Notes: generated by a model from the letters alone, not told the origin. A stretch of DNA of 44,021 nt from Bacteroidota bacterium (GCA_013287375.1 JABDDX010000014.1:1-44021); one strand, 5' to 3'; counted from the first letter of the stretch, positions 1-44,021 are shown. Numbers and translations are program-made.

Positions 1-269
1 AAGAAACGTTTGGGCTTGTATTTATTGAAGCGATGCAATTTGGATTGCCAGTAATATGCAGTGATATCCCCCAGTTAAGAGAAATAATCCCTCCGGAAAA
101 CATATTTGTTAAAAATGGACAAACGCTGGCACAGGAAGATATTGATAAAATCTGTGACAAAGAATATCGGGAAAGAATAGGACATATAAATAAATCTGTT
201 TCCGAAAAATTATTTAATATAGATGTGCAGATAAAGCTTGTTTCAGATTTATATTTATCACTTACCTAA
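1..269 (+). CDS. Glycosyltransferase family 4, C-terminal end only (5' truncated by window edge)
   Basis: The reading frame is already open at base 3, so the gene starts outside the window; the ATG at 33 is an internal codon. The first residues contain ETFGLVFIEAM, which matches the E-x7-E nucleotide-sugar binding motif of GT4 (GT-B fold) glycosyltransferases, followed by the usual G-x-P-V-I-x-S-D-x-P segment. Members move a sugar from a nucleotide donor to a growing glycan at the inner face of the cytoplasmic membrane. It is followed 20 bases later by another polysaccharide gene in the same direction, so it is probably one operon. Donor and acceptor cannot be told from this fragment. Confidence 0.85.
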   Translation, partial: ETFGLVFIEAMQFGLPVICSDIPQLREIIPPENIFVKNGQTLAQEDIDKICDKEYRERIGHINKSVSEKLFNIDVQIKLVSDLYLSLT

Positions 270-289
270 ATCAAACAACATATTACAAT

Positions 290-1177
290 ATGATTAAATT
301 TTATCTGATCCTGATTTTTGAAGCCATATTTTCGCCTGTACTGTATTTAATTGAAGTGCTGAAAAAGCTCGGATTATTACCAGTAAACTATCATTTCAAA
401 GCAAACATAAATCGTAAGGAGGCAAACGCCGATAAACTATTAGTATGCATACACGATTGGGCAGGCTACGACCTCATTAGAAAAAAAAGGTTTAAAAATG
501 GCAAAGAAATTGAATGCGGGCTATCCTATCAAATTGAAAGGTTTATAAATTATAAGGGAGAAAAGAGTATTGAGTATTTGGTCACCATATCTGATATTGA
601 GCAACATCCGAAAGAAAAATATGAAGGTATAAACATAAAAGCTGTTTCGAATATTGGATTTGATTTCTCGGGATATGGCGATTTTGTCGAAAACTTACGT
701 GATGAAAATTGTTATATATTATTAATGAATACTTCAGTTGAGAAAACGCAAACCGACTTTATTGATGATTACATTGATTATATGGAATCAAATCCATCAA
801 TAGGTTTGTTAGGTATATCATATTCAACTAAAAAGTTTCAAACGCTTATCAGGAATAATTTTGAACCGCACGTGCAAAGCTTTTTTTTGCTAACAACTTC
901 TGATATCTTAAAGCAAATTAGTATAGTTAATAATGGGTTTCCAGGTAAGTTCATTAAGCATAAAAGATTATTAATAAGAGAGGGGGAGCTTAAAATTTCC
1001 TCAATTATTAAGCGGATGGGTTATTCATTAGCCATTATTAGTGAAAATGGGCAGCCATTTATTTTCCCAACGTCAACAAATAAATATTCAAAACATAAAA
1101 TGTGGAAAATGCCTTATGGTGATTACAGGTATGCCGTTGATACACCAAATAAAATTAACCGCATTATCTCCGGGTAA
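290..1177 (+). CDS. RgpF-like rhamnan/polysaccharide synthesis protein
   Basis: The 295-residue protein starts with a hydrophobic stretch (about 4-30) that could be a membrane anchor. Three segments resemble the rhamnan-synthesis F (RgpF) family: NIGFDFSGY at 121-129, LLMNTSV at 144-150, and HVQSFFLLT at 194-202, where the family has its NxGxD, NDS and HxQS(Y/F)F motifs. These proteins work in assembly of rhamnose-containing cell-surface polysaccharides. It sits between a GT4 fragment and a rhamnosyltransferase-like GT2, which agrees with that role. Codons are strongly AT-biased. The family call rests on motif resemblance only; a generic glycosyltransferase-like protein remains possible. Confidence 0.6.
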   Translation: MIKFYLILIFEAIFSPVLYLIEVLKKLGLLPVNYHFKANINRKEANADKLLVCIHDWAGYDLIRKKRFKNGKEIECGLSYQIERFINYKGEKSIEYLVTISDIEQHPKEKYEGINIKAVSNIGFDFSGYGDFVENLRDENCYILLMNTSVEKTQTDFIDDYIDYMESNPSIGLLGISYSTKKFQTLIRNNFEPHVQSFFLLTTSDILKQISIVNNGFPGKFIKHKRLLIREGELKISSIIKRMGYSLAIISENGQPFIFPTSTNKYSKHKMWKMPYGDYRYAVDTPNKINRIISG

Positions 1178-1229
1178 TTTAAAATGCTGTTTTACATATT
1201 TTAAGATCTAAATAGTTATATTTTATTTC

Positions 1230-2150
1230 ATGCTCAACAATTTAACATTTTCAATATTAATACCAACTTATAACGCTGGAGATGAGTGGGCAACGTCTTT
1301 GCAGGCTATAACCTTACAAACAGCTCATATAAGCCATAAAATCATTGTTGATTCTGGGTCAACAGATAACACAGTTAAAATCGCGGAGGGATTTGGATTT
1401 AAAGTGGTTTCAATACCGCAACATCAATTTAATCATGGCGCTACACGGCAATTATTAGTAGAGTTATCCAAAGATGTTGATATTTGTATATTTTTAACAC
1501 AGGACGCCATTTTAGTCTCACCTGATAGTCTCGAGAATATAGTTAAAGCATTTGATGACCCGATGGTCGGTATCGCATATGGCAGGCAGTTACCACATAA
1601 AAATGCAAAACCCTTAGAAACTCATGCCAGATTATTTAATTATCCGGATAAGGCAGAAGTTGTTTCAATCGCGGACGTTGATAAAAAGGGTTTTAAAGTG
1701 TTTTTTTGTTCCAATTCATTCTCCGCTTATCGTCGCACCGCATTATTAGATGTTGGTGGATTTTCGTCAGATTCAATAATGGGCGAAGATGCTATTGTAG
1801 CTGCAAAAATGCTGGAACAAGGCTTTAAAAAAGCTTATATTACAGATGCTGCAGTGTATCATTCTCATACTTATACACTTTCAGAAGAATTTAAACGGTA
1901 TTTTGACACGAGAGTTTTTCATGAACAAAACAAGTGGTTAATAAAAAATTATGGCAAGCCAACAGGTGAAGGTCTCAAATTTGTAAAATCTGAGATAAGA
2001 TATATATACAAAAGTGATCCTAAATATTTATTTAAATCTATTGCATCCTTAGGGGCTAAATGGCTGGGATATAAAATTGGGAAATTTTACAACAATATAC
2101 CTCTCTTTTTATTGAGAAAATTATCGATGCACGGGTATTATTGGGAATAA
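1230..2150 (+). CDS. Glycosyltransferase family 2, rhamnosyltransferase-like
   Basis: The N-terminus reads FSILIPTYNAG, the standard GT-A/GT2 opening, followed by IIVDSGSTDNT. The segment FNHGATRQL around residue 67 and FLTQDAIL around residue 92 are characteristic of dTDP-rhamnosyltransferases of the RfbF type, where TQDA replaces the usual DxD metal motif. The MGEDAIVAAKMLEQG segment is the acceptor-side ED motif of GT2 enzymes. It probably adds rhamnose to a lipid-linked repeat unit in the cytoplasm. It lies 52 bases after the RgpF-like gene and is equally AT-rich. GT2 is secure; rhamnose as the donor sugar is inferred from the HGATRxL and TQDA motifs. Confidence 0.85.
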   Translation: MLNNLTFSILIPTYNAGDEWATSLQAITLQTAHISHKIIVDSGSTDNTVKIAEGFGFKVVSIPQHQFNHGATRQLLVELSKDVDICIFLTQDAILVSPDSLENIVKAFDDPMVGIAYGRQLPHKNAKPLETHARLFNYPDKAEVVSIADVDKKGFKVFFCSNSFSAYRRTALLDVGGFSSDSIMGEDAIVAAKMLEQGFKKAYITDAAVYHSHTYTLSEEFKRYFDTRVFHEQNKWLIKNYGKPTGEGLKFVKSEIRYIYKSDPKYLFKSIASLGAKWLGYKIGKFYNNIPLFLLRKLSMHGYYWE

Positions 2151-2335
2151 ATAACTAGCATAGTTATATTAATATATTTAACTATAGGGTAAATTATATT
2201 GCAACGTGAAAGGTGATTTATGGTTAAACTGTTTGCACTGTAATAGCGCCTATAAAAGAACTTAATCCTTATTCTTTACTATAATAAAATTGGGGGCGGA
2301 TAGCTTAGCTATTAGCATATATAATAAAGTTATTA

Positions 2336-2353
2336 GTTAACAATTTAATAATA
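2336..2353 (+). promoter_or_regulatory. 18-base motif shared with the region upstream of the gene at 25151
   Basis: The sequence GTTAACAATTTAATAATA occurs here and again, base for base, at 25069-25086. Both copies lie on the coding strand, roughly 65 to 115 bases upstream of a start codon. This could be a shared regulator site or upstream promoter element, or a chance match in AT-rich DNA. The remainder of 2151-2440 is AT-rich with no convincing reading frame. Confidence 0.25.
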
Positions 2354-2444
2354 TTTAGAATGTTTTGCTGTTAATTTTTTGACCTAAATCGTGATGAAAA
2401 GATAATTTTTATTCTTTTTAAAACAATTTTAAAATAGTAAATGT

Positions 2445-2452
2445 TACCTTTG
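2445..2452 (+). promoter_or_regulatory. Bacteroidota -7 box (TACCTTTG) for the sugar-phosphate transferase
   Basis: TACCTTTG matches the TAnnTTTG -7 consensus of the Bacteroidota primary sigma factor. It lies 15 bases before the ATG at 2468 and inside the reading frame if the ATG at 2441 were used, so it argues for the downstream start. No clear -33 TTG is visible at the usual spacing. Confidence 0.45.
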
Positions 2453-2467
2453 AATATTCCTAGGCCC

Positions 2468-3811
2468 ATGAAATACTCAAAGCTGCTTCCGTTTTTCATT
2501 TTTATAAGTGATTTTTTTATCTTAAATATCGCTCTCAAACTAGCATATTTATTGTCTTTTAATCATCATTCACCAAGTATAGAGTTTAATAATTTTATCT
2601 TATTGGTTAATTTTGTTTGGCTGTTAACATCTTTATTTACAAAGACATATCAACTACCCAGGCCTTTGGTATTAAGCGAAAATATTAATAAGTTTTCGTC
2701 CTCCTTGCTTTATCATTTAGTACTAGTGTTGTTTGTTATTTACTTCTTTAAATTATACGAAGTTGGCCGCGTGGAATTGGTAATCTCGTATGTGATGTTT
2801 TTCTCGCTGATTGTTGTTGAAAGATCCTGGATGTTTTTTACGCTGGATGTTTTAAGAAAAAGGGGGTATAATAGAAGGCATATAATAGTTATAGGAAATG
2901 AAGGTATAGCCAAGCGATTATTTAAATCTTTTGCGAAGCATCCGGAGTACGGCTATCATTTTATTGATTTTATTAACGAAACAAGAATGAAAAGTATTTC
3001 AACAGATATTTTATTCGAACAGATGTTGGATAAAAGGCCTGATGAGATATTTCTGTGTTACAAGAATACTAACCAGGCATTGTTAAAAAAATTAATAGAT
3101 TTTGGTTATCAAAATAACCTTAAGATCAAATTTGTTTCTGATTTAGTATTAGATAATGGTTTTGCTTCTGTAGTTAACTATGAAAATCTCCCCATAATAC
3201 AGCTTTCTTCACATCCAGAGATTAGTTTTAAAATCAAGTTTTTTAAGAGGAGTTTTGATGTTTTGTTTTCATTGTTTGTAATGATATTAGGCTTCCCGGT
3301 ATTTTTTATAGTAGCACTAATTACTAAGTTTACATCTAAGGGGCCTGTGTTTTTCAGGCAGGAAAGGGTTGGACTAAACCATAAGCCTTTTAAAATATAT
3401 AAATTTAGAAGCATGTATTTAAATGCTGAACTACTTGGCCCACAATTATCTAGCGACAATGACCCTAGAATCACGAAATGGGGTTCGATATTGCGCAAAT
3501 CAAGGCTGGATGAATTACCTCAATTCTGGAATGTTTTAAAAGGAGATATGTCAGTTGTAGGCCCGAGACCAGAGCGCCAGTTTTTTATCGAGCAATTGTT
3601 ATTAAAGTCGCCTAATTATAAAAAATTACTTACGCTTAAACCAGGGCTTACATCTATTGGGCAGGTAAATTATGGATATGCTGAAAACATTGACCAAATG
3701 CGTAGCCGTGTACGTTATGATCTAATATATCTTAATAATATAAACTTTAATAGTGATATGAGCATAATTCTAAAAACAATTCAGGTTATGGCTCAACTTA
3801 AAGGGAAATAA
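2468..3811 (+). CDS. Polyprenyl-phosphate sugar-1-phosphate transferase (WbaP/WcaJ family)
   Basis: This membrane enzyme moves a sugar-1-phosphate from a nucleotide sugar to undecaprenyl phosphate, starting each polysaccharide repeat unit. The N-terminal half has about four hydrophobic segments, then a Rossmann-like CoA-binding-type domain (HIIVIGNEGIAKRLF). The C-terminal third is the bacterial sugar transferase domain: one membrane segment after FKRSFDV, then GPVFFRQERVG, KIYKFRSM, LRKSRLDELPQ and the catalytic/hallmark SVVGPRPE. Length (about 447 residues) is normal for the family. I start at the ATG at 2468 (MKYSKLLPFF) because a TACCTTTG promoter box overlaps the in-frame ATG at 2441. 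The sugar could be glucose, galactose or another hexose. Confidence 0.93.
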   Translation: MKYSKLLPFFIFISDFFILNIALKLAYLLSFNHHSPSIEFNNFILLVNFVWLLTSLFTKTYQLPRPLVLSENINKFSSSLLYHLVLVLFVIYFFKLYEVGRVELVISYVMFFSLIVVERSWMFFTLDVLRKRGYNRRHIIVIGNEGIAKRLFKSFAKHPEYGYHFIDFINETRMKSISTDILFEQMLDKRPDEIFLCYKNTNQALLKKLIDFGYQNNLKIKFVSDLVLDNGFASVVNYENLPIIQLSSHPEISFKIKFFKRSFDVLFSLFVMILGFPVFFIVALITKFTSKGPVFFRQERVGLNHKPFKIYKFRSMYLNAELLGPQLSSDNDPRITKWGSILRKSRLDELPQFWNVLKGDMSVVGPRPERQFFIEQLLLKSPNYKKLLTLKPGLTSIGQVNYGYAENIDQMRSRVRYDLIYLNNINFNSDMSIILKTIQVMAQLKGK

Positions 3812-4259
3812 AAATGAGTGTTTGTGATTTTGGGATTTAATCTTTATAAAGTCGTTTTAGTACTTTATGGTCTGAAATTTTTATCATCCCTTAATTATTG
3901 TAATGTGCTTGAATAATTCCTCAAAGATCAATAAAGCTATAGTCTATTCCTTCTCTTCAGGGTAACAATTTACCAGGTAAATATTAAAAAGCTCGTAACT
4001 GAGCTTACCTTTGGGTTTAATTTATCTATTTAAATCGCATAGCCCAATGGCAGGAATAGGATTTATAACTGGCTAACAATTAGTTACATTCAAAAAGCAA
4101 CAAATAAGTAACACACCATTAAAGCAAAAGTATCGACGGAGAGCAACAAATTATCAATTTGTAAGATATTAGTCAAAAAACGGCAAATGCTGTCAATTAA
4201 AAAATGAGGGCCTCCGATTTGTTGTATATTAGGATTAGTTTTTTTGGCTTGTTGACGCA
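3812..4259. other. 448-base intergenic region between the polysaccharide locus and the AraC-type gene
   Basis: No credible protein-coding frame is seen. It contains two short hairpins: ATTTACC/GGTAAAT near 3968-3982 and AAGCTC/GAGCTT at 3989-4006. The second hairpin is directly followed by TACCTTTG at 4006-4013, a TAnnTTTG box that could drive an untranslated leader of about 240 bases into the AraC-type gene, or an unannotated small RNA. The rest is featureless AT-rich DNA. Confidence 0.3.
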
Positions 4260-5033
4260 ATGAATATCCATAGATTCCATCCTTCAGCTACGTTAAAGCC
4301 TTATATAAAGGAATTTTTAATTATTGAAGCTGACGAGGCAATTAAAACTAAAACCATTCCTGATACATCGATTGTGCTCACTTTTCGTGTTAAAGGGGAT
4401 GTGTTCAAAACAGATGGGGGAAAGAAATGCTTTCTTCCACTCAATGCTGTGGCCGGGTTGCGAAATTCGGTTCGTGAATTTTATTATTTACAACAAACCA
4501 TTAATGTGCTGGTGTTTCTTAACGAAGGGGGCATTAAAGCCTTTTCAAAAATTCCCGCGCATGAATTATTTTGTCAGAGTATAAGTACAGAGAATCTATT
4601 TCATGCTGCTGAACTAAATTTATTGTCAGAACAGCTGGCTGAAACTAAGAATAATAGTACAATGGTCGCGATTGTTGAGTCGTTCCTTATAAAAAAGCTC
4701 ATAGATCATACACCCGATGTGCTTATCCATCGCGCCGCGAGGTTAATTAAACAACAAAACGGTGTGGTTATAATTAAGGACTTAGTGAGCTCTCTGCCGA
4801 TAAGTCTTGATCCGTTCGAGAAACGCTTTCGTGCTGTTATAGGTACTACACCAAAACAATACGCTGGTATTGTTCGCTTGCGAAATCTGATCAGCAAATA
4901 TTCGATATATGATTCGCTGACGGAAACAGCCTGCAAAGCTGGTTACTTCGACCAGGCTCATTTTATAAAAGACTTCAAATTGTTTACAGGTCAATCACCC
5001 AAAGACTTTTTCCAATCTCAACTTTATTGGTAA
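4260..5033 (+). CDS. AraC-family transcriptional regulator
   Basis: The 257-residue protein has an N-terminal sensing region that starts FHPSATLKPYIKEFLIIEA, the form seen in Bacteroidota AraC proteins with a DUF6597-like domain. The C-terminal two-helix-turn-helix DNA-binding domain covers about residues 150-255. The second HTH is typical: LTETACKAGYFDQAHFIKDF, then the FTGQSPKDFF ending. The inducer is unknown. The next gene starts 57 bases downstream in the same direction and is its most obvious target, but the start of that gene has its own TAGTTTTG box, so the two may be separately transcribed. Confidence 0.9.
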   Translation: MNIHRFHPSATLKPYIKEFLIIEADEAIKTKTIPDTSIVLTFRVKGDVFKTDGGKKCFLPLNAVAGLRNSVREFYYLQQTINVLVFLNEGGIKAFSKIPAHELFCQSISTENLFHAAELNLLSEQLAETKNNSTMVAIVESFLIKKLIDHTPDVLIHRAARLIKQQNGVVIIKDLVSSLPISLDPFEKRFRAVIGTTPKQYAGIVRLRNLISKYSIYDSLTETACKAGYFDQAHFIKDFKLFTGQSPKDFFQSQLYW

Positions 5034-5072
5034 ATCAGTGATTTTTTACAATTCACGGCCGTGTGACTGGTG

Positions 5073-5080
5073 TAGTTTTG
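5073..5080 (+). promoter_or_regulatory. -7 box (TAGTTTTG) for the SnoaL/ABM fusion gene
   Basis: TAGTTTTG matches TAnnTTTG and ends 10 bases before the ATG at 5091, giving a very short predicted leader. It lies just after the AraC-type gene, where that regulator could act. A -33 element is not clear. Confidence 0.45.
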
Positions 5081-5090
5081 TAAAAAAACA

Positions 5091-5996
5091 ATGAAAAAAT
5101 CATCGAAAACACTCCTTGGACTTGCTATGCTTTGCCAGGTTGTAATAACTCCGAGTAGCACCCTATTTGCAAAATCAGCACACATAATCCCAGGCGGGCA
5201 TCAAACTATCCTGCTAAATACCACGACAAAACAACCATTTAAATTGATCACCATGGAAAACAATAAAGAAGTGATACGAAGACTATTTGAAGATGCACTC
5301 AATAAGCGAAATATGGGCTTGCTTACAGAACTTGTATCGGCCGACTACACGTCTTCGGACGGGGAAAAAGGCGCAGCTGCAATGGAAAAAACTTTTAGAG
5401 GACTGATAAAGGCATTTCCTGATTTGCAATGGCATATCAAAGAATTGTTCGCCGAAGGCGAGAAGGTTTTTGCAAGCTGGGACGTACAAGGAACCAATAC
5501 CGGGCAATATCAAGTATTTGCACCCACAGGCAAAAATGTTACCGGTTCCGGTATGGGCGTTTTTACATTCAAGGACGGCAAAATAGTGCAAAGCGATGTT
5601 CAAACTGACCGCCTTGGGTTCTTACAGGCCCTTGATATTTTACCACGCGATCTGTCTCACCTGAACAGCAAAAAAACAACTAAGGACGCAGTTGTTCTCA
5701 TCGATAAATTTATTGTGCCCAGGCAATCTATAGATGAATTTTCAAAACAGGCCAATTACAATAGCGATTTCATTAAAAGACTTGCGGGTTTGATTGAACA
5801 GGAAGTGTTTAAATCGACGGATGACCAGGGGAATTTAACAATTGTTACCACCGCTGTATGGGAAAATGAAGCGGCTTTTGAAAATGCAAAAAAAGCTGTC
5901 TTTGCAGAATTCCAGCGGATTGGCTTTAATCCATCTGAATTTGTAAAACGTCTTAATGTTGGGCAGGAAAGAGGTATTTATTGCCTGGCTGATTAA
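5091..5996 (+). CDS. Exported SnoaL-like ester cyclase / ABM-like two-domain protein
   Basis: A signal peptide (MKKSSKTLLGLAMLCQVV..., cleavage probably near residue 28) is followed by a SnoaL/NTF2-like domain at about 55-185. That domain shows the usual layout of this fold: RRLFEDALNKRNMGLLTELV, a GTNTGQY-type strand and a C-terminal DxxGFLQALDI. A second domain at about 203-298 resembles the antibiotic-biosynthesis-monooxygenase (ABM) dimeric alpha/beta barrel: VVLIDKFIVPRQSIDEF, then TTAVWENEAAFENAKKAV. Both domains are usually separate cytoplasmic proteins in small-molecule metabolism; an exported fusion is uncommon. An internal ATG at about residue 55 (MENNKEVIRRLF) would give a form without the signal peptide. 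Substrate unknown. Confidence 0.7.
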   Translation: MKKSSKTLLGLAMLCQVVITPSSTLFAKSAHIIPGGHQTILLNTTTKQPFKLITMENNKEVIRRLFEDALNKRNMGLLTELVSADYTSSDGEKGAAAMEKTFRGLIKAFPDLQWHIKELFAEGEKVFASWDVQGTNTGQYQVFAPTGKNVTGSGMGVFTFKDGKIVQSDVQTDRLGFLQALDILPRDLSHLNSKKTTKDAVVLIDKFIVPRQSIDEFSKQANYNSDFIKRLAGLIEQEVFKSTDDQGNLTIVTTAVWENEAAFENAKKAVFAEFQRIGFNPSEFVKRLNVGQERGIYCLAD

Positions 5997-6129
5997 AGAT
6001 TAAGCTGAGGTTGAGGTCTTGCCGGATCAATGCCAGGGAAGACCTTATCTTTTTTTGTCCCGCAGTTCCCGCCATAGGACTCCGCGAATAATGTATGTGT
6101 TGAAATCCCATTGCTTACAAGCCGTTTGC

Positions 6130-6137
6130 TACCTTTG
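6130..6137 (+). promoter_or_regulatory. -7 box (TACCTTTG) four bases before the hemW start
   Basis: TACCTTTG is followed by only CCAA and then the ATG at 6142, so transcription would begin at or next to the start codon (leaderless or nearly so). A TTG lies 16 bases upstream of the box, slightly closer than the usual spacing. The box also decides the start: longer in-frame forms would be translated through it. Confidence 0.5.
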
Positions 6138-6141
6138 CCAA

Positions 6142-7281
6142 ATGGCAGGTATCTATCTTCATATTCCTTTTTGTAAACAGGCTTGCCATTATTGCGATTT
6201 CCATTTCAGTACATCCTTAAAATATAAAGGCGAGCTTATAGATGCTTTAATCAAAGAAATACAGCTGCAAAAAAACTACTTAGCCGGTGAAACTATTGAT
6301 ACCATTTATTTTGGTGGTGGAACGCCATCATTATTAAATGAATCCGAGATAAGCTTATTGATTAACACCATTACTGGTTTACATTCTGTAGCTGCTGATG
6401 CGGAGATAACTTTGGAAGCCAATCCGGATGATTTGGATAAGGCCAAATTGCAGGCTTTAAGACAAACACCCATAAACCGCTTTAGTATAGGCATACAATC
6501 TTTTTTTGATGAGGATTTGCAGTGGATGAACCGTGTACATCGTGCTGATGAAGCGGAATCAGCTGTAAAAAGGGCGCAGGACATGGGTTTTGAAAATATT
6601 ACGGTCGACCTGATTTATGGCTATCCCTTACTAACCGATCAAAAATGGAAGTTTAATACTGATAAGGTTTTTGAGCTGGGTGTTCCGCATGTATCAGCTT
6701 ATTCCATGACTGTTGAGCCGCGCACTGCCCTGGCGTCGTTCATTAAACAAAAAAAACAAGTTGCCATGAGCGACGAGCAAAGCGCCGCGCAATTTACTTT
6801 TTTAATGGATGCTATGCACACAAAAGGTTTTGAGCAGTACGAAATATCAAATTTTTGCAAGCCGGGATTTTACTCTCGGCATAACTCCAACTACTGGAAA
6901 GGGGTGAAGTATTTGGGTATTGGCCCATCAGCACACTCTTATAATGGCGAAACCCGACAGTGGAATGTAGCTAATAATACTAAATATATGCAAGGCCTTG
7001 GGGCTGGACTGATACCTGCCGAAACTGAAATACTGTCGGATATAGATAAGCTAAATGAATACATCATGACCTCGTTACGTACCAGTTGGGGGCTTGATCT
7101 CGATAAATTAAACGGCATTGCTTCTGCATCAGCCGATCATCTGCAAAAAGCTGCAATTGAATTTTTTGATAAGGGATGGCTATCTCAACAAAATAAAATA
7201 ATATACTTAACACAAACTGGCAAGCTTTATGCTGATCATATAGCCTCGGAGCTGTTTTTTAGCAAAGAGGATAATTACTAG
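6142..7281 (+). CDS. hemW: HemW, radical SAM heme chaperone (formerly HemN-like CPO)
   Basis: The protein opens MAGIYLHIPFCKQACHYCDF; C11, C15 and C18 form the CxxxCxxC radical-SAM [4Fe-4S] motif. FGGGTPSLL follows (SAM binding), then the FSIGIQSF, DLIYGYP and YEISNFCKPG segments typical of the HemN/HemW group. HemW lacks the extra cysteine that follows the cluster motif in true HemN, and residue 19 here is Asp, so this is the heme-chaperone subfamily, not a coproporphyrinogen dehydrogenase. It is thought to deliver heme to membrane respiratory proteins. Length (379 residues) is normal. I chose the ATG at 6142 because family members begin with this sequence; the upstream 41-codon extension has no similarity. 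The next gene's promoter box overlaps this stop codon. Confidence 0.95.
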   Translation: MAGIYLHIPFCKQACHYCDFHFSTSLKYKGELIDALIKEIQLQKNYLAGETIDTIYFGGGTPSLLNESEISLLINTITGLHSVAADAEITLEANPDDLDKAKLQALRQTPINRFSIGIQSFFDEDLQWMNRVHRADEAESAVKRAQDMGFENITVDLIYGYPLLTDQKWKFNTDKVFELGVPHVSAYSMTVEPRTALASFIKQKKQVAMSDEQSAAQFTFLMDAMHTKGFEQYEISNFCKPGFYSRHNSNYWKGVKYLGIGPSAHSYNGETRQWNVANNTKYMQGLGAGLIPAETEILSDIDKLNEYIMTSLRTSWGLDLDKLNGIASASADHLQKAAIEFFDKGWLSQQNKIIYLTQTGKLYADHIASELFFSKEDNY

Positions 7282-7286
7282 CTTTG
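7279..7286 (+). promoter_or_regulatory. -7 box (TAGCTTTG) overlapping the hemW stop codon
   Basis: TAGCTTTG begins with the TAG stop of hemW and ends six bases before the ATG at 7293. It fits TAnnTTTG and would give an almost leaderless transcript for the small lipoprotein gene. Confidence 0.4.
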
Positions 7287-7292
7287 CCGGCC

Positions 7293-7688
7293 ATGAAAAT
7301 CAAAGTCATTTTGTGTTTATTACCGTTTGTCATCGGGCTGGTAAGCTGCCAGGCAATAACCGATGATATGTTTCCGGGTAGATATGCTTTGAATGTTGAC
7401 AAAAAAGATTCCATTATTTTAAATGATGATTACACCTACGAGCATAAATATGTCGACTCCTTAAATAAAATGCATAAGTGTATTGGTAAATGGGACCTGA
7501 ATTTTAACAAGACCATTTTATCCTTACATAATTTTGATTCTTTTAATGCTCACGGCGTTAATTTCAAGGGTACCTGGAAATCATATCTCGGTATGGACGA
7601 GGACTCTGTAAAGATATTATATACAAGCTACACAGTAGATGACGAAGATGTGGAATTGCATTATGGTATGAAAATAACAGATAATTAA
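7293..7688 (+). CDS. Small lipoprotein, lipocalin-like, function unknown
   Basis: A 131-residue protein with a short lipoprotein signal (MKIKVILCLLPFVIGLVSC); Cys19 is the predicted lipidation site. The mature part looks like an all-beta domain with alternating pattern (FPGRYALNV, DSIILNDDYTYEHKY, CIGKWDLN, GTWKSYLG), as in small Bacteroidota lipocalin-like lipoproteins. I cannot assign a ligand or pathway. It starts 11 bases after the hemW stop but has its own candidate promoter. A second lipocalin-like lipoprotein of similar size lies at 21283-21675. Confidence 0.7.
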   Translation: MKIKVILCLLPFVIGLVSCQAITDDMFPGRYALNVDKKDSIILNDDYTYEHKYVDSLNKMHKCIGKWDLNFNKTILSLHNFDSFNAHGVNFKGTWKSYLGMDEDSVKILYTSYTVDDEDVELHYGMKITDN

Positions 7689-7690
7689 TA

Positions 7691-7707
7691 GTGCCTTATA
7701 AAGGCAC
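7691..7707 (+). terminator. Short hairpin after the lipoprotein gene
   Basis: GTGCCTT and AAGGCAC form a perfect 7-base stem with a 3-base loop two bases after the stop codon. No T-run follows, so it is a transcript-end hairpin at best and not a classical intrinsic terminator. Confidence 0.35.
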
Positions 7708-7838
7708 GCATCTACGAATAAAATCCCCATTTGGTTTAAAAATATATATAACCTCAGGCTCTTAACAGTTGCAATCTGTTTGAAAACCGTGAGGCATATT
7801 GCGCCGTATCTTATTTCATATTACCTAAAAAGAACAAT

Positions 7839-8387
7839 ATGAAAAAATTAATTATCTCGGCCTTTGCTTTAGTAGCTATCGCATTTGCACCAAACACTTT
7901 CGCACAAACCAAAATGGTTGGTGGTGCAGCAATGTACCCCACAAAAAACATTATTGAAAATGCAGTAAACTCAAAAGATCATACCACACTTGTTGCCGCT
8001 GTTAAAGCCGCCGGTTTGGTTGAAACATTAGAAGGCCCGGGTCCATTCACCGTATTTGCACCAACTAACGAGGCCTTTGATAAATTGCCTGCCGGTACAG
8101 TTGATTTTTTGGTTAAACCAGAAAACAAAGCCACGCTAACTAAAATTTTAACTTACCATGTTGTTGCAGGCCGTTTAAGCGCCGCTGATTTAATGGCTAA
8201 GGTTAAAATGGGCGGTGGTTCTGCTACTTTAACAACTGTTGAAGGCGGTAAACTAACCGTTATGGAAAAAGGCAAAAAATTATACCTTGTTGATGAAAAA
8301 GGTGGTCAATCATGGATCACCATTGCCGACGTATTTCAAAGCAATGGTGTAATACATGTGGTAAACACCGTATTAATGCCTAACTAA
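7839..8387 (+). CDS. Secreted fasciclin (FAS1) domain protein
   Basis: The 182-residue protein has a signal peptide (MKKLIISAFALVAIAFAPNTFAQ) and one FAS1 domain from about 38 to 180. The two conserved blocks are clear: H1-like GPFTVFAPTNEAFDKLP and H2-like GVIHVVNTVLMP at the very end, with the YH motif in LTYHVVAGRL. FAS1 domains mediate adhesion or binding of small ligands outside the cell; bacterial single-domain forms are widespread and functionally poorly defined. It stands alone: a 150-base gap precedes it and a strong terminator follows. Confidence 0.93.
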   Translation: MKKLIISAFALVAIAFAPNTFAQTKMVGGAAMYPTKNIIENAVNSKDHTTLVAAVKAAGLVETLEGPGPFTVFAPTNEAFDKLPAGTVDFLVKPENKATLTKILTYHVVAGRLSAADLMAKVKMGGGSATLTTVEGGKLTVMEKGKKLYLVDEKGGQSWITIADVFQSNGVIHVVNTVLMPN

Positions 8388-8404
8388 TTATTGCGGTTTT
8401 TACA

Positions 8405-8443
8405 GGCAGTTTGTAGGTGATATGTGTTGATGTGCAAACTGCC
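8405..8443 (+). other. Hairpin downstream of the fasciclin gene
   Basis: GGCAGTTTG at 8405-8413 pairs perfectly with CAAACTGCC at 8435-8443 across a 21-base loop. It lies between the fasciclin stop codon and the strong terminator and may protect the transcript 3' end. Confidence 0.4.
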
Positions 8444-8484
8444 GCTGCAAATACTTTTATATTTCTCTACCTATAAAACGAGAT

Positions 8485-8513
8485 GCCCGGTTGCAAAAGC
8501 GCCGGGCTTTTTT
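8485..8513 (+). terminator. Intrinsic terminator of the fasciclin transcript
   Basis: A GC-rich stem GCCCGG / CCGGGC with an 11-base loop is followed by six T residues. This is a standard Rho-independent terminator pointing in the direction of the fasciclin gene. Confidence 0.75.
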
Positions 8514-8531
8514 GTGTTATATTTTACCAAG

Positions 8532-8618
8532 CGTCATTGCGAGCGAAGCGTGGCAATCCCCGACTTTGCAAATCCGCCCTGTATAGTTTGGGATTGCCAC
8601 GCTTCGCTCGCAATGACG
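8532..8618. repeat. Perfect 29-base inverted repeat, REP/REPIN-like
   Basis: The arm at 8532-8560 (starting CGTCATTGCGAGCGAAGCG) is exactly complementary to 8590-8618, with a 29-base spacer. The sequence is of the GTCATTGCGAGCGAAGC type found as a dispersed intergenic palindrome in many bacterial genomes. It sits between the terminator of one gene and the next gene, as such elements usually do. The open frame running through it is not a real gene. Confidence 0.85.
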
Positions 8619-8724
8619 GTGGGAGATTATAGCGCTTTTTATTGTCAAAAAAATATCAAAAAACAATTTTACTTTTTTCAGGTTTCTCTGTTTAATTACT
8701 TTTGGCTGTTAATTAATTGTAAAT

Positions 8725-9606
8725 ATGGGTATCATTTTAAGTCCGATAGATAGAGTTGATAGCATTAGTAGGGAGGATTTTGTTAACAATTATTTAAAAC
8801 CGCGTAAGCCGCTTATCATCCGTAAGGCCACTGAAAGCTGGCCTGCACTGCAAAAATGGACCTTTGATTATTTGAAAGAAACTGTTGGCGATGTAGTTGT
8901 ACCGCTTTATGACAGTTCAAAGGCCGACCCATCAAAACCGATTAATGCTGCTGCAGCTGAAATGAAGTTCGGCGATTATATTAACCTTATACAAAAAGAA
9001 CCTACCGACTTACGGATATTTTTATTCGACCCAATAAAATATGCACCTAAACTGTTGGATGATTATCGTTCTCCTACTGATTTATTGGGTGGGTTTTTAG
9101 ATAAGTATCCTAACATGTTTTTCGGCGGTAAAGGCTCGATTACTTTTTTGCACTACGATATTGACCTCGCACATATATTCCACACTCATTTCAATGGCCG
9201 TAAGCAGGTGATTTTGTTTGATAACAAATGGAGCGAACGCCTGTATTGTATCCCTTTTGCTACCTACGCCTTAGAAGATTACGATATTGAAAAACCTGAT
9301 TTTACTAAATTTCCAGCATTGGATGGTGTAGAAGGTCAGGAAGCAATATTGGAACATGGCGATACTTTATTTATGCCTACCGGTTTTTGGCACTGGATGA
9401 AATATTTGGATGGCTCATTCTCTATTTCACTGCGCGCCTGGGATAAATCATGGGGGATTAAAGCCAAAAGTTTATATAATCTAACGGTACAACGCAAGTT
9501 TGATGACATCATGAAAAAGAACTTCAAAAAGCGTTATATGGACTGGAAGGAAGAGTTAGCCATTGAAAGGGCTAATAAGGCACTGGCAGAAGGACAACCG
9601 CGATAA
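8725..9606 (+). CDS. Cupin_8/JmjC-like Fe(II)/2-oxoglutarate-type oxygenase, copy 1
   Basis: The 293-residue protein has the cupin-like (cupin_8, JmjC/FIH-related) layout. RKPLIIRKATESWPALQKWT near the N-terminus is the usual opening. FLHYDIDLAHIFHTHFNGRK carries the facial-triad H143 and D145, and PTGFWHWMKYL carries H223. GRKQVILF holds the Lys expected to bind 2-oxoglutarate. Such enzymes hydroxylate proteins or small molecules; the substrate is unknown. An equally long paralogue follows 122 bases downstream. All three metal ligands are present, so it is probably active. The start is ATG at 8725; no good alternative exists. Confidence 0.85.
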   Translation: MGIILSPIDRVDSISREDFVNNYLKPRKPLIIRKATESWPALQKWTFDYLKETVGDVVVPLYDSSKADPSKPINAAAAEMKFGDYINLIQKEPTDLRIFLFDPIKYAPKLLDDYRSPTDLLGGFLDKYPNMFFGGKGSITFLHYDIDLAHIFHTHFNGRKQVILFDNKWSERLYCIPFATYALEDYDIEKPDFTKFPALDGVEGQEAILEHGDTLFMPTGFWHWMKYLDGSFSISLRAWDKSWGIKAKSLYNLTVQRKFDDIMKKNFKKRYMDWKEELAIERANKALAEGQPR

Positions 9607-9728
9607 CCACCGTTGCGTAATTTTAATGTTGCCTTAATATAACAAATTAAATATTTACGTTACTTTGCTGAACTTCGGTGTTATGGCTTGCCTTTGGGTG
9701 AATTGTTGATCCGACAAAACATCAAAGT

Positions 9729-10610
9729 ATGAGCTTCATTCTCCGTCCGATCGACACTGTCGAATCGATTAGCCCTTCCGATTTTAAAAAGAATTATTTA
9801 GACAAACGTAAGCCGTTAATTATTAAAGGCCTCACCAAGAGCTGGCCCGCCCGCGAAAAATGGACTGCCGAATACTTAAAAGAAGTAGTAGGCAAAAAAG
9901 TGGTCCCGCTTTATGATAATTCAAAAGCCGATCCGTCAAAACCCATCAATTCATCAGCTGCTGAAATGCCTTTTGATGAGTATATCGATTTGATTAAATC
10001 TACACCAACAGAACTTCGCATCTTCTTCTTCAACATATTTAAACAAGCGCCGCAATTGCTGGACGACGTTGTTTTACCCAAGGATTTAATGGGCGGATTT
10101 TTAGAAAGCATGCCCGCGATGTTTTTTGGCGGATCAAACTCAGTAACGTTTTTACATTACGATATAGATTTGCCGCACATATTCCATACCCACTTTGGCG
10201 GTCGCAAGCACATCATCCTTTTTGAAAACAAATGGAAGAACCGTTTATACTGCATCCCTAATGCTACTTATGCCTTGGAAGATTATGATGTAGCTAATCC
10301 GGATATAACCAAATTCCCGGCATTGGATGGGGTAGAGGGCTTTGAAACCTTTTTGGAGCACGGAGACACCCTGTTTATGCCAACCGGCTACTGGCATTGG
10401 ATGAAATACCTTGACGGCTCTTTCTCATTAAGCCTGCGTGCCTGGGATGCTTCGCCAATACGTAAAGCAGCCAGTTTATATAACCTTGCTATAAAAGGCG
10501 GCTTGGATAGTTTGTTGAAAATGACTTTTAAGGCGAACTATGCTAAACGTCGTGAAAAAATAGCTATAAAAAGAGCGGATAGAGCACTAGCAGCAGGCAA
10601 GCCTTATTAA
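9729..10610 (+). CDS. Cupin_8/JmjC-like oxygenase, copy 2 (tandem paralogue)
   Basis: Same length (293 residues) as the preceding gene and alignable without gaps; well over half the positions are identical by eye. The metal ligands fall at the same positions (H143, D145, H223), as does the KADPSKPIN block near residue 67. The copies differ mostly in the C-terminal helix region after residue 240 and in the 103-125 loop, which may affect partner or substrate choice. DNA-level divergence at third positions is large, so the duplication is old. The 122-base gap contains no terminator, so both genes may be co-transcribed. Confidence 0.85.
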   Translation: MSFILRPIDTVESISPSDFKKNYLDKRKPLIIKGLTKSWPAREKWTAEYLKEVVGKKVVPLYDNSKADPSKPINSSAAEMPFDEYIDLIKSTPTELRIFFFNIFKQAPQLLDDVVLPKDLMGGFLESMPAMFFGGSNSVTFLHYDIDLPHIFHTHFGGRKHIILFENKWKNRLYCIPNATYALEDYDVANPDITKFPALDGVEGFETFLEHGDTLFMPTGYWHWMKYLDGSFSLSLRAWDASPIRKAASLYNLAIKGGLDSLLKMTFKANYAKRREKIAIKRADRALAAGKPY

Positions 10611-10649
10611 TTATTTAGGCTAAAGCCGGGATCTCCCTGACTTTGATCT

Positions 10650-10758
10650 GTTGACTAAAGTCAACGGCAATGAAGAATGGCTTTGCTTAGCTAAATAATG
10701 ATGTGATCAGCCTTGCATCTCGGCTTTGTATCATAGAGAAACCTTTAATCATTGCCGT
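10650..10758. repeat. Compound palindrome between convergent genes
   Basis: GTTGACT/AGTCAAC forms a 7-base hairpin at 10650-10665. Overlapping its end, ACGGCAATGA at 10664-10673 pairs with TCATTGCCGT at 10749-10758, enclosing about 75 bases. It lies between a + strand and a - strand gene end and may act as a two-way transcript end, or be a decayed repeat element. Confidence 0.4.
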
Positions 10759-10808
10759 CCTATTTATGGGGCGGATATAAGATTGAAAAGGATTGGCTTT
10801 AACCCAAT

Positions 10809-11228
10809 TTACGAGGTATGATCGCAAACAATCTTCCACTCCCCATTAATTTTCTTGAACCATAAGGTGAAATATCCACCCAACGCTCCTGCGTCACGTG
10901 TTAAATGCCAACCGCCGAGCATAAATGCGTTGTTTTTATCCAATATTTCCAGTTTAATTATCGTGAAAACCAATTGTCCCATGGCGGCTTTATTAGGGTA
11001 TGATTTTTTGTAATGATCGGTAGTGGTTTGCCAGCCATATTGTGGTGTTGTCTTGCCTACAAATACCAGCGAGTCTGATTTCCAATAGCCTTGCATAAAG
11101 CCATCAATATCGCCTTTGTTCCAGGCCGTTTGCTGGTCGCTCATTATTTTTAAGATGGCTTGCCTGTCCTGCGCGAAAATTGTACAACTGCAAATAATTA
11201 AAATGAATGATAGTAATAGTTTTCTCAT
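10809..11228 (-). CDS. Exported NTF2-like (DUF4440/SnoaL-type) protein
   Basis: A 139-residue protein with a signal peptide (MRKLLLSFILIICSCTIFAQ) and one NTF2-like domain: ILKIMSDQQTAWNKGDIDGFMQGYW is the typical first helix pair, and GGYFTLWFKKINGEWKIVCDHTS the last strands (the family usually ends ...W(K/R)IxxxHxS). Fold members include ketosteroid isomerase and SnoaL, but many are binding proteins without known ligand. An uncleaved-lipoprotein reading at IICSC is possible but the FAQ end favours signal peptidase I. It is divergent from the kinase gene, 64 bases apart. Confidence 0.8.
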   Translation of the reverse strand: MRKLLLSFILIICSCTIFAQDRQAILKIMSDQQTAWNKGDIDGFMQGYWKSDSLVFVGKTTPQYGWQTTTDHYKKSYPNKAAMGQLVFTIIKLEILDKNNAFMLGGWHLTRDAGALGGYFTLWFKKINGEWKIVCDHTS

Positions 11229-11264
11229 AAAGCAAATTACAGAAAAATCATTAAAAAATACTTT

Positions 11265-11272
11265 TAGCTTTG
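11265..11272 (+). promoter_or_regulatory. -7 box (TAGCTTTG) for the PfkB kinase gene
   Basis: TAGCTTTG matches TAnnTTTG and ends 20 bases before the ATG at 11293, in the divergent intergenic space. It supports the downstream start codon for the kinase. Confidence 0.45.
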
Positions 11273-11292
11273 GGCTTTTGCTAATACACCCT

Positions 11293-12177
11293 ATGAATAA
11301 GAAAGTGCTATGCTTCGGCGAGGTTTTGTGGGATACTTTTGGAGATGAGAAAATTGCCGGTGGAGCACCAATGAATGTAGCGCGGCACCTGGTTCAACAA
11401 GGTGTAAAAGCCGGTTTCGCAAGCCGTGTAGGCATAGACGAATCGGGCAATAAACTGGTGAATGTTTTAAGGCAAAACGGTCTTTATTCAGAAAATACCA
11501 TCCAGCGGGATGAAACCCTGCCAACTTGTGAGGTTACCGTACAGCTTGACGACAAGGGGCAGGCTACCTATATCATACCTCAGCCTGTTTCATGGGATAA
11601 TATTCAAACTGCAGAAACGCTTACCTATGCTGCTGTAAATTCAGATGCCATTGTGTTTGGTAGTTTAGCTTGCCGCACCGATGTTACCCGCAATACATTA
11701 TTGAATTTGTTAGACGAAACCAAAGCGTTAAGGATATTCGACGTTAACCTGCGTGCCCCGCATTATACGCTTAGTACTATAGAAAACCTTGCGGCACGTG
11801 CCACGGTTGTGAAAATGAATGAGGAAGAAGCCCGCCTGTTAATCGGTGGGAGCAGCAGCGCTTCGTTGAAAGATATTATTGCTGAATTTCGCGCTAAGTT
11901 TCATCCAAAAACCATTTGTGTAACACGTGGCGAAAATGGCGCCATCATTTGGCACGATCATGATTACTTTGAACATCCCGGCTTTAAGGTTGATGTGGTA
12001 GATACCGTAGGTGCAGGCGATGCATTCCTTGCCACTTTTATAGCAGGCATATTGGTCAATGAGCCTATGGCTAAATTGCTTGTGAAAGCCTGCGCAATAG
12101 GTGCTTTTGTTACCAGTAAACGGGGTGCAAACCCAATTTATGACGAGCAGGAGATCAACAGCATTATGCAAAGCTAG
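11293..12177 (+). CDS. PfkB-family sugar kinase, fructokinase-like
   Basis: The 294-residue protein begins MNKKVLCFGEVLWDTFGDEKI and has the GGAPMNVARHL substrate motif near residue 25. The PfkB C-terminal signature DTVGAGDAFLATF gives the anion hole and the catalytic Asp (second D of GAGD). It phosphorylates a sugar with ATP in the cytoplasm; the GGAPxNVA form is closest to fructokinases, but other hexoses or nucleosides cannot be excluded. I use the ATG at 11293 because upstream in-frame codons run through the divergent gene's 5' end and carry no family similarity, and a promoter box lies just before this ATG. Confidence 0.88.
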   Translation: MNKKVLCFGEVLWDTFGDEKIAGGAPMNVARHLVQQGVKAGFASRVGIDESGNKLVNVLRQNGLYSENTIQRDETLPTCEVTVQLDDKGQATYIIPQPVSWDNIQTAETLTYAAVNSDAIVFGSLACRTDVTRNTLLNLLDETKALRIFDVNLRAPHYTLSTIENLAARATVVKMNEEEARLLIGGSSSASLKDIIAEFRAKFHPKTICVTRGENGAIIWHDHDYFEHPGFKVDVVDTVGAGDAFLATFIAGILVNEPMAKLLVKACAIGAFVTSKRGANPIYDEQEINSIMQS

Positions 12178-12226
12178 TAACCCTTCTTTTTTACTTTCCA
12201 CTTACTATAAAGCTGTATGCTTAACC

Positions 12227-12234
12227 TATTTTTG
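12227..12234 (+). promoter_or_regulatory. -7 box (TATTTTTG) for the DsbA/FrnE-like gene
   Basis: TATTTTTG fits TAnnTTTG and lies 20 bases before the ATG at 12255. The -33 element is not recognisable. Confidence 0.4.
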
Positions 12235-12254
12235 TGTAGATTAACAACAAAAAT

Positions 12255-12953
12255 ATGAAGGTTGAAATATGGTCGGATGTAATGTGCCCGTTTTGTTATA
12301 TCGGCAAACGCCGGTTTGAGGCTGCATTGGCACAATCGGCACACAAAGATGAAATACAGGTTGAATGGAAAAGCTTTCAGCTTAACCCCGATATGGTTAC
12401 CAGCCCGGGTACCAACATTAATCAATACCTCGCGAAAGTAAAAGGCTGGACTTTAGAGCAAGCCGAAGAAATGAATGCCCATGTTACCGGTATGGCGGCA
12501 GAGGCAGGTTTAACTTATAACTTCGACAAAGCGATAGTGGCCAACAGTTTTAACGCGCACAGGTTTAGTCACCTTGCTAAAAAGCATGGTCTGGGCGATG
12601 CAGCCGAAGAACAATTATTCAAAGCCTATTTTACCGATGGCAAAAATACCGATGATATAAACACTTTAGTTGAATTAGGTACAGCCATCGGCCTTGACGC
12701 TGCCGAAGTAAAACAAACTTTGGAAAGCGATGCTTATGCCGGCGAGGTAAAAGAAGATATTATTGAAGCTCAACGTTTGGGCGTGCGTGGGGTGCCATTT
12801 TTTGTGCTGGATAGAAAATATGGTATTTCGGGAGCGCAAGCTGTGCCCGTTTTTGAAGAAACTATTGAAAAAGCATTTACCGAATGGCAGCAGGAAAACC
12901 CGAAGCTCGATATTATTGAGGGCGATAGCTGTGGGCCTGACGGCAATTGTTAA
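12255..12953 (+). CDS. DsbA-family (FrnE-like) thiol oxidoreductase
   Basis: The 232-residue cytoplasmic protein starts MKVEIWSDVMCPFCYIGKRR; C11-P-F-C14 is the redox CxxC of the FrnE/DsbA thioredoxin-fold group. The helical insert covers about 45-165, and RGVPFFVLDRKYGISGAQ contains the conserved cis-proline loop and the final strand. There is no signal peptide, so it is not a periplasmic disulfide enzyme. Family members are disulfide isomerases or glutathione-S-transferase-like proteins linked with oxidative stress. It ends CGPDGNC, with two extra cysteines that could act as a resolving pair. It stands alone between the kinase and pullulanase genes. Confidence 0.92.
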   Translation: MKVEIWSDVMCPFCYIGKRRFEAALAQSAHKDEIQVEWKSFQLNPDMVTSPGTNINQYLAKVKGWTLEQAEEMNAHVTGMAAEAGLTYNFDKAIVANSFNAHRFSHLAKKHGLGDAAEEQLFKAYFTDGKNTDDINTLVELGTAIGLDAAEVKQTLESDAYAGEVKEDIIEAQRLGVRGVPFFVLDRKYGISGAQAVPVFEETIEKAFTEWQQENPKLDIIEGDSCGPDGNC

Positions 12954-12961
12954 GAGCCTCC

Positions 12962-13039
12962 GTCATGCCGAACTTGTTTCGGCATCTCAACTGCTTGGTT
13001 AACTTGTCCTGTGGGATCCTGAAACAAGTTCAGGATGAC
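12962..13039. repeat. Imperfect inverted repeat, family A (GTCATGCCGAAC type)
   Basis: The arm at 12962-12989 pairs imperfectly with 13012-13039. Each arm also contains its own palindrome (GCCGAA/TTCGGC and CCTGAA/TTCAGG). The spacer and second arm share CTTGTCCTGTG plus GAT with the element at 23600-23688, so the two are copies of one family. It lies directly after the FrnE-like stop codon. Confidence 0.75.
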
Positions 13040-13118
13040 AGATAGAAGAAGGGCAACCGAAATCGTTCCCAATTCAAACAATTTTTATTAAACTTGCTCA
13101 TCAGCTTAATAACCAATT

Positions 13119-15110
13119 ATGAGCATTTTAAAATCCGCAGTAGCAGGCGTTATGGTACTTATGGCGCTTACATCAGTCACATCAGCACAAACAACTATCA
13201 AACCCGAAAAATATCCTGTTTATAACGGCGAGTTGGGTGTTAAATACTCAGCCAAAAAAACCGTATTTAAAGTTTGGGCGCCGAAAGCTTCAGTGGTAAA
13301 GCTACGTTTATATGATGCCGGTGAAGGCGGATCGCCTATACAAGAGATCGATCTTGATAAAAAAAGCAGGGGTAGCTGGCAAGCTATCATCAAACAAAAC
13401 ATTAAGAACAAATACTACACCTTCCAGGTAATGCAGGATGGTAAATGGTTGTTAGAAGCGCCTGATATTTACGCGAAAGCGGTAGGGGTAAACGGTCATC
13501 GTGGTATGGTGGTTGATTTAAAAGCAACAGACCCCATAGGTTGGAAAAAAGACAAAAGCCCTAAACTTAAAAAGTTAACCGATGCGGTTATTTATGAACT
13601 GCATATCCGCGATATTTCCATCGATCCAAACTCAGGTATCAAAAATAAAGGCAAATTTTTAGGGCTGACCGAAACCAATACCAAAAGCCCGGATGGCCAC
13701 GCAACCGGATTGGCGCATTTAAAAGAATTGGGTGTAACGCATGTACACATATTACCCGCTTTTGATTTTAACTCGGTAGATGAAACCAAGCCTGATGGAA
13801 AACAATATAACTGGGGTTATGATCCCTTAAATTATAACGTGCCCGAAGGCAGTTACTCCACCAACCCGTACGATGGTAATGTAAGAATAAAAGAGTTTAA
13901 GGAGATGGTGCAAGCCCTGCATGCTAACGGATTACGGGTGATATTGGATGTAGTTTATAACCATACGGCTGATATTGATCATTCTAACTTTACACAATTT
14001 GCACCGGGGTATTTCTATCGTCATAATCCCGATGGTAGTTACTCTAATGGTACAGGCTGTGGTAACGAAACCGCGTCGGAGCAACCGATGATGCGCAAGT
14101 TTATGATGGAGTCAGTATTATACTGGGCCCGGGAATATCACATAGATGGCTTCCGCTTTGATTTGATGGGGATACATGTTATCAAAACCATGAATGCCAT
14201 CAGCGATACACTGCATTCAATTAACCCAAGCATTGTAATTTATGGTGAAGGATGGACGGCAGGGGCAAGTCCTTATCCTGAAGATAAACGGGCTGTTAAA
14301 AAGAATGTATTGAAATTAAATGAGGTGGCGGCTTTCAGCGATGATATACGGGATGGGTTAAAAGGAGGGTGGTCTGATGTGAAAGCTAAAGGTTTTGTAA
14401 GCGGCGATCAAAATTCAAAAATGAGCGTGATGTTCGGGATCGTGGCATCGATACAGCATCCTCAAATAGATTACAGTAAGGTTGATGATTCCAAAGCACC
14501 GTGGGCAAAGCAACCTTTCGGAACGATAACCTATGCCTCCTGTCACGATGATAATACCTTATTTGATCGCCTGAAGATTGAAAACCCGGATGCATCCGAA
14601 GCTGACCTGATCAAGATGGATAAGTTGGCTAACGCGGTTGTACTTACATCGCAAGGCATATCGTTTTTACATTCAGGCGAGGAGATGTTGCGTACCAAAC
14701 AGGGTGTAGCAAATTCATATAACTCGCCCGATAATATCAATGAAATCGACTGGAGCCGCAAAACAAGGTATGCCGACGTATTTAACTACTATAAGCAAAT
14801 GATTGCTTTACGTAAAGCCCATCCTGCTTTCAGGATGCCAACTGCCGGAATGATCCGCAGACGGTTGAATTTTATTGAGACCGGAGATCCATCAACCATA
14901 GCCTATCAATTAACCGACAACGCCAATGGCGACAAGTGGAAAACGATATTAGTAGTGTTAAATGGCAGCAATGATGCGAAAACGGTTAACATCCCAACCG
15001 GTAACTGGACTTTGGTAAGTGATGGCAATAAGGTAGACGATGTTGGGAAGCAGGTAAATGGCTCATCGGTTACTATTCCCGGTATTACCGCTTATATTTT
15101 GCATGATTAA
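13119..15110 (+). CDS. pulA: Exported type I pullulanase (GH13)
   Basis: Signal peptide MSILKSAVAGVMVLMALTSVTSAQ, then a CBM48-like N-terminal beta domain (FKVWAPKASVVKLRLYD, about 47-110), then the GH13 barrel. The type I pullulanase signature YNWGYDP is at about residues 229-235. Catalytic residues are visible: nucleophile D348 in DGFRFDLMG, acid/base E377 in YGEGW, and D477 in SCHDDNTLFDRL. The enzyme cuts alpha-1,6 branches in pullulan, glycogen or amylopectin, here probably in the periplasm. Length (663) is normal. No SusC/SusD genes are next to it, so it is not in a classical starch PUL within this window; a sugar kinase and MFS transporter flank it. Confidence 0.93.
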   Translation: MSILKSAVAGVMVLMALTSVTSAQTTIKPEKYPVYNGELGVKYSAKKTVFKVWAPKASVVKLRLYDAGEGGSPIQEIDLDKKSRGSWQAIIKQNIKNKYYTFQVMQDGKWLLEAPDIYAKAVGVNGHRGMVVDLKATDPIGWKKDKSPKLKKLTDAVIYELHIRDISIDPNSGIKNKGKFLGLTETNTKSPDGHATGLAHLKELGVTHVHILPAFDFNSVDETKPDGKQYNWGYDPLNYNVPEGSYSTNPYDGNVRIKEFKEMVQALHANGLRVILDVVYNHTADIDHSNFTQFAPGYFYRHNPDGSYSNGTGCGNETASEQPMMRKFMMESVLYWAREYHIDGFRFDLMGIHVIKTMNAISDTLHSINPSIVIYGEGWTAGASPYPEDKRAVKKNVLKLNEVAAFSDDIRDGLKGGWSDVKAKGFVSGDQNSKMSVMFGIVASIQHPQIDYSKVDDSKAPWAKQPFGTITYASCHDDNTLFDRLKIENPDASEADLIKMDKLANAVVLTSQGISFLHSGEEMLRTKQGVANSYNSPDNINEIDWSRKTRYADVFNYYKQMIALRKAHPAFRMPTAGMIRRRLNFIETGDPSTIAYQLTDNANGDKWKTILVVLNGSNDAKTVNIPTGNWTLVSDGNKVDDVGKQVNGSSVTIPGITAYILHD

Positions 15111-15148
15111 TTGATAGATTTCTATATGATCGGGTAATAGATAATGCG

Positions 15149-15247
15149 ATTCCCCTCTTGAGAGGGAGGAGGGGTATGTTCCGGCATATTATAGAAACAC
15201 ACCCCTGCCATTACGCATCCTACCGCGCCCCCTCTCAAGAGGGGAAT
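15149..15247. repeat. 18-base perfect inverted repeat element (ATTCCCCTCTTGAGAGGG)
   Basis: ATTCCCCTCTTGAGAGGG at 15149-15166 is exactly complementary to 15230-15247, spanning 99 bases. The CCTCTTGAGAGG core is itself palindromic. It lies in the gap between the pullulanase and MFS genes and looks like a dispersed MITE/REP-type element different from the GTCAT families. Confidence 0.7.
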
Positions 15248-15323
15248 TTAAAAGAAAATAATAATCGATCTTTAAATACTTCAACATTACAGTTCCTTTA
15301 CTTATCATATAAATTTTATTAAA

Positions 15324-15331
15324 TACCTTTG
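15324..15331 (+). promoter_or_regulatory. -7 box (TACCTTTG) for the MFS gene
   Basis: TACCTTTG matches the -7 consensus and ends 27 bases before the ATG at 15359. Confidence 0.45.
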
Positions 15332-15358
15332 CAGAAGTGTATTTGATACACTTACTGT

Positions 15359-16525
15359 ATGGAAGAGATAGAATTAGATAATGCGATCGAGGCTACCTAT
15401 ACCCGGTCGAAATTTACATTGAGGGTGGTTGTTGGTGTAATGTTTTTCCTTGCGGGATTATGTTTTGCCAGCTGGGCATCACGTATTGTTACGGTGCAAC
15501 AAACAATGGGCATGTCTGATGCTGGCCTGGGCGCGGTATTGTTCTCGCTTCCGGTTGGGTTAATGTGTTCCCTGCCTTTTTCCGGTTGGATCATTACCAT
15601 TATCGGCAGTAAAAGATTGCTCATTATATCACTTATCGTATATAGCCTTGCGTTAATCAGCTTAAGCCTGGCGCAAAATATAGTGCAGTTAATAGGTTGT
15701 TTAATATGTTTTGGTTTTGCAAGTAATACGGTAAATATCTCCGTTAATACCCAGGCAGTTGCTAACGAAGTAATGTATAAAAAGCCTATCATGGCATCCT
15801 TTCACGGCTTGTGGAGTTTAGCCGGCTTTACTGGTGCTGGCATCGGTACATTTATGATAGCTAACGGAATTGCACCACTGCATCACTTTATGCTAATAAC
15901 CGCGATTGTGATAGTGATGATTATTTTAACCGCCAAATACCTTAAGGATGATAAAGTAACCAATAGCGGCCCGGTATTCGTAATGCCTGATAAATCATTA
16001 ATTACGTTGGGTATCATCGCCATGTGCTCCATGATTTGCGAGGGGGCGATGTTTGATTGGAGTGTTATCTACTTTAAAAAGGTAGTACTTGCCCCAACAG
16101 CTTTGGTAGGTATAGGTTTTACCGCTTTTATGTGTACTATGGCTGGCGGCCGCTTTATTGCCGATTGGTTTGCCCATCGTTACGGCTTGAGACGCATTTT
16201 ACAAACCAGCGGTACATTAACCGTTACTGGTTTATTAATCGCGGTTATATTCCCCTATTTTTATACGGCTATGGCTGGCTTTTTATTGGTGGGTGCTGGT
16301 GTTTCATCAGTAGTGCCCATGGTTTATAGCGCTGCCGGACGATCAAAAACCATGGCCCCGGGTGTGGCTTTGGCAGCAGTATCCACTATCGGGTTCATTG
16401 GGTTTCTGTTTGGTCCGCCAATAATTGGGTTTATTGCAGGGTTAGCCACTTTAAGGGCATCATTTGTATTTATTGCCTTTATGGGCACATGCGTGGTTGT
16501 TTTATCAACCAAAGCCGAATTGTAA
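15359..16525 (+). CDS. MFS transporter
   Basis: A 388-residue integral membrane protein with about 12 hydrophobic segments in two halves and a short cytoplasmic N-terminus. The loop between the second and third helices reads SGWIITIIGSKRLLIIS, and the second half has GGRFIADWFAHRYGLRR, the two MFS loop motifs (GxxxDxxGxRR form). It resembles sugar/proton MFS proteins of the YbjJ/FucP-like groups, but the substrate is not clear. The 3' end touches the stop codon of the convergent small gene at 16526 with no gap. Its position after a pullulanase may hint at sugar uptake, a weak inference. Confidence 0.85.
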   Translation: MEEIELDNAIEATYTRSKFTLRVVVGVMFFLAGLCFASWASRIVTVQQTMGMSDAGLGAVLFSLPVGLMCSLPFSGWIITIIGSKRLLIISLIVYSLALISLSLAQNIVQLIGCLICFGFASNTVNISVNTQAVANEVMYKKPIMASFHGLWSLAGFTGAGIGTFMIANGIAPLHHFMLITAIVIVMIILTAKYLKDDKVTNSGPVFVMPDKSLITLGIIAMCSMICEGAMFDWSVIYFKKVVLAPTALVGIGFTAFMCTMAGGRFIADWFAHRYGLRRILQTSGTLTVTGLLIAVIFPYFYTAMAGFLLVGAGVSSVVPMVYSAAGRSKTMAPGVALAAVSTIGFIGFLFGPPIIGFIAGLATLRASFVFIAFMGTCVVVLSTKAEL

Positions 16526-16795
16526 CTATTCGCGATCTAAATCATCCTCGTCGGGGTTTAGCAAATATTCAAACTGCTCATGCCCGTTGTGGAATATAAA
16601 TTTTATGCGCTGTTTACCCTCTTCTATGTCTAAAGACATGGCCCCAAGCGCAGTTGGTATATTATCCCTGATCAATTTAATGTCGGTTATGTTGGGCATC
16701 TCAATAAATATATCATCACCCTGCGGGCTGATTTTCCAACCCTGCAAATGAGCATGATTCAGGGTATCGATCCATTTTTGCTGATAGAAATTCAT
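16526..16795 (-). CDS. Small acidic protein of unknown function
   Basis: An 89-residue soluble protein without signal peptide. It starts MNFYQQKWIDTLNHAHLQGW and ends in a very acidic tail (LLNPDEDDLDRE). I do not recognise a family. The frame is convergent with the MFS gene and ends exactly where that gene ends; the frame has its own start and a 60-base upstream gap, and its codon use looks like its neighbours, so it is probably real. Confidence 0.6.
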   Translation of the reverse strand: MNFYQQKWIDTLNHAHLQGWKISPQGDDIFIEMPNITDIKLIRDNIPTALGAMSLDIEEGKQRIKFIFHNGHEQFEYLLNPDEDDLDRE

Positions 16796-16857
16796 AGCAG
16801 ATAATTTATATCCTTTATTAAGGAATCAACGTGCCAATGGTTTTATACTATAGATAA

Positions 16858-18111
16858 TTAATTGCTTTTTTGGGCTAATTTACCAATGGTGAGGCCCTGC
16901 ACTGTTACTGAAAAAATTACGATGAGGTAGGTGATCAATACAAATTCATTCCGGTGCATAGCTTCGGGTAATGATAATGCCATGGCTACCGAAAGGCCGC
17001 CCCTTAATCCGCCCCAGGTTAACATCGCGATCGCATTCTTCTCAAATTTTATCCAAAACCGCAAAACAGCTATTGGTAGGAACACACAAATGTATCGTGC
17101 AAATAAAACTACAAATATCATTATAAAGCCAATGAGCATAACGGTTGGATCAATTTTTATCACCAGCATTTCCAGGCCCATCAACAAAAAAAGAATAGCG
17201 TTAAATATTTCATCCAGCATATCCCAAAACTTTAGCAGATGGTCCCGGGTAATTTCCGAAAAACCTTTGCGCTTACCCTTTGTGCCAATAATAATACCTG
17301 CAATAATAATGGCCAATGGCCCCGAGAGGTGAAGATGATCTGCCAGTGCATACCCGCACATTACTACGGTTAGCGTAATAAGTACTTCAACACTATAATT
17401 GTCTATCGCTTTAATCAAAAAATAAGCTAAATACCCTATTGCACCACCAAAAACTATTCCACCACCTGCCTCTTTTACAAAAAGGAGGGCCGTGCTATTT
17501 ATAGAGAATTTGGCCATTCCATTTGTGGCAATCTCCAGTATTGTTAGAAATATTACGACACCCACACCGTCATTGAATAATGATTCGCCGGCAATTTTAA
17601 GTTCGAGGGATTTTGGTATACCCACTCGTTTGAGTATCCCCATAACAGCAATAGGGTCGGTAGGCGATATCAATGCTCCAAATAATAAGCAATAGATGTA
17701 CGGTATAGCGAATTGAAATATCTGGAAGAGGTAGTAAGCCATCACACTTACTAAAAAAGTTGAAATGAATGTGCCAATTGTAGATAGAATAATTACAGGC
17801 CATATTTCATCTTTAAGTTTATTGGCATCAATATGCAGTGCCCCGGCAAATAATAAAAAGCCGAGCATTATTTTCATTAACACCTGTTCAAAATTAATGT
17901 TGGCTACAAGCTTATGTGCTTCTGTTGAAAATGTTGGTATTAAGTTGCCGACTAAAACAATAAGCAACGATGAAAACATAGCCAATATCATTATGCCAAT
18001 AGTGCCGGGCAATTTAATCCATCGCTCATTAACGTAGGCGAAGACGGCAGTAAGGAAAATGATTACGGATATTATTTGATAGATTTCCAACGCGAGAATG
18101 TTTGATTCCAC
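16858..18111 (-). CDS. Na+(K+)/H+ antiporter, CPA1/NhaP type
   Basis: A 417-residue membrane protein with about 12 transmembrane segments. Hallmarks of CPA1 exchangers are present: GALISPTDPIAVMGIL (the TDP ion-path motif) and GESLFNDGVGVVIF (the ND motif), plus LTWGGLRGGLSVAMAL. It exchanges cytoplasmic Na+ or K+ for protons and helps pH and salt homeostasis. It lacks the long regulatory C-terminus of some NhaP proteins. The gene is divergent from the mla operon, with 181 bases between the start codons. Confidence 0.92.
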   Translation of the reverse strand: MESNILALEIYQIISVIIFLTAVFAYVNERWIKLPGTIGIMILAMFSSLLIVLVGNLIPTFSTEAHKLVANINFEQVLMKIMLGFLLFAGALHIDANKLKDEIWPVIILSTIGTFISTFLVSVMAYYLFQIFQFAIPYIYCLLFGALISPTDPIAVMGILKRVGIPKSLELKIAGESLFNDGVGVVIFLTILEIATNGMAKFSINSTALLFVKEAGGGIVFGGAIGYLAYFLIKAIDNYSVEVLITLTVVMCGYALADHLHLSGPLAIIIAGIIIGTKGKRKGFSEITRDHLLKFWDMLDEIFNAILFLLMGLEMLVIKIDPTVMLIGFIMIFVVLFARYICVFLPIAVLRFWIKFEKNAIAMLTWGGLRGGLSVAMALSLPEAMHRNEFVLITYLIVIFSVTVQGLTIGKLAQKSN

Positions 18112-18274
18112 AAATTACTATAAATTACTTTAATATGGCGTATGGTGGGTAAATCTTAATATTACGTCAATATTCAATTATCATATTTTTATAATAATTG
18201 TTAAAATATACACTCATATCAAACAATATGGGTTAATTTTTTGTAAGATTACTTAATCATTACAGGCATATTAA

Positions 18275-18282
18275 TACCTTTG
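18275..18282 (+). promoter_or_regulatory. -7 box (TACCTTTG) of the mla operon
   Basis: TACCTTTG ends 10 bases before the ATG at 18293, so the leader would be only a few bases. It is the only such box on this strand in the divergent region. Confidence 0.5.
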
Positions 18283-18292
18283 TCCCCAATTG

Positions 18293-19114
18293 ATGGATAC
18301 AACTGATACCACACCCATAATACCAAAACCCGTGAAGCAAAAACGATTTGCAGGCTTTAGAAAAAGCCTGACCGATTTTTTTGCCAGTCTTTATAATATC
18401 AATAGCTTCATAATCCGCTTTTTTAAGGAAGCCTTTTTGCCTCCTTATGAGTTTAAAGAAATTATAAGGCAATGTTATGAAACAGGTGTACGGTCGTTCA
18501 CACTAATCTCACTAACAGGTTTTATTGTCGGGTTGATATTTACCAAGCAATCGCGGCCTTCACTGGCTGAGTTTGGTGCGACATCATGGCTGCCCTCATT
18601 GGTATCCATTGCCATTATGCGTGCCCTTGCACCGCTGGTAACCGCGCTTATTGCCGCAGGTAAGGTAGGTTCAAGTATTGGCGCCGAGTTAGGCTCCATG
18701 CGGGTAACCGAGCAAATTGATGCTATGGAAGTATCGGGCACAAACCCTTTTAAATTTTTGGTTTGTACAAGGGTATTGGCCACCACGTTAACCATTCCTA
18801 TTTTGGCTACCTATACTGGTTTAATATCAATCCTGGGGGGCTTTTTAAACGTATATGTAAATGAAGGCACCAGTTACCGCACTTATATAGGTCAGGTTTT
18901 TGATCCATTGAGTTTTATTGATTTTACGGCTGCCTTAATTAAATCTATAGTATTTGGGTTTACTATTGGTATTGTAGGCTGCTACCAGGGTTATAACTCA
19001 AGCAGTGGTACCGAGGGCGTTGGGAAAGCAGCCAATGGCGCGGTAGTTACCGCCATGTTTTTAATATTTATTGAGGAAATTACCATTGTGCAAATAACCA
19101 GCTGGTTCAGATAA
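18293..19114 (+). CDS. mlaE: MlaE-type ABC transporter permease (phospholipid transport)
   Basis: A 273-residue membrane protein of the MlaE/YrbE family with five or six membrane helices. Typical segments are FTLISLTGFIVGLIFTKQ, the glycine-rich AAGKVGSSIGAELGSMRV followed by EQIDAMEVSGTNP (the MlaE signature), and GCYQGY near the C-terminus. With MlaF and MlaD it forms the inner-membrane machine moving phospholipids between inner and outer membranes. I start at ATG 18293; the preceding TTG is in frame but less likely. One base separates its stop from mlaF. The cytoplasmic N-terminal tail of about 50 residues is longer than in E. coli. Confidence 0.95.
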   Translation: MDTTDTTPIIPKPVKQKRFAGFRKSLTDFFASLYNINSFIIRFFKEAFLPPYEFKEIIRQCYETGVRSFTLISLTGFIVGLIFTKQSRPSLAEFGATSWLPSLVSIAIMRALAPLVTALIAAGKVGSSIGAELGSMRVTEQIDAMEVSGTNPFKFLVCTRVLATTLTIPILATYTGLISILGGFLNVYVNEGTSYRTYIGQVFDPLSFIDFTAALIKSIVFGFTIGIVGCYQGYNSSSGTEGVGKAANGAVVTAMFLIFIEEITIVQITSWFR

Positions 19115-19115
19115 T

Positions 19116-19889
19116 ATGGAAAAGCAAAAAGCACCTATAGATCATAAAAACGCGGTAATTCGTGTGCATGGGCTTAAAAAAGCTTTTGGCGACTATGAAG
19201 TATTGCGTGGTATCAACCTGGAATTATACCAGGGTGAAAATCTGGTGGTACTGGGCCGGTCAGGTACAGGTAAATCGGTATTGATTAAAGTAATATCAGG
19301 CTTATTGCAAGCCGATGCAGGTACAGTTGAAGTATTAGGACAGAATATAGACCAGTTAACCACCAGAGAATTACAGGCATTGCGCATCCGAATCGGGTTC
19401 TCGTTTCAGAATAGCGCCTTATATGATAGTATGACGGTGCGTAAAAATCTGGAATTTCCGCTAGTACGAAACCGCAGGGGTATTGGCCGAAAGGAAATAG
19501 ACACATCTGTTGAACGTGTTTTAGAAGCAGTAGGTTTGGCACAAACCATCAACCAAATGCCATCGGAGCTATCGGGCGGGCAGCGCAAGCGTATTGGCAT
19601 TGCCCGTACGTTGATACTGAACCCCGAAATAATGCTGTATGATGAACCAACAGCAGGTCTTGACCCGATTACGTGTATCGAAATAAACGAGCTTATTAAT
19701 GAGGTGCAGGAGAGATATAAAACATCATCTATCATTATAACGCACGATTTAACCTGTGCTAAACAAACAGGCGACAGGATTGCGATGTTACTTGACGGGA
19801 AATTTCAGCGGGAAGGTTCTTTTGAACACGTATTTGATACGGATAATGCCCGGATAAAACCATTTTTTGATTACAATTTTATAAAATAG
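19116..19889 (+). CDS. mlaF: MlaF-type ABC transporter ATP-binding protein
   Basis: A 257-residue ATPase. Walker A is GRSGTGKS, the signature motif LSGGQRKRIGIART, and Walker B IMLYDEPTAGLDP, followed by the switch histidine in IIITHD. It powers lipid movement by the MlaE permease on the cytoplasmic face. It follows mlaE by one base and precedes mlaD by 17. No mlaB-like STAS gene lies nearby, which is usual for Bacteroidota mla operons. Confidence 0.96.
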   Translation: MEKQKAPIDHKNAVIRVHGLKKAFGDYEVLRGINLELYQGENLVVLGRSGTGKSVLIKVISGLLQADAGTVEVLGQNIDQLTTRELQALRIRIGFSFQNSALYDSMTVRKNLEFPLVRNRRGIGRKEIDTSVERVLEAVGLAQTINQMPSELSGGQRKRIGIARTLILNPEIMLYDEPTAGLDPITCIEINELINEVQERYKTSSIIITHDLTCAKQTGDRIAMLLDGKFQREGSFEHVFDTDNARIKPFFDYNFIK

Positions 19890-19906
19890 ATATTTACCAT
19901 AATATT

Positions 19907-20902
19907 ATGGATTTAAGAGAAAACAGGCGTGCGGTAATAGTCGGATTATTTTTAGCCATTGGGTTAATTGTATTCATCCTGGGTGTATTTACATTAGGCG
20001 GTCAGTCAAAAAGTTTTTCAAAAAGCGTACATATCAGCGCCGTATTTGATGATGTTGCTGGTTTGAAAAAAGGCAATAACGTTTGGTTCTCTGGCGTAAA
20101 AGTGGGTACCATAAGCGATATACATTTTACCGGCCCATCGCAGGTTGATGTTAAAATGAGTGTTGATGAAAATTCACGCCAATACATTCATGATAACGCG
20201 CAAGTGCACATTGGTTCCGATGGATTGATTGGTAACAAGATCATCGTTATTGATGGTGGAAGCCCGCAAGCGCCAATTATTCGCGAAGGTGACATATTGC
20301 AATCGGCAAAGATTGTTTCTACCGATGATATCATCAAAACAGTACAGCAAAATAACGAGAACCTGTTAGCCATAACCAGCGATTTTAAATTACTGAGCCA
20401 TAAGATATTACAAGGTAAAGGAACAGTAGGCACACTTTTGGCTGATAGCCTGATGGGTGTACAGCTAAAGGAATCGATGCATAACCTGCAAATAGCTACA
20501 CAAAGCGCGGCGGTAATGGCTAATAACCTTACTAAATTCAGCAGCAAACTAAGCACTAAAGGCGGCCTTGCTGATAAGATATTTACCGACACGGTTACAT
20601 TTAACAGGATACAAGGTGCTGTAGCACAGCTAAAAGCAGCTGCCGATAACGCCAAAACCTTAACTGATAACCTTAATACAGCCAGCAACAAGCTAAACAG
20701 TACCGATAATGTTCTTGGTGTTCTGTTAAACGACAAAGCCCGTGCAGCTAAAGTGCAAACCAGCATTGATAACCTGCAGCAGAGCTCAGTTAAGCTGAAT
20801 GATGACCTGGAGGCTGCACAGCATAACTTTTTCTTAAAAGGTTTCTTTAAAGACCGTGCTAAAGCAAAAGCTGATAGTTTAAAAAAGGCAGGCAAACAAT
20901 AA
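19907..20902 (+). CDS. mlaD: MlaD-type MCE-domain lipid-transport protein
   Basis: A 331-residue protein with one N-terminal membrane helix (about 8-28) and an MCE domain (about 38-115) opening with the typical VHISAVFDDVAGLKKGNNVWFSG-like region and ending LIGNKIIVIDGG. The remainder (about 150-310) is a long polar helical region rich in Asn, Lys and Ala with heptad-like spacing, probably a coiled stalk as in longer MCE proteins. It presents lipids in the periplasm to a partner. E. coli MlaD is about 180 residues; this extended form is closer to the tube or needle type. Last gene of the mlaEFD operon; a hairpin follows 14 bases later. Confidence 0.93.
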   Translation: MDLRENRRAVIVGLFLAIGLIVFILGVFTLGGQSKSFSKSVHISAVFDDVAGLKKGNNVWFSGVKVGTISDIHFTGPSQVDVKMSVDENSRQYIHDNAQVHIGSDGLIGNKIIVIDGGSPQAPIIREGDILQSAKIVSTDDIIKTVQQNNENLLAITSDFKLLSHKILQGKGTVGTLLADSLMGVQLKESMHNLQIATQSAAVMANNLTKFSSKLSTKGGLADKIFTDTVTFNRIQGAVAQLKAAADNAKTLTDNLNTASNKLNSTDNVLGVLLNDKARAAKVQTSIDNLQQSSVKLNDDLEAAQHNFFLKGFFKDRAKAKADSLKKAGKQ

Positions 20903-20916
20903 TTTGTTAACCGTAT

Positions 20917-20937
20917 TGTACCACGATAAATGGTACA
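20917..20937 (+). terminator. Hairpin after mlaD
   Basis: TGTACCA and TGGTACA form a 7-base stem with a 7-base loop 14 bases after the mlaD stop. It is followed by CTTTTGGGG, a poor T-run, so termination may be partial. Confidence 0.45.
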
Positions 20938-20999
20938 CTTTTGGGGTTAAAAAGAACGTATTTTTTTTGGCCAAAATAGAAAATTAGGTCTGTGCGATA

Positions 21000-21022
21000 C
21001 CTTTCCCTAATATAGGGAAAGG
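21000..21022. other. Perfect 10-base-stem hairpin upstream of the small charged protein gene
   Basis: CCTTTCCCTA and TAGGGAAAGG pair perfectly around a three-base loop. It lies 67 bases upstream of the ATG at 21090. With no T-run after it, it could be a structured leader element or an operator for a dimeric regulator. Confidence 0.4.
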
Positions 21023-21089
21023 AGGAGGATAGGGTCAATATGCAACAAACCATTCCCATCATAACCTGTTACCATATAAACCGGTAGTT

Positions 21090-21242
21090 ATGAAAAATAA
21101 AACAACCCCAAAAAGGGAAGGCACAGTAAAAACTCCCGCTCCCCAAACCGAGGAGTTAAAAACTGAACCACCCATCAGCGAAAAGGATGAGGTGAAAAAA
21201 GCTGAAGAAAAAACGATCAAAGCTACCCGTAAGCATTTGTAA
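21090..21242 (+). CDS. 50-residue Lys/Glu-rich small protein
   Basis: A short frame (ATG 21090, TAA 21240-21242) beginning MKNKTTPKREGTVKTPAPQ and ending TIKATRKHL. It has no hydrophobic segment or cysteine; about half of its residues are Lys, Glu, Asp, Arg, Thr or Pro, so it is probably disordered and cytoplasmic. It fills an otherwise empty 380-base gap. I recognise no family. Its codons look like those of neighbouring genes. It could be a small nucleic-acid or protein-binding factor; being spurious is still possible. Confidence 0.5.
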   Translation: MKNKTTPKREGTVKTPAPQTEELKTEPPISEKDEVKKAEEKTIKATRKHL

Positions 21243-21282
21243 TGCTTTCTTATTAATTTAGGCGATTATAACATCCTCTAAC

Positions 21283-21675
21283 ATGAAATACATATTGCCT
21301 TTTGTCGCCTTTATCCTCCTGATCCAATCTTGTAAACCGGCTATTAAGTCTTCTGATCTTTACGGTACCTGGAAGTATCAGAAAGTAGAAAATCCAAATG
21401 AAAAACCGCCAGATAGCGTAGGGCATGATGAGTTGCAGGCACAAGCTCCCTTTATCAAATTTACTAAAAGCGATAGCCTGATTATTGTTTGGGGTGGTAA
21501 GATGTTATCACACGGTAAATTCCGCATGGATGGCAATAACATCAGTTATACAGAAAACCTGACTGATGGTTCTACAAGGACATTCCCATTCTATATTTCA
21601 AAAATAGATGACAAAAATTTAGTCTTTGAAACGCTTGGCGAACAGGGGACAAGGGTTACAGCTGTTAAGGAATAA
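21283..21675 (+). CDS. Lipocalin-like lipoprotein, function unknown
   Basis: A 130-residue protein with a lipoprotein signal (MKYILPFVAFILLIQSC; Cys17 predicted lipidated) followed by SSDLYGTWKYQKVENP, the W-containing first strand common to Bacteroidota lipocalin-like proteins, then alternating strands (SLIIVWGGKMLSHGKFRM, NISYTENL, LVFETLGEQGTRVTAV). Probably anchored to the outer membrane on the periplasmic side. No ligand can be named. It ends 2 bases before the stop of the convergent MFS gene. Confidence 0.72.
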   Translation: MKYILPFVAFILLIQSCKPAIKSSDLYGTWKYQKVENPNEKPPDSVGHDELQAQAPFIKFTKSDSLIIVWGGKMLSHGKFRMDGNNISYTENLTDGSTRTFPFYISKIDDKNLVFETLGEQGTRVTAVKE

Positions 21676-21677
21676 TC

Positions 21678-22904
21678 TTAATGCCCCACAGGCATAGTCG
21701 TTTTATCCGGCTCAATTTCCTCCACAATAAAGCACCTGCCGATAAGTAAAATACATAAAGCTATAACTGACGATATAGAAATAATTACCGCCATTGAAAA
21801 TGGCGAGATGGTAGTAAACAAACTTACAGAATAGGTGGCGAACGCGCCTATGCCCAACTGCATGGCGCCCATAAGCGATGACGCTGTTCCCGCGTTTTTA
21901 GAGAAAGGCGCTAAAGACAACGCCGAAGCATTAGGATTAATAATACCTACGCCGCACAGGATCAAAAATATCATAGCAAGTGTTCCGCTCAACCCAAACC
22001 AGCCGTTGTATGATTCTATCAAATAAAAAACGGCTACTATAGCTTGCCCTATCAAAGCAACTATAACAATACGTTCACTGCGAAAGTATTTGAGCAGCAC
22101 ATTATTCAATTGGCTGGAGCCGATGAAGGCGATGGACAGAAAAGCAAAGATCCAACCGTAAACTTTACCGTTTACATGAAAATACTCCATAAATACAGCC
22201 GGTGATCCTGCAACATAGGCAAACAATCCTGCGAATGCAAGTGATGATGTTATGGCATAGGTATAAAACTGTGGTACGGTCAATACTGATAAAAAGCTCT
22301 TGATTATGGGTAGTGGTTTTAAAGAATAGGAGGTATCGGCTTTGTAACTCTCGGGCAAAGCGAATATTACCGCTATCAGTATCAGTGCTGCAATGCTCAG
22401 CAACATAATAAAAACAGATTGCCAGCCAAAAGCCGCGGTAAGGTAACTACCTACCGTTGGCGCTATCATAGGCGATGCGCCAAGTACCAATACCAGCAAA
22501 GCAAAAACTTTAGCATTATCCTTCACGGGGAAAATATCGCGTACCATAGCCATTGCCGCTACACCCGCCGCGCAGGCCCCTATCGCCTGTATAAAGCGCA
22601 GCATAATAAGTGTATTGATAGAGGTAGCAGAGAAACATCCCACAGAAACAACAATATATAATGCCAGGCCAAAATATAATGGCTTTTTGCGCCCGAAACG
22701 GTCCATCAACGGCCCGTAAAGCAATTGCCCAAAAGCCAACCCAATGAAAAAGCTAGATAACGAACGGGCAACCTCGGCGGTAGTAGTATGCAGGGCTTTG
22801 GCAATAGCAGGGAAACCCGGCAGGTACATATCAATACTAAAAGGGCTCAACGCGGTCAACAGACCCAGTATCAGGATAAGAAAGAAATAACGTTTACGGG
22901 TCAT
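21678..22904 (-). CDS. Bcr/CflA-type multidrug MFS transporter
   Basis: A 408-residue membrane protein with 12 transmembrane segments. The start (LTALSPFSIDMYLPGFPAIAK) and the loop GPLMDRFGRKKPLY are typical of the Bcr/CflA drug-resistance family (DHA1). It exports drugs or other small molecules by proton antiport; the true substrate is not known. The 3' end almost overlaps the convergent lipoprotein gene. A TACCTTTG box on this strand lies 20 bases before its ATG. Confidence 0.9.
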   Translation of the reverse strand: MTRKRYFFLILILGLLTALSPFSIDMYLPGFPAIAKALHTTTAEVARSLSSFFIGLAFGQLLYGPLMDRFGRKKPLYFGLALYIVVSVGCFSATSINTLIMLRFIQAIGACAAGVAAMAMVRDIFPVKDNAKVFALLVLVLGASPMIAPTVGSYLTAAFGWQSVFIMLLSIAALILIAVIFALPESYKADTSYSLKPLPIIKSFLSVLTVPQFYTYAITSSLAFAGLFAYVAGSPAVFMEYFHVNGKVYGWIFAFLSIAFIGSSQLNNVLLKYFRSERIVIVALIGQAIVAVFYLIESYNGWFGLSGTLAMIFLILCGVGIINPNASALSLAPFSKNAGTASSLMGAMQLGIGAFATYSVSLFTTISPFSMAVIISISSVIALCILLIGRCFIVEEIEPDKTTMPVGH

Positions 22905-22924
22905 GTATTAATAAATAGCTGCGG

Positions 22925-22932
22925 CAAAGGTA
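22925..22932 (-). promoter_or_regulatory. -7 box (TACCTTTG) for the Bcr/CflA transporter
   Basis: Reading the minus strand, TACCTTTG ends about 20 bases before the ATG at 22904. It lies in the 54-base gap after the VOC gene, so the transporter may have its own promoter as well as read-through from upstream. Confidence 0.45.
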
Positions 22933-22958
22933 ACAATTGCAGTTTGATAGAATGGATG

Positions 22959-23489
22959 CTATTTAGCAGGTTCCCATAATTCAACTTTATTGCCTTCCAG
23001 GTCAAGTATATGTACAAATTTGCCGTAGGGTGAGTCTTCAATTTTATCTACAATAGTTACCCCATTGCTTTTTAAATCCTCTACCAATCCTTCCAGGTCT
23101 TCTACCCGGTAATTAATCATAAAATCTTTTTTCGAAGGTTCAAAATATTTAGTATCTTCTTTAAACGGGCTCCATGTGGTTGATCCTTCCTTTTTAGGGT
23201 CGTCTTTTTCCAGCCAATCAAAAGTAGCGCCGTAGTCGGTAGCCGGTACTCCAAGATTTTTGGCGTACCATTCCCTCATTTCTTTCGGATTATCGCTTTT
23301 AAAAAATATACCGCCAATGCCGGTTACTTTTTTTGATTGAGATTTTTGTTGATCGCTCATATTTGGTTTTTTTTGATGGTTAGGTAATGCAAAAACGTCA
23401 GACATATTTAATCCGACACCGACCGCAATAGCCCCGGTGACTGACTTCTTTATAAAGTCGCGTCGGGAATCGTTTTCAGTTTTTTTCAT
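22959..23489 (-). CDS. VOC/glyoxalase-fold protein with a Tat-type leader
   Basis: A 176-residue protein. The N-terminus has SRRDFIKKS followed by a hydrophobic stretch (TGAIAVGVGLNMSDVFAL), a clear twin-arginine export signal. Residues about 54-174 form one vicinal-oxygen-chelate domain: GIGGIFFKSDNPKEMREWYAKNLG at the start and FVHILDLEGNKVELWEP at the end, with Glu in the usual metal-ligand place. VOC domains are mostly cytoplasmic. An internal Met (about residue 44, MSDQQKS) could give a leaderless cytoplasmic form. Substrate unknown. It precedes the Bcr/CflA gene in the same direction by 54 bases. Confidence 0.78.
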   Translation of the reverse strand: MKKTENDSRRDFIKKSVTGAIAVGVGLNMSDVFALPNHQKKPNMSDQQKSQSKKVTGIGGIFFKSDNPKEMREWYAKNLGVPATDYGATFDWLEKDDPKKEGSTTWSPFKEDTKYFEPSKKDFMINYRVEDLEGLVEDLKSNGVTIVDKIEDSPYGKFVHILDLEGNKVELWEPAK

Positions 23490-23599
23490 GTATGCAATTT
23501 AAGCATTGTAACAATATAAAATAGTAAGCTGCAAAAAGTTCAAAATCAACAATTGTTATTACTTTAGGAGGGTGATAATTGTATTTTAATAACAAACGG

Positions 23600-23688
23600 G
23601 TCATGCTGAATTTATTTCAGCATCTCTCAAGCAGGATTTACATCATGATTGCTTGTCCTGTGAGATGTCGAAATAAATTCGGCACTAC
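23600..23688. repeat. Imperfect inverted repeat, family A (GTCATGCTGAAT type)
   Basis: The arm at 23600-23626 pairs with 23662-23688 with a few mismatches. The first arm holds a palindrome of its own (GCTGAA/TTCAGC). The spacer end and second arm share CTTGTCCTGTG and GAT with the element at 12962-13039. It ends 15 bases before the GntP-type gene, on whose 5' side it may affect transcription. Confidence 0.75.
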
Positions 23689-23703
23689 TAAATTTATGCG
23701 TTA

Positions 23704-25020
23704 ATGGCCATACTATCTATCTTAATCTGCCTTGTTCTGTTAGTAATACTGGTTACCTGGGCAAAACTCAATCCTTTCGTTGCCTTTTTAATTGTATCCA
23801 TTTTGGCTGGCTTATTATTGGGCATCCCTATGAATAAAGTTATGTCATCGGTAGAATTCGGCCTTGGTGATACACTTAAGCAATTAACGATCATTATTTG
23901 TCTTGGCGCCATGTTAGGCAAGCTGATAGCCGTTAGTGGTGCAGCACAACAAATTACCGAAACCATGGTAAATGCTGTTGGCGAAAAGCGCATTCAATGG
24001 GCTATGGTGGTTACCGGCTTTATTGTGGGGATACCTTTGTTTTACGGTATAGGCTTCGTATTGCTGGTGCCGTTCATCTTTTCAGTAGTTTATAAATACA
24101 AACTACCTGCGGTTTACATTGGTTTGCCTATGCTGGCGGCCTTATCAGTTACGCATGGTTTTTTACCACCGCATCCATCACCAACAGCGCTGGTGGTGAT
24201 GTTTCATGCCAATATGGGGCTTACGCTTATTTATGGCTTAATAATAGCTATACCTGCTATTATACTGGCAGGGCCAGTATTTGCTCAAACACTTAAAAAT
24301 ATTCCCTCAGAGCCATTAAAAACCTTTGTGGCTGATGAGCTGCCATCTGACAAGCTTCCCGGGAGTTTCAAAAGCTTTTTTACGGCCTTGCTGCCGGTTA
24401 TATTGCTAATGCTTACGGCTTTGTTACCTTTTGTTATTCATGGTAAAGGCCACTTATTGCAAATAGTGTCTTTTATAGGCGATCCTGCCATTGTGATGAT
24501 CATATCGCTATTAGTAGCAACTTTTACATTAGGCATCACTCAACAAAAAAACATGAAACAATTGGGCGATATTTATGGTGATGCGATAAAAGATATTGCG
24601 CTTATATTATTGATTATAGGTGGCTCGGGTGCTTTTAAACAAGTACTTACCGATAGCGGAGTAACAACTCAAATAGCAAATACACTGCAAACATATTCGT
24701 TATCGCCGCTTATTTTAGGTTGGCTGATAGCGGCAGTAATCCGGATTTGTATAGGTTCGGCAACCATTGCCGGTTTAACCGCGGCCGGTATTGTATCGGC
24801 ATTGGTACTGCAAGGGCATGTAAATCCTGAGTTGATGGTGCTGTCGATAGGGGCAGGCAGCTTAGCTTTTTCGCATGTTAACGATTCGGGATTTTGGCTG
24901 TTTAAGGAGTATTTTAACCTAACCGTTAAGGATACCTTTCGTTCCTGGTCGGTAATGGAATCATTAGTTTCATTTATTGGTTTGGCTGGTGTTTTACTGC
25001 TGAATCTGGTAGTTAAATAG
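23704..25020 (+). CDS. GntP-family gluconate:H+ symporter
   Basis: A 438-residue permease with about 12 membrane segments. The GntP family pattern is clear: FVAFLIVSILAGLLLGIP near the start, HGFLPPHPSPTALVVMF in the middle (the PPHPSP motif), and GSATIAGLTAAGIV plus SHVNDSGFWLFKEYF near the end. It takes up gluconate or a related sugar acid with protons. No gluconokinase or dehydratase gene is adjacent, so the substrate is inferred from the family. The upstream 214 bases hold an inverted-repeat element. Confidence 0.93.
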   Translation: MAILSILICLVLLVILVTWAKLNPFVAFLIVSILAGLLLGIPMNKVMSSVEFGLGDTLKQLTIIICLGAMLGKLIAVSGAAQQITETMVNAVGEKRIQWAMVVTGFIVGIPLFYGIGFVLLVPFIFSVVYKYKLPAVYIGLPMLAALSVTHGFLPPHPSPTALVVMFHANMGLTLIYGLIIAIPAIILAGPVFAQTLKNIPSEPLKTFVADELPSDKLPGSFKSFFTALLPVILLMLTALLPFVIHGKGHLLQIVSFIGDPAIVMIISLLVATFTLGITQQKNMKQLGDIYGDAIKDIALILLIIGGSGAFKQVLTDSGVTTQIANTLQTYSLSPLILGWLIAAVIRICIGSATIAGLTAAGIVSALVLQGHVNPELMVLSIGAGSLAFSHVNDSGFWLFKEYFNLTVKDTFRSWSVMESLVSFIGLAGVLLLNLVVK

Positions 25021-25068
25021 AATCTTGAGTCTTGACTCTGTTAAATAATGCTTTAATAATTAATTCTG

Positions 25069-25086
25069 GTTAACAATTTAATAATA
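25069..25086 (+). promoter_or_regulatory. Second copy of the 18-base motif GTTAACAATTTAATAATA
   Basis: Identical to 2336-2353 and again on the coding strand, 65 bases before the downstream ATG. Possible shared operator or upstream promoter element; chance in AT-rich DNA is not excluded. Confidence 0.25.
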
Positions 25087-25150
25087 CAAAATATATCGTA
25101 TTTGGCATGTTTCATGTACGAATACTAGTAATTATTAAAATTCAAATGCC

Positions 25151-25636
25151 ATGAAAAATCAAATCGTAAAAACAATTGTTTTTGTATTAGTAATGGGGTT
25201 TATGTCTTATAGTTCAATGGCCCAAAATAAAAACAAGGAGCCAATGGCTGTATCTAATGCGTTTTCGGCCAGATACCCGGCTGCAAAATTAAAGAACTGG
25301 AAAATGAGAAATGATACCTGTATTGCTATGTTCAATATGGACAAGAGGCACTATAGGGCATTCTACTCGACAGATGGAAACTGGATTAAAACGGAAAGAA
25401 ATGTTAAACACTTATCTACCCTGCCATTGCCAACTCAGGTATATTTAAAACATAGTAAATACGCAAGTTGGCACATTGATAACCTTGCGAAGGTTCAAAC
25501 ACCAATGCACAACATTTATATGGTTCAGCTTGATAACCACAGCGGGAACACTTCTTACGAAAATATAGGTTCTGATGAAACTGAAAATCTATATTTTAAT
25601 AGTAAAGGCGATTTAGTAGCAGCGAATAGGCAGTAA
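25151..25636 (+). CDS. Exported PepSY-like (BLIP-like) small protein
   Basis: A 161-residue protein with a signal peptide (MKNQIVKTIVFVLVMGFMSYSSMAQ). The mature part starts VSNAFSARYPAAKLKNWKM and continues with KRHYRAFYSTDGNWIKTERNV, the pattern of Bacteroidota PepSY-like/DUF2874 proteins: F..RYP.A....W followed by strands containing A.F...G.W..T. A second similar unit follows (VYLKHSKYASWHIDNL...). These are periplasmic proteins of unknown role, often near two-component genes. A strong terminator follows, so it is a single-gene transcript. Confidence 0.7.
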   Translation: MKNQIVKTIVFVLVMGFMSYSSMAQNKNKEPMAVSNAFSARYPAAKLKNWKMRNDTCIAMFNMDKRHYRAFYSTDGNWIKTERNVKHLSTLPLPTQVYLKHSKYASWHIDNLAKVQTPMHNIYMVQLDNHSGNTSYENIGSDETENLYFNSKGDLVAANRQ

Positions 25637-25660
25637 ACGCGTAAAAGTATTTAAATTACA

Positions 25661-25693
25661 AAAAAACACTCCTTAGCTAAGGAGTGTTTTTTT
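25661..25693 (+). terminator. Strong bidirectional-looking intrinsic terminator
   Basis: Arms AAAAAACACTCCTTAG and CTAAGGAGTGTTTTTT are perfect complements with essentially no spacer, with a T-run on the + strand and an A-run before it. It ends the PepSY-like transcript; the loop probably opens by two base pairs in practice. Confidence 0.9.
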
Positions 25694-25776
25694 GTTTAAT
25701 TATACTTAATTAAAATTTCAGCTGTTATTATTATGTATACCCTAAACAGTAATTATAAAACTCCCGTTTAATAAGT

Positions 25777-27012
25777 ATGATAAAAAAGGTACTCGTATTT
25801 TTTTTCTGTATGATGCCTGGCCTTTTGTTTGCACAAAATATCTATCGCAGTATAGATACCTCCCGGTTTACTAATGATACCGTGCCCCAACGTGATGTGA
25901 TTGATATTTTTCGTTCCGTTTTTACAATCAAAAGCCGTCCGCCCCTAGGCGAAGAAAAAAAACGTTTCTATTTTTCGTTTTTACCTGTAGGTAGTTCTGT
26001 TGTACAGGGGCCCGGTAAGGCGTTTATTACATCAACCACCGGCGCTTTTTATTTAGGCGATAAAGATAATACCAATATATCAACCATAAGTTTTACCCCA
26101 TACTTTAATTTTAAAGGCCGGTATGGTATGCCTATTCATTCCAACATCTGGCTAAAAAATGATAGCTGGAACATACAAGGTGATACGCGGTTTTTGGTAT
26201 ATCCGGTTACTACCTGGGGGCTAACAGGCAATAAACCCGAAAGCGATGGTTTTTTATTAAATTATAAGTATGTGCGGTTTTATCAAAGTGTGCTTAAGCG
26301 TATTGATGATGATTTTTATGCAGGTATAGGGTACGATCTGGATTATTATATCGATTTGGATATTACACCTGCTAACCCTAACGCTTTCAGAAATTATACG
26401 GGCTATCAATATGGAACAATAGCCGATCGGAACTCCTTTTCTTCGGGCCCAACCCTTAACCTGTTATATGATACCCGTAAGGATAATAACCTGTTTAACC
26501 CGCTGCCTGGTTTTTATGCCAACTTAATATATCGTTACAGTTCGGTGCCATTGGGTAGCGATAATAGCTGGCAATCCCTGTATATCGATTTGCGTAAGTA
26601 TATATCAATTACCAATAGCGGTCCTAAAAATATATTGGCGTTTTGGTCCTATTACTGGACTTCACTTACACCCGGTACGCCTTATCTCGATCTGCCTAGT
26701 ATCGGTATGGATCCATATCAACGTTCAGGCCGGGGCATTGAGCAGAGCCGCTATCGTGGGCAGCGCCTTTTTTACTTTGAGGCCGAATACCGCCGAGATA
26801 TTACCGCTAATGGACTACTGGGCTTTGTTGCTTTTACCAATATAAACTCAACCAGCGAAATAAATACAAACCGTTTTGTATACTGGCATCCGGCCGGTGG
26901 AGCAGGCCTCAGAATTAAGTTTAACAAAAAGTCAAATACAAACATTGCTTTGGATTATGGCTTCAGTAAAAACTATGGAGCGGTACTTATAAACCTTGGC
27001 GAGGCTTTTTAA
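25777..27012 (+). CDS. BamA/TamA-type outer-membrane beta-barrel (surface antigen fold), no POTRA
   Basis: The 411-residue protein has a signal peptide (MIKKVLVFFFCMMPGLLFAQ) and then a barrel without any POTRA domains. Many alternating aromatic strands are visible, and RYRGQRLFYFEAEYRRD at about 325-341 is the loop-6 (V/I)RG(F/Y) motif of the Omp85/BamA superfamily. GPTLNLLYDTRKDNNLFNPLPGFYA is the other conserved block (YDTRDxxxNPxxG). The protein ends in Phe, as BamA-dependent barrels do. Such short Omp85-like barrels are sometimes joined to patatin domains; this one is alone. Probably an outer-membrane pore or secretion/insertion helper of unknown substrate. Confidence 0.82.
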   Translation: MIKKVLVFFFCMMPGLLFAQNIYRSIDTSRFTNDTVPQRDVIDIFRSVFTIKSRPPLGEEKKRFYFSFLPVGSSVVQGPGKAFITSTTGAFYLGDKDNTNISTISFTPYFNFKGRYGMPIHSNIWLKNDSWNIQGDTRFLVYPVTTWGLTGNKPESDGFLLNYKYVRFYQSVLKRIDDDFYAGIGYDLDYYIDLDITPANPNAFRNYTGYQYGTIADRNSFSSGPTLNLLYDTRKDNNLFNPLPGFYANLIYRYSSVPLGSDNSWQSLYIDLRKYISITNSGPKNILAFWSYYWTSLTPGTPYLDLPSIGMDPYQRSGRGIEQSRYRGQRLFYFEAEYRRDITANGLLGFVAFTNINSTSEINTNRFVYWHPAGGAGLRIKFNKKSNTNIALDYGFSKNYGAVLINLGEAF

Positions 27013-27106
27013 ATGTTTACTCATAAATGATTCCTGTAGTTAACTTACTGGTTATTAAGTTATTGTAATGATAATGTTACGTATTTAATAATGTGCTTTA
27101 AAATGC

Positions 27107-27114
27107 TATATTTG
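27107..27114 (+). promoter_or_regulatory. -7 box (TATATTTG) upstream of the first receiver gene
   Basis: TATATTTG fits TAnnTTTG and lies about 95 bases before the ATG at 27209, leaving a moderately long AT-rich leader. Support is weaker than for the boxes that abut start codons. Confidence 0.3.
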
Positions 27115-27208
27115 TTTTGGCAAATAGATCAGTTTAATACTATTTATTTATAGGATAATATAATTCTTAATAAGAAACTTTATCACTGTTTGTCATCACT
27201 TAATATCT

Positions 27209-27571
27209 ATGTTAAAACGTATTTTAGTATTGGATGATAATCAGGATATTCTTGATATCGTGCAGGAAACCCTGGCTTATGAGCAATTTGATGTTAAAAG
27301 CCTCACACGCGGCATAGATGTTTTGCCAATGGTTCAGGAATTCTTACCTGATTTGGTAATTTTAGATTATCGTGTAGCAGGAGCGAACGGCGGCGAGATA
27401 TGCCGGCAAATAAAAGCACACCCTAAATTTAATGCAATCCCGGTAATTATTTTTTCAGCCTATATCAATAGGGATAGCGAGCTTTTGGCCTATGGTTGCG
27501 ATGCCATAATCAACAAACCATTCGATTTAACAGAATTGATTGAAAAGGTAAATAATTTAGTATCCAAATAA
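27209..27571 (+). CDS. Stand-alone response regulator receiver (CheY-like), copy 1
   Basis: A 120-residue single receiver domain. Acidic pocket D9-D10, phospho-acceptor D53 (LVILDYR), S83 (IIFSAY) and K103 (INKPFD) are all present, so it should be phosphorylatable. There is no output domain, and no histidine kinase gene in the window. It may act as an intermediate in a phosphorelay or bind a partner directly. A similar receiver follows at 28233; both carry DDNQDILD, suggesting a common origin. Confidence 0.92.
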   Translation: MLKRILVLDDNQDILDIVQETLAYEQFDVKSLTRGIDVLPMVQEFLPDLVILDYRVAGANGGEICRQIKAHPKFNAIPVIIFSAYINRDSELLAYGCDAIINKPFDLTELIEKVNNLVSK

Positions 27572-27867
27572 AATATTTATAATTTGCTTGTTATAAGCAT
27601 CCTAAACCATGTTATTGCAAGGACCGAGGACAACCGACCGAAAGGAGCTCATTAATGCCGGTAAAACAAAAACATAGTTAATAATTACATACTATATAGG
27701 GCGTACTTGCTTATAGACGATAGCTTATTTCCTTATAACCATTATGTACTTGTTATTTAAAAAAGCTGCTTAAAAACTAAACAATTCCGCATTTGATTAA
27801 TCATTAATTAATTTTTTTTAACAAGTCAAATAAAATTACGTAATTCGTTTTTTATACGTTACAAAGA

Positions 27868-28053
27868 GTGAATAAATACCTAACCTCTTACAAAGATTAT
27901 ATTTGCCCCAAATGCGGGTCGCATTTTCATTATCAGATGCATCGTGGTTCTTTTGCAAAAATGATATCCGTGTTTAAACCTGTTCGACGTTTTTTTTGCG
28001 CCAAATGCAAGAAAGCCTATAATATCGTATTGGATAAAACTTCATCCGACTGA
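27868..28053 (+). CDS. Small zinc-ribbon protein
   Basis: A 61-residue protein beginning with GTG at 27868, preceded by AAAGA. C13-P-K-C16 and C44-A-K-C47 form two CPxC-type knuckles with 27 residues between, a zinc ribbon. The region between is basic. It lies alone between two receiver genes with about 180-300 bases on each side. No family name is secure; it may bind nucleic acid or a protein partner. The GTG is the first usable start in frame. Confidence 0.65.
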   Translation: MNKYLTSYKDYICPKCGSHFHYQMHRGSFAKMISVFKPVRRFFCAKCKKAYNIVLDKTSSD

Positions 28054-28232
28054 TAAAAAAACAGAATAACTGCCCTGGTTAAGCTCCACCCATTCATAAT
28101 TCACACTTTAAATTATATATTAAAAGTTAATTTTTAACATATAATACATTCAATTATAGGTTCAAAACCCTCATCCTGTCTAAAAATAAAGCATTTATAT
28201 GATTTTGGTACAGGAATTGTACATATAATAAT

Positions 28233-28640
28233 ATGGAAGCAGCAGGAAATAATTTCGGCGATAACGTAATTGACATGAAAAGGATTTTAGCGGTGGATGA
28301 CAATCAGGACATTCTAGACGTATTACGTTATATTTTAGAAGATTCAGGTTATGAAGTAGATACACTCAGCGATGGACATGACCTATTCAGCCAAATAGCA
28401 AAGAGCCATCCCGACTTAATATTACTTGATATTATGCTTGGCGATATGGATGGCCGGGTATTGTGCAAAAATGTTAAACAAACCGCCGCAACACACAATA
28501 TTCCTGTTATTCTAGTTTCTGCAAGTCATAATATTGCCGATAGCATGAAACAAAATGGCGCCCCGGATGACTTCATTGCAAAACCATTTGATATACATGT
28601 ATTGCTTAATTCTATTGAGCGACAGTTAACTGCAGCATAA
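28233..28640 (+). CDS. Stand-alone response regulator receiver (CheY-like), copy 2
   Basis: A single receiver domain of 135 residues from ATG 28233, or 121 from ATG 28275 (MKRILAVDDNQDILDVLRY). The shorter form has the same layout as copy 1. Numbered from the second ATG, D8-D9, D52 (LILLDIM), S82 (ILVSAS) and K103 (IAKPFD) are present. No output domain. It shares the DDNQDILD block with copy 1 but differs strongly elsewhere. The role as a phosphorelay element is inferred. Confidence 0.9.
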   Translation: MEAAGNNFGDNVIDMKRILAVDDNQDILDVLRYILEDSGYEVDTLSDGHDLFSQIAKSHPDLILLDIMLGDMDGRVLCKNVKQTAATHNIPVILVSASHNIADSMKQNGAPDDFIAKPFDIHVLLNSIERQLTAA

Positions 28641-28867
28641 AATAAATTGCCTGTTGTACGCTAACAATATTTTTCGTATATTTAAATGTTGCCCCAATTT
28701 TATGATTCCTGTAAACTCATATATGGAATCTTGAAAAAATACTTTTCCACATCAATACCAACCTGTAATTTAGCATCGTTAAAACGTTGTTTATCCACAT
28801 TTGTGAATTACTAATGTGGATTACATTTTTACGATAACGCTATTTTAGCAACTTGTATACGCGCCTT

Positions 28868-31800
28868 ATGTTAAAACTCAAATACCTCACTTTTGTATTG
28901 CCCGTACTATTTGTTTTGTCGTCAAATGCCCAGCAATCACCAGCTTATTGGGTAAACAAAACTTACCGCACAGCTACCGATCTGCTAAATGACGGTAAAT
29001 ATGCATCGGCCGCCGAGCAATTCCGGCAGGTGGAGAACGCTACATATAAAACAACTACCCAAAAGCAGTTCGAATCAGAAATATCGTTATTAAAAGAAAA
29101 CGCCCAATATTACGAGGCTTTCTGTGCCCTGCAATTAGGTAATGACGATGCCGAAAGTATGTTCCTGCGTTTTATAAAGGAGTATCCTGAAAATCCTTTA
29201 GCTAAGTTGGCTTATTTCCAGATAGGTAAATCATATTTTAAACAACAAAAATATGAAGATGCCTTACGCTGGTTTGATAAAGTACAAGCCGGAGAGTTAA
29301 GCGGCAGCGAAAACACCGAGTACAAATTTTTAAAAGGCTACGCGTATTTCTCCATAAACGATTACAAAAATGCGCAGGAGCTTTTTGCTGAGGTGAAAAA
29401 CCGCCATTCAAAATACACTGAAGATGCTACTTATTATTTCGCTTATATTTCTTATTTAAATAAAGACTACCATTTGGCATTGGTAAACTTTGAAAAATTA
29501 AAGAATTCTAAAAAATATGAGGACAGCTATCCATACTACATCACAGCCGTTTACTTTTTAGATAAGCGTTATGATGATGTACTTGCCTATGCTATCCCAA
29601 TCCTGAATACTACGCACCAACAGCACGAAACCGAAATGCTGCGCATCGTAGGTTCTTCCTATTTTGCTAAGGCCGATTATGATAAAGCGGTTAATTATTT
29701 CAGCCGTTTCCAGGATGAAGATCAGGGTAAAACCCAAAGCACACAGGATAGCTACGAAATTGGTTATACTTATTACAAGGTCGGCAACAATGCTAAAGCA
29801 GCTGTCGAACTGGAAAAACTGGTTGATCACGATGATATCTACAGCCAAAGCGGTGATTATACCCTGGGCGATGTTTTCCTGAAAATGGGTAATAAGCAGA
29901 GCGCCCGTAATGCCTTCCTTGGTGCATCAAAACTAAATTTTGATTATAAGTTACAGGAAGACGCGCTTTATCAATACTCCAAACTATCTTACGAGCTTGA
30001 TTTTAACTTAGAGGCGCTGAACGCTACCCGCAAATACTTAAAAAATTACCCACGTGCAACCCGTACCGAAGAAGTTAAAATATTATTAGGCGAAGAGCTA
30101 CTTAACTCCCACAACTACGCCGAAGCAGTTGATATTTTGGAGCCGATACAAAACAAATCAGAAAGCGCGCGTATAGCTTATCAAAAGGTTACTTACTACC
30201 GCGGCTTACAGTTTTATAACGAACGGGCGTTTGAAAACGCGATAGGCATATTCCTGCGTTCACTAAAATTTCCTGAAGATTCAAAAATCGCAGCTTTAAC
30301 CACCTATTGGATGGCTGAGGCAATGTACGAAGTGCGTAAATATGATGAGTCGGTTGAAACTTTCCAGCAGTTTTTAGATATGCCGGAGTCAAGGGAAACC
30401 GACGTTCATAACTACGCCAACTATGCTTTAGCTTATGCGGCATTTGGCGGCGAGAAGTATAGAACGGCAGCTACCTACTTCCAGAAGTTTTTAGCAGGTG
30501 ACGAAAAAGATACCGCCACTACTAATGACGCGATAGCACGCCTGGCCGACAGCTATTTTGTGCTGAAAAGCTATAATGATGCCTTAACATATTATGATAA
30601 GATAATAGCTAAGCACAATTCAAGCGAAGATTATGCCTTATTTCAACGCGGTATAATACAAGGCTTGCAAGGATCGCAGGATAACAAGATAACCACCCTT
30701 ACCGAAGTGCTTAACCGCTTCCCTAATTCTGATTATGCTGACGATGCATCTTTTGAAATAGCCTATGCTTATTTCCTTAAAAATGATGGTCCGACTGCTA
30801 AAACTGATCTGGAAGCTATGATCGCTAAGTACCCGCATAGCAGCTATGTGCCACGGGCATTAGCTACAATTGGGTTAATAGATTATAACGCTGGTAATGA
30901 TGACCTGGCTGTTGAATCATTCAAAAAAGTAATCGCGGATTATTCTTCGACCGACGAGGCAAAGCAATCCCTGAAACAGATTCAGAAAATATATACCGAT
31001 AAAGGCGATGCGCAAACCTTTATAACCTATGCGGCCACCACACCAATAGGTAACTACACCAGCGCTGAGCAGGAAGACATTATGTTCACCGCCGCGAATA
31101 ACTTGTATCTGCGTGGCGATTGGAATGGTACCGTGAATGCGGTAAATGCTTATTTTGATAAGTTCCCAACCAAACCTATCTACAATAAACAAGCACGGTT
31201 CATCAGGGCCGAAAGCTTGGTTGCCCTGGGCAAACCTGCTGATGCCGTAAATGATTACAACGTAATATTAAACGATTGGACAAGCACTTATACCGAGAAA
31301 TCACTCATCAGCATGGCGAAACTATACATCGCGCAGCAAAAATATAATGATGCGGTTGTATTCTTGAAAAAGCTGGAGATTAACTCCGAATATAAAGAGG
31401 ATTATACCTTCGCTATAAATAACCTGTTATTGTGCTACGCGCAAATGGGTATGGCTGATGAAGCGCTTAACTATGTGAAACAGGTACGTGCAAATGATAA
31501 ATCATCACAGGAAGATAAATTCAAAACAGGCTTATACGCTGGTCAGGCTTATTTAGCTAAAGGTGATACTACCCGTGCTATTAACGAATTTGATTATACC
31601 ATAAGCAATACCAAAACGGTTGCTGCTGCCGAGGCAAAATATAACGTAGCCTATATTGATTACCTGAAACATCGATATAAAACATCACAAAAAACATGTT
31701 TCGATCTGGCTAAGGATTTCCCTAACTATGATTACTGGATAGCTAAAACCTATATTTTATTGGCTGATGATTATGTTGGGTTAAAAGATAACTTCCAGGC

Positions 31801-31984
31801 AAAAGCTACGCTGCAAAGTATAATTGATAACTACAAAGGCAACGACGATATATTACCAACCGCTAAACAAAAGCTGGCTACGCTAAGTGGTAAAACTTAT
31901 GAGCCGCCAGTAGCAGCGCCAGATACTACACAAAGCGTTAAACCGGATACTACAACTACTAAACCTGCAGGCAATGGTAATTAA
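28868..31984 (+). CDS. Large exported tetratricopeptide-repeat protein (1038 aa)
   Basis: A signal peptide (MLKLKYLTFVLPVLFVLSSNAQ) is followed by some 25 helix pairs. TPR consensus units are easy to see, for example LAKLAYFQIGKSYFKQQKYE and YKFLKGYAYFSINDYKNAQE. The C-terminus is a disordered Pro/Thr-rich tail (TTQSVKPDTTTTKPAGNGN). It is probably periplasmic and acts as a protein-binding scaffold. I use the ATG at 28868; the TTG at 28853 would lengthen the signal oddly. It is the first gene of a tight same-strand run (TPR, barrel, HU/SPOR, ExbB, ExbD, TonB). In Tol-Pal the TPR protein CpoB holds a comparable place, though it is much smaller. Confidence 0.88.
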   Translation: MLKLKYLTFVLPVLFVLSSNAQQSPAYWVNKTYRTATDLLNDGKYASAAEQFRQVENATYKTTTQKQFESEISLLKENAQYYEAFCALQLGNDDAESMFLRFIKEYPENPLAKLAYFQIGKSYFKQQKYEDALRWFDKVQAGELSGSENTEYKFLKGYAYFSINDYKNAQELFAEVKNRHSKYTEDATYYFAYISYLNKDYHLALVNFEKLKNSKKYEDSYPYYITAVYFLDKRYDDVLAYAIPILNTTHQQHETEMLRIVGSSYFAKADYDKAVNYFSRFQDEDQGKTQSTQDSYEIGYTYYKVGNNAKAAVELEKLVDHDDIYSQSGDYTLGDVFLKMGNKQSARNAFLGASKLNFDYKLQEDALYQYSKLSYELDFNLEALNATRKYLKNYPRATRTEEVKILLGEELLNSHNYAEAVDILEPIQNKSESARIAYQKVTYYRGLQFYNERAFENAIGIFLRSLKFPEDSKIAALTTYWMAEAMYEVRKYDESVETFQQFLDMPESRETDVHNYANYALAYAAFGGEKYRTAATYFQKFLAGDEKDTATTNDAIARLADSYFVLKSYNDALTYYDKIIAKHNSSEDYALFQRGIIQGLQGSQDNKITTLTEVLNRFPNSDYADDASFEIAYAYFLKNDGPTAKTDLEAMIAKYPHSSYVPRALATIGLIDYNAGNDDLAVESFKKVIADYSSTDEAKQSLKQIQKIYTDKGDAQTFITYAATTPIGNYTSAEQEDIMFTAANNLYLRGDWNGTVNAVNAYFDKFPTKPIYNKQARFIRAESLVALGKPADAVNDYNVILNDWTSTYTEKSLISMAKLYIAQQKYNDAVVFLKKLEINSEYKEDYTFAINNLLLCYAQMGMADEALNYVKQVRANDKSSQEDKFKTGLYAGQAYLAKGDTTRAINEFDYTISNTKTVAAAEAKYNVAYIDYLKHRYKTSQKTCFDLAKDFPNYDYWIAKTYILLADDYVGLKDNFQAKATLQSIIDNYKGNDDILPTAKQKLATLSGKTYEPPVAAPDTTQSVKPDTTTTKPAGNGN

Positions 31985-32015
31985 CAGGATGATGACCACA
32001 AACACGAGACAAGCA

Positions 32016-33851
32016 ATGAAACTACGCTATATATATACGCTGCTTACCTTAATTGCGCTGCTATACTTTGCCCCGGCAAATGCGCAAACCAAGCCCAAGA
32101 CTAAAAAAGCTGCTGCTAAAACTGTTGCTAAAAAGTCTGCAAAAAAAGCGGTGAAAACCGCATCTACCCAGAAATCAGATGCGAAAAAGATTGGCGATGC
32201 CGTAGCTAGAACAAATTCAGCTGCGGATACAGCTAAATCAGGAGGTAACAATCCTAACAAAAACAGCAACAGCCTGTCGGAAGAAATTGTAGTTACTACC
32301 GATTACAAACCGGTTTTGGCCGATGCGGTAAAAATTAGGCGTAACCCTGATTTGGAAGACGCGACACCATATAAAGCGCCTTTAACTTATACGCCGCTGG
32401 ATATTAGATTAGAGCAAAATAGCGACATCCGCCAGTTAGATGCCATGAAAATGCCTGCCCAACAGGATTCCATTCCAACAAACAACTTTATACAGGTTGG
32501 TTTGGGTAACTTAAAAACCACCTATGGCGAAGGTTATTTCAGTACTGGCCCTGATCAGGGTTTACAAGCTGGTGGTTATATTAAACACCTTTCCGAGCAG
32601 GGCAGCCTTAATAAACAAAATGAAAGCACAAACGAGGTTGGCATATTTGGTAAAAGCGTAGGCGCAACCAACTCGCTTAATGGCCGTATCGACTATAAAT
32701 ACAACAGCAATTATTTTTATGGCTACGATCAGGCAGACCCATCAACCGAAGTTAACCCGGGTAAACAACATTTCAGCATACTAAGTGCCGAAGGCGACCT
32801 GGCAAAAAACTATGCCGATGTACCTAATGATTTTACTTATGCCTTAAAACTTAAAGGTTACACTTATAGCGATGCTTACGATGCCCGCGAAAGCAATGTG
32901 GTTTTATCAGGCTTTTTAAACGAAACCGTTAAACAGTTTTATGCAGGTGTAGCCGGTTCATTAGATCTCACTACCCAAAAAGATAGCCTGTATAATTACA
33001 ACAATAGCTTATTGCGCATAAACCCGTACATCAAATTCCAGGGTGATATGTATAAGATAGATGCAGGTGTAAACATTGTGGATCAGTTTGGCTTTAGCAG
33101 CAACTTCTACATATTCCCGGCAGCTAAACTGGAGTTACAGGTTATACCAAAATATGTACGCTTATTTGTTGAAGCCAAAGGCGATGTAAATAAATCTACC
33201 TTATTGGATTTCTCAACTGTTAACCCATTTATCGGTCAAAATATCGACATCAAAAATTCGGTCGACAAATTGGATCTGAGCGCTGGTTTAAAAGGAACAT
33301 TAGCGCCGGGGCTTAGCTTTAAGGCCTTTATTTTCCGCAACAGCGTTAAATACATGCCGCTAATGGTGAGCAATTTTGGTCCGGGTGGTAATAAATTTGC
33401 TGTTATTTATGATAATGGCGACTCGCGTATTAACGGCTTTACCGGCGAGCTGGACTACAAAGCATCCGACGATGTGGACGTATTTGGCCGTGTAGAGTTT
33501 AAAGACTACCAGATGGCACAACAGGCACAAGCCTGGAACTTGCCTAAGTTTAAATTAACCGCAGGTACCGCCATCCATATTAACCGTAAAGTTGATATTA
33601 CAGGTTCGTTATTATTACGCGGAACAACTTATGATCTTCCTTATGCTGATGCTTTAACAGCCAAAAGCGCGGTTACACCAACCACAATTGGCTCTTTTGT
33701 TGATTTAAGTGGTGGTGTTAATTATAAGGCCACCAATAAGATCAGCATTTTTGTGAAAGTAAATAACATCCTTGATCGCACAAATACAACGTGGTTATAT
33801 TACCCTGATTATGGGTTTAATATATTCGGCGGGGTTGGTTTTGCTTTTTAA
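32016..33851 (+). CDS. TonB-dependent-receptor-like beta-barrel without plug, with a Lys/Ala-rich N-terminus
   Basis: 611 residues. After the signal peptide (MKLRYIYTLLTLIALLYFAPANAQ), residues 25-60 are Lys/Ala-rich, much like histone H1 tails. EEIVVTTDYKP at 89-99 resembles a TonB box, but no typical plug domain follows. Residues about 160-611 are amphipathic strands with the TonB-dependent-receptor ending (VKVNNILDRTN..., final Phe). It should sit in the outer membrane. I start at 32016 because a normal signal peptide begins there; an in-frame ATG at 31974 overlaps the TPR gene. Possibly it is a fixed outer-membrane anchor or partner of the local TonB complex and not a nutrient receptor. 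Confidence 0.8.
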   Translation: MKLRYIYTLLTLIALLYFAPANAQTKPKTKKAAAKTVAKKSAKKAVKTASTQKSDAKKIGDAVARTNSAADTAKSGGNNPNKNSNSLSEEIVVTTDYKPVLADAVKIRRNPDLEDATPYKAPLTYTPLDIRLEQNSDIRQLDAMKMPAQQDSIPTNNFIQVGLGNLKTTYGEGYFSTGPDQGLQAGGYIKHLSEQGSLNKQNESTNEVGIFGKSVGATNSLNGRIDYKYNSNYFYGYDQADPSTEVNPGKQHFSILSAEGDLAKNYADVPNDFTYALKLKGYTYSDAYDARESNVVLSGFLNETVKQFYAGVAGSLDLTTQKDSLYNYNNSLLRINPYIKFQGDMYKIDAGVNIVDQFGFSSNFYIFPAAKLELQVIPKYVRLFVEAKGDVNKSTLLDFSTVNPFIGQNIDIKNSVDKLDLSAGLKGTLAPGLSFKAFIFRNSVKYMPLMVSNFGPGGNKFAVIYDNGDSRINGFTGELDYKASDDVDVFGRVEFKDYQMAQQAQAWNLPKFKLTAGTAIHINRKVDITGSLLLRGTTYDLPYADALTAKSAVTPTTIGSFVDLSGGVNYKATNKISIFVKVNNILDRTNTTWLYYPDYGFNIFGGVGFAF

Positions 33852-33889
33852 ACTTTGTAAATTTTATAATTAAGTTTACTTTTAGCAAA

Positions 33890-34999
33890 ATGGATGTAGC
33901 CTATTATTTAAGCGAACTATTAATGCAAAATGGCGAGGTAAATGTACCCGGCCTGGGCTACTTTGTGCAGTTAAAAGTTGATGGCTATTATGATAATGAG
34001 CAAAGTAAATTCTATCCGCCAACTAGTAAATTACAATTTGACCAGCAATATCAGGATGATGATGTGCTGCTGCAATATATAGCTGAGAAAAAGAAGATCT
34101 CGCTGGCATCATCAAAATACTTCACCGCTAAATTTATTGATAATTTAAGGCAGGAGGCTATGATTAAGGAAGTGCCCCTTGCCGATTTAGGTACGCTCTA
34201 TTTTGAGGATACCAAATTGCATTTTAAACCTGCCGAAGCTTTACCCATTGATCCGGCATATTATGGTTATCAACCGGTTGAAATCAATAAATTGGGCGGC
34301 ACCTCATTCCATGAACAACTGGAAAAAGAAATGCCCCGCCCTGAACCTATTGGTCTAATAGACACGCTCCCGGTTCAGGAACAGGTGGCTTCGCAGGAAG
34401 AAGAGTTTATATTTAATGGCAGAGGATATTCAGACGAAGAGGTAGAAGAAAAAAACAATAACTGGATATGGATAACCATTACAGCGGTTGTTCTGTTAGG
34501 CATAATCGGTGTATTTGCATTGTATAAATTTAACCCGGCTGTATATAACAGGCTAATTGGCGCGCAACACCCCGCGCCAATCATATTAAAAGCACCGGTA
34601 AAACACGATACCACAAAAACAGTAGCTCCTGCTGTTATTAAAGCAGATTCGACTGCAAGCAGCACAAAAAAGGTAATAGCCGATACTACGGCAAAACCAG
34701 CGAGCGTTAATATAGCAGCTCCGGTTAATACGGCAGCGCCAATTGATACTTTTTCCAGAGTTAGGTATGAATTATTAGGAGGTGCGTTTCAAACCATTGC
34801 GGAAGCTAACAGAACGATTAGAAATTATAAAAAACTTGGTTTTGAAGCCAGGATAGTTAAAAATGCCCCCGGTAAATTATTCAAAGTAACATTAGGTACT
34901 TATTTTACAGCTGATGATGCAGTAAATGCTATGCATGCCATACAAAAGACCGGAAAAATTAGTGAGATAAGCATACAACCCTATAATCCCCAAAAATGA
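33890..34999 (+). CDS. HU-CCDC81-like and SPOR domain membrane protein
   Basis: 369 residues in three parts. Residues 1 to about 118 contain two HU-like (CCDC81-type) units: DVAYYLSELLMQNGEVNVPGLGYF and SSKYFTAKFIDNLRQEAMIKEVPLADLGTLYF. A single transmembrane helix runs from about 192 to 213 (WIWITITAVVLLGIIGVFAL). After a Thr/Ala/Pro linker, residues about 292-367 form a SPOR domain (YELLGGAFQTIAEANRTIRN... FKVTLGTYFTADDA). SPOR binds glycan strands lacking stem peptides at division sites in known proteins. Predicted topology puts HU in the cytoplasm and SPOR in the periplasm. It overlaps exbB by four bases (ATGA), so the two are translationally coupled. Confidence 0.88.
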   Translation: MDVAYYLSELLMQNGEVNVPGLGYFVQLKVDGYYDNEQSKFYPPTSKLQFDQQYQDDDVLLQYIAEKKKISLASSKYFTAKFIDNLRQEAMIKEVPLADLGTLYFEDTKLHFKPAEALPIDPAYYGYQPVEINKLGGTSFHEQLEKEMPRPEPIGLIDTLPVQEQVASQEEEFIFNGRGYSDEEVEEKNNNWIWITITAVVLLGIIGVFALYKFNPAVYNRLIGAQHPAPIILKAPVKHDTTKTVAPAVIKADSTASSTKKVIADTTAKPASVNIAAPVNTAAPIDTFSRVRYELLGGAFQTIAEANRTIRNYKKLGFEARIVKNAPGKLFKVTLGTYFTADDAVNAMHAIQKTGKISEISIQPYNPQK

Positions 35000-35706
35000 G
35001 TTTATTACTACAAGTAACAGATACGGCGCACAAGATAGCAGACACAGTAAAGAATCTTTCACAAACCGGCGGGGCCACAACGGGCGATACCCTTCGTTTC
35101 GGAGATTTATTGGTTAAAGGTGGCGTCATCATGATACCCATTGGTATTTTGGCAGTTTTAGGTTTAGTTATATTCTTTGAACGATATTTCACCATCCGCA
35201 AAGCTTCAAAAAGCGATGCTAACCTGCTAATGCAGGTACGCTCAAGCATACATACCGGTAATTTAGAATCAGCCATTGCTATCTGCAGAAACAGTAACTC
35301 GCCGCTTGGCCGTATGTTGCAAAAAGGTTTGTTAAGGATAGGCAGGCCTATAAAAGATATTGAAGGAGCTATTGAAAATATAGGCAAACTGGAAGTTGCC
35401 AAGCTCGACAAGAATATAGGCATCCTGGGTATTATTGCGGGTATTGCCCCAATGTTCGGCTTCTTAGGTACCATTTATGGTGTAATTAAAATATTTTATG
35501 ACATCGCCCAGTCGGGTAACCTGAGTATTGGTGTTATATCCGGTGGTTTGTATGTGAAGATGGTAACGGCCGCCGCGGGTTTATTTGTGGGGATGGTTGC
35601 CTATATATTCTATCACATTTTAAATATGATGGTTGATAAGGTAATATTAAAATTAGAGACCGACGCCATTGAATTTATTGACTTGTTAGAGGAGCCAAGC
35701 AAATGA
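34996..35706 (+). CDS. exbB: ExbB/TolQ/MotA-family proton-channel protein
   Basis: 236 residues. First membrane helix about 42-61 (GGVIMIPIGILAVLGLVIFF), then a cytoplasmic loop with SPLGRMLQKGLLRIG, then helices about 135-160 (NIGILGIIAGIAPMFGFLGTIYGVI) and 175-205. The GxxAPxxGLLGTVxG-like block is the ExbB signature. With ExbD it forms the proton-driven motor that energises a TonB-like protein. Its start overlaps the SPOR gene stop and its stop overlaps the exbD start (both ATGA), so stoichiometry is coupled. Confidence 0.93.
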   Translation: MSLLLQVTDTAHKIADTVKNLSQTGGATTGDTLRFGDLLVKGGVIMIPIGILAVLGLVIFFERYFTIRKASKSDANLLMQVRSSIHTGNLESAIAICRNSNSPLGRMLQKGLLRIGRPIKDIEGAIENIGKLEVAKLDKNIGILGIIAGIAPMFGFLGTIYGVIKIFYDIAQSGNLSIGVISGGLYVKMVTAAAGLFVGMVAYIFYHILNMMVDKVILKLETDAIEFIDLLEEPSK

Positions 35707-36101
35707 ATTTAAGTAACAGGAAAAAAAGGATTGCTGCCGAAGTACAAACCTCAGCTATGAACGATATTATGTTCTTCCTGCTGTTGTTTTTCCTCATCGC
35801 GTCAACAATAACCAATCCTAACGTTATTAAATTAACGCTGCCCAAATCATCAACAAGCCAGTCAGAATCTAAGAAGACCATCAATGTGTCAATCACCGGC
35901 GATCTGAAATACTACGTCGACAAAAAACAAGTAAACGTTGACGACCTGCAATCAGCAATATCAGCATTTAAAACACCTGATGCTGATTTAACCATTGTGT
36001 TATATGTTGATAAAACAGTAGCCATCCAAAATGCGGTACAGGTAATGGATGTGGCACAAAAAATGAATATAAAACTGGTACTGGCAACAGAACCGAAATA
36101 G
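35703..36101 (+). CDS. exbD: ExbD/TolR-family protein
   Basis: 132 residues with one membrane helix (about 19-37). SAMNDIMFFLLLFFLI places Asp21 at the start of the helix, where ExbD/TolR has its essential proton-carrying Asp. A periplasmic ExbD domain follows (INVSITGDLKYYVDKKQVNV ... LVLATEPK). It starts within the exbB stop codon. An inverted-repeat element follows within three bases of the stop, so it separates exbD from the TonB-like gene. Confidence 0.94.
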   Translation: MNLSNRKKRIAAEVQTSAMNDIMFFLLLFFLIASTITNPNVIKLTLPKSSTSQSESKKTINVSITGDLKYYVDKKQVNVDDLQSAISAFKTPDADLTIVLYVDKTVAIQNAVQVMDVAQKMNIKLVLATEPK

Positions 36102-36103
36102 AG

Positions 36104-36184
36104 TTTAGTATCAAGTAATTAGTATCAAGTAGCAAGACTGAAGCTGCTGTACTATGTACTTGATACTAGCTACTTGATACTAAA
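36104..36184. repeat. 28-base inverted repeat abutting the tonB-like start codon
   Basis: The arms 36104-36131 and 36157-36184 are complementary except for two positions. Each arm carries two copies of TAGTATCAAGTA or its complement, so the element has four copies in alternating order. The second arm ends at the base before the ATG at 36185 and covers the ribosome-binding region. Confidence 0.8.
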
Positions 36185-36994
36185 ATGGAGTACAGAGAAG
36201 AAAATAACTATCCAAAAGCATTTTTAGCAACAGGCATTATTCTGGTTGCACTGATGGCTATGTGTTATTTTATGGTATTCACCCCGCCGCCAAAGCCCGA
36301 TGAAGGTACCGGCGGCATCCTGGTAAATTATGGCACAACAGATGCCGGTATGGGAAGCGATTACATGAGCGTAGATCAACCCTCAGTAGCCGAAAAGGCT
36401 AATCATACATTGCCAACTAAAGCAACCCCTGCGCCACCTACCGAGCAAAAAACACAGGTTGATAATAGCGACAAAAAGATAGTCACTCAAAATAATGAGG
36501 ATGCGCCATCTGTGGCTACAAATAGTAAAAAACCAAGTAATACCGTAGCTACCCAGGCCATTAAAACAGTAGCCAAACCTGTTGTTAATCAAAATGCGCT
36601 TTACAAAGGCAAAACCAACAACGGCACCGGCTCAGGTGATGGTACTACCAATACCCCCGGTAACCAGGGTAAGCCTACAGGCAGTACGCTAACCAACAAC
36701 TACAATGGTACAGGATCGGGCAATGGCGGTAACCTTAGCCTTGGACAACGTAGCTTTGTTACCCGCCCGGTAGTTACTGATGAAAAGCGAAGAACAGGAA
36801 AAATTGTTATTGATATACATGTAGATAAAAACGGCAACGTTATTTATGCCGAATCTGGCCGTGGTACTACCATGACAGACTATGATCTGATACAAAAATG
36901 CGAGAACGCGGTTAGAAATTCCAAAATTAACGCGGTTGACACCGCGCCTGATACCCAGGAAGGCACTGTAGTATTTGTATTCAAAGTGAACTAG
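36185..36994 (+). CDS. Energy transducer TonB-like protein
   Basis: 269 residues. A short cytoplasmic tail, one membrane helix (about 13-32), then PPPKP, a Thr/Asn/Gly-rich low-complexity linker (about 55-190) and a TonB/TolA C-terminal fold (TGKIVIDIHVDKNGNVIYAE ... EGTVVFVFKVN). Unlike a classical TonB, the linker lacks long Pro-Lys/Pro-Glu repeats and is rich in Asn-Gly. It reaches across the periplasm, probably to the barrel in this cluster or to other receptors. The two-base mismatch hairpin just before its ATG could lower its translation compared with exbB/exbD. Confidence 0.85.
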   Translation: MEYREENNYPKAFLATGIILVALMAMCYFMVFTPPPKPDEGTGGILVNYGTTDAGMGSDYMSVDQPSVAEKANHTLPTKATPAPPTEQKTQVDNSDKKIVTQNNEDAPSVATNSKKPSNTVATQAIKTVAKPVVNQNALYKGKTNNGTGSGDGTTNTPGNQGKPTGSTLTNNYNGTGSGNGGNLSLGQRSFVTRPVVTDEKRRTGKIVIDIHVDKNGNVIYAESGRGTTMTDYDLIQKCENAVRNSKINAVDTAPDTQEGTVVFVFKVN

Positions 36995-37046
36995 AGTAAC
37001 CCCCTATGCCATTGCTCCGTTCTTCACAGCGATGAGAAAGTGTTTT

Positions 37047-37103
37047 CACCTCTTTCCGCCGCAGGCGAAGGGAGGTCGGCAAGCGAAGCGTAGCCGGGTG
37101 AGT
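37047..37103. repeat. Likely dispersed intergenic repeat between tonB-like and the DUF1801 gene
   Basis: CACCTCTTTCCGCCGCAGG and the following GGCGAAGGGAGGT form an imperfect hairpin, then comes GGCAAGCGAAGCGTAGCCGG. The block is GC-rich compared with its flanks and resembles dispersed intergenic sequence seen in this group. No frame in it looks coding. Copy number cannot be judged from one window. Confidence 0.4.
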
Positions 37104-37202
37104 CAATCACCGCCATACGTCTTGATTCTCCTTCCAAATTGTTATTGCAATGACAATCTTTCTGATCGTCTATTTTTTTCTCAAAAATCCCTAACTTTAA
37201 TT

Positions 37203-37808
37203 ATGGAACAATATAATGTGGATGTACACGACTATATCCAAAAGGCCGCGCCATTTGCAAAACCCATACTCAATCACATTCGCGAGGTGGTCCATTCGGC
37301 TTCGCCGTTAATTACTGAAACCATCAAATGGGGTATGCCCTTTTTCGAATATAAAGGATCAATTTGCCAGATGGCCGCTTTTAAACAGCATTGCGCATTT
37401 GGTTTTTGGAAAGCATCATTACTGGACGACCCCCAAGGCTTGTTAAAAAAAGGGGAGGCTGGCGGCAGCTTCGGTAGGATAATAACAATTGACGATCTTC
37501 CCTCCGATGAAGCCATCATCTATTTTGTATTGCAGGCAATGAAAAACAATGAATCAGGTAAGAAAGCTCCGGTCGTTAAAAAAGCACCTGCCGAAAAGAA
37601 AGAATTAGTTGTTCCCGATTACTTTGCAGCATTACTGGATGAACATCCAAAAGCCAAAGAAACGTTTGAAAAATTCAGCTATTCGCATAAAAAAGAATAC
37701 CTGGAATGGATAATTGAAGCCAAAACCGATGCTACCCGCCAAAAACGACTGGATACTACCATTGATTGGCTAATCGAAGGTAAATCAAGAATGTGGAAGT
37801 ATAAATAA
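37203..37808 (+). CDS. DUF1801/YdeI (OmdA-type) protein
   Basis: 201 residues from the ATG at 37203 (MEQYNVDVHDYIQKAAPF). The N-terminal domain has the DUF1801 pattern (ETIKWGMPFFEYKGSICQMAAFKQHCAFGFWK). After a Lys/Ala/Pro linker (about 124-138) the C-terminal OmdA/bacteriocin-protection domain ends with the typical R-Q-K-R-L-D-T-T-I-D-W-L segment. The family is cytoplasmic; some members affect resistance to antimicrobial peptides, but the biochemistry is unknown. The in-frame codons before 37203 run through a repeat element and are not protein-like, so the longer start at 37032 is rejected. Confidence 0.85.
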   Translation: MEQYNVDVHDYIQKAAPFAKPILNHIREVVHSASPLITETIKWGMPFFEYKGSICQMAAFKQHCAFGFWKASLLDDPQGLLKKGEAGGSFGRIITIDDLPSDEAIIYFVLQAMKNNESGKKAPVVKKAPAEKKELVVPDYFAALLDEHPKAKETFEKFSYSHKKEYLEWIIEAKTDATRQKRLDTTIDWLIEGKSRMWKYK

Positions 37809-37832
37809 GACTATTGTTATTACGAGCGCAAA

Positions 37833-37910
37833 GGCTGTCATACTGAGCGTAGTCGAAGTATGTGGGCAGGCCTTTACGCTCGTCCTTCGACTACGCTCAG
37901 GATGACAGCC
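37833..37910. repeat. 26-base inverted repeat, GTCATACTGAGCG type
   Basis: The arm at 37833-37858 and that at 37885-37910 are complementary at 25 of 26 positions. The core is GTCATnCTGAGCGTAGTCGA. It lies 24 bases after the DUF1801 gene and fits the REP/REPIN-like tip pattern of the other elements. Confidence 0.8.
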
Positions 37911-38010
37911 ACCGCACAATGGTAAAGCTTCACCCATTGTCTGTGTCCCCACAGGCAATAACCACAAAAAAATAATTCTAAAATCAAACATATCGCATAC
38001 CAAATACTCT

Positions 38011-38018
38011 TATTTTTG
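38011..38018 (+). promoter_or_regulatory. -7 box (TATTTTTG) for mtgA
   Basis: TATTTTTG matches TAnnTTTG and ends 8 bases before the ATG at 38027, giving an almost leaderless transcript. Confidence 0.45.
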
Positions 38019-38026
38019 CTGGCGAT

Positions 38027-38707
38027 ATGCTAAAACTTATCCTCCGTTTTCTTAAACTATTTGTTATTTTTTACTTCGGTATCACCATTTTTTGGGTGTT
38101 ATTATACCGGTTTGTGAACCCTCCGGTTACTTTATTGATGATTGAACGCGGTTTTGAGCGTAAATCGGACGGTAAAGACTGGAAAATAGACAAAAAATGG
38201 GTGAATTTTGATGACATATCCGACCCCATGAAACGCGCCGCCGTAGCTGCCGAAGACCAGCGTTTCCTGGATCACTTCGGGTTTGATTTTAAGGCGATGG
38301 AGAAAGCTATTGATAAAAACAGCCATAGCCATAAATTGATAGGCGGGAGTACCATATCGCAGCAAACAGCAAAAAACGTTTTCCTGTGGCCTGGCAGGTC
38401 ATATATCCGTAAAGGCTTTGAGGCCTATTTTACTATTCTGGAGGAACTGTTCTGGAGCAAAAAACGCATCATGGAGGTTTACCTGAACGAGATAGAAATG
38501 GGGGATGGCATATACGGAGTTGAAGCCGCTGCGCAAACATACTACCATAAAGATGCTAAGGATTTAGATAAACATGAAGCCGCGGCAATCGCCTCCATCT
38601 TCCCGGATCCATTAAAATGGTCGCCGACTAACCCGAGCAGTTACGTGCACCACCGCCAGTACTTGATATTGAAAAATATGCGTAGGCTAGGTCCGCTGGA
38701 TTTTTAA
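38027..38707 (+). CDS. mtgA: Monofunctional peptidoglycan transglycosylase MtgA
   Basis: 226 residues with one N-terminal membrane helix (about 5-27) and a GT51 domain. The catalytic Glu is E76 in VAAEDQRFLDHFGFD; GGSTISQQTAKNVFLWPGRS is the second conserved block, and RIMEVYLNEIEMGDGIYGVE the third. It polymerises lipid II into glycan strands at the outer face of the inner membrane and has no transpeptidase domain. It overlaps the convergent aminotransferase stop codon by four bases. Confidence 0.96.
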   Translation: MLKLILRFLKLFVIFYFGITIFWVLLYRFVNPPVTLLMIERGFERKSDGKDWKIDKKWVNFDDISDPMKRAAVAAEDQRFLDHFGFDFKAMEKAIDKNSHSHKLIGGSTISQQTAKNVFLWPGRSYIRKGFEAYFTILEELFWSKKRIMEVYLNEIEMGDGIYGVEAAAQTYYHKDAKDLDKHEAAAIASIFPDPLKWSPTNPSSYVHHRQYLILKNMRRLGPLDF

Positions 38708-39891
38708 CTGTAAAATTCTACAGCTTCCAATATTACCACGCAGGCTTTCCTGATCTCGTCATGGGTGATAATCAATGGTGGGGCTATGCGCATGGCATTG
38801 CTGCAATGTAAAAACCAGTCTACAATTACACCATGCTCAATACAACGGTCAATTATTTTTTTGTTGAGGTCGAAGCTTTCCAATTCAGCCGCTAGCATCA
38901 GCCCCTTGCCACGAATTTGTTTGATAGACGGATGAACTAATAACGACCGGATAAGCGCTTCTTTTTCCGCCACCTGCTCGCAAAATTTTTCATCCAGCAA
39001 CACTTCCAGCGCAGCTAAACCTGCCGCACAACATACAGGGTGCCCGCCAAACGTAGTAATATGCCCCAGGATAGGATTTTCCTTTAACGCCGACATGATC
39101 ATATGCGATGCCGCGAAAGCTCCCACAGGCATACCGCCGCCAAGCGCCTTGGCAAGTAATAAAATATCGGGTACTATCCCAAAATGCTCAAAGCCAAATA
39201 GCTTGCCTGTACGGCCAAATGCGGCTTGTATCTCGTCTAATATTAATAAAGCACCCGTTTCGGTACATTTAGCACGTAGGGCTTGCATATAGGTAACATC
39301 AGGCACACGTATGCCCGCTTCGCCCTGTACGGTTTCTATAATAACACAGGCAGTTTCTTCGGTGATTTGGCTCAGATCATTAGCATTATTAAATCGGATG
39401 AAGTTAACTCCCGGTAACAACGGGCGGTAAGCCTGTTTATATTCCTCGTTACCCATAACGCTTAAAGCGCCATGCGTACTGCCGTGATAAGAGTTATCAT
39501 AAGCAATAATCTGGTGCCTGCCCGTAAAGCGTTTAGCCAGTTTTAAAGCGCCTTCAACAGCCTCAGTACCCGAGTTGGTAAAGTATACAGATTGCAGATT
39601 TTTTGGGAATACCGATATTAGCTTCTCAGCGAATTTAACCTGGGGAGTTTGTACATACTCGCCATAAACCATCAGGTGCATGTATTTATCAACCTGTTGT
39701 TTTATCGCCTCAATAACTTTAGGATTGCTGTGCCCCAGGTTGCTTACGCCAATACCCGAAATAAGGTCGATGTAAGCCTTTCCCTCGCTATTGTACATGT
39801 AGACGCCTTCTGCTCGTTCAAATTCAAGCAGGAGGGGGAAATCAGTAGTTTGGGCGTTGTTGGCTAAAAAAAGTTGGCGTAATGTTGGCAT
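38704..39891 (-). CDS. Class III PLP-dependent aminotransferase (acetylornithine/ornithine type)
   Basis: 395 residues from the ATG at 39891 (MPTLRQLFLANNAQTTDFPLLLEF). Class III features: TNSGTEAVEGALKLAKRFTGR, then LILDEIQAAFGRTG with the PLP-ring Asp (D219), then LLLAKALGGGMPVGA with the Schiff-base Lys (K248), and HITTFGGHPVCCAAGLAAL. It moves an amino group from an omega- or alpha-amino donor to 2-oxoglutarate; ornithine-type versus other donors is unclear. A TACTTTTG box lies just before this ATG, so I use it and not the in-frame ATG at 39909, six codons upstream. No arginine biosynthesis genes are nearby. Confidence 0.88.
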   Translation of the reverse strand: MPTLRQLFLANNAQTTDFPLLLEFERAEGVYMYNSEGKAYIDLISGIGVSNLGHSNPKVIEAIKQQVDKYMHLMVYGEYVQTPQVKFAEKLISVFPKNLQSVYFTNSGTEAVEGALKLAKRFTGRHQIIAYDNSYHGSTHGALSVMGNEEYKQAYRPLLPGVNFIRFNNANDLSQITEETACVIIETVQGEAGIRVPDVTYMQALRAKCTETGALLILDEIQAAFGRTGKLFGFEHFGIVPDILLLAKALGGGMPVGAFAASHMIMSALKENPILGHITTFGGHPVCCAAGLAALEVLLDEKFCEQVAEKEALIRSLLVHPSIKQIRGKGLMLAAELESFDLNKKIIDRCIEHGVIVDWFLHCSNAMRIAPPLIITHDEIRKACVVILEAVEFYS

Positions 39892-39895
39892 GGCA

Positions 39896-39903
39896 CAAAA
39901 GTA
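39896..39903 (-). promoter_or_regulatory. -7 box (TACTTTTG) four bases before the aminotransferase start
   Basis: On the minus strand TACTTTTG is followed by TGCC and then the ATG, the same 4-base spacing as at hemW. It would make transcription start at or next to the start codon. Confidence 0.5.
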
Positions 39904-39950
39904 AGCCAAATTCCTAAGTTCAGGGTATTAACGTTAAAATAGGAAGCGAC

Positions 39951-40436
39951 CTATTGCGGAGGACCGGGACGATTATTTCGCTCCGATAACTGCCTTACCA
40001 GTTCGTCATTAAACTCGCGTTCGCTTTTGTATAGCTCGCTAACTTTATCCGGCGAGAGCACTTTTAGAAAAGCATTATTAAATTTTATTTTGATCTGCAC
40101 AATCTCGTTCTCGTACATTAATTCTTTATTCACCTGTTCCTGGCCATCAGCAGCATTTAAGTTATTTTGCCTTTTTAATTTTCTGATATTAAAAAGCTCC
40201 TGCTGATATTCCTGGTATAGAGGGAAAAATTTAGCAGCCTGATCTGGTGGTAAATTTAGCCTTTTACGCAAATAATTTATTTTAACATCCTCTACCCTGC
40301 GTTCAGGGTTTTGATTATTTGACTTATAATAAAAAGGCCTGGGGGGACCCATTCTATATGGCCTTATTTGTCCAAACGCATTACCAACGCATAGTACGAA
40401 GAAAATAAAAAATATATGCTTTGCTAATTTAGTCAT
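39951..40436 (-). CDS. Exported Spy/CpxP-like protein of the ECF module
   Basis: 161 residues with a signal peptide (MTKLAKHIFFIFFVLCVGNAFGQ) and a mostly helical mature part. NYLRKRLNLPPDQAAKFFPLYQEYQQEL resembles the helical LTxxQ pattern of periplasmic Spy/CpxP stress proteins, and LSPDKVSELYKSEREF is a second such helix. It starts two bases after the anti-sigma-like gene. Many Bacteroidota ECF loci have a periplasmic helical protein in this position, probably as a sensor or chaperone. Function inferred from location and pattern only. Confidence 0.65.
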   Translation of the reverse strand: MTKLAKHIFFIFFVLCVGNAFGQIRPYRMGPPRPFYYKSNNQNPERRVEDVKINYLRKRLNLPPDQAAKFFPLYQEYQQELFNIRKLKRQNNLNAADGQEQVNKELMYENEIVQIKIKFNNAFLKVLSPDKVSELYKSEREFNDELVRQLSERNNRPGPPQ

Positions 40437-40438
40437 TA

Positions 40439-41341
40439 TTAATTGTTGGTATCATCATCAACGTTATCCTGTAATGCGTTGGTTAAACTGTTAGTATTAA
40501 CCGGCGTATTTTCATCAATAACGGTATGTTGTGTATCATTCGCGTCAACATCATCCTGCAGGTAACTTTGAATATCGCTTGTTGAAACGGTAGATAATTG
40601 CTTGTGCAAAAATGAACTGTTATGGTCATCTGCCGGCGCCGAAAATCGGCTTAACAGCAAACCGCCACCTACAAACACTGCAAAACAAGCTGCCGCCGCG
40701 TATTTGAATGTATTAGTAGCATACATTCGCCTAACTATTCCTTTGCGCTTAACTACATCCTGCTTAACCGTTTTGTTTAATATGGCATTATTAAGCTTGT
40801 CAAAATAATCGGCAGGTACACTAAAGCTTTCTTCGCTAACGGTCTCTTCAATCAGGATACGCGCGTTTATTTGTTGCTCAAAGGCGTTAAAATAATCTTC
40901 CGGTACAGCATGGCCGTGGGCATCGTTATTTACGTAAGCCTCAATATTTATCCTGCTTTGTATGTTACTGCTTAACTCGTCGAAGTAATTTTGAGGTACG
41001 GTAAATTCACCTTCCGACCTAAGCTCCTCCAAATTAATACGGCTTTGTATGTTGCTGCTTAATTCATCAAAATAATTTTGAGGGACAGTAAAGTCCTCTT
41101 TGGATTTTAATTCCTCTAAATTGATGCGGCTTTGTATATTATTGCTTAACTCGTCAAAGTAATTTTCAGGCACAGTAAAGCCTTTATCGGACTTTAGCTC
41201 ATCCAGCTTAATTGCCGAGATGATCCGTTGTTCCGATTCATCAAAATAGCCTGGTGGCACAGTAAACGGGTTCAGGGGATTAACCAGTTTAAGTGACATG
41301 AATTCATCCAGCCATTCTCTATTTCCACTTTCGCTTTTCAT
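40439..41341 (-). CDS. Membrane protein with six ~29-residue repeats, probable anti-sigma factor
   Basis: 300 residues. Six repeats start near residues 26, 55, 84, 113, 144 and 173, each with the pattern (F/H)xVPxxYFDELxxxIxxRI (fully seen in FTVPQNYFDELSSNIQSRIN). A transmembrane helix follows at about 213-231 (FKYAAAACFAVFVGGGLLLS), then an acidic Asp/Asn-rich periplasmic tail. The single motif is common in Bacteroidota proteins beside ECF sigma factors. The repeat domain is predicted cytoplasmic, where it could bind the sigma factor encoded 51 bases upstream. No classical zinc anti-sigma motif is present. Repeats 2-4 are nearly identical at DNA level, a sign of recent expansion. Confidence 0.75.
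   Translation of the reverse strand: MKSESGNREWLDEFMSLKLVNPLNPFTVPPGYFDESEQRIISAIKLDELKSDKGFTVPENYFDELSNNIQSRINLEELKSKEDFTVPQNYFDELSSNIQSRINLEELRSEGEFTVPQNYFDELSSNIQSRINIEAYVNNDAHGHAVPEDYFNAFEQQINARILIEETVSEESFSVPADYFDKLNNAILNKTVKQDVVKRKGIVRRMYATNTFKYAAAACFAVFVGGGLLLSRFSAPADDHNSSFLHKQLSTVSTSDIQSYLQDDVDANDTQHTVIDENTPVNTNSLTNALQDNVDDDTNN
40742..41266 (-). repeat. Tandem coding repeats (six units of about 87 bases)
   Basis: Nucleotides encoding residues 26-200 of the anti-sigma-like protein. The units are about 87-93 bases long. The second, third and fourth units are almost the same in DNA sequence, the first and last two have drifted. Repeat-number change by slippage or recombination is therefore plausible. 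Confidence 0.75.
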
Positions 41342-41392
41342 ATCGAGTGTTTGATGAAATTTTGATGAAAAGGTTTAATCACTTTTTTTAAA

Positions 41393-41950
41393 TTAATCTT
41401 TTGATAATAAGAAAGTTTCTATTTTTTTTACCGCGAGGTGAAAAGATGCCTTCAATGCGCCTACACTTGTTCCCACCACATCTGATATTTCCTCATACTT
41501 CATATCCTCATAATATTTCATATTAAATACCAGGCGCTGTTTATCGGGTAGGGTAAGCAACGCTTCCTGTAATCTGCGTTGTGCCTTATCACCATCAAAA
41601 TAACTTGATGCCGCTAATGTATCGCCGAGTGTAGAGTCCACATCATCCAGCGAAATATTATTTTTCGCTTTTTTCTTGTTTAGGAAAGTAATGCATTCAT
41701 TGGTAGCGATGCGATACATCCAGGTATATAATTGGGCATCCGCACGAAAAGTGAGCAGGTTTTTCCAAACCTTCACAAATACATCCTGCGCAATATCATC
41801 GGCATCATCATGGTCTATCACCATGCGGCGGATGTGCCAGTAAATCTTTTGCTGGTATTTCTTCAGCAGCAGGTTAAAAGCCTCGTTCCGGGTTTTCTCA
41901 TCCTGAAACTTGCTTAAAATCTCCGCATCCTCAACAACCTGTACCGACAT
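41393..41950 (-). CDS. ECF-type RNA polymerase sigma factor
   Basis: 185 residues. Region 2 lies at about 23-90, with DHDDADDIAQDVFVKVWKNL and TWMYRIATNECITFLNKKK (core binding and -10 recognition). Region 4 is at about 125-180 (LLTLPDKQRLVFNMKYYEDMKYEEISDVVGTSVGALKASFHLAVKKI), a helix-turn-helix for -35 recognition. It directs polymerase to a stress regulon and is probably held by the downstream membrane protein. The 51-base gap before that gene suggests one transcript for sigma factor, anti-sigma-like gene and Spy-like gene. Confidence 0.95.
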   Translation of the reverse strand: MSVQVVEDAEILSKFQDEKTRNEAFNLLLKKYQQKIYWHIRRMVIDHDDADDIAQDVFVKVWKNLLTFRADAQLYTWMYRIATNECITFLNKKKAKNNISLDDVDSTLGDTLAASSYFDGDKAQRRLQEALLTLPDKQRLVFNMKYYEDMKYEEISDVVGTSVGALKASFHLAVKKIETFLLSKD

Positions 41951-42083
41951 ATATTAAATTTATATTAAAAACAGTATCGAGCCTTTTTAATTATAGAGGT
42001 CAGCCTGATACTCAAACTATTCGTACGAAAATAAGTATTATTTTATATTACACGAATATTGTGCGTATTACTTTTGTGATTAT

Positions 42084-42227
42084 GTAAAAGCGTAAACTAC
42101 TTTACGGACTCTTTGCTACGTTCAAAATAACAAGAGTTTTATAAAGAAGAATTGTCATTCTGAGGTACGAAGCATCTGTACAAAAGTAAACTGCTTTACA
42201 GATTCTTCACTACGTTCAGAATGACAA
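42084..42227. repeat. GTCATTCTGAGG-type inverted repeat with a degenerate neighbour copy
   Basis: The arm at 42152-42180 pairs imperfectly with 42198-42227 (TTGTCATTCTGA tips). The block at 42084-42134 (GTAAACTACTTTACGGACTC) resembles 42186-42228 (GTAAACTGCTTTACAGATTC), so part of the element occurs twice in a row. It lies between bcp and the divergent ECF gene. Confidence 0.7.
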
Positions 42228-42242
42228 AAGGGGAAGATAAAC

Positions 42243-42707
42243 TTATCCTATCAAATCCAGCACCTGCTGAGATGCATTCTTGGTATCTACCTTCTCAATT
42301 ATTTTACTGATGATTCCATCGGCATCAATAATAAAAGTAGTACGGACGGTACCCATATATTTTTTGCCATAATTGTTTTTCTCAGCCCAAACGCCATAAG
42401 CTTCATTAATACTTTTATCCTCATCGGCAATAAGCGGGAAGGGCAGGCTGTATTTGGTTTCAAATTTTTTGTGCGATTTGGAGTCATCAGTACTCACACC
42501 GATTACCTCATAACCTTTACCTATTAGCGACTGGTAATTATCCCTGAAATCACAAGCCTCGGCGGTACAACCCGGGGTGTCATCTTTTGGGTAGAAATAT
42601 AATATCACGGTTTTACCTTTAAAGTTTGCCAATGAAACTTCTTCGCCGTTTTGATCTTTCGAGGTGAAATCCGGGGCTTTGTCGCCTGCTTTAAGTGTTG
42701 TTGCCAT
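42243..42707 (-). CDS. bcp: Thioredoxin-dependent peroxiredoxin Bcp/PrxQ
   Basis: 154 residues. PKDDTPGCTAEACDFRD holds the peroxidatic C47 and the resolving C52, five residues apart as in alpha-type PrxQ. FYP and the T43-region form the active-site loop. It reduces peroxides in the cytoplasm using thioredoxin. It begins two bases after the stop of the M23 peptidase gene, on the same strand, so they share a transcript. Length and motifs are entirely normal. Confidence 0.97.
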   Translation of the reverse strand: MATTLKAGDKAPDFTSKDQNGEEVSLANFKGKTVILYFYPKDDTPGCTAEACDFRDNYQSLIGKGYEVIGVSTDDSKSHKKFETKYSLPFPLIADEDKSINEAYGVWAEKNNYGKKYMGTVRTTFIIDADGIISKIIEKVDTKNASQQVLDLIG

Positions 42708-42709
42708 GG

Positions 42710-44021
42710 TTATTTATAAAAATCTGCTTTAAATGTAGCTGTATTATCTTTCTGATCGGTAACATCTAACTTAAAAGTATGTTTGCCGTGTGCAATGGTA
42801 TCATCAAAAGTATAACTTAATACCTTGGTTTTAAAATCCCAATACATTAACACCCACTGCCCGTCTATATAGCCATAATAGTTTTTAACGCCCGATAGAT
42901 TATCACCTATTTTAACAAAAATGGCGTGTTTGGCAGCCATGTCAGCGCCGTTGATAATATTTATTGGGTTGATATGAGGCGCTTCGGTATCCAACTTCAC
43001 ATAATAGCTGCCAAAACCTTTCGCTTTAGCTTTTACATAACCATCTTCATAATTACCAACGATGCAGTCGCCATCCACATTTACAATAACGGCCTTATCG
43101 GCACGCCAGCCGGGTGCTGTGCTGTCGGGTTTTATCCAAAGGTCGTAAGTGTCATTTATCGGGTCGAAGCGGTCGCCTAACTGGTAGGTATCCGAATATG
43201 CGCCCGGTCTTTTAGGCAGCTCGGTAAAGGTGAAATTCATACTATCATACAAATTACCCACCGGTATATTAACTTTAACCTTATCGTTGCTAAACTGATT
43301 GTCCTTATCATAAGGGAAAAACGTGCCCGGCAATTTAAACAGTTCAACCGGGTGTATAATTTTGCTATGCGATCTTACCTTTAGGTTGAGGGTTGATGTA
43401 TTACCCGCTATATCTCTAACTACATATTGCACATCATGCAGCGAGTCATCGTTAAAAGTAACCACCCCGCGGTTAATAGATTGCGGATAAAGCGTGATCC
43501 TGCTTCCCGGAAGCACAAAACATTTTTGAATAAAACGGCCTGACTCTAAAAACTCAGGATAATCAATCAAAGCATTTATGGCATGTGTTTGATCGAATGC
43601 GAAACGTTCGACAGAGAAAGTAAATACAGTTTTGCCATCTACCTTAAGTTCGATGGAATAAACGCCATTGTGGTTAGCCGAAGTATTGTTCATGTCATAA
43701 GCGGTAATACCAAAGCCGGTATTGCCGCTTACATCAATAACAGCGGGGTTAGCCAAACGGTAATGCCCCGAAGCGCCCACCACACCCAACAACTGGCGCT
43801 GGGTTTTTTCGTTGAATGGTCCGTCGTTAAAACGATAAACACAGGCGGTGCCTAATACAGGTGGAATATCATCACGAACTGTCAAACCAAATAATTGTGG
43901 GTTTATGGTTTGCTCCGTTTGGGTATCGCGTATTTCAAAATGCACATGCGGCCCGGCTACCGCGCCTGTATGACCTGATAAAGCGATCACCTGTCCTTTA
44001 GTTACAGGTACCTGCATAGGT
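42710..44021 (-). CDS. M23-family peptidase/LytM-domain protein (5' end outside window)
   Basis: The frame is open to the window edge, so the start is missing; the ATG at 44017 is internal. The first visible residues (VTKGQVIALSGHTGAVAGPHVHFEIRD) are the end of an M23 (LytM) domain with the HxH zinc motif. The remaining ~400 residues are beta-sandwich-like segments (VQYVVRDIAGNTSTLNLKVR, FKLDVTDQKDNTATF) that look like Ig/FN3-type or glucodextranase-type domains. M23 enzymes cut peptidoglycan cross-links; long C-terminal extensions usually target them. The upstream half of the active site cannot be seen, so activity is not proven. Confidence 0.85.
   Translation of the reverse strand, partial: PMQVPVTKGQVIALSGHTGAVAGPHVHFEIRDTQTEQTINPQLFGLTVRDDIPPVLGTACVYRFNDGPFNEKTQRQLLGVVGASGHYRLANPAVIDVSGNTGFGITAYDMNNTSANHNGVYSIELKVDGKTVFTFSVERFAFDQTHAINALIDYPEFLESGRFIQKCFVLPGSRITLYPQSINRGVVTFNDDSLHDVQYVVRDIAGNTSTLNLKVRSHSKIIHPVELFKLPGTFFPYDKDNQFSNDKVKVNIPVGNLYDSMNFTFTELPKRPGAYSDTYQLGDRFDPINDTYDLWIKPDSTAPGWRADKAVIVNVDGDCIVGNYEDGYVKAKAKGFGSYYVKLDTEAPHINPINIINGADMAAKHAIFVKIGDNLSGVKNYYGYIDGQWVLMYWDFKTKVLSYTFDDTIAHGKHTFKLDVTDQKDNTATFKADFYK

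Follow-up and report, generated by a model that had tools for sequence, protein, structure and literature searches.

A conserved Bacteroidota gene cluster for an ExbB-ExbD motor, a plug-less barrel, a TPR protein and an HU-SPOR protein as a candidate Tol-Pal-like division machine

The window analysed here is a 44,021-nucleotide stretch from a Mucilaginibacter MAG (GCA_013287375.1, JABDDX010000014.1). Positions 28868-36994 hold six plus-strand genes encoding, in order, a TPR protein, an outer-membrane barrel, an HU-SPOR protein, ExbB, ExbD and a TonB-like transducer (Table 1). The HU-SPOR/ExbB and ExbB/ExbD gene pairs overlap by 4 bp (ATGA), and the coordinates agree with those of the first-pass annotation, which had described a same-strand cluster with such overlaps and proposed that it encodes a Tol-Pal-like division machine. 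The closest named TPR proteins are those of Mucilaginibacter sp. E4BP6 and L196, with 96-98% identity. Because the source MAG is 58% complete, all statements on distribution are drawn from other genomes, in which f-numbers label families and L-numbers label loci.

Table 1. Features of the six-gene cluster in the window
Feature	Position	Strand	Remarks
TPR protein gene	28868..31984	+	1038 aa
Barrel gene	31974..33851	+	alternative start 32013
Conserved disordered N-terminal segment of barrel protein	32280..32392	+	column conservation; outside the barrel in the AlphaFold2 model
HU-SPOR gene	33890..34999	+	
ExbB gene	34996..35706	+	
ExbD gene	35703..36101	+	
TonB-like transducer gene	36185..36994	+	

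The residues of the proton path are retained in the motor. Specifically, ExbB matches MotA_ExbB (PF01618; 8e-23) with its T148 equivalent invariant in 50 sequences, and ExbD matches PF02472 (1e-27) with the proton-carrying Asp25 equivalent present in 51 of 51. The NCBIfam models for tolQ and tolR score the motor subunits at 67 bits against a cut-off of 221 and at 42 bits against a cut-off of 127, respectively, and in an ExbB tree with E. coli TolQ and ExbB the branches are too long to place the motor nearer to either. The transducer is composed of a TM helix, a low-complexity spacer and a TonB-C-like end; the TonB C-terminus is weakly matched in the window (0.0098), and PF03544 scores above its cut-off in the orthologues L105 and L274. 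The transmembrane His (SHLS-type) of TonB and TolA is kept in f20 (L252), f21 and f31 and is absent in the window's family, and its absence from the window transducer counts against a role in division.

Judged by size and layout only, the exbB (24 kDa)-exbD (14.7 kDa)-tonB1 (30.6 kDa) genes of Riemerella look orthologous to the cluster motor. Riemerella ExbB1-ExbD1-TonB1 is functional for haem uptake when placed in E. coli, and deletion of tonB1 leaves colonies normal on serum plates (PMC4446302). Since the Riemerella genes are dispensable and energise haem uptake, it is likely that the cluster motor powers more than a single client and, by this analogy, division is probably not its only task.

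The barrel protein of the window is matched by no Pfam or NCBIfam model, and one orthologue (L288) is matched by PF00593. Its AlphaFold2 model shows 22 long strands, with pLDDT mostly above 90 over residues 171-625, and a disordered N-terminus (residues 37-167). In a comparison with the PDB, the model aligns to the barrels of FhuA and BtuB (Z of about 20-22), not to their plugs, and in nearly all of the matches listed the aligned range begins at the barrel domain. The barrel is thus plug-less, as the first-pass annotation had called it, and, because the plug is absent, it is not a canonical TonB-dependent transporter. The N-terminal segment carries a TonB-box-like EEIVVT in Mucilaginibacter, followed by YKPxLxDAxKIxxxP. 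Across families, the latter stretch (Y-x-P-x-L-x-D-A-x-K-I-x-x-x-P) is better conserved than the TonB-box-like motif, of which the hydrophobic pattern is held in most of 61 barrel sequences and the exact form varies.

The cluster therefore shares with TonB-dependent transport a motor, a TonB-like transducer, a 22-strand barrel of the TBDT fold and a TonB-box-like N-terminal tail. It differs in that the barrel lacks a plug, is accompanied by a giant TPR protein and an HU-SPOR protein, and is nearly universal and single-copy in most genomes.

The TPR protein contains about 25 repeats (TPR_6; 4.6e-37). Its N-terminus is a Sec signal peptide rather than that of a lipoprotein, Sec-type N-termini recur in about 70 of 75 orthologues, and the protein is predicted from its sequence to be a soluble periplasmic solenoid. 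The ybgF model TIGR02795 gives 178.6 bits against a cut-off of 90.1, summed over eight stretches of a query that consists of 1038 aa of repeats, and the CpoB model PRK10803 gives 29 of 383 bits. An assignment to the T9SS protein PorW/SprE was rejected (NCBIfam NF052312, 52.6 bits against a cut-off of 250).

The HU-SPOR protein matches HU-CCDC81_bac_1 (8.3e-10) and SPOR (4.2e-5). Two HU domains lie on the cytoplasmic side, followed by a TM helix (residues 191-214) and a periplasmic SPOR domain (residues 292-365), and the structure model likewise shows HU-like folds N-terminally, the TM helix and SPOR. Its structural matches include the SPOR domains of DedD, of FtsN and of the RlpA/denuded-glycan complex, which we count in favour of a role in division. 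In family and topology the protein is the same as the CCDC81-type HU/SPOR proteins of Bacteroidetes (PF18174/PF18175), which were reportedly described by Burroughs et al. in 2017. We found no description, in the literature searched, of a linkage of HU-SPOR to motor, barrel and TPR genes across the phylum, and searches on CCDC81/SPOR and on Bacteroidetes division returned nothing direct.

The order TPR-barrel-HUSPOR-ExbB-ExbD-TonB is exact in 72 of 80 named loci, the remaining eight of which stop at contig ends, and is also found in 20 of 20 other family-level relatives. Such agreement (72/72 untruncated named loci, 20/20 family-level relatives) is far beyond chance. The gene that usually follows the cluster in these loci is folC. 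A link to mtgA, which lies about 1 kb downstream in the window and had been noted in the first-pass annotation, did not hold up: mtgA is near the cluster solely in the two closest relatives, and we rejected it as a cluster member and regard it as an accidental neighbour. In a scan for sigma-70 promoters, sites were no more numerous than in shuffled sequence.

In Bacteroidia, orthologues of the barrel, HU-SPOR and ExbB were found in 188, 193 and 196 of 197 genomes, respectively, by alignment-based searches in which the weakest matches may be paralogues. An alignment was used for HU-SPOR because PF18174 alone missed many orthologues, and a refined profile was used for the barrel because the initial one missed divergent classes. 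The TPR gene lies directly upstream of the barrel gene in 39 of 40 Bacteroidia loci spread over many families. In addition, the barrel gene is followed by HU-SPOR in 21 of 127 genomes (7 families), HU-SPOR by ExbB in 21 of 119 (9 families), and barrel and ExbB are linked in 19 of 125 (5 families), with a chance expectation below 0.1 in each case; this simple chance model takes no account of common descent, and the numbers of families are accordingly more reliable. The modules of the cluster are separated in many Bacteroidia, which counts against the division reading.

Outside Bacteroidia, we examined 20 further barrel loci together with L103 and L105, nearly all of which have most of the cluster. 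The cluster is largely intact in 11 families, as TPR-barrel-HUSPOR-ExbB-ExbD (plus TonB where detected) in f23, f28, f35, f39, f40 and f45, as barrel-HUSPOR-ExbB-ExbD-TonB in f31 and f33, as TPR-barrel-ExbB-ExbD-TonB in f43, as TPR-barrel-HUSPOR in f29, and as the same with a weak TonB match in f34. This retention makes an ancestral origin probable, and on the simplest reading the cluster was probably present in the ancestor of most of the Bacteroidota phylum and later dispersed in many Bacteroidia. The first-pass annotation had looked to co-conservation of the TPR, barrel and SPOR genes with exbBD as informative; the order in relatives, the recurrent linkage and the 11 outside families all bear it out.

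The barrel and the cluster-type ExbB are also prone to joint loss (Fisher p 3e-6, without correction for phylogeny), with co-loss in f66, in one genus of f61 and in f54. The HU-SPOR protein follows them less closely, being missing or marginal in f57, where barrel and ExbB are kept, and being kept in f66, which has neither barrel nor cluster-type ExbB; both cases count against the division reading.

These distributions bear on the proposal that ExbB-ExbD-TonB is an ordinary energiser of uptake, and that the TPR-barrel and HU-SPOR genes are separate housekeeping genes turned neighbours. The Riemerella data and the separation of the modules in many families speak for general energy supply, but the same gene order is seen again in several families of Bacteroidia and in 11 from other classes, the motor ExbB tends to be lost with the barrel, and the genome of the window encodes another, typical ExbB together with two ExbD proteins that serve uptake (L114). 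On balance, we consider this proposal unlikely.

Genes for FtsE and EnvC-like proteins adjoin parts of the cluster in many loci. In at least 13 of 40 loci an FtsE gene is the neighbour of TPR-barrel in divergent orientation, the protein tested scoring just below the FtsE cut-off, and an EnvC-like coiled-coil/M23 protein is encoded near HU-SPOR in eight f16 loci. Taken with the co-loss of barrel and ExbB, these neighbours speak for a connection with the division envelope and for a coupling of barrel and motor, as far as gene content and position indicate; the FtsE linkage, being divergent, could be neutral synteny.

A serious rival is that the barrel acts as a conduit for TonB-powered export or flipping across the outer membrane, for instance of surface lipoproteins or lipids, with the TPR protein as periplasmic receptor or bridge and HU-SPOR biasing the site. 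A plug-less TBDT-type barrel would, according to the model, be an open 22-strand pore; its near-universality in Bacteroidia is as expected of a core envelope process, its loss together with the cluster ExbB fits powered export, and the route by which Bacteroidota lipoproteins reach the surface is unknown (PMC11885536). Export leaves unexplained, however, the presence of HU-SPOR in the cluster in many families and the FtsE and EnvC-like neighbours, and among the loci examined, genes for lipoprotein or lipid transport show no recurrent linkage. We hold export to be somewhat unlikely, serious as it is.

The division reading, in turn, gains from the distribution of TolB. The TolB model TIGR02800 scores full length in 33 of 33 f27 genomes, 31 over the cut-off and two just under it, and in no others of 158 genomes, none of the barrel-bearing genomes among them giving such a match. 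The full-length barrel is found in 0 of 33 f27 genomes and in 113 of the 125 others, the f27 matches to the barrel profile being only C-terminal fragments of ordinary receptors. TolB_N (PF04052) was discarded as a marker, having matched only 4 of the 33 f27 genomes and also a control genome from Bacteroides; TIGR02800 was used because TolB_N is too insensitive. The anticorrelation with Tol-Pal that the first-pass annotation had considered is thus found for TolB, which is confined to one clade. In an rpoC tree with modest support at its deep forks, f27 groups with f25 and f38 between two barrel-bearing groups. The pattern fits replacement, but in one lineage only, and f25, f38 and f22 have neither TolB nor the barrel, which counts against the division reading. 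The f27 family is probably Chlorobi. In Chlorobi, tol-pal has been reported (PMC7391070), and no identifiable tol-pal loci in Bacteroidetes (PMC12204202).

Like Tol-Pal, the cluster has a proton motor of the ExbB/ExbD family and a transducer with one TM helix, alongside genes for a TPR protein and an outer-membrane component; in the sampled genomes, it and TolB exclude each other. Unlike in Tol-Pal, the outer-membrane part is an integral 22-strand barrel, the TPR protein is four times the length of CpoB, and HU-SPOR is added. Among the cluster genes there is neither TolB nor a Pal lipoprotein with an OmpA-like domain, so the cluster is not a member of Tol-Pal and at most works alike. PorE, a CpoB-TolB-Pal fusion lipoprotein, has been proposed as a Bacteroidetes tether (PMC12204202). 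It is a candidate for the same outer-membrane question and also contains TPR, but it is a lipoprotein with TolB- and Pal-like domains, linked to T9SS, without reported adjoining motor genes and unrelated to the barrel. As a published rival for the role of Tol-Pal, PorE counts against the division reading.

Of the readings considered, a role in division like that of Tol-Pal is the best, and we favour it tentatively and at somewhat less than even chances. On the division reading, we infer that the six proteins may assemble into a single proton-driven machine that spans the envelope and is of the ExbBD/TolQR kind. An ExbB5-ExbD2 complex in the inner membrane would move the TonB-like transducer, which would be guided along the TPR solenoid, or act through it, to cross the periplasm and engage the disordered, TonB-box-like tail of the barrel, thereby pulling on the outer membrane. 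HU-SPOR, anchored next to the motor in the inner membrane, would recognise denuded septal peptidoglycan on the outside, and its HU pair could bind DNA or a division partner on the inside, so that force would be placed at the closing septum for constriction. Lineages without Tol-Pal would then rely on this machine for the same task. The proposal in the first-pass annotation is in this respect partly supported by co-conservation, TolB anticorrelation, FtsE/EnvC-like neighbours and barrel/ExbB co-loss, and loses its mtgA link. The wider version, in which an ancestral division machine couples a proton motor to the chromosome (HU), to septal peptidoglycan (SPOR) and to the outer membrane (plug-less TBDT-derived barrel plus TPR scaffold) in place of Tol-Pal in most of the phylum, is possible but doubtful.

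Bacteroidota are dominant in the human gut and in much of the environment. The cluster is a conserved, phylum-wide set of motor, barrel, scaffold and putative septal-adaptor genes and, if its role is as outlined, offers a testable candidate for the missing Bacteroidota system that draws in the outer membrane at division. It names concrete conserved proteins, including a barrel that escapes Pfam and NCBIfam in the window yet occurs in most genomes of the phylum sampled. If the barrel exports instead, it is a candidate for the surface-lipoprotein step.

The remaining alternative puts HU-SPOR at the functional centre, tying the chromosome to the septal wall as a checkpoint of segregation or closure, with motor and barrel contributing only indirect envelope tension. 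A single protein with two HU folds, a TM helix and a SPOR domain would suit such a tie, as would the persistence of HU-SPOR in f66 and the position of its gene next to dprA in f16 loci. We nevertheless think it very unlikely, given the state of HU-SPOR in f57 and given that its HU domains are divergent, with DNA binding putative, and that the eukaryotic CCDC81 relative is centrosomal or axonemal. The structural matches of HU-SPOR also include a chain of the sea-urchin doublet microtubule, possibly CCDC81.

At the site aligned with ExbB T181, the ExbB of the window carries Ala, while the alignment shows Ser or Thr in every other aligned sequence. In the same alignment, a Thr lies 1 or 2 residues ahead of this Ala. 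A second ExbB of about 280 aa is encoded together with two ExbD genes elsewhere in the same genome (contig G000:C50; loci L001 and L114), the same layout as in the Riemerella TonB2 uptake system (PMC4446302). Comparison of the window's transducer with loci L094, L105 and L252 reveals that the SHLS-type transmembrane His is absent from the transducer of the window's family and is kept in some orthologues of other families.

In loci outside Bacteroidia, a small HU-like ORF of 65–138 aa often precedes the HU-SPOR gene (L103, L276, L278, L279 and L289), an arrangement that resembles a split of the HU pair over two genes. At L232, HU and SPOR seem to be encoded separately. In many genomes of family f16, HU-SPOR is flanked by dprA and a 4HBT thioesterase, the latter adjoined by an EnvC-like M23 protein (L082–L093).

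An FtsE-like ATPase gene adjoins TPR-barrel in divergent orientation at L235, L238, L239, L246, L247, L249, L257, L260–L264 and L266, and gyrB frequently occupies the opposite flank. In the window, two response-regulator-like receivers, recognized by eye, lie shortly upstream of the six-gene cluster.

Window features discussed here
Feature	Position	Basis
Single-domain response-regulator-like receiver	27209-27571	by eye
Single-domain response-regulator-like receiver	28233-28640	by eye
ExbB	34996-35706	
TonB-like transducer	36185-36994	
Protein with repeated FTVPxxYFDEL motifs	40439-41341	by eye
Sigma-factor-like gene adjoining the FTVPxxYFDEL-repeat gene	41393-41950	by eye
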